A stretch of DNA of 35,372 nucleotides from Nitrospiraceae bacterium (GTDB lineage Bacteria; Hydrogenedentota; Hydrogenedentia; Hydrogenedentales; SLHB01): assembly GCA_011682535.1 (NCBI GenBank), contig JAACEL010000002.1, positions 1 to 35,372 on the forward strand, in the 5' to 3' direction. Below are positions 1-35,372 of this stretch, one piece after another. The notes beneath the pieces are model-generated. The model was given only the letters and a program-made list of their open reading frames with translations, did no database searches and had not been told where the DNA came from. How positions within the stretch are numbered: the stretch's first letter is position 1; each line of letters starts with the position of its first letter. Position numbers and translations under genes: made by a program.

Positions 1-4
1 CCCT

Positions 5-118
5 GCGGTCGAGATGACAAGTGGGCGGTCGAGATGACAAGTGGGCGGTCGAGATGACAAGTGGGCGGTCGAGATGACAAGTGGGCGGTCGAGACGACAA
101 GTGGGCGGTCGAGATGAC
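5..118. repeat. Tandem array of about 5.5-6 copies of a 20-bp unit (GGTCGAGATGACAAGTGGGC)
   Basis: Direct reading: ggtcgagatgacaagtgggc repeats with exact 20-bp period. One copy carries T>C (gagacgacaa) and the last diverges after gagatgac. The array may continue left of the window. Confidence 0.95.
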
Positions 119-302
119 TGGTGCATGATGTCCCGCCTGATGAACCGGATTTTCACACAATCGCCGTTCACGACTCAATCCTGTTTATCCTGTTATCCCG
201 TCAAGAAGAGATTCGGAAGCAAGCCTCCAAGAAGACTGAAGTACGCTCTTTCCGGATGAACCTCTTTTGGTATCGGTTTCTTCTTCGAGGGGGGTGTCGC
301 GC

Positions 303-2099
303 TTAGGCGCTGCAAGCGGAGGTAATGGCGATCCGCAGCGCTTGGTGGACGCGGAGGTTGTCTTCGCGGTTGGTGCGGACTTCGATGAGGGTGGAGGCGG
401 TCTGGGCGGCCGCGGCGCGGTAGGCGGCCTTGAATTCGGGGAGGGACTCGGGGGCCGCGTATTGCAGGCCGAACAACTCCGCCGCCTTTGCGAAGGTAAG
501 CGCGTGGGGCGTGCCGAAGAGTTCTTCGAAGTGTTCGGGGAAACCGGCGACGGGCAGGAATGAGAAAATGCCGCCGCCGTCATTGTTGACGACGACGAGG
601 GTGACGGGCTGGGGCAACTCGCGCAGCATGGCGAGCGCGTTGAGGTCGTGGAGCAGGGCCAAGTCGCCGAGCAGGGCGGTGACGGGTGTCTGTGCGCCCC
701 GGGCGAATCCCGCGGCGGTAGCGATGTTGCCGTCAATGCCGCTGGCCCCGCGATTGACGGCGACGCGCACCGGCGCGCCATGGGGCGAGGCGAACCGGTC
801 CATGTCGCGTATGGGCATGCTGTTACCGAGGAACAGGGTGTGCCCGGCGGGGATATCGCCAGCCACCGCGCGGGCCACGGTGGGCTCCGTCAGATAGTCG
901 TATTGCGTGAGGGTCTCCGCCACCACGCCGTTCACCGTTTCCGAGAGCCCATACAGGTGGCCGGCCCAGGCCGGATCTTGGGCGGGGGCCATGCCGGATG
1001 CGATGCCGCGGCAAATGCCGGCGCAGAATCGCGCGGGAGACGCTTCGACGCGCAGCGATACCCGATGCGCCGGATCCAGGCGATCGGGATTCTCGTCGAC
1101 GAGGATGTAGTGGCCGGGCGGGCTGTGGTCGAGGAACTGCAGCAGGCGCTTCGATACGAACGCGCCGCCCAGTTGCAGGATCACGTCGGGACGGCAGTCC
1201 TTGGGAATGGCGCCGGTCGAGAGCAGCAGGTCGTAGTGGTGGACAACCGGCGGGGCGGGCGAGCCGAGCCGGAGGCCGGAGGCGATGTCGGCGAACACCG
1301 GCCAGTTGAGCGTCTGGGCGAGTTCGCGCACGGCGGGGCCGGCATCGCCCGGCAGCGCGCCCGCGATGATGAGCCCGTGCCGCGCTCCTCGCAGCAGCTC
1401 GAGGACGCGCTCGTGCGATTCGGTGTCCGCCACGGGATGGGACGGTGCGTATGCCGTGTACGGCGTCTGCGCCGCTTCCCACTTCGCGAGGGGGGCCACG
1501 TAGGGTGCGAAGTCGCGGTCCGTTGCGGTCGGGGCGAGGGGTTCCCGGAACATCGCGTTGACGTGGACGGGGCCGGCGGGGACCCCCGTGGCGCGATGGA
1601 CGGCGTAGTCGATGGTGGTCAACAGGGTCTGGGGGGGCACCGCTTCATCGGGGCACGGCAGCGTGACGTCCCAACGCGTGTAGTGCGAAAAGATGCCCGG
1701 CTGATGGATGGTCTGGTTGGCGCCCGTATCGAGGAGTTCCGGCGGGCGGTCGGCGGTGAGCACGATGAGGGGCACGCGGCTCATGGCCGCTTCGACGATG
1801 GCGGGCAGATAGTTGGCGGCGGCGGTGCCGGAGGTGCATACCAGTGCGGCGGGGCGCTGTGTGGCTTTGGTGTAACCGAGCGCGTGGAACGCGGCGCCGC
1901 GTTCGTCGAAGTGCATGGCGTGGCGCGCGCCCGGGCGCCCGGCGACCGCCAATGCGAGCGGTGCGGAGCGTGAACCGGGGGAGAGACAGAAGAAGCGGAC
2001 TCCGTTCCGGGCCAGTTCTTCGACGATCAAGGCGCTCCAGAGGGCGTTGATGTTGGGTGAGTCGCTGAGGGTCGCTCGCTTTGCCGATTGATCAGTCAT
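303..2099 (-). CDS. menD: 2-succinyl-5-enolpyruvyl-6-hydroxy-3-cyclohexene-1-carboxylate synthase (MenD)
   Basis: 598-aa ORF. N-terminal ALIVEELARNGVRFFCLSPGSRSAPLALA, plus ThDP-enzyme motifs (LVCTSGTAAANYLPAIVEA, GDLALLHDLNAL, VVVNNDGGGIFSFLP) typical of MenD. Adjacent to menF. Confidence 0.95.
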   Translation of the reverse strand: MTDQSAKRATLSDSPNINALWSALIVEELARNGVRFFCLSPGSRSAPLALAVAGRPGARHAMHFDERGAAFHALGYTKATQRPAALVCTSGTAAANYLPAIVEAAMSRVPLIVLTADRPPELLDTGANQTIHQPGIFSHYTRWDVTLPCPDEAVPPQTLLTTIDYAVHRATGVPAGPVHVNAMFREPLAPTATDRDFAPYVAPLAKWEAAQTPYTAYAPSHPVADTESHERVLELLRGARHGLIIAGALPGDAGPAVRELAQTLNWPVFADIASGLRLGSPAPPVVHHYDLLLSTGAIPKDCRPDVILQLGGAFVSKRLLQFLDHSPPGHYILVDENPDRLDPAHRVSLRVEASPARFCAGICRGIASGMAPAQDPAWAGHLYGLSETVNGVVAETLTQYDYLTEPTVARAVAGDIPAGHTLFLGNSMPIRDMDRFASPHGAPVRVAVNRGASGIDGNIATAAGFARGAQTPVTALLGDLALLHDLNALAMLRELPQPVTLVVVNNDGGGIFSFLPVAGFPEHFEELFGTPHALTFAKAAELFGLQYAAPESLPEFKAAYRAAAAQTASTLIEVRTNREDNLRVHQALRIAITSACSA

Positions 2100-3462
2100 C
2101 GTTCGCCACCACGCGTTGGAAAGCTCTCATCTTCGTTTCGATCTCGCGCCATTCCTGTTCGGCCGTTGCCCCGGCGACGATCCCCGCGCCGGAATAGCAA
2201 TACAGACCCAGTCCGTCGACGAGTCCAGAGCGGATCGCGATGGCGAACTCCGAGGAATCCGCGCCGACCCAACCGACGGGTCCGGCGTACCAGCCGCGGT
2301 CGAAGGGCTCCAACTCGCGTATGCACGTCAGCGCTGCTTGAACCGAGTGGCCGCCTACGGCTGGCGTGGGGTGGAGGGCTTCCAGGACGTCGGCATCGCA
2401 ACGGCCTTCGGCCAGCGTGCCTTCGTAGTGGCAGACGAGATGCTGGCAGCTTGACAGTTTCACCAGCGAGAGCGCGTCGTCGGTGTGCACGTCCGTACAC
2501 AGCGCGGAGAACGCGCGGGCGATGCAGTCCATCACGAAGCGATGCTCGCGGAGGTCCTTGTCGCTGTGGAGGAGTTCGTCGGAAAGCTCGGCATCCTCTT
2601 GTTCGGAGTTACCGCGGGGCCGTGTCCCCGCGAGGGCTTCGCTCAGGATCCGGGCGCCGGTCCGCTTGAAGAGGCGCTCGGGCGATGCCCCGAGGAACGC
2701 CGGGCCGCCGTTTGGCTGGAAACAGAACAAAAACGCATCGGCCGCATTCTCCGCGAGCCGGGCGAGCAAATCGATGGGGTCCAGGTCTCCGGAGAACTGG
2801 AACTCAGACTGACGCGCGAGCACGACTTTCTCCATTTCGCCGGCCTCGATCCCGTCGAGCACATGCGCGACGAGGCGGTCCCATTCCTCACGGCCCGGTG
2901 AGTCGGAGCGCGAGTCGAGAGCGGGGAGGGCGATGGGAGCCGGCGGGGGCGGAAGCGCCAGTGTCTCGAAGGCCCGCTGGATCTCGCCGAGTTCGGCTTC
3001 GATTGCCTCGCCACCGCGCCAATAGGCGTTGCAGGCCAACACACACTCACCGCCCTGGGTAAGCACTTCGAATCGGGGTGCGACGAAACGATGGGCGCCG
3101 AACATACGCCATCGGGGATCGGCGGGGGCCAGGTCGTCGAAGCGCATGCCGCCGTAGTAGCGGGCTTCTGGGTGCGCATGGGACAAAGCGGCACGGAGTT
3201 CGCCGAACAGAGCGGCGTAGTCGAGGCGGCCGGCCCCGGTAACGCAGTGGGCCGCCCCAATCCCGGCCATTTCGAACGAGCGCTCGCGATCGAACCAGTA
3301 CGTCTTCTCACCGCCGCGCTGGGCGCGCAGCCAAGCCACTGCGTTCATGCGCGGGATGGGGGCCTCCGCCCGCACCAGGCACGGCGCCGGGTGTTCCGCT
3401 TCGAGCGCCTGCGTGATACTGCCCATGAGCGCATCTCTTGGGAAAGCGGCGGAGTTACTCAT
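2092..3462 (-). CDS. menF: Isochorismate synthase (MenF/EntC family, chorismate-binding)
   Basis: 456-aa ORF with chorismate-binding motifs (FLGASPERLFKRTGARILSEALAGTRPRG, HPTPAVGGHSVQAALTCIRELEPFDRGWYAGPVGWVG). Overlaps the menD start by 8 bp. Confidence 0.93.
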   Translation of the reverse strand: MSNSAAFPRDALMGSITQALEAEHPAPCLVRAEAPIPRMNAVAWLRAQRGGEKTYWFDRERSFEMAGIGAAHCVTGAGRLDYAALFGELRAALSHAHPEARYYGGMRFDDLAPADPRWRMFGAHRFVAPRFEVLTQGGECVLACNAYWRGGEAIEAELGEIQRAFETLALPPPPAPIALPALDSRSDSPGREEWDRLVAHVLDGIEAGEMEKVVLARQSEFQFSGDLDPIDLLARLAENAADAFLFCFQPNGGPAFLGASPERLFKRTGARILSEALAGTRPRGNSEQEDAELSDELLHSDKDLREHRFVMDCIARAFSALCTDVHTDDALSLVKLSSCQHLVCHYEGTLAEGRCDADVLEALHPTPAVGGHSVQAALTCIRELEPFDRGWYAGPVGWVGADSSEFAIAIRSGLVDGLGLYCYSGAGIVAGATAEQEWREIETKMRAFQRVVANDD

Positions 3463-4207
3463 GTGCCTTCTCCGCTTCGTAGAGCGTGGCCACGCCGAAG
3501 GTCAGCGGGACGGCGCGTACGGATTCGAATCCCTGACCGCGGAGGATGTCGCAGAAGGCTTCGCCGTACGGGAAAGATTCCACCGTCCGGTTGAGGTAGC
3601 GATAGGCGTGCGGATTCCCCGAGATGACTCCGCCGACGCGCGGCAGCATGTGGCGGAAGTAGAGCAGGTAGGATGCGCGGACGAAGCGGTTGGGCGGCAG
3701 CGAGAATTCGAGGATACGCAACTGGCCGCCGGGCCGCAACACGCGATACATCTCGCGCAAGGCGCCCGCGACGTCGTGGACGTTACGGATGCCGAACGCG
3801 ATGGTGACCGCGTCGAAGGCGGCATCGGCGCAGGGAATGTGCAAAGCGTCGCCCGCCAGCGTCGAGAGTATGCCACGATGTTGGTCGCGATCCATCTTGT
3901 CCCGGCCGACTGCCAGCATCGCGGTCGCCATGTCCAGTCCGATGCCGCATTGCAGCGAGTCCAGTCCGCGCGCAAGCGTGAGCAACACGTCACCCGTGCC
4001 AGTGGCCACGTCGAGCACGCGCCGCGGGTCGTGGGGCGAGAGACTACGCGCCAATCGGGCGCGCCAAGCCGTGTCCCGCCGGAACGAGAGCAGGCGGTTG
4101 AGCAGATCGTACCGGGGGGCAATGGCGTTGAACATGCCATGCACACTGGCATCCGCGTGTCCGGCGGGCCGGTTGTGCACACTGGCTCTTGGCTTATTCA
4201 TACTCAT
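3455..4207 (-). CDS. menG: Demethylmenaquinone methyltransferase / UbiE-family SAM methyltransferase
   Basis: VHGMFNAIAPRYDLLNRLLSFRRDTAWR, VLDVATGTGDVLLTLA and AFGIRNVHDVAGALREMYRVLRPGG are UbiE/MenG signatures. Start chosen at MSMNKPRAS (ORF extends to 4336). Overlaps menF by 8 bp. Confidence 0.93.
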   Translation of the reverse strand: MSMNKPRASVHNRPAGHADASVHGMFNAIAPRYDLLNRLLSFRRDTAWRARLARSLSPHDPRRVLDVATGTGDVLLTLARGLDSLQCGIGLDMATAMLAVGRDKMDRDQHRGILSTLAGDALHIPCADAAFDAVTIAFGIRNVHDVAGALREMYRVLRPGGQLRILEFSLPPNRFVRASYLLYFRHMLPRVGGVISGNPHAYRYLNRTVESFPYGEAFCDILRGQGFESVRAVPLTFGVATLYEAEKAHE

Positions 4208-4278
4208 TATCTTGAGTTCTCCGCCCCTTGGGGTGAGAGAGTCGATGCTACGTCCCCACGACCGCGAATTCAACCCGG

Positions 4279-5016
4279 TCACCTGCCGCCGCGCTGCGCA
4301 CGCAAGGTCGAGAACAAGACGCGCCACACGCGCCACGAGTCGCGAACCTTTCGAAAGTGCGACGAGGCGTTACCCGGGTCGTAGAGGGTTCGGATCGGGA
4401 GTGAGGCGATGGTGTATCCGCCGCGCACGGCCCGAATCAGGATGGCCATTTCCGTTTCGTAACGGCCGCCCGGAATGTGGGCGATGATGTCTTCCAGGAA
4501 GCGCCGCGAGTGGAGCCGGAAGCCCGATTGGGTATCGGGGATGCGGCAGCGCAAGAGCAGCGCTGAGAGGGCGGCCGTGCAGCGGTTTCCGAACCAACTG
4601 GCCCAAGGAACGTTCTGTTGTCCAAAAGTTCGCATGCCGATCAATAGGTCGGCTTTCTGGCTTCGGAAACCTTCGTATAACGCAGAGAGTTCCGCGGTGT
4701 CGTGCTGACCGTCCGCGTCGACGACGGCGACGCAGTCGATAGCAGGCTCGTTGAGCGCGGTGCGGAACCCCATGATCAGTGCTTCACCTTTGCCACGGTT
4801 CTCGGGCTGGGTTTCGATGCGCGCGGGGAGATCGCGGATCGCGTCCACCCCGCCGTCGGTGCTGCCGTCGTCGACGACGACGACGTGTTCAGTGACACAC
4901 AGTGCGCCTTCAACCACGGGTCTGAGTTTTTCTCCGGCGTTGTAGCAGGGGATTACGACCGCCAAGGTGGTGTTGGACGGCGCCGTGTCGTGTTGGGGCG
5001 ATCGGGACCTGCTCAT
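4279..5016 (-). CDS. Family 2 glycosyltransferase
   Basis: Start at MSRSRSPQHD (5016). GT2 motifs TLAVVIPCYNAGEKL, VVVDDGSTDGG, AVVDADGQHD, SGFRLHSRRFLEDI. The N-terminal part of the listed 402-aa ORF is an off-frame read over the neighbouring gene. Confidence 0.9.
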   Translation of the reverse strand: MSRSRSPQHDTAPSNTTLAVVIPCYNAGEKLRPVVEGALCVTEHVVVVDDGSTDGGVDAIRDLPARIETQPENRGKGEALIMGFRTALNEPAIDCVAVVDADGQHDTAELSALYEGFRSQKADLLIGMRTFGQQNVPWASWFGNRCTAALSALLLRCRIPDTQSGFRLHSRRFLEDIIAHIPGGRYETEMAILIRAVRGGYTIASLPIRTLYDPGNASSHFRKVRDSWRVWRVLFSTLRAQRGGR

Positions 5017-5024
5017 GGCGGCAA

Positions 5025-5684
5025 CTACCCCGCCTGTTCGCTGGGCGGTTTTGCGAGGAGGCCTTTCGCATGCAGACTGGCCTGAGCGACGAGGTTGGCG
5101 ATCGTCTCGGCATGCTCGAAGATCTCGGTGGACAGTTTGTCCACCTCGGCGTTTTCGGGCAGGCTGAGGGTGAGCATGTCCACGCTGGCGTAAATGGCCT
5201 GAAGCGGGTTGTTGACGGCGTGGGACAGCTTGGCGAAGGTCTTGAGTACCTCTTCCGGGCTGGGCGCGTGGTTGCCTCGGCTTTGGGTCAGTTCCCGTTG
5301 CAGAGCGTTGATGCGTAGCGTAGCACGCACCCAGGCGCGCAGGGCGATGTCTTCGACCGGTTTGAGCAGATAACCTTCGGCGCCGGCCTCGAGGCCGGCC
5401 TGGATACTCGAGTCGTCCTGGCGGATGGCCGACATCAGGATCACGGGGATGTGGGCCGTCTTGGGTTTTTCTTTCAGGTGACGGCACACGCTGATGCCGT
5501 CCATCCCGGTCATGACCACGTCAAGCAGAACCAGATCGAAGGATGGATCGGCTTCGATCGCCTGGATCGCGGCGTCGCCACTCTCGACCAAGAACGGCTC
5601 GTAGCCGTCTTCTTCAAGGAGTGCACGCAGGATGCGCAAGTTGATGCGATCATCGTCTGCTACGAGTACTCTGACGGTAGCCAT
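5025..5684 (-). CDS. Response regulator: N-terminal REC domain plus C-terminal histidine-kinase DHp-like helix region, no ATPase domain
   Basis: MATVRVLVADDDRINLRILRALLEEDGYEP...DLVLLDVVMTGMDGISVCRHLK...PVILMSA is a REC domain. KTFAKLSHAVNNPLQAIYASVDML resembles a HisKA H-box. The ORF then ends. Confidence 0.88.
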   Translation of the reverse strand: MATVRVLVADDDRINLRILRALLEEDGYEPFLVESGDAAIQAIEADPSFDLVLLDVVMTGMDGISVCRHLKEKPKTAHIPVILMSAIRQDDSSIQAGLEAGAEGYLLKPVEDIALRAWVRATLRINALQRELTQSRGNHAPSPEEVLKTFAKLSHAVNNPLQAIYASVDMLTLSLPENAEVDKLSTEIFEHAETIANLVAQASLHAKGLLAKPPSEQAG

Positions 5685-5875
5685 TGGGCAACGGTCCCTG
5701 ACGTGCTAAGATCATCGGTACAGCCAAGGCCATACTATACCACGCGCGCGCGAATGGTCAATTGTCGTCGTGGGTTCCCCACATAGGCATATTGCACGGC
5801 GTAGGAGGGAGTGACATACTACGCGGCCAAGTGGAACGATTGGGCCGGGCTGAGTGATCGGAGGAGCGCCGTAAC

Positions 5876-7219
5876 GTGGAACGTCTTCGTAAGTGGGTTG
5901 AAGAGGGGCAGGTCGAGACGGTGATCGTGGCCGGGATCGACTTGCAGGGGCGGCTCTATGGCAAGCGCTGTGGGGCGCGTGTGCTTGTGCGTGACCTCAC
6001 CGATGGCGTGCACACGTGCGACTGCAACTTCGGTTGGGACGTCGAGCGGATGCTGATCCCCGGGCTGGACTTCACGGGGTGGCACACGGGTTACGGCGAC
6101 ATGGTGGCCGTGCCGGATTGGGCGACGTTGCGTCTGTGTCCCTGGTTTCCCAAGACGGCCTTGGTGCTGTGCGACACGTGTACAGCCGATGGGGCTCTCA
6201 TCCCTATCGCGCCGCGTTCGATTCTTCGGGGTCAGTTGGACCGCGCGGTCGAGGCCGGGTTCACCGTCAAGGCCGCGTCGGAGCTTGAGTTCTTCCTCTT
6301 TCGCGAGACGCTGGAGAGTTCGCGCGCCAAGGACTATGCCGGACTCGAAACCATCTCCAGTTATATCAGCGATTATTCGATATTCCGCTCCTCGATGGAC
6401 GAGTGGCTGCTGGGCGATCTGCGCCGGAACCTCGATGAAGCCGGGATTGAGATCGAGTGCAGCAAGTCCGAGTGGGGCCATGGCCAACAGGAGATCAACC
6501 TCGTCTATACCGACGCGCTGGAAATGGCCGACCGCCATTGCGTGTTCAAGAACGCCGTGCGCGAGATGGCGGCGCTGAAGGGTGTACAGGCGTCGTTCAT
6601 GGCCAAATGGCACAGCGAGCATTCTTCCAGTGGCTGCCACGTTCACATGAGCCTGTGGAAAGACGGCGCCCCCGCTTTCTTCGATGCGGACGCCGACCAC
6701 CACATGTCGTCCACGATGCGGCATTTCCTGGGTGGCATGATGACGCTGGCGCGCGACCTGCAACTGTTCTACGCGCCGACGATCAACTCGTACAAACGAT
6801 ATGCCGACGAGACCTTCGCGCCCACGACGATTACGTGGGGCGGCGACAACCGCACCGTGGGGTTCCGCACCTGCGGGCATGGCGCGTCCACCCGCGTCGA
6901 AAATCGGATACCGGGCGCCGACGTCAACGGGCCGCTCGCCTATGCGGCCATGCTCGCGTCGGGGTTGTACGGAATCGAGCACGAGTTGGAGCCGGTCGGG
7001 CCTTTCGTGGAAGCGAACGCCTACGCCGAGTCTGACGCACCCCGCGTACACCGTGGTCTGCGGGACGCGGCCGATGCATTGGAGACCAGCGGGGTGGCCC
7101 GCGAGTTGCTCGGCGATGATGTGGTCGATCACTACGTGGCCGTGGCGCGGTGGGAAATCGAGGCGTTTGATTCGTCGGTGACGGACTGGGAGCGCCGTCG
7201 CTATTTCGAATTGATCTGA
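5876..7219 (+). CDS. Glutamine synthetase family protein (PuuA / gamma-glutamylamine ligase-like)
   Basis: 447 aa, GTG start. Motifs ELEFFLFRETLE, GHGQQEINLVYTDALEMADRHCVFKNAVRE, SSGCHVHMSLW, APTINSYKRY, TRVENRIPGADVN match the GS catalytic domain. Confidence 0.9.
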   Translation: MERLRKWVEEGQVETVIVAGIDLQGRLYGKRCGARVLVRDLTDGVHTCDCNFGWDVERMLIPGLDFTGWHTGYGDMVAVPDWATLRLCPWFPKTALVLCDTCTADGALIPIAPRSILRGQLDRAVEAGFTVKAASELEFFLFRETLESSRAKDYAGLETISSYISDYSIFRSSMDEWLLGDLRRNLDEAGIEIECSKSEWGHGQQEINLVYTDALEMADRHCVFKNAVREMAALKGVQASFMAKWHSEHSSSGCHVHMSLWKDGAPAFFDADADHHMSSTMRHFLGGMMTLARDLQLFYAPTINSYKRYADETFAPTTITWGGDNRTVGFRTCGHGASTRVENRIPGADVNGPLAYAAMLASGLYGIEHELEPVGPFVEANAYAESDAPRVHRGLRDAADALETSGVARELLGDDVVDHYVAVARWEIEAFDSSVTDWERRRYFELI

Positions 7220-7264
7220 GCCCGAACGTCGGGCGGCGTATTGTGGCGCGCCCGAAGTGCTTGG
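7220..7264 (+). repeat. Copy 1 of a stop-codon-adjacent dispersed repeat (GCCCGAACGtCGGGcGGCGTATTGTGGCGCGCCCGAAGTGCTTGG)
   Basis: Same about 45-bp sequence recurs at 23901, 31544 and 33392, always just downstream of a + strand stop codon. Confidence 0.85.
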
Positions 7265-7272
7265 TCGAGGAC

Positions 7273-7433
7273 TAGAGCGTTTCACGATTGAGATGTCGTC
7301 TATCTGCGACAGTGAGGACAAGGCTGACAAGGAACAAGAACGCAGCCATAGCGAGTTAAGGCGAGTTCTTGTGACGCGGGCGGCCGATGCCGCAACAAGC
7401 AGATTGGCGACAGATGAATCGTGAAACGCTCTA
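7273..7433. mobile_element. MITE-like element, 161 bp, 17-bp perfect terminal inverted repeats, TA ends
   Basis: TAGAGCGTTTCACGATT (7273-7289) is the exact reverse complement of AATCGTGAAACGCTCTA (7417-7433). Imperfect pairing continues to about 34 bp. Internal inverted repeat acaagaac/gttcttgt. No ORF. Confidence 0.75.
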
Positions 7434-7520
7434 AGCTTGCCGCGCGCGCCACGACGGATCTGTCGGGATTCCCCGGGACAGAACCGATATTGCAGTAGAA
7501 GTCGAAGGGAGGAGTGGAAC

Positions 7521-8279
7521 ATGAGACTGAAAAACAAGGTCGCCATTATTACGGGAGCGGGCATGGGCATGGGGCGCGAAGCCGCCCTGTTGTTCGCCAA
7601 GCAGAAGGCGAAGGTCATCGTTTTCGACATCGACAAGAAGGCCGGTGGCGAGACGGCACGCTTGATTCGCAAGGCGGGCGGCGAGGCGTTGTTCGTGCAG
7701 GGCGACGTGAGCGACGAGGCCGACGTCAAGAAGGCCATTCAGAAGGGCGTGAAGAAGTTTGGCGGCCTTCACATTTTGTATTCCAACGCTGGGGTGCTGT
7801 GGAAAGATCGCGATAAATCCGTCATCGACACGACGGTGGCGAACTGGGATCTCGTCCAGGCGATCAACCTGCGCGGGCCATTTCTGTTGACCAAACACGG
7901 GATCCCCGAACTGCGGAAGTCGGGCGGCGGCTCGATTATCCTGGTGGGTTCGATCTCGGCATTGGCGGGATTCACGTTGGCGCAGGACTCGTATACCTGC
8001 GCAAAAGGCGCGATGCTGTCTTTGGCGAAGTCGCTTGCCGTACAGTTCGGCTCCGACAACATCCGCTGCAACGTGATTCATCCGGGCATGATCGACACGC
8101 CATTGCAGGAGGTCTACTTCACCGAAGCCGAGTTGAAGGAGATCGGCGACTCGATCCCGATCCGCCGGATCGGCAAGGCGCGCGATATTGCCAATGCCGC
8201 GCTCTTTCTGGCCTCCGACGAATCGAGCTTCATGACCGGCGCGGAGATGATCGTGGACGGCGGATTCATCGCCACGTAA
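7521..8279 (+). CDS. SDR-family NAD(P)-dependent oxidoreductase
   Basis: MRLKNKVAIITGAGMGMGREAALLFAKQKAKVIVFDID, YSNAG, catalytic SYTCAKGAM (YxxxK), C-terminal MTGAEMIVDGGFIAT. RBS-like gggagga upstream of ATG at 7521. Confidence 0.95.
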   Translation: MRLKNKVAIITGAGMGMGREAALLFAKQKAKVIVFDIDKKAGGETARLIRKAGGEALFVQGDVSDEADVKKAIQKGVKKFGGLHILYSNAGVLWKDRDKSVIDTTVANWDLVQAINLRGPFLLTKHGIPELRKSGGGSIILVGSISALAGFTLAQDSYTCAKGAMLSLAKSLAVQFGSDNIRCNVIHPGMIDTPLQEVYFTEAELKEIGDSIPIRRIGKARDIANAALFLASDESSFMTGAEMIVDGGFIAT

Positions 8280-8301
8280 CCGCCGAAATGTGCTAACAAA
8301 C

Positions 8302-8337
8302 AACTCCCGGGACCGGTATTGGCCAGTCCCGGGAGTT
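8302..8337. terminator. Bidirectional stem-loop terminator between convergent genes
   Basis: 12-bp perfect arms AACTCCCGGGAC / GTCCCGGGAGTT with 12-nt loop, T-containing flanks on both sides, between the SDR (+) and DUF4091 (-) stops. Confidence 0.85.
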
Positions 8338-8356
8338 TCGTTTTGCTGTGCGGCGC

Positions 8357-11300
8357 TCAATTCGCGCGGACGGCCGCCCAGACCTCCTCGATGACGGTGG
8401 CCAGGTTCTGGCGCGTCTGAAGCAGCAGGCCGGCGTCCTCCGTGAAGACCTTATTGTCGTGCACGACGCTGTCGGGCACGTTCGCGGCGGCCAACGCGCG
8501 CTGGCGCAGGCCGTCGGGAAGGCTGTCGCCCGCTTCCGCCAACAGGCGGTCGAGCAGGTGGAAGTACTCGTAGTCTTCAATGCCGTCGCGGACAATATGG
8601 AGGCGGACGGACGGAAGCGGCGTCCCGTCCGGGCCGGGGTAGATGAGGTAGCCGCAACCGTTGTGGCCGGGCTGGGCATTGTGCGTGATCCAGGGCTTGC
8701 CGGGCCAGCGTTCGTCGCCCTCGCAGTTGAAGCCCCAGTGCGTCGTGCCCCAGTAGAGGAAGCCCTCGGCGCCGTACTTGCGGCATTGCCAGAACATGAG
8801 CCGGTAGTCCGTTTGCGGGAACTCGATCATGATCCCGGGGCGTCCCCATACGGTGTAGAACCACAGCCGTTCACCTTTGGCCATGCGCCGCGCGAGTACG
8901 TTCGGGTCGAAGCTATCGATCGTGGGACACCAGATGTCGACGGCGCCGAACAGGGCCTCTTCCGGCGCGCTTGTTTCCAGACGGGGCCACTGCGGGACAA
9001 CGTCCTTGACCCATGTGTTCATCTCGACCATCTTGTCGATCATGTGGCGCTGAACGACGGCGACCTCATCCAGGCTGTAGAACATCACGTAGTCGTTCCA
9101 GCCCTTTTCCTCGAGGAGGTCATAGGTCAGTTTCAGTTTCTCGGCGAAGGCCGGGCGTTCGGATTCTTCAAGGTAGTGGGGCACGGGGATGAACATGCAG
9201 TTCTGTCCGTTTGCCATCAGATAGTCGAAATCTTCGATCATGTCGCCACCGCCGATGGGGAAATCCTTGATGGGGGAGACGCGGTGATCGAGGTGGCAGT
9301 CGTAGAAACGCTTGCGGACGTCGAACGGCGCGCGGCCCTCGAAACCGTAGAAGCGGTTGATGTAGCCCTCGTTCATCCAGAACGACGTCTTCAGATGGGT
9401 CTCGTCCGTGAGACTGAATCCCCAGACGTGTACGTTGAGGGGGATGTTCACCGCGGGGACGCCATCGGCCTCGACCCGGACGACGCCGGCGTAGTCGCCG
9501 GGCGACGTTCCGGCTTCGGTCTTGACGGTGACGAAGAAGGGCTGCGCATCCCGCTCCCCCGCCACGTCGATCGGCGCGTTCGGGAAGAGCACATCGGGGT
9601 ACTCGCCGACCTTCTCGACGAACCACGTATACTCCGGCGGAGAAATCCCGACGTAGCCGACGCGGGTTACTTCGACGTTGGCGGCGGGAATCGCCGCGCC
9701 GTCCGCGGACGTCAGGTCGCCGGCGATCGACACGCGCAGATTGGTCAGGTCGCTCAACTGTGGCACGACGACAATCTGGGACGATTCATACTCGTTGCCG
9801 CACAGCGCGATGGCGGCAGGCCCTGCTTCGCTATCGTAGGCCGTGAAAAGGGGTTCGTCGTTGAAGACTTTGTTGAGCGTCGTGGTTGAGATCACGGCGA
9901 ACTCGAGTCCGGCGCCGGGAGTCAGGCGCAGGGCGTGCGCGCGCGAGACGGCGCGGACGACCTCGTTGCCCGCCGCCGCAAGGGCGTCTACGGCGGCCCG
10001 GCGCTCGTCGAGCGAGGCCTCGGCGTTCAGCGCAGCGGCTTTGGCGGCAGCCAAAGCGCCATCGTAGGCCTGTTTGCTTTGTTCGCAAGCCGCGGCGACG
10101 CGCGCCTGGGCAGGCCCGGCGGGCAAACCGGCGACGAGTTCGGGTCCCGCGGCCAGCGCGTTGGCCGTCTCGGTGTTCATCGGCGCGTCCAGATCCAGTC
10201 CGCTCTCCTTGCGATCCGTGGCGACGGTGCGGCCCTGGCCGACGTCAAGCAAGCTGGCCCCCAGCGCGTAGGCGCCCGCAGTGAGGGCGGGGAACGTTAC
10301 CGTAAACTGCTTCTGCTCGAGCGGCTCGAAGCGTCCGGAAAAGGTGCGGTTGATGACGACGCCATCGGGCAGGCGAACGCCCACGACCGCCTCGAGGTGG
10401 CGCGGCCGCGGCGAGTTGTTGGTGACCTGGACCTCGACCTGGTTCTCGCCGAAATGGATGGGGCCGAACTGGCTCAGCGAGAACTCGGGGGTCTGGGTTG
10501 GCTTGGCGGCGGGCTCGGGCACGAAAGGCTGGTTCGCGTAGTTGGCCGAGAGTTGGGGGTCGTGGCTGAGCATCGGCCAGGGAAGCTTGCTCGGGTCGTA
10601 TGCACCGTCCAGCGTTAGGCAGTAGATGTAGCGGTCCTTGCTGGTGTAGACGATTTCGACCTGGCCGTCGCCGTCGATGTCGCCGAGGGCGGGCGTCGTG
10701 AGCATCTCCGTTTCGGAGGGGTAAGACCACTCCTCGGCGCCATCCGCGATGGAGAGACAGAGGATACGTTTGGAGCGCGAACAGACGAGCACTTCCAACT
10801 CCCCGTCGCCGTCCACGTCGCCGATTGAGGGGCCCTGGACAATGGCGCCGCCCGGATCGATCGTCCATATCCGTTTGCCGTTGCTGAAGCGGTGCAAGTG
10901 GCCGCCGCCGGTTTGTCCGGTGCCGTCGCCACAGAAGATGTCGAGGAGTTCGGGGTTGTCGACGTGGGCCAGGGCGAAACTGTGGGTCTGGTCGGTGCCC
11001 GACTTGCCGGCCCAACGCCATTCCTCGTCACCCGTGAGTGCGTCGCGGACGATAATTTGGAAATCTTCGGTAGCGGTCATCACTTCGAGCGCGCCATCGC
11101 CGTCGACATCGCCCAAGGCGGGGCCTGAGCGCCGGAAACCGCGTGGGGCGGGTTCTTCGTGGGCCCACAGCAGTTTGCCCGCGCTCGACAGGCAGGCGTC
11201 CACACCGTTGCCGAACACGACATAGATGCGCATCGTCGTCTCATCGCCCACGCGGGCCACCGCCGGGATGCCGCGGATCTGCCCGCTGCCCTGGTAATGC

Positions 11301-11818
11301 CAGCGCTTCATGCCACTGTCGTCCAGGCAGTATACCGTGCCGCTGTCCGATCCGATGAGCACTTCGATGCGTCCGTCGCCATCGACGTCGGCCACGACCG
11401 GCCCGTTGTAGTCGATGGTGTCGCCCAGGAAGGTCCGCCATACGGGACGCCCCTGGTAATCGACGCACCCGACCACGCCGCCGCGGCTGGCAAAGAAGAT
11501 TTCTTTCTTGCCGTCGCCGTCGTAGTCGACCACGGATGGGGTGGATTGCAGACCGTCGGCGTCATTGTCTTCCCAACGGTAATCCCAACGCAGTTCGCCG
11601 CGCGAACTCAGGCAGAGGAGGCGTTTGTCGCGCGACGCGGCGACGATGACCTCGACGAGCCCGTCGCCGTCGAGGTCGGCCAAAATGGGCGAAGCATAGA
11701 TCTTGCCTTTTGTTTCAAACGACCACTCCAGGCGCGGTTCCGCGGCGCCGACGGCCATACACCATGCCGCGCATGCACACGCAACTACACAAACTCCCGC
11801 ACGTCGAAATCTCGTCAT
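8357..11818 (-). CDS. Secreted protein: FG-GAP/PQQ-like beta-propeller N-terminus, C-terminal DUF4091 (glycoside-hydrolase-like) domain
   Basis: Signal peptide MTRFRRAGVCVVACACAAWCMAVGAAEP. Repeated D(V/L/I)DGDG(x)(L/V)EV propeller motifs. C-terminus ETSAPEEALFGAVDIWCPTIDSFD...FWQCRKYGAEGFLYWGTTHWG is DUF4091-like. Confidence 0.85.
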   Translation of the reverse strand: MTRFRRAGVCVVACACAAWCMAVGAAEPRLEWSFETKGKIYASPILADLDGDGLVEVIVAASRDKRLLCLSSRGELRWDYRWEDNDADGLQSTPSVVDYDGDGKKEIFFASRGGVVGCVDYQGRPVWRTFLGDTIDYNGPVVADVDGDGRIEVLIGSDSGTVYCLDDSGMKRWHYQGSGQIRGIPAVARVGDETTMRIYVVFGNGVDACLSSAGKLLWAHEEPAPRGFRRSGPALGDVDGDGALEVMTATEDFQIIVRDALTGDEEWRWAGKSGTDQTHSFALAHVDNPELLDIFCGDGTGQTGGGHLHRFSNGKRIWTIDPGGAIVQGPSIGDVDGDGELEVLVCSRSKRILCLSIADGAEEWSYPSETEMLTTPALGDIDGDGQVEIVYTSKDRYIYCLTLDGAYDPSKLPWPMLSHDPQLSANYANQPFVPEPAAKPTQTPEFSLSQFGPIHFGENQVEVQVTNNSPRPRHLEAVVGVRLPDGVVINRTFSGRFEPLEQKQFTVTFPALTAGAYALGASLLDVGQGRTVATDRKESGLDLDAPMNTETANALAAGPELVAGLPAGPAQARVAAACEQSKQAYDGALAAAKAAALNAEASLDERRAAVDALAAAGNEVVRAVSRAHALRLTPGAGLEFAVISTTTLNKVFNDEPLFTAYDSEAGPAAIALCGNEYESSQIVVVPQLSDLTNLRVSIAGDLTSADGAAIPAANVEVTRVGYVGISPPEYTWFVEKVGEYPDVLFPNAPIDVAGERDAQPFFVTVKTEAGTSPGDYAGVVRVEADGVPAVNIPLNVHVWGFSLTDETHLKTSFWMNEGYINRFYGFEGRAPFDVRKRFYDCHLDHRVSPIKDFPIGGGDMIEDFDYLMANGQNCMFIPVPHYLEESERPAFAEKLKLTYDLLEEKGWNDYVMFYSLDEVAVVQRHMIDKMVEMNTWVKDVVPQWPRLETSAPEEALFGAVDIWCPTIDSFDPNVLARRMAKGERLWFYTVWGRPGIMIEFPQTDYRLMFWQCRKYGAEGFLYWGTTHWGFNCEGDERWPGKPWITHNAQPGHNGCGYLIYPGPDGTPLPSVRLHIVRDGIEDYEYFHLLDRLLAEAGDSLPDGLRQRALAAANVPDSVVHDNKVFTEDAGLLLQTRQNLATVIEEVWAAVRAN

Positions 11819-11952
11819 TGCATCAAGCCTTTCGGACTTGTGGACCGTTTCAGGGACAATAATCTCGCGGACACCATACCGGATTTCGGAAGGAAATGCC
11901 TACTGGGGGAACGCAACACGGTGTTTTGCCCATTGCCAAGTCTGTCGTTCCT

Positions 11953-11971
11953 CGTGAAGCACCGCTTCACG
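11953..11971. repeat. Perfect hairpin CGTGAAGC-acc-GCTTCACG
   Basis: 8-bp perfect inverted repeat with 3-nt loop in the 11819-12175 intergenic region. Confidence 0.8.
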
Positions 11972-12063
11972 GGCAATTCATTTGCGCTTGGCGGAGGCCT
12001 TCTCCAGCCCCGGAGGGGTGGCAGCGAACAAGGCGGGCCACATTGGGAGGCGAGGGCGCTGTC

Positions 12064-12079
12064 ACGCCGCGCGCGGCGT
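12064..12079. repeat. 16-bp perfect palindrome ACGCCGCGCGCGGCGT
   Basis: Direct reading: the sequence equals its own reverse complement. Confidence 0.85.
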
Positions 12080-12114
12080 TGCGGTGTAGTACGGGTCAAC
12101 AGTACCTTAAGATG

Positions 12115-12166
12115 TGGGGACAGTCCCGTCTCACGCCCTCCGGTCGCTCGCTTGGTACAGTCCCCA
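12115..12166. repeat. REP-like palindromic unit TGGGGACAGTCCC...GGTACAGTCCCCA
   Basis: Imperfect inverted ends (TGGGGACaGTcCC vs GGtACaGTCCCCA) around a GC-rich core, intergenic. Confidence 0.65.
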
Positions 12167-12175
12167 TTTCTTGGC

Positions 12176-13084
12176 TCAGCCGCCCAAGGCAGTATCGCGT
12201 TTGACGTAGCTATGCCAACGGTCAGTGACCCACTGCTGGACGACGTCCAGGTGTTCCGGCCCGATCCCCTTGAACCGTTGCTGGGCTCTGACGTAGCCCT
12301 CGATGGGCTTGGGTTCCCCGCGTTGGGCCATGCGGCGGCTGCGTCCGGTCAGCCGGAGTGCGCCGTCCTCGATTTCGAGCAACACGATCATCGCGTTGTC
12401 TACCGCGATACGTCCCATTTTCACCGTATCCCTAGCAGGGAACACCCAGCCGGGCGAACAGGGTGTGGTGATGTGGATGTAGCGCATGCCGGTCCTCGCC
12501 TTGGCCTTGCGGATCTTGTCGTAGAGATCGGCGGGGAACGACGATGTGGCGGTGGCGATGTAGCCGACGTTGTGGGCTTCCATGATACCGATCATATCCT
12601 TGGCGTGTTGCTGTTTGCCAAGGACGGGCGTGGTGGCGGTCTTCGCGCCCAGCGGCGTGGCGCTCGATCGCTGGGTGCCGGTGTTCATGTAGGCTTCGTT
12701 GTCGTAGCAGATGTAGAGCATGTCGACGTTGCGTTCGGCGGCGCCGCTGAGCGCTTGTATGCCGATATCGACGGTGCCGCCGTCGCCCGCGAACGCGACG
12801 ACGGTAGTTCCCGTCTTCCCCAGCGCCTTGAGACCGGCCACCACGCCGTTGGCCGAGGCGGCGGTGCTGGGGAAGGAGACGTTGAGCCAGGGCGCGGCGA
12901 CGGATGACACGGGGTACATGCCGCCGAGCACCGTCAGGCAACTGGCCGGCACGACGAAGATGGCTTCGCCGTCCAGGGCCTTGAGGATGTAGCGAAAGGC
13001 GATGGACAGCCCGCACCCCGCGCACGTCCGGTTACCGGGGAGCAGATACTCTTTTTCGGGCAGTTCGAGCAGTTTCGTTTCCAT
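12176..13084 (-). CDS. porB: 2-oxoacid:ferredoxin oxidoreductase beta subunit (ThDP-binding; pyruvate synthase-type)
   Basis: 302 aa: LPGNRTCAGCGLSIAFRYILKAL, FAGDGGTVDIGIQALSGAAERNVDMLYICYDNEAYMNTGTQRSSATPLGAKTATTP is diagnostic of PorB. Confidence 0.93.
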   Translation of the reverse strand: METKLLELPEKEYLLPGNRTCAGCGLSIAFRYILKALDGEAIFVVPASCLTVLGGMYPVSSVAAPWLNVSFPSTAASANGVVAGLKALGKTGTTVVAFAGDGGTVDIGIQALSGAAERNVDMLYICYDNEAYMNTGTQRSSATPLGAKTATTPVLGKQQHAKDMIGIMEAHNVGYIATATSSFPADLYDKIRKAKARTGMRYIHITTPCSPGWVFPARDTVKMGRIAVDNAMIVLLEIEDGALRLTGRSRRMAQRGEPKPIEGYVRAQQRFKGIGPEHLDVVQQWVTDRWHSYVKRDTALGG

Positions 13085-13089
13085 AGCCG

Positions 13090-14310
13090 TCAGAACTGGC
13101 AGTTGATCCAGCCCGTCTCCTTATGGGTTTCACCGGCCTCGACACGGCGCACGCTTTCTTGCGTAGCCTCTACCAACTCACGCGTCTTCACGTCGCGTCC
13201 GCCCAGCCCGGCAATGTAACCGTGTACGGCCGGGCCGCCGCCGGTTCCATACAGTGCGGCCTTGACGTCGGCGCAGATCGGGCCCTGATAGCCGTAACTC
13301 AGGCTCTTGTCGAACACGACGACGAGCTTGGCGTTGCGCGTTCCTTCGAGCAATTCCCGCTCGGGGAAGGGACGGTACACGCGCACGGCGAGTACGCCCG
13401 CCTTGCAGCCCGCCTCGCGCAACGCGTCGACCGCCACGGTGGCCTCACTCGCAATGCTGCCCGCTGCCACCAGGAGCACGTCCGCGTCTTCGTTCTTGTA
13501 ACCCCAGGTCATCCCGCCCCAGCTCCGTCCGAAGTGGCGTCCATACTCTTCGTCCACTTCGACGGCCCGGGCGCGCGCGTTGCCGAGGGCCTCCTGGAGT
13601 TGATAGCGCAATTCCATGTAGCCGTGGCAGGTCTCCCCCACTTCGTTCGCGCGGGGGTCGGCCAAGGTGACCTGGTTGATGTTGCGGGGGTCGGCGGGGT
13701 CGAGGATCGTATGCGGAGTATAGGAGGGAAGGAACGCATCGACCTGCTCGGCCGTGGGCACCTCCACCGGCATGACGGTGTGCGACAGGATGTAACCGTC
13801 GTAACACACCATGACCGGCACATGCACCGACTCGGCGATCTTGTAGGCCTGGATGAGGTTGTCGATGATCTCCTGGTTGTTGCGGGCGTAGATCTGAATC
13901 CATCCGGCGTCACGTTGCGACATCGAATCCTGCTGATCGTTCAGCACGCTCCACGGCGCCGCCATGGCGCGATTGACGCAGCCCATCACCAGCGGCAACC
14001 GCGCGCCGGCCGCCCAGTGGATGAGTTCGCACATGTAGGCGAGGCCGTTGGCGCTGGTCGCGGTGAAGGCGCGCGCGCCGACGGTGGATGCGCCGATGCA
14101 GACGGACAGCGCGCTATGCTCACTTTCGACTGTGACGTACTCCGCCTCGAGCTGACCGCTCTCGACAAACCCCGACAGGTTCTCGGTGACCTGAGACTGC
14201 GGGGTGATGGGGTAAGCCGCGATAACCTGGACGCGGCACAGCTTCGCGCCGAGGGCCATGGCCTCGTTTCCAGTAATGATTGACGTCTCAGGCTGTTGCA
14301 CCGTGGCCAC
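13090..14310 (-). CDS. porA: 2-oxoacid:ferredoxin oxidoreductase alpha subunit
   Basis: 406 aa: TGNEAMALGAKLCRVQVIAAYPITPQSQVTENLS, VESEHSALSVCIGASTVGARAFTATSANGLAYMCE, NDQQDSMSQRDAGWIQIYA. Confidence 0.94.
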   Translation of the reverse strand: MATVQQPETSIITGNEAMALGAKLCRVQVIAAYPITPQSQVTENLSGFVESGQLEAEYVTVESEHSALSVCIGASTVGARAFTATSANGLAYMCELIHWAAGARLPLVMGCVNRAMAAPWSVLNDQQDSMSQRDAGWIQIYARNNQEIIDNLIQAYKIAESVHVPVMVCYDGYILSHTVMPVEVPTAEQVDAFLPSYTPHTILDPADPRNINQVTLADPRANEVGETCHGYMELRYQLQEALGNARARAVEVDEEYGRHFGRSWGGMTWGYKNEDADVLLVAAGSIASEATVAVDALREAGCKAGVLAVRVYRPFPERELLEGTRNAKLVVVFDKSLSYGYQGPICADVKAALYGTGGGPAVHGYIAGLGGRDVKTRELVEATQESVRRVEAGETHKETGWINCQF

Positions 14311-14313
14311 GGC

Positions 14314-14595
14314 TCAGTCCTCCTCCGTGCCGCCATCATCCGCGCTGGCCTCGGATTCCATCGTAATGGCGTCCGTGGGGCACTCCTCGGCGCAGATGCC
14401 GCATCCCTTGCAGTAATCGAGGTCGATGGTGATGGGGGCCTCGCGCGGGATCACGGCTTCGGGACAATAGAGCCAACAGCGGAAACACGCCGCGCCCTCC
14501 GTCTTGGCGGCAGCGCATCTGGCGTCGTCCACGACCGGCCGCTGGGTGCGCCAATCGCCCGTGTGACCTGCTTCCCCGGCGCTCGGCTTCGACAT
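14314..14595 (-). CDS. porD: 2-oxoacid:ferredoxin oxidoreductase delta subunit (2x[4Fe-4S] ferredoxin)
   Basis: 93 aa from MSKPSAGEAG: CFRCWLYCPEAVI and CKGCGICAEECPTDAI. Lies between the alpha and gamma genes. The upstream part of the listed 203-aa ORF is non-coding read-through. Confidence 0.9.
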   Translation of the reverse strand: MSKPSAGEAGHTGDWRTQRPVVDDARCAAAKTEGAACFRCWLYCPEAVIPREAPITIDLDYCKGCGICAEECPTDAITMESEASADDGGTEED

Positions 14596-14672
14596 GGCCG
14601 ATTCGTGCCCGCAGTCTCTCGTGCCCACTCTCCAACCTCCAACAGCCCGGGATGTCGCTCCGGTTTCAGGTT

Positions 14673-15293
14673 TCAGGAGCCGCCCGTTGCCAGCTTTGTG
14701 CGTTCGTAGGTTCGACGTGCCGCTTCGAAATTGCGCCGTGCAAGCTCCGCGGGGAACTTCTCGGCGATGGCTCTCTCTACACTCTCCAGCGTAACCAGTT
14801 CCGTAGCGCGGGCGAAGGCGCCCAGCATGGCAGTATTCACAATCACGGAACCGGCCACGACCAAATCCAATTCCTGTGCGATTCGGGTCGCGTCGGCTGT
14901 GGCGATCCGAAAGCTGCCGCTGCATTCGACCGCGGCGGGGTCGAGCGGGCTGTTGATTACCAGCCAGCCGTCTTCGATGAGGCCCTTGGTTGCGTCAGCC
15001 ACTTCGAGCAGCGTGTCGTCGAGTACGATCACCGCGCTCGGGTGTTCGATCTGTGAGAATGTGCGCAAGGGTTCGCGGGATAGGCGGTTTGATGCGGACA
15101 CCGGCGCGCCGCGCCGTTCCGCTCCGAAAGTAGGCGCTGAAGTCACCCCCTGAAAGCCGTCGTCGAACGCGGCTCGCGCCAGCAACTGCGCCGACGAAAT
15201 CGCCCCCTGGCCGCCCCGGCCGTGCCACCGAATCTCCACAATGCCCTTCAAAGAGCCAATATCCACACTCATTCCATCCATCCCTGGATCCAT
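14673..15293 (-). CDS. porG: 2-oxoacid:ferredoxin oxidoreductase gamma subunit
   Basis: IVEIRWHGRGGQGAISSAQLLARAAFDDGFQGVTSAPTFGAERRGAPVSASNRLS is the PorG signature. The start may be an internal Met (about MSVDIG). Confidence 0.93.
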   Translation of the reverse strand: MDPGMDGMSVDIGSLKGIVEIRWHGRGGQGAISSAQLLARAAFDDGFQGVTSAPTFGAERRGAPVSASNRLSREPLRTFSQIEHPSAVIVLDDTLLEVADATKGLIEDGWLVINSPLDPAAVECSGSFRIATADATRIAQELDLVVAGSVIVNTAMLGAFARATELVTLESVERAIAEKFPAELARRNFEAARRTYERTKLATGGS

Positions 15294-15580
15294 TCAGGCG
15301 GCTTGGCGCTCCCGCCGGGGGCAACCAACAGAAAGCCCATTATGCCATGTGTCGTTCCCCGAGCCAAATTTGGCGGCCTAGTCCCTGACTCCTCCCCAGT
15401 TTGGCGTCCGGTTCCCAGGGAACCGTATCCGCGCTGAGCCCAGTTCCAAGCAGAGCCCTCCCACCAACCTCGTTTTTTGAGGGACACGTGGCGACGCCAT
15501 GGGCGGATCGGCGCAGATCCATAGAGATCCGCGCAAATCCGCGTCCCATTTTCTCACACCCCAAATCGTCACTTGGAGAG

Positions 15581-18500
15581 CTAGGCGCGGGTCGCGTTTC
15601 TCCGGACGATCAGGCCCAGGGCGAACGAGAGGGCGAACAGCGTCGTGCCTAGTGATAACCACATTGCACGGCCGCCGCCAGCGCCGATCTCGATCGAGAC
15701 CGTGTTGCCCAGCGCGAGTTCGATGGCCTGGCCAAGCTGCATGACGCCGGCGTGGTTGACCTGAATCTCGATGTAGGTCTGGCCGTCTACGTCCACCGTG
15801 CGCCGACTCTCGGGCGCCATCCACCCGACTACGTTATCGGCCGGGTACCAGCCTTGGTGGCTGGTGGTTTCGCTGTAGTAGTAGATGTCGAGGGCGTCCG
15901 CGCTGACACCTGCCGGTACCGGCAGTTGCAAGGTCAACGGTTCGGCGAAGACGCCGGCCGGCTGCACGCGGTATACCGACGACTGCGGCGCGGCGATCAC
16001 TTCGGGAAGAGCCTCAATACTGTCGACCTCGACCAACTCGGGTACGTTGTCCAGCGCCTTGTCCGCGGCGATGAGGAAATCCTTGGACAGCGGGCCGATG
16101 ATGTCGCCATCGACGGTGACGGCGCCTACGGTCAAGGTGACGCTTTCACCCGGTGCAAAGGGTTCCCCGGGCTCGAAGACCACCCAGCCGTCGTTCTCGG
16201 CGTCCGCGGCCAGCCAGGCGCCGCCGGAGGCGAACCAGCCGCCGCCCTCGGCCACGGCCCAGGCGGACTCGGGGTCGATGGCGGCTTCGGCCGTCACACG
16301 CACGGCCAGTGAAGCGGTTGCGGCAGCCTTGGCGAGGGGAGAGTCCTCGACGCTCAACGGCATCGAAGGCTCGGAGATTTTCTCGTCGAGGCGCTTGAAG
16401 AGCTGCCCGCAGATTCCGCCAGGTTCGTCGATGGCCGACTCGAGCAGGAAGGTCACGGCGATCTGTTGGCCGAGGACGGTGGTCACGTTGCGTGTCTGCG
16501 GGGCGTAGTCCTGCGCCGAGACGGTCAGCGTGTAATCGCCCGGCCGCACGTTGGTGAAGGTGTAGAGTCCGTCCACGCTGCTGGTGAGCACCCGGCCCGG
16601 CGGGTCGAGGCGGACCGAGGCGTCGAGAATTGGGTCGAGGGACTCGGAGTCGCGCACGCTGCACACGATTGTGGAGCGCTGCTCGAAGTATTCGAACGCG
16701 TCCACCGCGGTGACCGCGCCACCCAGCGTGGTGACGGTTACGTCGACCCATTCCGCGGTGGTGTGGGCGGGCGTCAGTATTTCGATCTCCGTGTCAGTGA
16801 CATTGACGATCGTAGCGGCTGCGGTGTTGAATTCCACCGATTGCGCCGTTGCGAGCGCAGTGCCCTGGACCAACACGGTGTCGCCGCCGGAGATGTGTCC
16901 TTCGTCTGGCGACAGGGCGCTGATGGTGGGCACGCCCAGGTACTGATAGGCGTCTTCCACCCGGTGTACGCCGGTCGTCGTGGTGACCTCGACGGCTACG
17001 AAGCCCGGAGCGTTGGGCGGCGCAACGACTTGCAGGCGCGTTTCTTCGGCCGACAGGATCTGTGCGGCCACGCCGCCGAAGGTGATGGAGCGGGTGAGGG
17101 CCAGGTTGCGTCCACGCACGGAGAGCACCTCGCCGCCGACGGCCTTACCCACGCTCGGGGTGATGGCGCCCAGTTCGGGCGGTCCCGGCGGTTCGACGAA
17201 CATGAATCCGGCTACGGCGACCACATCGCCCATTGGCGTGGTGACGTGCACGTCGACAACGCCGCGTTCGTGAGGCGGGGTAAGTACCTCGAGCACCGTG
17301 TCGGAGGCACCGACAATCGTGGCCGCTTCGCCGCCGAATGTGACGGCGGTTGCCTCCGCGAGGCGTCCACCGAGGATGTCCACCGCCTCGCCGCCGAGGA
17401 TGGTGCCCTTGGCGGGGCTCAATTCGCCCAGGAACGGGATCTGACGGAAGACGGCCTGCACGTTTTTGTCGTCGTCCATGGTGATGACGGTGGGATTGGC
17501 GCCGCCTTGCAGGTCGCCCTGCCACTGATCGAACACCCAGCCCTCGGCGGGGGTCGCGATCAGGGTGATCTGCTTGCCCTCCGCATAGACGTACGCGCCT
17601 GGCGGCGGGTTGACGGTGTTCACGCCGCCGCCGCCGATGATATTGCCGATCGTGAGCGTATAGGTGACCGGAGCGGCGGCGAACACCGCCGTGATGGTCT
17701 TGTCGCCGTCCATGGTGATGGAGGTCGGGTTGGCTTCTCCGGTGAGGTTTCCCTTCCAGTGGTCGAACACCCATCCGCTTTGCGGTGTTGCCGACAGGGG
17801 CACTGGCGTGCCTTCGAAATAGCGGTAGAAACCGGCGGCGGGTTGAATCGTGCCGTTGCCCTCGACAACCGTGGCCAAGGTGTAGTCGAAACCGTCTTCC
17901 ACGAAGACGGCGACCACGTTCTTCGGTCCGTCCATGACGATGGTGAACGGGTTGGCCGCGCCTGGAGGCACGTCGCCCTCCCAGCGATCGAACACCCAGC
18001 CCAGTTGGGGAATGGCGTCGATGCTGACCGGGGTGTTCTCGGTGTACTCGCCGTTCTCGCCCACCGGATCGACCTGGACGTCACCGCCGCCTATGGTGCT
18101 GGTCGTCAGCGGATAGAGCGGGCCTCGTTCCACGAAGAAGGCCGTGACGGTCTTGTCCGCGTTCATGACCAGTGTGATGGGGTTCAGGCCGGCCTGCGCG
18201 AGGTCGATGTCGCCTTCCCAGTGGTCGAACAGCCATTCGTCGTCCGGGAAGGCCGTGATCAGTACTTCAGCGCCTTCGCTGTAGTCCGTCTCGCCGGTGG
18301 GCGTGGTCGTGCCATTGCCGCTCACATCGACCGTCAGTGTATAGGCGCCGGCTGCTTCGAGGAATACGGCCGTGGCGCGCTTATCCGCGTCCATCGTGAC
18401 CACGACGGGGTTGTCGGTTGCCGTCACATCGCCTTCCCATCGATCGAACACCCAACCTTCCGCCGGGGTGGCCGTCAGCGTGACTTCGGTGCCCTGTGAA

Positions 18501-20128
18501 TAGGCGCGGGTGCCGGCCGGCGGCTCCACGGAGCCTTCGCCGCGTACCGCGGTGGTCAACTGATAGGTTTGCCCGTGCTGATCGCAGGTACCGTCGAATT
18601 CCACGAGCACCTCGCGCTCGATGAGCGAGGGGATGTCGAAGCAGAGATTCTCCTGGCTCAACTGGTTGCCGCGCAGGTCGACGCGATCCTGCACAAGGGG
18701 GCTCCCCGTCGGTCCGAGACCCGTGTTGGCGACCAGCGCGCTGATGTCGCTGATCTTGTTGTTCGTGAGCGACAGCACGGTGAGATCCGGCAGACCCGCC
18801 AGCGGCGACAGGCCCGTGATCAGGTTGTCGCCGAGGATCACCACGGCCAGATCCGTGAGGAACGTCAGCGAGGTGATGTCGCTGACCATGTTGCCCGACG
18901 CGTCCACGAATACCAGGTCCTTCATGCCCTGTACCGGCGTGAGCGACGAGATCTGGTTGTCCCACAGTCCCAGGCGCATGACTTTGGTCAGATTCGTGAC
19001 GGGCGTGATGTCGCTGACCATGTTGCCGCCGATGTCCAGTTCGATCAACTCGCGGAAGTCGTCGACGATCCCGATGTTGGCGATTTGGTTGTTGCTGAGG
19101 GTGAGTCGGCGCAGGTTGCGCATCAACCGGAGATCCTCCAAAGCGGCGTCATCCAGTTGGTTGTCGTGCAGGAACAGGGCCAGCATCCCGCCCAGATTCT
19201 CGATACCGCTGAGGCTCGTCAGCTCATTGTCTTGCAGTTCCAGGTAGCTCAGGCCGTACAACTCGTGGATAGGCGTCAAGTCGCTGATGCGGTTGCCCGC
19301 CAGATACAGGGAAGTGATCTTGCCCAGTCCCGACAGTGCGGTGAGGTCGCTGATGCGGTTGCCGCCCAGCAGCAGCATTTCCAGGTTGATGCACGCTTCC
19401 AGTCCCTTGAGATTCTCGATGCCCTTATCGGAAGCGTCGAACGCTTCCAGCCGCGCCAGGTCGACGTCATAGAGATCATCCAGCGGCGAGAGGCCCAGGA
19501 ACAACAGCAGTTGTTTCTTGAGGTTCGGGTCGGGCACGTCGACCAGCAGGCGGCCGCATTCACCTTCGGAGTACACGGTCACTTCGAGCGCCTCGAGCGC
19601 GGGAATGATGGTGCATAGGCCTTCCTGGTTGATGAGGTTACCCGTGACGTTGAGGATATCGCCTGCGCCCAGCGCCGGGTGGCCCGACAGCGGGGAGAGA
19701 TCAACGAGCTTGTTGTCGTGGAAGAACAGGAAACGTAATTCGAGGAGGCCGGCCAGCGGTGAGAGGTCGGAGATCTGGTTCTCCCACATGTAGATGTCGC
19801 GTAACGCAGGGAGCGAAGCGAGCGGAGCGATGTCGTCGATGGCGTTGCCGTACAGGTACACTTCGACGAGGTCGGTGCAGTACTCGAGCCCGGTGAGGTC
19901 TTCGATGCCCCGGAAAGTCGCGTTGAGCGAAGTGAACCCTACGCCGACGAGATCGGTGTCCTCGATGGGGCCCGATGGCTTTCCGATCGTGGTACGGATG
20001 GCCTGCTCGAGGCTGACATCGGGAAAGGTCACCTCGAACGCTTGCACCTGACTCGGGATCACGATTGCCGCGATGGCCAGCAACACCACGCCCGACAAGC
20101 CTTTACAGTCCATTAACGCTCTGCGCAT
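15581..20128 (-). CDS. Large secreted/surface protein: LRR array, five InlB-B-type repeats, three IPT/TIG domains, CarboxypepD_reg-like domain, C-terminal TM
   Basis: 1515 aa with signal peptide. LRRs (LxxNxISDLTPL-type). Five GWVFDxWxGD...NP..ITMDxDKxxxAVF repeats. Three SPxxGxxxGGxxVxxxGxxL...V.FGG.AA TIG units. C-terminal hydrophobic helix followed by RRNATRA. Confidence 0.9.
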   Translation of the reverse strand: MRRALMDCKGLSGVVLLAIAAIVIPSQVQAFEVTFPDVSLEQAIRTTIGKPSGPIEDTDLVGVGFTSLNATFRGIEDLTGLEYCTDLVEVYLYGNAIDDIAPLASLPALRDIYMWENQISDLSPLAGLLELRFLFFHDNKLVDLSPLSGHPALGAGDILNVTGNLINQEGLCTIIPALEALEVTVYSEGECGRLLVDVPDPNLKKQLLLFLGLSPLDDLYDVDLARLEAFDASDKGIENLKGLEACINLEMLLLGGNRISDLTALSGLGKITSLYLAGNRISDLTPIHELYGLSYLELQDNELTSLSGIENLGGMLALFLHDNQLDDAALEDLRLMRNLRRLTLSNNQIANIGIVDDFRELIELDIGGNMVSDITPVTNLTKVMRLGLWDNQISSLTPVQGMKDLVFVDASGNMVSDITSLTFLTDLAVVILGDNLITGLSPLAGLPDLTVLSLTNNKISDISALVANTGLGPTGSPLVQDRVDLRGNQLSQENLCFDIPSLIEREVLVEFDGTCDQHGQTYQLTTAVRGEGSVEPPAGTRAYSQGTEVTLTATPAEGWVFDRWEGDVTATDNPVVVTMDADKRATAVFLEAAGAYTLTVDVSGNGTTTPTGETDYSEGAEVLITAFPDDEWLFDHWEGDIDLAQAGLNPITLVMNADKTVTAFFVERGPLYPLTTSTIGGGDVQVDPVGENGEYTENTPVSIDAIPQLGWVFDRWEGDVPPGAANPFTIVMDGPKNVVAVFVEDGFDYTLATVVEGNGTIQPAAGFYRYFEGTPVPLSATPQSGWVFDHWKGNLTGEANPTSITMDGDKTITAVFAAAPVTYTLTIGNIIGGGGVNTVNPPPGAYVYAEGKQITLIATPAEGWVFDQWQGDLQGGANPTVITMDDDKNVQAVFRQIPFLGELSPAKGTILGGEAVDILGGRLAEATAVTFGGEAATIVGASDTVLEVLTPPHERGVVDVHVTTPMGDVVAVAGFMFVEPPGPPELGAITPSVGKAVGGEVLSVRGRNLALTRSITFGGVAAQILSAEETRLQVVAPPNAPGFVAVEVTTTTGVHRVEDAYQYLGVPTISALSPDEGHISGGDTVLVQGTALATAQSVEFNTAAATIVNVTDTEIEILTPAHTTAEWVDVTVTTLGGAVTAVDAFEYFEQRSTIVCSVRDSESLDPILDASVRLDPPGRVLTSSVDGLYTFTNVRPGDYTLTVSAQDYAPQTRNVTTVLGQQIAVTFLLESAIDEPGGICGQLFKRLDEKISEPSMPLSVEDSPLAKAAATASLAVRVTAEAAIDPESAWAVAEGGGWFASGGAWLAADAENDGWVVFEPGEPFAPGESVTLTVGAVTVDGDIIGPLSKDFLIAADKALDNVPELVEVDSIEALPEVIAAPQSSVYRVQPAGVFAEPLTLQLPVPAGVSADALDIYYYSETTSHQGWYPADNVVGWMAPESRRTVDVDGQTYIEIQVNHAGVMQLGQAIELALGNTVSIEIGAGGGRAMWLSLGTTLFALSFALGLIVRRNATRA

Positions 20129-20436
20129 TGCTGTCTCCTCGTTCCTGAACGCCTAGAGCCCCCCGTAGCGTTTCGCGCATTCCTACCAAAGGGTCGGCCT
20201 TACTGCGAGTTTACGTTTTCTGATGTAATTTGTAAAGAGATTTTACCCTAAGTCGCCCTTTCAACACCAGTTAAATCGACGCAATCGGACCCCAACAGAG
20301 ACTGTTTGGTCCCTGTTTTTGGGTTCGGGCCTCTCCGTCGAGGGGGAGCGCAGGGCAGGTTACTGAGGAAACGATCGCCAGGCGGCGCGGTAGGATGAAG
20401 GATGTAGTACACGGCAGTAGTCTGGAGGATTCTTGT

Positions 20437-21075
20437 ATGACAAAGAGCGCAAACGCCCGGAATATGCTGTTGATGACCGCTGTGATCGTTGGTTTTGGAC
20501 TGGCCGGTATGGGATGTTCGCCAACGATCCCGTTCGCGTTCGACATCTCTATCAACTTGGGAACGTATGACTTGAGTGCCCTGCAGGTCTACGCGGGGCT
20601 GTTCGCCGGGGCCGAGATTCCCGAGGATTTCGAGGCGCCTGCGTTACCCGTGTGCAACTTGCCCACACAGGAGGAGATCCGGGAGCTGGTGAGCGAAGCC
20701 GCTGGCGATTGGGTGGCTAACCTCATTCATCTCAAGGCGATGAACCTGGTTGCGACCGAACTCACGGCCATATCGGGCGATTTCGACGACCTCACGTACC
20801 TCTCGTTGCAGTGGCAACCCAAACCGTTGGGTGGTGTGGCCCAGCCCTCCGTGAACCTCGGCACGGCCGATTCGGCGTTGGGGCTTGGCACGCAAATCCT
20901 GTTGGGGCCGCCTGTTCCGGTGGATTTCCTGGCACTGATCGAGGATGACGCCGCCAACCCGGCGACGGAGTGTGCTTCGTTGGGCATCGACGTGGACGGC
21001 GTCGTGCCCAGCACCGTCCCCGTGATGGCGGTGACGGTCACGTTGAACGTCGTTGGCGAGGTCCGGCTGCGCTGA
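20437..21075 (+). CDS. Predicted lipoprotein of unknown function
   Basis: MTKSANARNMLLMTAVIVGFGLAGMGCSPTIPF: hydrophobic N-terminus with lipobox-like Cys. ATG preceded by tggagga. No family recognised. Confidence 0.75.
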   Translation: MTKSANARNMLLMTAVIVGFGLAGMGCSPTIPFAFDISINLGTYDLSALQVYAGLFAGAEIPEDFEAPALPVCNLPTQEEIRELVSEAAGDWVANLIHLKAMNLVATELTAISGDFDDLTYLSLQWQPKPLGGVAQPSVNLGTADSALGLGTQILLGPPVPVDFLALIEDDAANPATECASLGIDVDGVVPSTVPVMAVTVTLNVVGEVRLR

Positions 21076-21153
21076 CCGGCTGCCGCGGCCCATTCTTAGA
21101 TGACTTGACGGTTGGTGCGGGGGGGCGCACAATGGGGCGAGAGGTGTTGCTTC

Positions 21154-22125
21154 GTGACCGTCCAATGTGAATTGTGCCCCAAGAACTGCGTGATCGCGCC
21201 TGGCCAGAGCGGTGAGTGCCGGATCCGGGTGAATGTGGACGGGCAACTGCTGGCGGTCACCTGCGGGTACCCGTGCTCCGTGCACGTGGATCCCGTCGAG
21301 AAGAAGCCGCTGTACCATTTCCTGCCCGGGTCGAGCATTCTGTCCATTGCCACCGTTGGCTGCAATCTGCACTGCAAGAATTGTCAGAACTGGGAGATCT
21401 CGCAGGAGGATCCGGAAAATGTGCGGGCACGCGAGTTGCCGCCCGCCCTGTTGCCCGAACTGGCCCGCCAGCAGGACTGTGAATCGGTGGCCTACACCTA
21501 TACTGATCCCTGCGCCTACTATGAGTATGCGCTCGACGGTTCAATCGCCGTGCGCGATGCGGGGCTCCGGAATGTGTTGGTGACGGCGGCCTACTGCAAC
21601 CAGGAGCCCTGGAAACGCTTGTGCGCGTACACGGATGGCGCCAATATCGACATCAAATCGATATCGGACCAGTTTTACCGGGACATCTGCTCGGGCCGCC
21701 TGGCTCCGGTGTTGAATGCGTGCGTGGCGGCGAAGTCGATGGCGGTGATGGTGGAGATTACCAATCTGGTGATCCCAACGCTCAACGATTCGGACGATGA
21801 TCTGCGCGAGTTGTGCCGCTGGATCGTCGAGAATCTAGGCAAGGATACGCCGCTGCACTTCTCGCGGTTTTTCCCCCACTACCAGATGCGCAATCTCCCG
21901 CCGACGCCGCCTGAAACGCTCGACCGTGCCAGGGCCATCGCGCTGGCGGAGGGGTTGTACTACGTTTACATCGGCAACCTGTCGCGGCCGGAGGCCGAGC
22001 ACACGTACTGCCATTCCTGCAAGGCGGTCTTGGTGAAGCGCCGAGGCTACCGGGTACTGGAAAACACGGTTCGCGCGGGGGCCTGTCCCCAATGCGGCAC
22101 GGAGGTCTACGGCGTATGGCAATGA
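21154..22125 (+). CDS. amrS: AmmeMemoRadiSam system radical SAM enzyme
   Basis: GTG start; MTVQCELCPKNCVIAPGQSGECRIRVNVDGQL...TVGCNLHCKNCQNWEISQEDPENV. CxxxCxxC cluster motif in the AmrS context. An alternative start at 21112 is in frame. Confidence 0.92.
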   Translation: MTVQCELCPKNCVIAPGQSGECRIRVNVDGQLLAVTCGYPCSVHVDPVEKKPLYHFLPGSSILSIATVGCNLHCKNCQNWEISQEDPENVRARELPPALLPELARQQDCESVAYTYTDPCAYYEYALDGSIAVRDAGLRNVLVTAAYCNQEPWKRLCAYTDGANIDIKSISDQFYRDICSGRLAPVLNACVAAKSMAVMVEITNLVIPTLNDSDDDLRELCRWIVENLGKDTPLHFSRFFPHYQMRNLPPTPPETLDRARAIALAEGLYYVYIGNLSRPEAEHTYCHSCKAVLVKRRGYRVLENTVRAGACPQCGTEVYGVWQ

Positions 22126-22292
22126 AACGCAGGAGCTTTATCGAGGCGGTGATCGCCGCCCCATGGGTGTGGCTGGCGGCATGCGTGGCGCCGCGCCGCT
22201 GGCGCGAGGCGGTGCGATCACGGCATTATCCCGGACCGGTGGCGCCGCTCGACCCGGCTGAGATCCGGCGGCGGGGCCGGTGGGCGGGGTGA
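22122..22292 (+). CDS. Very small ORF with twin-arginine-type signal and lipobox-like Cys, C-terminal GRWAG
   Basis: MKRRSFIEAVIAAPWVWLAACVAPRRWREAVRSRHYPGPVAPLDPAEIRRRGRWAG. ATG overlaps the upstream TGA (ATGA). Stop is 18 nt before the next ATG. Alternative start at 22116 (MAMKRR). Confidence 0.65.
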   Translation: MKRRSFIEAVIAAPWVWLAACVAPRRWREAVRSRHYPGPVAPLDPAEIRRRGRWAG

Positions 22293-22310
22293 TTGATCGA
22301 GGGTGATGCG

Positions 22311-23885
22311 ATGCGGCGGCAACAGCGGGAGCACAGGGTTGGGGCGGCTAGTGTGGCGCGATTCGTGACGGTTTGGACGTTTATGGCGGTCGCGATCTCT
22401 TGCCGCGAGGAGGTGGCCGCCCGGGAACCGGAGGCCGGACCGGTGAAGCGCGTGCTGACGTCCGCCTTGGCGGGGCGTTGGTATACGGACGACGCGGCGG
22501 AGCTTTCCGAGGAACTGGACGGATACCTGGACTCGGTGGATGCGGAGCCGTTGGCGAACGTCCATGCGCTGATCCTGCCTCACGCGGGATACCGCTACTC
22601 CGGGCAGGTGGCCGCGTACGGTGTCAAACAGTTGGCGGGCCAGTCGTTCAAACGGGTCGTGGTGCTGGGGCCATCGCACCGTTTGCGGATGGCCAACCGG
22701 GCGAGCGTGCCGTCGGCCACGCACTATGCGACGCTGCTCGGCGAGGTCCCTCTCGACCTGGACTTCATCGCCGCTCTCAAACGTCATCCCCAGTTCGTGA
22801 CGGTGCCTGAAGCCCACGATGGCGAGCACAGTGTGCAGATCGAGGTGCCGTTACTGCAACGGGCGCTGGGCGCGTTCACGCTTGTGCCGATTGTGGTCGG
22901 CCAGCTTGACGCGGACACCGCGCGCGCGATGGGCGGGATTGTGAAGGGACTGTTGGGGCCGGACACGCTCGTCGTAGTCAGCAGCGACTTCGTCCACTAT
23001 GGGTCGCGGTTCGACTACGTGCCGTTCAAGGACGACGTGGCGGAGAACCTGAAGAAGCTCGATCTGGGCGCATGGGAGTTTATCGAGCGGCGCGATGTGG
23101 CCGGGTGGTATGACTACATTGACGAGACGGGCGCGACCATATGCGGCAGGCACGCGATTGCCGTGTTGCTGCCCATGTTGCCGGACGACTCATCCGCCCA
23201 TCTGCTCCGCTACGACACGTCGGGCCACATTACCAATGACTGGAGCAACTCGGTAAGCTACCTGAGCATCGCGTTCAGGTGTACGTGGGAAAGGGGAACA
23301 CCGATGGAAGCCGAGAAGCCGGACACCGCCACTCTCTCCGAGGACGAGAAGAAGCAGTTGCTGTCCTTAGCGCGGGGGACGTTGGAGTACTATGTCGAGC
23401 ATGACCGCATGCCCAAGCCGGCGGATCTGGGGGTAGCGATCACGGCGGGAATGGAGCAGGTGATGGGCGCGTTTGTGACGCTGCACGAGCACGGACGGCT
23501 GCGCGGCTGCATCGGCGAGATCTTCCCGCGGCGCCCGTTGTACGAGGCCGTCATGGACCACGCCGTGAATTCCGGCATGCGCGACCATCGGTTCACGCCA
23601 GTTGTGGCCGAAGAACTGCCCTTGCTGCACTACGAGATCTCCGCGTTGACGGTTCCCGAACCTGTCGCTTCCTATGAAGACATCGAGATCGGACGGCACG
23701 GCATGGTGATCGAGAAGAACGGGCGTACGGCGGTGTTCTTGCCCCAAGTCGCCCCGCAACAGGGCTGGGACATCGCCGAAACGCTCACTCAGTTGTCGCG
23801 TAAGGCCGGACTGCCCGGCGATGCCTGGAAGGAGGGGGCGGCGTTCACGGTTTTCGAGGCCATCGTGTTCGAGGAGGCGCAGTAG
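22311..23885 (+). CDS. AmmeMemoRadiSam system protein B (Memo-like) fused to protein A (AMMECR1-like), with N-terminal signal/lipobox-like segment
   Basis: N-terminal half: RWYTDDAAELSEELDGYL, ALILPHAGYRYSGQVAAYGVKQL, VVVLGPSHRL, VVSSDFVHYGSRF (Memo). C-terminal half: LLSLARGTLEYYVEHDRMPKP, GAFVTLHEHGRLRGCIGEIFPRRPLYEAVMDHAVNSGMRDHRFTPV (AMMECR1). TTG at 22293 is an alternative start. Confidence 0.93.
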   Translation: MRRQQREHRVGAASVARFVTVWTFMAVAISCREEVAAREPEAGPVKRVLTSALAGRWYTDDAAELSEELDGYLDSVDAEPLANVHALILPHAGYRYSGQVAAYGVKQLAGQSFKRVVVLGPSHRLRMANRASVPSATHYATLLGEVPLDLDFIAALKRHPQFVTVPEAHDGEHSVQIEVPLLQRALGAFTLVPIVVGQLDADTARAMGGIVKGLLGPDTLVVVSSDFVHYGSRFDYVPFKDDVAENLKKLDLGAWEFIERRDVAGWYDYIDETGATICGRHAIAVLLPMLPDDSSAHLLRYDTSGHITNDWSNSVSYLSIAFRCTWERGTPMEAEKPDTATLSEDEKKQLLSLARGTLEYYVEHDRMPKPADLGVAITAGMEQVMGAFVTLHEHGRLRGCIGEIFPRRPLYEAVMDHAVNSGMRDHRFTPVVAEELPLLHYEISALTVPEPVASYEDIEIGRHGMVIEKNGRTAVFLPQVAPQQGWDIAETLTQLSRKAGLPGDAWKEGAAFTVFEAIVFEEAQ

Positions 23886-23900
23886 GACGTGGGCGGAAGA

Positions 23901-23945
23901 TCCCGAACGCCGGGTGGCGTATTGTGGCGCGCCCGAAGTGCTTGG
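23901..23945 (+). repeat. Copy 2 of the stop-codon-adjacent dispersed repeat
   Basis: tcccgaacgccgggtggcgtattgtggcgcgcccgaagtgcttgg, nearly identical to 7220-7264, 15 bp after the stop at 23885. Confidence 0.85.
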
Positions 23946-24059
23946 GTGCTCGAAAGATACGCTCAGCCACGCCGCCACCAAGCGGGTGAGAAGCGACAAC
24001 GCTATGCGACGTAAATGCTGCCGCCCGAAGGGTTCTGGCCGAACTCCTAGGCCTATCAG

Positions 24060-27000
24060 ATGATTGGGGGAAGGGGAGTCTCGGCGGAACGGCCGGCGGG
24101 CCGGATGATCGCGGTCGCGGGGCTGGGCTTCTTCGCGCTTGTCGCGCAGACGCTGTTGTTCCGCGATTTCTTCACGGTCTTCGAAGGCAGTGAGCTGGGG
24201 GTGGGCGCCTTCTTTGGTTCGTGGTTCATCTGGGTGGCGTTGGGGGCGTTGGCGGGGCGGATACCGTCGCGCTTACACGACGCGGCCGCCGGGCATGTGC
24301 GCGTGTTGGCCTTGCTGTACATTCCCGCCTTCGTCTTGCAGCACAGCGTCGTGTTGCACACGCGCGAACTGGCCGGGGTCGAGGCCTACGAACTGTTTCC
24401 CTTCGCCCCGATGCTGATTGCGTCCTTCGCGGTGAACGCCCCAACCAGTTTTCTCACCGGGTCGTTGTTCGCGCTCGCGTGCCGGTGGGTGGCGGAGCAA
24501 TCGAAGCATGCCGTATCGCGCGTTTATATCAGCGAGACGCTGGGGGCATGCGCGGGTGGAGTGTTCGTGACGGTGCTGCTCGTGTGGGGACTGCCGGGCG
24601 AGGCCGTGTTTGCGGCGGCGGCTTGGGCTCTGTGCGCGGTCCTGGGCGTTTCGGCGATGCTGACCGGTTGCCGCCTCCGCGCGGGGCTGGCGATTATGGC
24701 CGTAGTGGGGATGCTTGGGGCTGGGCTGTTCTGCGGCGGCGTGGGTGCGCGCTGGGCGGACTACGAGCAGCGCGCGGCCTGGTCGCGGTTGTTACCGGCG
24801 GAACAATACGGCGGGAGCTTCTCGACGGCGCAGTCGCGGTATCTGTACGGCTGGCGTGAGAATCAACTCATGGTGATCTCGGGCGGCGGCGTGAGCGAGA
24901 CGTTCCCCGGGGATGATCAGGCGGGGGCGGTCGTCGCGTTGCACATGGCGCAGCGGCCCGAGGCGCGCAACGTGTTGGTGTTCGGCGAAAACGCCCTGGG
25001 CATTTGCGCGGCGTTCAAGATGCTTCCGCAGATCCAGCACGTGACCTGGCTGCATCCGGATCGGGCCTATCCCAGGACGTTGATGGAAGCGTTGGCGGAC
25101 GAGGGAAGATCCGCGGCCGGGCCGGACGAGATTCCCCAAAAGGACATTCGCACGTTTGCGCGTGAAACGCAGCGCCGGTTCGATCTGATTGTCTTGAACT
25201 TGCCCGACATGACGACGCTCGTGCTGAACCGCTACGCCACCGTGGAGTTTTTCACGCTGATGGCGTCGATTCTGGAGACAGATGGACTTGTGTCCGTGCG
25301 GGTGTCGGGGGGCGAGAACTATGTCGGCGGCGAGCTGGCGTTGCTGGGCGCTTCGATGCTCGACACGCTCGATGCGGTGTTTCTGAAGACGATCCTGACG
25401 CCTGGTGAGGACACGTGGTTCCTGGCTGCGAACGGCGGCGGCCTGATGGAGCGCCCGGAGTGGCTGGCGCGGCGCTATGCGGGGATCGAGGGCGCCAGTG
25501 CGGTGTATCCGCCGGAGGGTGTTCGCGGGTTGTACCGGCCGGGCCGGGCGGCGTTCCAGATGGACGCGTACCGCGCGGCGATGGCCGAGACGCCGCGGAA
25601 TCTGCTGCGTAACACTGATCGCTCGCCGAAGGCGCTGGCGTATAACCTGTTGCTGGCTGTTAAGCAGGCCGAGTGGCGGCGGTTGGCCCGGTCGCTGCCT
25701 GCGTTGTGGCGGGTGGGACCCTGGCTGTTGGCTGGGCCGGTACTGCTATACGCCCTGCTGCGTCTGGTGTTTTTGCTCAAGACACGGTGGACGACGGGTG
25801 ACGACGGCGTGACCGATTTGAAGTTCCTGGTGTTTACGATGGGTGTGGCGAGCATCTCGCTGAGCATCGTTCTCATGTTTCTGTATCAAGTGCAGTTCGG
25901 GACGTTGTTCCTGCACATGGGTGTCATTACGGCGCTCTTCATGGCTGGTTCGCTTGTCGGAGCGATGGGAAGCGCGCGCTTCCTCACGCGATGGCCCCGG
26001 GGGCCGCTGTTGGTGTGCCTGACCGGTCACCTGTTGCTGTTTGGGGGCGTGGCCTTGCTGCCCGGCGCCGCTTCGCGCGGGACGTACGCCGGACTGTTCG
26101 CGCTGTGCGGTGCGTTCACCGGCGTGTACTTTCCTATCGCGGCGGCGCGGCTGGCGGCGGCCGGGGCGCCGGTGCGTGCGAGCGGTGCGGGACTCGAGAT
26201 GCTCGACCATCTCGGCGGAGCCGTGGGGGCTTCGCTGACGGGATTGGTCCTGCTGCCGATGTGGGGCGCCACGGCGGCCCTGGGCGTGCTGGCCCTGTTG
26301 GTGGGCGTCAACGGTCCCTTGCTGGCATTGAGCCGGACACCCAAGACGCGGGGAGACGCGTTTGACCGCCTGGTGCGTCCAGCCGCCTACGCGACCGCAG
26401 GGGTGGCCATCTATCTGCTGGGTGTGTCGGCCGCGGTGGCACATGGCGAGCCGGCCACAATGGGCGATCCGGTGGTCGATGCGGCGCGCACCATGGCGGG
26501 GGCCACCGAACTGGAGTCCAAGGAAGCTGTGCTGCCGGATGGGACGGCGGTGGTCTACTTCGCCGTGACCGAGTCCGACGACCGCGCCAAGGGCTATGTG
26601 TTCCCCTGCGACCCGTGGGCGTCGAAGGTGTACGGTTATCTTGGCCCTATTCAACTCGCGGCCTACACCGACGCGCAGGGCGTGCTGCTGGATTATGCGG
26701 TGTTGCGTTCGTATGAGACGCCATCTTATCTGTACCACGTGGAATCGTTTCACGACCGCTTGATGGGAGCGAGTCTGTTCACCGCGGGGCCATTCGACGG
26801 CGTGGACGCCGTCAGCGGGGCAACGATCACCGACGTGGCGATTCGCAGGACGCTTACGTTGGCGGGGCAGGGCTTTGCCCGGGACGTGCTGGGCGTGAAC
26901 GGCGAACTCGAGCCTGCACCCGCGCCAAGCGCGGCCGACTTCTTTGGTAGCACCGGCTTTCGTGATTTCGCCGTGTTGGCCGCACTCACGCTCGCCGCCA

Positions 27001-27935
27001 TACTCCACCGGTATCGGCCCCGTGTGTGGTCGCGGCGCGCGATCCTGCTGACGAGTCTGTTGGCGGCGGGCCTGTGGCTCAACCTGCAGTACTCGACGCA
27101 ACAGGTGATATCCCTGGCGGGATTGACCCTGGGCGGTGTGGTGCTCAATGGCCCCTTCTTTCTATTGGTCGTTGTGCCGGTGGTTGTGGTCCTGTTCGGG
27201 AATGTGTACTGCGGGTACGTGTGTCCCTTTGGCGCGCTGCAGGAGCTTGTGGGCGACCTGGCGCCCAAGCGTCTGCGCGGCGGTGTCGACAAGCAAGCTT
27301 GGCGCTACGGCCGGGCGGTGAAATATGGGCTGCTGTTCCTTGTGTTGGCCGCCTTCGCGCTCACGCGCGACTATGGCCGTCTCGAGGCCGACCCCCTGGT
27401 CAGTGTGTTCGGCATGGCTCGGGAGCGGCCCGTCGTCATCATCGTTGTGTTGAGCGTGGCGCTTTCGCTCTTCTACAAGCGCTTCTGGTGCCGGAATCTG
27501 TGCCCGGCGGGGGCGTTTCTCTCCTGGCTGAACGGCGCGCGGCTCCTGGGGCGCCTGATCCCCCGGCGTTACCCGGAGCGGTGCGACCTGGGCGTGCGGA
27601 GCAATGCCGAACTGGACTGCATCATGTGCGACCGCTGCGGCTGGACGCGCCCGGAGACCTCCCGAAGCAGGCGCGTGCTGATGGTCCATGGCGTGTGCGT
27701 GGCGGCGGCCGCGGCGATCTTCGCGGGCGCGATGTTCTCAGGAGAGCCCCCGGTCGAGGCGGGATCGGCCGTGCCCGGCATCGGCGAAGCCGATGTGCCC
27801 ACGGGGGCCGGTCAAGCGCGTGACGTGGACGCGGAACGTATCCGGACACTGATCGACCAAGGCCACCTGTCCGGCCGCGAGGCCGAGTACTATGGGCCGG
27901 TATCCGCCGACGGCCCGGCGCCGGACATGCCTTGA
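24060..27935 (+). CDS. Multidomain membrane redox protein: SpeE-like/MFS-like N-terminus, FMN-binding domain, NosR/NapH-like 4Fe-4S membrane domain
   Basis: 1291 aa. Multi-TM N-terminus with SpeE-like segment (FDLIVLNLPDMTTLVLNRYATVEFFTLMASILETDGLVSVRVSGGENYVGGE). FMN-binding flavinylation-type motif DAVSGATITDVA. C-terminal CGYVCPFGALQE and CRNLCPAGAFLSWLN typical of NosR/NapH polyferredoxins. Confidence 0.88.
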   Translation: MIGGRGVSAERPAGRMIAVAGLGFFALVAQTLLFRDFFTVFEGSELGVGAFFGSWFIWVALGALAGRIPSRLHDAAAGHVRVLALLYIPAFVLQHSVVLHTRELAGVEAYELFPFAPMLIASFAVNAPTSFLTGSLFALACRWVAEQSKHAVSRVYISETLGACAGGVFVTVLLVWGLPGEAVFAAAAWALCAVLGVSAMLTGCRLRAGLAIMAVVGMLGAGLFCGGVGARWADYEQRAAWSRLLPAEQYGGSFSTAQSRYLYGWRENQLMVISGGGVSETFPGDDQAGAVVALHMAQRPEARNVLVFGENALGICAAFKMLPQIQHVTWLHPDRAYPRTLMEALADEGRSAAGPDEIPQKDIRTFARETQRRFDLIVLNLPDMTTLVLNRYATVEFFTLMASILETDGLVSVRVSGGENYVGGELALLGASMLDTLDAVFLKTILTPGEDTWFLAANGGGLMERPEWLARRYAGIEGASAVYPPEGVRGLYRPGRAAFQMDAYRAAMAETPRNLLRNTDRSPKALAYNLLLAVKQAEWRRLARSLPALWRVGPWLLAGPVLLYALLRLVFLLKTRWTTGDDGVTDLKFLVFTMGVASISLSIVLMFLYQVQFGTLFLHMGVITALFMAGSLVGAMGSARFLTRWPRGPLLVCLTGHLLLFGGVALLPGAASRGTYAGLFALCGAFTGVYFPIAAARLAAAGAPVRASGAGLEMLDHLGGAVGASLTGLVLLPMWGATAALGVLALLVGVNGPLLALSRTPKTRGDAFDRLVRPAAYATAGVAIYLLGVSAAVAHGEPATMGDPVVDAARTMAGATELESKEAVLPDGTAVVYFAVTESDDRAKGYVFPCDPWASKVYGYLGPIQLAAYTDAQGVLLDYAVLRSYETPSYLYHVESFHDRLMGASLFTAGPFDGVDAVSGATITDVAIRRTLTLAGQGFARDVLGVNGELEPAPAPSAADFFGSTGFRDFAVLAALTLAAILHRYRPRVWSRRAILLTSLLAAGLWLNLQYSTQQVISLAGLTLGGVVLNGPFFLLVVVPVVVVLFGNVYCGYVCPFGALQELVGDLAPKRLRGGVDKQAWRYGRAVKYGLLFLVLAAFALTRDYGRLEADPLVSVFGMARERPVVIIVVLSVALSLFYKRFWCRNLCPAGAFLSWLNGARLLGRLIPRRYPERCDLGVRSNAELDCIMCDRCGWTRPETSRSRRVLMVHGVCVAAAAAIFAGAMFSGEPPVEAGSAVPGIGEADVPTGAGQARDVDAERIRTLIDQGHLSGREAEYYGPVSADGPAPDMP

Positions 27936-27991
27936 TCCAGGCGCCTCCATCGGACTAGACTCTGGCCTTTACGAACCCCGTTGGAGAAACC

Positions 27992-29374
27992 ATGATCGAT
28001 CTGCTCAAGCACGGTGAGAAAATTCTGTCGACGGCGTTGGCCAACGGCGGAGGACTCGCGGAGATATTTCTAGAAGACACGTCGCGCACGTCGATTCGTT
28101 TCGAAGACGGCAAGGCGGAGCGTGTGGTCTCGGGGCGGGATCTCGGCGCGGGCATTCGCATTCTGACGGGCGACCGTACCCTGTTCGCCCACACCAATGA
28201 CGTGTCGCTGGCCGGATTGATCCAAGCCGCGAAGACGGTGGCCGGGGGCGCAAGCGAGGAACGCGGCACGTATTCCTTCGACTTCCAACCCGAGCGTTTT
28301 GAAATGCCGGTGGGCGTGGCGCCAGGAAGCGTGTCCACGCCTCAGAAGCTCGGCCTGATCACGGCGGCCGACAGCGCCGCGCGCGCGTTCGACGGACGCG
28401 TGGTGCAGGTCAAGGTCATGTATGGCGACTCCGTGCGCCGTGTCCTGATTGTCAACTCCGACGGACGTTTCGTGGAAGATGTCCGCCCGCAGATTATCCT
28501 GATGGTCGAGGCCGTGGCCGCCGATGGGAGCGTGATCCAGACCGGCCGTCGCCCGCTGGGGGGCGCTTTGGGTTTTGAACTGTTCGACGAGACCGATCCG
28601 CAGGACATTGCCGAGGCCGCGGCCAGGCAGGCGTGCCTCATGCTCGACGCGCAACCGGCGCCCACGGGACAGATGCCCGTCGTCATCGGCAGCGAAGCGG
28701 GCGGCACGATGATCCACGAAGCGGTCGGCCACGGACTTGAAGCGGATCACATCGACAAGGGCATGTCCAAGTACTGCGGGCGTCTCAACGAGATGATTGC
28801 CGTGCCCGAGGTTACCGTGGTCGACGACGCCACCCTGGCGCGCAAGCGCGGCACGTTCAACGTCGATGACGAAGGCACGCCTGCACAGCGGACGGTGCTG
28901 ATTGACCAGGGCCGCCTCGTGAGTTTCCTGCACGACCTCAAGTCGGCGCGCAAGATGGAGATCGCGCCCACGGGCAACGGCCGGCGGGCGTCCTACCAGG
29001 ACAAGCCGATCCCTCGCATGACGAACACGTTCATTGCGCCCGGCGATGCCGATCCCAAGGAAATACTCGCTTCGACGGACAAGGGGCTGTATGTGCGCAA
29101 GATGGGCGGTGGCCAAGTCGATCCGTTGAACGGCGATTTCGTGTTCGAGGTCAGCGAGGGCTACCTGATCGAGAACGGCGTGGCCGAAACGCCCGTGCGT
29201 GGCGCGACGCTCATCGGTAACGGCCCGGATGTGATTCAGAATATCGAGTTGGTGGGTAACGATCTCGGTTTCGACATAGGCACGTGCGGGAAGGGCGGCC
29301 AAGGCGCGCCCGTCAGCGACGCCCAGCCCACTATCCGCATCCGCGAACTAACCGTCGGCGGCACGGCACAATAA
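27992..29374 (+). CDS. tldD: Metalloprotease TldD
   Basis: 460 aa. AEIFLEDTSRTSIRFEDGKAERVVSGRDLGAGIRIL, GGTMIHEAVGHGLEADHIDKGMSKYCGR (HExxxH), GGGQVDPLNGDFVFEVSEGYLIENG, IGNGPDVIQNIELVGNDLGFDIGTCGKGGQGAPVSDAQPTIRI. Confidence 0.95.
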   Translation: MIDLLKHGEKILSTALANGGGLAEIFLEDTSRTSIRFEDGKAERVVSGRDLGAGIRILTGDRTLFAHTNDVSLAGLIQAAKTVAGGASEERGTYSFDFQPERFEMPVGVAPGSVSTPQKLGLITAADSAARAFDGRVVQVKVMYGDSVRRVLIVNSDGRFVEDVRPQIILMVEAVAADGSVIQTGRRPLGGALGFELFDETDPQDIAEAAARQACLMLDAQPAPTGQMPVVIGSEAGGTMIHEAVGHGLEADHIDKGMSKYCGRLNEMIAVPEVTVVDDATLARKRGTFNVDDEGTPAQRTVLIDQGRLVSFLHDLKSARKMEIAPTGNGRRASYQDKPIPRMTNTFIAPGDADPKEILASTDKGLYVRKMGGGQVDPLNGDFVFEVSEGYLIENGVAETPVRGATLIGNGPDVIQNIELVGNDLGFDIGTCGKGGQGAPVSDAQPTIRIRELTVGGTAQ

Positions 29375-29475
29375 CCTGCTACGAGAAGCCGGCCGTTCCG
29401 GCGAGCGTTCCGGTTTCAACAATCGTGCTTGTCCTGTTATCCTGCCGGAAAAGGACATGAGGAGGGCCCACCACC

Positions 29476-30444
29476 ATGCGCGTTTTCCTGATAGCGTCGT
29501 TGAGCATTGCTGCGCTGATGTCCGTTTCGTCGGCTGAGGAGGTGCAGAAGGAAGACGTTGCCTACGGCGGCTGGCCCCGCTGCATCCGGCTCTCGAACGG
29601 CACGATCGAACTGATCGCTACCACCGACGTCGGCCCGCGCATCATCCGGTTCGGATTCGTCGGCGGGCAGAATCTCTTCAAGGAATATACGGAGATGCTC
29701 GGTAAGACCGGCGGCGACGAATGGCGCATTTATGGCGGCCATCGTCTTTGGCATGCGCCCGAGGTCCAGCCGCGTACGTACTGGCCCGACAACTACCCGG
29801 TGGATGCGAAGTGGGACGGAAAGACGCTCACGCTCACCGCGCCTCCGGAAACGAGCAACGGCGTGGTCAAGGCGATCGAGGTCACCATGGATCCGAACAA
29901 GGCCGAGGTACGGGTGCTGCACCGGATCGAGAACGTGGGCGAGTGGGATATCGAGTTGGCGCCGTGGGCGTTGACGGTGATGGCGCAGGGCGGCGTCGCG
30001 ATCTATCCCCAGGAACCCGCCGGGGACCATAGCGCCAACCTGCTGCCGGCGCGCCCGATGGTGCTGTGGGCTTACACGGACATGGCCGACCCGCGATGGA
30101 CGTGGGGCACGAAGTACATACAACTTCGCCAGGATGCAACGGTCGAAGGGCCGCAGAAGTTCGGTGTGCTCAACAAATGCGGCTGGGTGGCCTATGCATT
30201 GAAGGGCGAGTTGTTCTTGAAGAAGTACGACGTCGATCCCGATGCCCGGTATCCGGACTACGGCTGCAACACGGAATCTTACACCAATGCCGATATGCTC
30301 GAGGTCGAGACGCTCGGCCCGCTGACGACACTCGCCGCCAACGGCGGTCAGACTAAACACACCGAGGTATGGTCGCTTCATCGCGTCGAGGTGGGGACGA
30401 GCGATGAGACGATCGACGCGGCGGTGTTGCCACTCGTTAAGTAG
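29476..30444 (+). CDS. Secreted DUF4380-like domain protein
   Basis: Signal peptide MRVFLIASLSIAALMSVSSAEE; ELIATTDVGPRIIRFGFVGGQNLFKEY, GGHRLWHAPE, LAPWALTVMAQGGVAIYPQEP resemble DUF4380 proteins. RBS gaggagg. Confidence 0.8.
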   Translation: MRVFLIASLSIAALMSVSSAEEVQKEDVAYGGWPRCIRLSNGTIELIATTDVGPRIIRFGFVGGQNLFKEYTEMLGKTGGDEWRIYGGHRLWHAPEVQPRTYWPDNYPVDAKWDGKTLTLTAPPETSNGVVKAIEVTMDPNKAEVRVLHRIENVGEWDIELAPWALTVMAQGGVAIYPQEPAGDHSANLLPARPMVLWAYTDMADPRWTWGTKYIQLRQDATVEGPQKFGVLNKCGWVAYALKGELFLKKYDVDPDARYPDYGCNTESYTNADMLEVETLGPLTTLAANGGQTKHTEVWSLHRVEVGTSDETIDAAVLPLVK

Positions 30445-30470
30445 ACCAACGAAGAAAAGGAAAAGGACTT

Positions 30471-31541
30471 ATGTACAACGGACTGAATCTTAGCCTGGGT
30501 AACCTCTGCCTGCTGTCCGACGCGAAGACGCGCTCGATCTCGCCCGAGAATTTCACGGGTGAAAAGGGCAAGGGCGGCATGGCCACCGAAGGCACCGGCG
30601 CCAAGTGCGCGCGCGACCTTGGGCAAGGCTGGAAGATCTCGCCGAGCGTCGCCGTCAAGGCCGGCGAGGTCTTCGAACTGGCCGTCATCGAAGGCCCGGG
30701 GGCCATCCAGCAGATCTGGATGACGCCCACCGGCAACTGGCGCTTCAGCATCTTGCGCATCTACTGGGACGGCGAAGAAGAGCCGAGCGTGGAATGCCCT
30801 ATCGGCGATTTCTTCGGGATGGGGTGGGGACAGTACGCCCATCTGAACTCGCTGCCCGTCTGTGTCAACCCCGGCAGCGCGTTCAACTGCTATTGGGAGA
30901 TGCCGTTCCGCAAGCACTGCCGCATGACGTTCGAAAACGTGGCCGACGAAGACATGACGCTCTATTACCAGATCAACTATGCCCTTACGGAGGTGGCCCA
31001 AGACGCCGCCTACTTCCACGCGCAGTGGCGGCGCACCAATCCGCTCGAGTACCTGGACGTGTACACTATTGTCGACGGCATCCAGGGTAAGGGCCAGTAC
31101 GTAGGCACCTACATGGCGTGGCAGGTCAACAGCACTGGGTGGTGGGGCGAAGGCGAGATCAAGTTCTTCATGGACGGCGATGACGAGTATCCCACGATCT
31201 GCGGCACGGGTACGGAAGACTACTTCTGCGGCTCCTACAACTTCGACCGCAACGGCCAGTACACCGAGTTCTCGACGCCGTTCGCGGGGCTGCCGCAGGT
31301 CATCCGTCCCGACGGCACCTATCAATCGCAGCAGCGCTTCGGTCTCTACCGCTGGCACATCATGGACCCGGTCCGTTTCGAGAGCGACCTGAAAGTCACC
31401 ATGCAGGCGCTGGGCTGGCGTTCCTACGGCCGCTACCTGCCACTGAAGGACGACATCGCCTCGGTGGCCTACTGGTACCAGGCCGAGCCCCACGGCGCGT
31501 TCCCGAAACTGCCGGAGCGTGACCTCCTGGAGAACATCTAA
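30471..31541 (+). CDS. DUF2961 (GH172-like) protein, copy A
   Basis: GPGAIQQIWMTPTGNWRFSILRIYWDGEEEPSVECPIGDFFGMGW, GEIKFFMDGDDEYPTICGTGTEDYFCGSYNF, FGLYRWHIMDPVRFESDLKVTMQALGW. Confidence 0.93.
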   Translation: MYNGLNLSLGNLCLLSDAKTRSISPENFTGEKGKGGMATEGTGAKCARDLGQGWKISPSVAVKAGEVFELAVIEGPGAIQQIWMTPTGNWRFSILRIYWDGEEEPSVECPIGDFFGMGWGQYAHLNSLPVCVNPGSAFNCYWEMPFRKHCRMTFENVADEDMTLYYQINYALTEVAQDAAYFHAQWRRTNPLEYLDVYTIVDGIQGKGQYVGTYMAWQVNSTGWWGEGEIKFFMDGDDEYPTICGTGTEDYFCGSYNFDRNGQYTEFSTPFAGLPQVIRPDGTYQSQQRFGLYRWHIMDPVRFESDLKVTMQALGWRSYGRYLPLKDDIASVAYWYQAEPHGAFPKLPERDLLENI

Positions 31542-31543
31542 TG

Positions 31544-31602
31544 GCCCGAACGCCGGAGTCCCGCGGAGCGGGGACGTATTGCGGCGCGCCAGAAATGCCT
31601 GG
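31544..31602 (+). repeat. Copy 3 of the dispersed repeat, carrying an 18-bp internal hairpin insertion
   Basis: ggcccgaacgccggagtcccgcggagcggggacgtattgcggcgcgccagaaatgcctgg, starting 2 bp after the stop at 31541. Confidence 0.8.
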
Positions 31603-31648
31603 TTACTGGTAACTTGCGCCACCAGGAAATTATGGGATGATTTGATCA

Positions 31649-32743
31649 ATGACTAATGGACTGAATATGGGACTCGGCAATCTTTCCCGCCTTTTCGGGG
31701 GGGTCACCCGCTCGCTGTCGGCCGAGAACATCAACGGAGAAAAAGGACGCGGCGGCATGGCCACCGAAGGACGCGGATCTTTCAACGCCCGCGGCCTCGG
31801 CGGGCGTCCGTGGAAAGTGTCCCCTGCCGTCGACATCGAAGCCGGCGACACCTACCTCATGGCCGATGTGGACGGCCCCGGCGCCATCCAGCAAGTCTGG
31901 ATCACGATCACGAAGGCTTGGCGTCACAGCGTTCTCAGAATCTACTGGGACGACGAAGACACGCCCAGCGTCGAAACGCCGATCGGTGATTTCTTCGGCA
32001 TGGGCTGGCAGGAATACGCCCATCTCAACTCCATTCCCGTGACGGTGAACCCCGGCAGCGCCTTCAACTGCAACTGGGTGATGCCGTTCCGCAAACACTG
32101 CAAGATGACCATCGAGAATCTCGGCGACGAGAAGATCACCCTCTTCTATCAGGTGAACTACGCCCTGGCCGAGATCCCCGATCGCGCCGCCTATTTCCAT
32201 GCCCAGTTTCGGCGCACCAACCCGTTGCCCTACAAACAGGACTACACCATCGTCGATGGTATCCAAGGCAAGGGACACTACGTCGGCACGTACATGGCGT
32301 GGCAGGCTAACAACAAGGGCTGGTGGGGCGAAGGCGAGATCAAGTTCTTCATGGACGGTGACCAGGAGTTTCCCACCATCTGCGGCACCGGTACGGAGGA
32401 CTACTTTTGCGGTTCGTATAACTTCGAGCCCAATTGGCAGGTGACGGGTTTCCTCGGGAATTACAAGGAGTTCTCGACGCCCTACGCCGGCCTGCATCAG
32501 GTCATCCGGCCCGACGGCACGTTCAACTCGCAACAGCGTTTCGGCATGTATCGCTGGCACGTCATGGATCCAATCCGTTTCGAGGAGGATCTGCGCGTCA
32601 CGATGCAGGCGTTGGGCTGGCGGTCCAACGGACGCTATCTGCCGTTGCAGGACGACATTGCCTCGGTGGCCTATTGGTATCAGGCCGAGCCGCACGCGCC
32701 GTTCCCCCAGTTTCTCCATCGCGACGACCTGGAAGTGATCTGA
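31649..32743 (+). CDS. DUF2961 (GH172-like) protein, copy B (tandem paralog)
   Basis: Strong collinear similarity to 30471-31541 (GPGAIQQVWITITKAWRHSVLRIYWDDEDTPSVETPIGDFFGMGW; GWWGEGEIKFFMDGDQEFPTICGTGTEDYFCGSYNF). Confidence 0.93.
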   Translation: MTNGLNMGLGNLSRLFGGVTRSLSAENINGEKGRGGMATEGRGSFNARGLGGRPWKVSPAVDIEAGDTYLMADVDGPGAIQQVWITITKAWRHSVLRIYWDDEDTPSVETPIGDFFGMGWQEYAHLNSIPVTVNPGSAFNCNWVMPFRKHCKMTIENLGDEKITLFYQVNYALAEIPDRAAYFHAQFRRTNPLPYKQDYTIVDGIQGKGHYVGTYMAWQANNKGWWGEGEIKFFMDGDQEFPTICGTGTEDYFCGSYNFEPNWQVTGFLGNYKEFSTPYAGLHQVIRPDGTFNSQQRFGMYRWHVMDPIRFEEDLRVTMQALGWRSNGRYLPLQDDIASVAYWYQAEPHAPFPQFLHRDDLEVI

Positions 32744-32744
32744 G

Positions 32745-33392
32745 ATGCCCCAACGCCCGCTCGTCGTATTCGACATCGATGGCACGCTGCTCGAGACGGA
32801 TCGCGTGACGGTGCCCGCTGTGCAGCGCACCTTCGCGGCCTACGGACTGCCCGAGCCCGATGCGGGGAAGATCTGCTCGTTCTTCGGCGCGCCAGTCAAG
32901 GACTACCTGGACTGGCTCGCCGAGCTATGCCCGGAGGGGAAGGTGGACGAGATCGTCGACAAGACCAACCGGCTCGAATTGGACCTGATCGCCGAAGAAG
33001 GCCGGCTGTATCCCGGTGTGGAGGCCATGCTGGCCGGTTTGCGCAGTGATGGCTACACGCTGGCCCTATGCTCCAACGGTCCTGAAGACTACGTGGCCGA
33101 GTTCGTGCGAGCGTATGAAATGGAGCGATTCGTGAGCGTCGTTCAGGCGCGTGGCGACCGGCCCGAGGGCAAGCGCGTGATGCTCGGCGAGATTCTTGAA
33201 GCGCTGCACGAGCGTCCGGTGGTTGTCGTCGGCGATCGTCACGACGACGTCGATGCGGCGCACGCGCATGGCGCCCTGGCGATTGGCGCACGCTATGGGT
33301 TCGGGGCGGACGAAGAACTGCGTGAGACCGATGCCCAGGTTGATGCGGCCGATGAAATCGGCATAGTGGTGGCGCGGTTGGTGAAGGGATAG
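32745..33392 (+). CDS. HAD-family hydrolase (phosphoglycolate phosphatase-like)
   Basis: LVVFDIDGTLLETDRVTVPAVQRTFAAYG (DxDGT), LALCSNGPEDYVAEF, VVVVGDRHDDVDAAHAHGALAIGARYGFG. Confidence 0.92.
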   Translation: MPQRPLVVFDIDGTLLETDRVTVPAVQRTFAAYGLPEPDAGKICSFFGAPVKDYLDWLAELCPEGKVDEIVDKTNRLELDLIAEEGRLYPGVEAMLAGLRSDGYTLALCSNGPEDYVAEFVRAYEMERFVSVVQARGDRPEGKRVMLGEILEALHERPVVVVGDRHDDVDAAHAHGALAIGARYGFGADEELRETDAQVDAADEIGIVVARLVKG

Positions 33393-33424
33393 CCCGCACG
33401 CCGGGTGGCGCATTGTGGCGCGCG
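33392..33424 (+). repeat. Copy 4 (partial) of the dispersed repeat
   Basis: gcccgcacgccgggtggcgcattgtggcgcgcg, abutting the tag stop codon of the HAD gene. Confidence 0.7.
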
Positions 33425-33563
33425 CCACGGCGAAGCTGTTCGGCGATCCGGGAGAACAGCGCACGGGTCGCGGGGAACGGCCCGGAAGTGCAGGCGGCCA
33501 AGGCAAGTGCCTGAGATGGCGTGAGATTCGCACGCGCAGCAGAAAGCCGGTGAGATATCCGGG

Positions 33564-34142
33564 CTAGCTGACTTCGACGCCTGCTTTGGCGAGGGCGCGG
33601 CGCAGGTCGTCCGGCGTGAAGGGCTTCTGCAGGCACATCATCGCGCCCAACTCCACGACACGCTGGGAGACGTCGCCATCGTAGTAACCCGTCATCGCGA
33701 TGATGCGGGTGCCGGTATGCTGCGGGTCGTTCTTGATGCGGCGGCAGACTTCAAATCCGTCGATGCCGGGCAGTCGCAGGTCGAGGAAGACGACGTCGGG
33801 ACGGAAGGTGGCCACCTGATGGCCTGCGTCGTACCCGTCCATGGCGACTTCGATCTCGAAGGGCGATTGCGAGCGTTCGAGGAAGCGGCGTACGACGGAG
33901 ATGACGGCCTTCTCGTCGTCGACGATGAGAATACGGACGCCGGAGTCGTCGAGGTCTTCGTGAACGGGAATGCTGTTCTCGCGCAGGAAGGCCAGCAAGT
34001 CTTCGCGCCGGATCCGGCGATGTCCGCCGGGGGTCTTGAAAACTCGGATACGTCCCGCCTCGGCCCACTTCCGAATGGTGTCGGCGGTTACGTGGCAATA
34101 TCTTGCGACTTCTGATGTGCTGAACGACTGTTTGGTTTCCAT
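33564..34142 (-). CDS. Response regulator with N-terminal MerR/excisionase-type HTH and C-terminal REC
   Basis: SFSTSEVARYCHVTADTIRKWAEAGRIRVFKTPGGHRRIRREDLLAFL, then VRILIVDDEKAVISVVRRFLE...DVVFLDLRLPGIDGFEVCRRIK...RIIAMTGYY...LQKPF. Confidence 0.92.
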   Translation of the reverse strand: METKQSFSTSEVARYCHVTADTIRKWAEAGRIRVFKTPGGHRRIRREDLLAFLRENSIPVHEDLDDSGVRILIVDDEKAVISVVRRFLERSQSPFEIEVAMDGYDAGHQVATFRPDVVFLDLRLPGIDGFEVCRRIKNDPQHTGTRIIAMTGYYDGDVSQRVVELGAMMCLQKPFTPDDLRRALAKAGVEVS

Positions 34143-34271
34143 CGGAACCAGAACCCTAACCGAATTGTACGTGCGTAAGGTGGCTCGACATCTTCAGGAT
34201 GCAAGCCCTCCTTATCACACTCCCTGGAGGCCCTCCCGATCACGCCCGACGGTCGAGCGCGCCGCATCGCG

Positions 34272-34347
34272 TGGAGCTGGAGCGGGGATTCGAACCCCGG
34301 ACCCCGTCATTACGAGTGACGTGCTCTACCAACTGAGCTACTCCAGC
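34272..34347 (-). tRNA. tRNA-Thr (anticodon CGT)
   Basis: Minus-strand cloverleaf GCTGGAG-TA-GCTC...GAGC-A-CGTCA-CTCGTAA-TGACG-GGGTC-CGGGG-TTCGAAT-CCCCG-CTCCAGC-T-CCA. Confidence 0.95.
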
Positions 34348-34355
34348 AAAAAGAG

Positions 34356-34431
<76 letters not shown>

Positions 34432-34558
34432 ACACGGCGATAGACTACGAAACTCGTCCACAAGAAGTCAAGGACTGGAACTTGCTCCGGCGTCGGCGTG
34501 GTCGCAATGGCCCGCTGCGGCGTGGTAAGATCCGAGTTTCTCGAATTGGAGTCGTACC

Positions 34559-35372
34559 GTGTCTGCAAAACCCTTGGCGCGTCTGGTCCGCAAAGCCCTT
34601 GAGGAAGATGTGGGCCTCGGGGATCTCACCACGAATCTCACGGTCCCGGATGATGCCCGTTGCACCGCCACGCTCGTGGCGAAGGCGGCAGGCGTCCTTA
34701 GCGGCATCGGAGCTTTTCGTGCGGTTTTTGACCGGCTGAAAACCAAGGTTAAAGGCTGGGATGCCATGGCGGATGGCACGGCGTTCCGCGCAGGCGACTC
34801 TATCGCCAGGTTTACCGGTGGCACCCGCGCGGTGCTCACGGGGGAACGCACTGCCATGAACTTTGTGCAGCATTTGTCGGGCGTTGCCACGCTCACGGCC
34901 GAGTTCGTTGCCGCCGTGAAGGGCCTTGACGCCACGATTTGCGATACGCGCAAGACGACGCCCCTTTTGCGCGATTCGGAAAAGGCGGCCGTGTTGCATG
35001 GGGGCGGGTCCAATCATCGCCATGCGCTGTACGACGGCATGCTGATCAAAGAGAATCACATTGCCGCGGCGGGCGGCATCACGGAGGCCATCGAGAAGGT
35101 TTCCCAGGGCGCCCATCATCTTATGAAAATCGAGGTGGAGGTTAGGTCTCTCGATGAGTTGGAGGAAGCGCTGAAGGCCGGGGCGGATGTCATCATGCTT
35201 GACAACATGGGCCTTGACACGATGGCCGCGGCGGTGGACGTGGCCGGCGGCTCGTCCGTGCTGCTCGAGGCGAGTGGAAACATCTCGCTGGACACTGTAA
35301 GGGCCGTGGCGGAGACCGGCGTCCACATCATCTCGGTGGGGGCCTTGACCCATTCCGCGCCCTCGGCGGATC
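34559..35372 (+). CDS. nadC: Nicotinate-nucleotide pyrophosphorylase (carboxylating), truncated by the window end
   Basis: Manual translation from GTG 34559: VSAKPLARLVRKALEEDVGLGDLTTNLTVP...TGERTAMNFVQHLSGVATLT...CDTRKTTPLLRDSEKAAVLHGGGSNHRHALYDGMLIKENHI...GADVIMLDNM...LEASGNI...VHIISVGALTHSAPSAD. Open to the last base; absent from the supplied ORF track because it has no stop in the window. Confidence 0.93.
   Translation, partial: MSAKPLARLVRKALEEDVGLGDLTTNLTVPDDARCTATLVAKAAGVLSGIGAFRAVFDRLKTKVKGWDAMADGTAFRAGDSIARFTGGTRAVLTGERTAMNFVQHLSGVATLTAEFVAAVKGLDATICDTRKTTPLLRDSEKAAVLHGGGSNHRHALYDGMLIKENHIAAAGGITEAIEKVSQGAHHLMKIEVEVRSLDELEEALKAGADVIMLDNMGLDTMAAAVDVAGGSSVLLEASGNISLDTVRAVAETGVHIISVGALTHSAPSAD

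Follow-up and report, generated by a model that had tools for sequence, protein, structure and literature searches.

The operon described here probably encodes an AmmeMemoRadiSam system that works outside the cytoplasm, with an escort, a docking site and an electron feed of its own. The AmmeMemoRadiSam trio (AMMECR1, Memo and the radical SAM enzyme AmrS) is widespread, and its enzymes are usually assumed to be intracellular; the human relatives MEMO1 and AMMECR1 are of medical interest. A more specific reading, in which a radical SAM enzyme works beyond the cytoplasmic membrane, helped by a tiny Tat escort and by one membrane protein that gives it a docking strand, electrons and perhaps SAM, is put forward tentatively. 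The first-pass annotation had placed only the neighbours of the trio in an envelope role; on the present evidence the whole trio, together with its neighbours, appears to be outside.

Gene content and conservation of the locus

Open reading frame calls on the window (the whole 35,372-nucleotide stretch of DNA analysed) give five consecutive + strand genes at roughly the positions, and in the order, first proposed, i.e. a lipoprotein, AmrS, a 56-residue small ORF, a Memo-AMMECR1 fusion and a giant membrane protein (Table 1). The recognition of an AmmeMemoRadiSam trio among them also stands, all three proteins exceeding the NCBI cut-offs: AmrS scores 366.6 bits against TIGR04337 (cut-off 220), and the single chain containing Memo (PF01875, 7e-57) and AMMECR1 (PF01871, 2e-49) scores 207 bits against the Memo-like TIGR04336 (cut-off 26) and 153.7 bits against the AMMECR1-like TIGR04335 (cut-off 99). 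From sequence comparison, AmrS most likely starts at the GTG at 21154, giving 323 residues, the usual length in relatives. The upstream lipoprotein, initially counted as part of the unit, has no match at any relative's locus and was ruled out as an operon member.

Table 1. Positions in the window of the operon genes and of features within the giant membrane protein
Feature	Position	Strand	Basis or remark
AmrS	21154..22125	+	TIGR04337; start by comparison with relatives; exported clade on core tree
56-aa small ORF	22122..22292	+	R-R-x-F and W-x-G invariant in 26 aligned homologues
Memo-AMMECR1 fusion	22311..23885	+	PF01875, PF01871; signal/lipobox; metal ligands by alignment
Giant: TM bundle, SpeE-like, TM bundle, FMN, NapH/NosR-like Fe-S membrane domain, extra TM, tail	24060..27935	+	
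SpeE (spermidine synthase)-like soluble domain, approximate	24807..25532	+	Model of homologue L070 mapped through alignment
FMN-binding domain	26634..26849	+	PF04205, residues 859-930
S-GAT flavinylation motif	26814-26825	+	By position within FMN-binding domain
Fe-S motifs region	27210..27638	+	PF12801, invariant Cys
CGYVCPFGA	27210	+	
CRNLCPAGA	27489	+	
CDLGVR...CIMCDRC	27582-27638	+	
Giant C-terminal tail, TM helix first, proposed AmrS-docking segment	27663..27935	+	Motif; own ORF in some relatives

The gap ahead of the giant, previously put at about 175 bp, measures 174 bp. No terminator-like site lies within it, promoter and terminator matches in the region are no more frequent than in shuffled sequences, and no signal isolating the giant from the trio stands out above chance; in 27 of 47 relatives' loci the start of the giant overlaps the Memo-AMMECR1 stop. 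Directly 3' of the giant in the window is a TldD-like metalloprotease (27992-29374, +), which is not beside the giant in the relatives examined. Further out, positions 15581-20128 (-) encode a 1515-residue protein that combines leucine-rich repeats with repeated GWxFxxWxGD units and resembles an anchor at its C-terminus; a 31% homologue of it adjoins AmrS at locus L073 (genome G002). Positions 30471-31541 and 31649-32743 (+) encode two neighbouring proteins, probably paralogues, whose starts are alike (NGLNxxLGNLxxL).

The operon is conserved across several phyla. Across 68 genomes from the window's phylum, a high-scoring AmrS lies about 2 kb 5' of almost every full-length giant, and many of these genomes hold an additional, lower-scoring AmrS at another site. 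With the giant as query, 79 loci were obtained from 84,980 species genomes, their labels being Hydrogenedentota, Planctomycetota, Lentisphaerota, Kiritimatiellota and Verrucomicrobiota, plus a few Proteobacteria and Spirochaetota; AmrS, small ORF, Memo-AMMECR1 and giant occur together at about 45 of the 79, the source genomes being mostly metagenome-assembled. The giant and small ORF are thus not confined to a single strain, and the survey of AmrS neighbourhoods suggested by the first-pass annotation finds both recurring with AmrS in several phyla. A second arrangement is found in the phyla of Desulfosarcina and Neomarinimicrobiota, where AmrS has a twin-arginine-type N-terminus of its own, Memo-AMMECR1 has a signal, and the giant is divided between two proteins, one SpeE/MFS-like and the other an Fe-S membrane protein. 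Parts of the giant are near 72 of 94 AmrS of the predicted exported clade (see below) compared with none of 61 cytosolic AmrS, these being related loci that are not phylogenetically independent, such that a Fisher value for these counts does not amount to a probability; contig ends are a partial cause of the 22 exported-clade cases that have no giant part nearby.

That the genes are mere neighbours, or share regulation while serving unrelated envelope functions, might be suggested by those loci in which AmrS and the small ORF are apart from Memo and the giant. However, the unit is conserved over several phyla, starts overlap, the same parts are found both fused and split, and the genes still co-occur in genomes where they are separated, which leaves this explanation with very little credence. 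When shared neighbours were considered as candidate substrates, the only one to stand out was a Tat-signal protein, presumably DUF362-like, which recurs near seven Tat-type AmrS (L172, L327, L328, L331, L333, L334 and L335) and is a possible AmrS partner or substrate.

Predicted export of the trio and the role of the small ORF

A core tree of AmrS, built without the N-terminus and accompanied by a quick tree, divides (support 99/97) into a cytosolic clade and a predicted exported clade; two changes, the minimum, account for the labels on it. The exported clade comprises 34 loci where AmrS has its own Tat-type signal (called, as for the small ORFs, from pattern and hydropathy) and 60 where AmrS has no signal and the small ORF is next; the two are mutually exclusive, no locus having both. 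The latter class was first drawn by the small ORF itself, and the core tree, blind to the small ORF, recovers it. The small ORF follows all 60 window-type AmrS, its start overlapping the AmrS stop as ATGA in 36 of them, as in the window, and is absent beside the 61 cytosolic and 34 Tat-type AmrS. The existence of two alternative signal arrangements, i.e. an AmrS signal in cis or a small ORF, is well supported, and the predicted extracytoplasmic location of AmrS in this clade is well supported computationally. At one locus (L364) an automatic call of a Tat signal on AmrS was rejected, the small ORF being present there instead; one exported-clade AmrS (L329; G199, Neomarinimicrobiota) has a Sec-like hydrophobic N-terminus rather than a twin-arginine one.

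Export of the Memo-AMMECR1 beside exported AmrS is likewise well supported as a prediction. The N-terminus of the window's fusion, as was missed in the first reading, has a signal sequence with a lipobox (AVAIS-C), and a Memo signal is present in 64 of 65 exported-AmrS loci with a nearby Memo, which are related loci, compared with neither of two cytosolic AmrS loci with one; stand-alone Memo proteins of the same genomes mostly have no signal. The Memo domain is homologous to human MEMO1 (7KQ8, 3BCZ) and in alignment keeps all three metal ligands, H49, H81 and C244, which bind iron/copper in MEMO1 (PMC11081632), but differs in being predicted to be exported, fused to AMMECR1 and partnered by a radical SAM enzyme. 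Besides the exported fusion, the window's genome has three more Memo genes (G000:C563, C235 and C128).

The small ORF of the window (MKRRSFIEAV...HYPGPVAPLDPAEIRRRGRWAG) has, in common with all 26 aligned homologues, R-R-x-F near its start and a terminal W-x-G; YPG is common and Cys is not conserved. The lipobox proposed for it did not hold up on comparison: 5 of 60 small ORFs have a lipobox-like motif and 34 of 60 have no Cys, ruling out a lipoprotein. With respect to a twin-arginine role, the RRxF is invariant and TatC is encoded in the window's genome, while the window's ORF itself matches none of the Tat profiles; more generally, Tat-type sequences score under the cut-off of Pfam TAT_signal, only two of ten pass TIGR01409, and several small ORFs and Tat-type AmrS N-termini score weakly against TIGR02811 ('formate dehydrogenase region TAT target', small). 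We infer that the small ORF is a Tat escort of AmrS. The earlier suggestion of an exported substrate or partner is retained in part: the small ORF is conserved and has the look of an exported protein, but an escort for export describes it better than a substrate, since no small ORF is present in systems whose AmrS has its own Tat-type signal.

The latter observation also bears on the proposal that AmrS is cytosolic and that the small ORF is a RiPP-like substrate, perhaps modified at W-x-G and then exported by Tat to join Memo-AMMECR1 and the giant. The coupling of AmrS to the small ORF is tight, holding where Memo and the giant are distant or elsewhere (genome G057, L084; L123), the C-terminal W-x-G is invariant, and the fold of the AmrS model is closest to pyruvate formate-lyase activase, an enzyme that generates a peptide glycyl radical. 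However, the sister AmrS group, which has giant parts and an exported Memo-AMMECR1, has its own Tat-type signal and no small ORF, and the proposal leaves unexplained both a segment missing from AmrS and a like motif on the giant's tail (see below); we regard it as quite improbable. Alternatively, the small ORF's hydrophobic RR sequence might be an anchor tethering AmrS to the inner face of the membrane by the Fe-S sites of the giant, only Memo-AMMECR1 being exported. SAM and electrons are readily at hand inside, Tat profile scores are marginal, and few small ORFs have a clear AxA cleavage site, all of which would be in keeping with an anchor. A plain anchor has no need of an invariant R-R-x-F, though, and with positive charges in, the W-x-G end of the small ORF would be outside; moreover, several Tat-type AmrS, e.g. 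L083 and L277, have textbook signals with AxA sites, such that inner-face tethering is unlikely compared with Tat escort of AmrS.

The giant membrane protein and its C-terminal tail

The giant (1291 residues) matches FMN_bind (9e-5) and Fer4_5 (7e-18) and has similarity to NosR/NapH and to polyamine aminopropyltransferases. Its FMN-binding domain is above the PF04205 cut-off and has the SGAT motif; an ApbE is encoded in the genome (G000:C379, 203.5 bits), and an ApbE-like gene, named by eye from its sequence, adjoins four such loci. Averages of hydropathy and positive charge predict that the FMN domain is outside and the Fe-S clusters inside. The extracytoplasmic electron route of the first-pass annotation is thus upheld in that the giant has an SGAT flavin site on its predicted outer face, plus Fe-S sites. 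With 59.7 and 40.1 bits against curated NosR/NapH profiles with cut-offs of 1000 and 213, the giant would work like NosR/NapH and is not a member. It shares the SGAT FMN-binding domain and the CxxxCP Fe-S membrane domain with the NosR/NapH and flavinylated membrane carriers (PMC8238504) and differs from them in its fused MFS-like/SpeE-like half and C-terminal tail; in the main text of that paper (Meheust et al. 2021) there is no mention of Memo, AMMECR1, radical SAM or spermidine.

A sequence search found no solved-structure relatives of the giant or AmrS. In a model of the giant homologue L070 (pLDDT 82.6), a spermidine-synthase fold lies between two TM bundles, the best Foldseek match being 1uir_B (E 1.7e-7). 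The fold alone is shared, the giant scoring 25.2 bits against the curated SpeE profile (cut-off 472). Membrane-embedded polyamine aminopropyltransferases (PRK03612) also have a SpeE-like fold among TM helices, whereas in the giant the nucleotide-binding motif is degenerate and flavin/Fe-S parts are fused. By analogy with 6+6 transporters, the SpeE-like domain would be on the inner side. SAM transport by the SpeE/MFS half was considered and set back to speculation only.

The tail of the giant may account for an unusual feature of AmrS. In many cytosolic and Tat-type AmrS an E-A-x-x-Y-x-K-L motif is present about 17 residues ahead of the first Cys, its strict form being found in fewer than half of AmrS other than the small-ORF type; this segment is ordered (pLDDT about 96-98) where a Tat-type AmrS was modelled by AlphaFold. 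By contrast, small-ORF-type AmrS begins just ahead of the first Cys without EAxxYxKL, that of the window having no signal sequence and opening V-T-V-Q-C-E-L-C. The tail of the giant follows one further TM helix, which by the hydropathy/charge topology would place it outside, and in homologues ends LSxxEAxFYxK; that of the window reads GxARDVDxERIRTLIDQGHLSGREAEYY (REAEYY at 27876-27893). A strict EAxxYxKL-like motif is found in 39 of 55 tails compared with 0.1 in shuffles, and the tail, either fused or as a separate ORF, is present in all 46 complete giants beside small-ORF AmrS. L072, apparently a tail-less giant, was rejected as such: its tail is encoded in a separate frame that a length filter had removed from view. 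At one small-ORF locus (L272) the FMN/Fe-S protein is without a tail, and the small ORF itself reads KEAQFYKRGDRWAG. From this short-motif match, a candidate case of common origin, it is inferred that the tail docks AmrS.

Other tail-less giants are second copies, or come from genomes in which every AmrS is cytosolic and no Memo was found (G079, G081). Tail-less paralogues were noted at L147, L152, L154, L162 and L163; in the genomes of two of these, L147 and L154, AmrS is again of the cytosolic type only and Memo was not found. Such paralogues may work with a different extracytoplasmic enzyme.

Proposed mechanism and relationship to known systems

It may be that AmrS folds and acquires its Fe-S clusters in the cytosol, where, having no signal, it would bind the 56-residue protein, the twin-arginine sequence of which would take the pair through Tat by hitchhiker export. 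Once outside, AmrS would dock on the C-terminal tail of the giant as the source of its missing EAxxYxKL segment. Electrons would probably pass from the cytosolic side via the membrane Fe-S sites of the giant to an FMN outside, predicted to be covalently bound, and thence to the radical SAM cluster. The Memo-AMMECR1 lipoprotein, with its MEMO1-type His-His-Cys metal site, would be on the same side as a partner or the next enzyme. Escort and docking are plausible as physical mechanisms. The reaction is most likely one that modifies an envelope cofactor or protein. Outside the cytosol, a radical SAM enzyme would need SAM on that side of the membrane, and we know of no SAM source in that location; supply of SAM or a related molecule by the SpeE-like/MFS-like half of the giant is a speculative possibility.

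The formal definition of AmmeMemoRadiSam (TIGR04335, TIGR04336 and TIGR04337) does not include location, so predicted export does not break membership. The present version differs in that Memo and AMMECR1 are fused and have a lipobox, AmrS belongs to a clade of its own and has its Tat-type signal either in cis or, apparently, in trans, and the trio is joined by the SpeE/FMN/Fe-S membrane protein. The proposed escort resembles Tat hitchhiker export of PaoABC (PMC4273604), in which a twin-arginine partner likewise carries a folded cofactor protein; here, by contrast, the carrier would be a protein of about 60 residues and the cargo a radical SAM enzyme. An exact-phrase text search of open-access papers found none that names a radical SAM enzyme as periplasmic, exported or secreted, and only passing mentions of the AmmeMemoRadiSam trio were found in the literature.

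This variant, which comes with partners of its own and for which a location and an electron source are predicted, reduces the problem of what the trio does to parts that can be tested. If the proposal of an extracytoplasmic radical SAM enzyme is true, one has to ask how low-potential electrons and SAM get outside.
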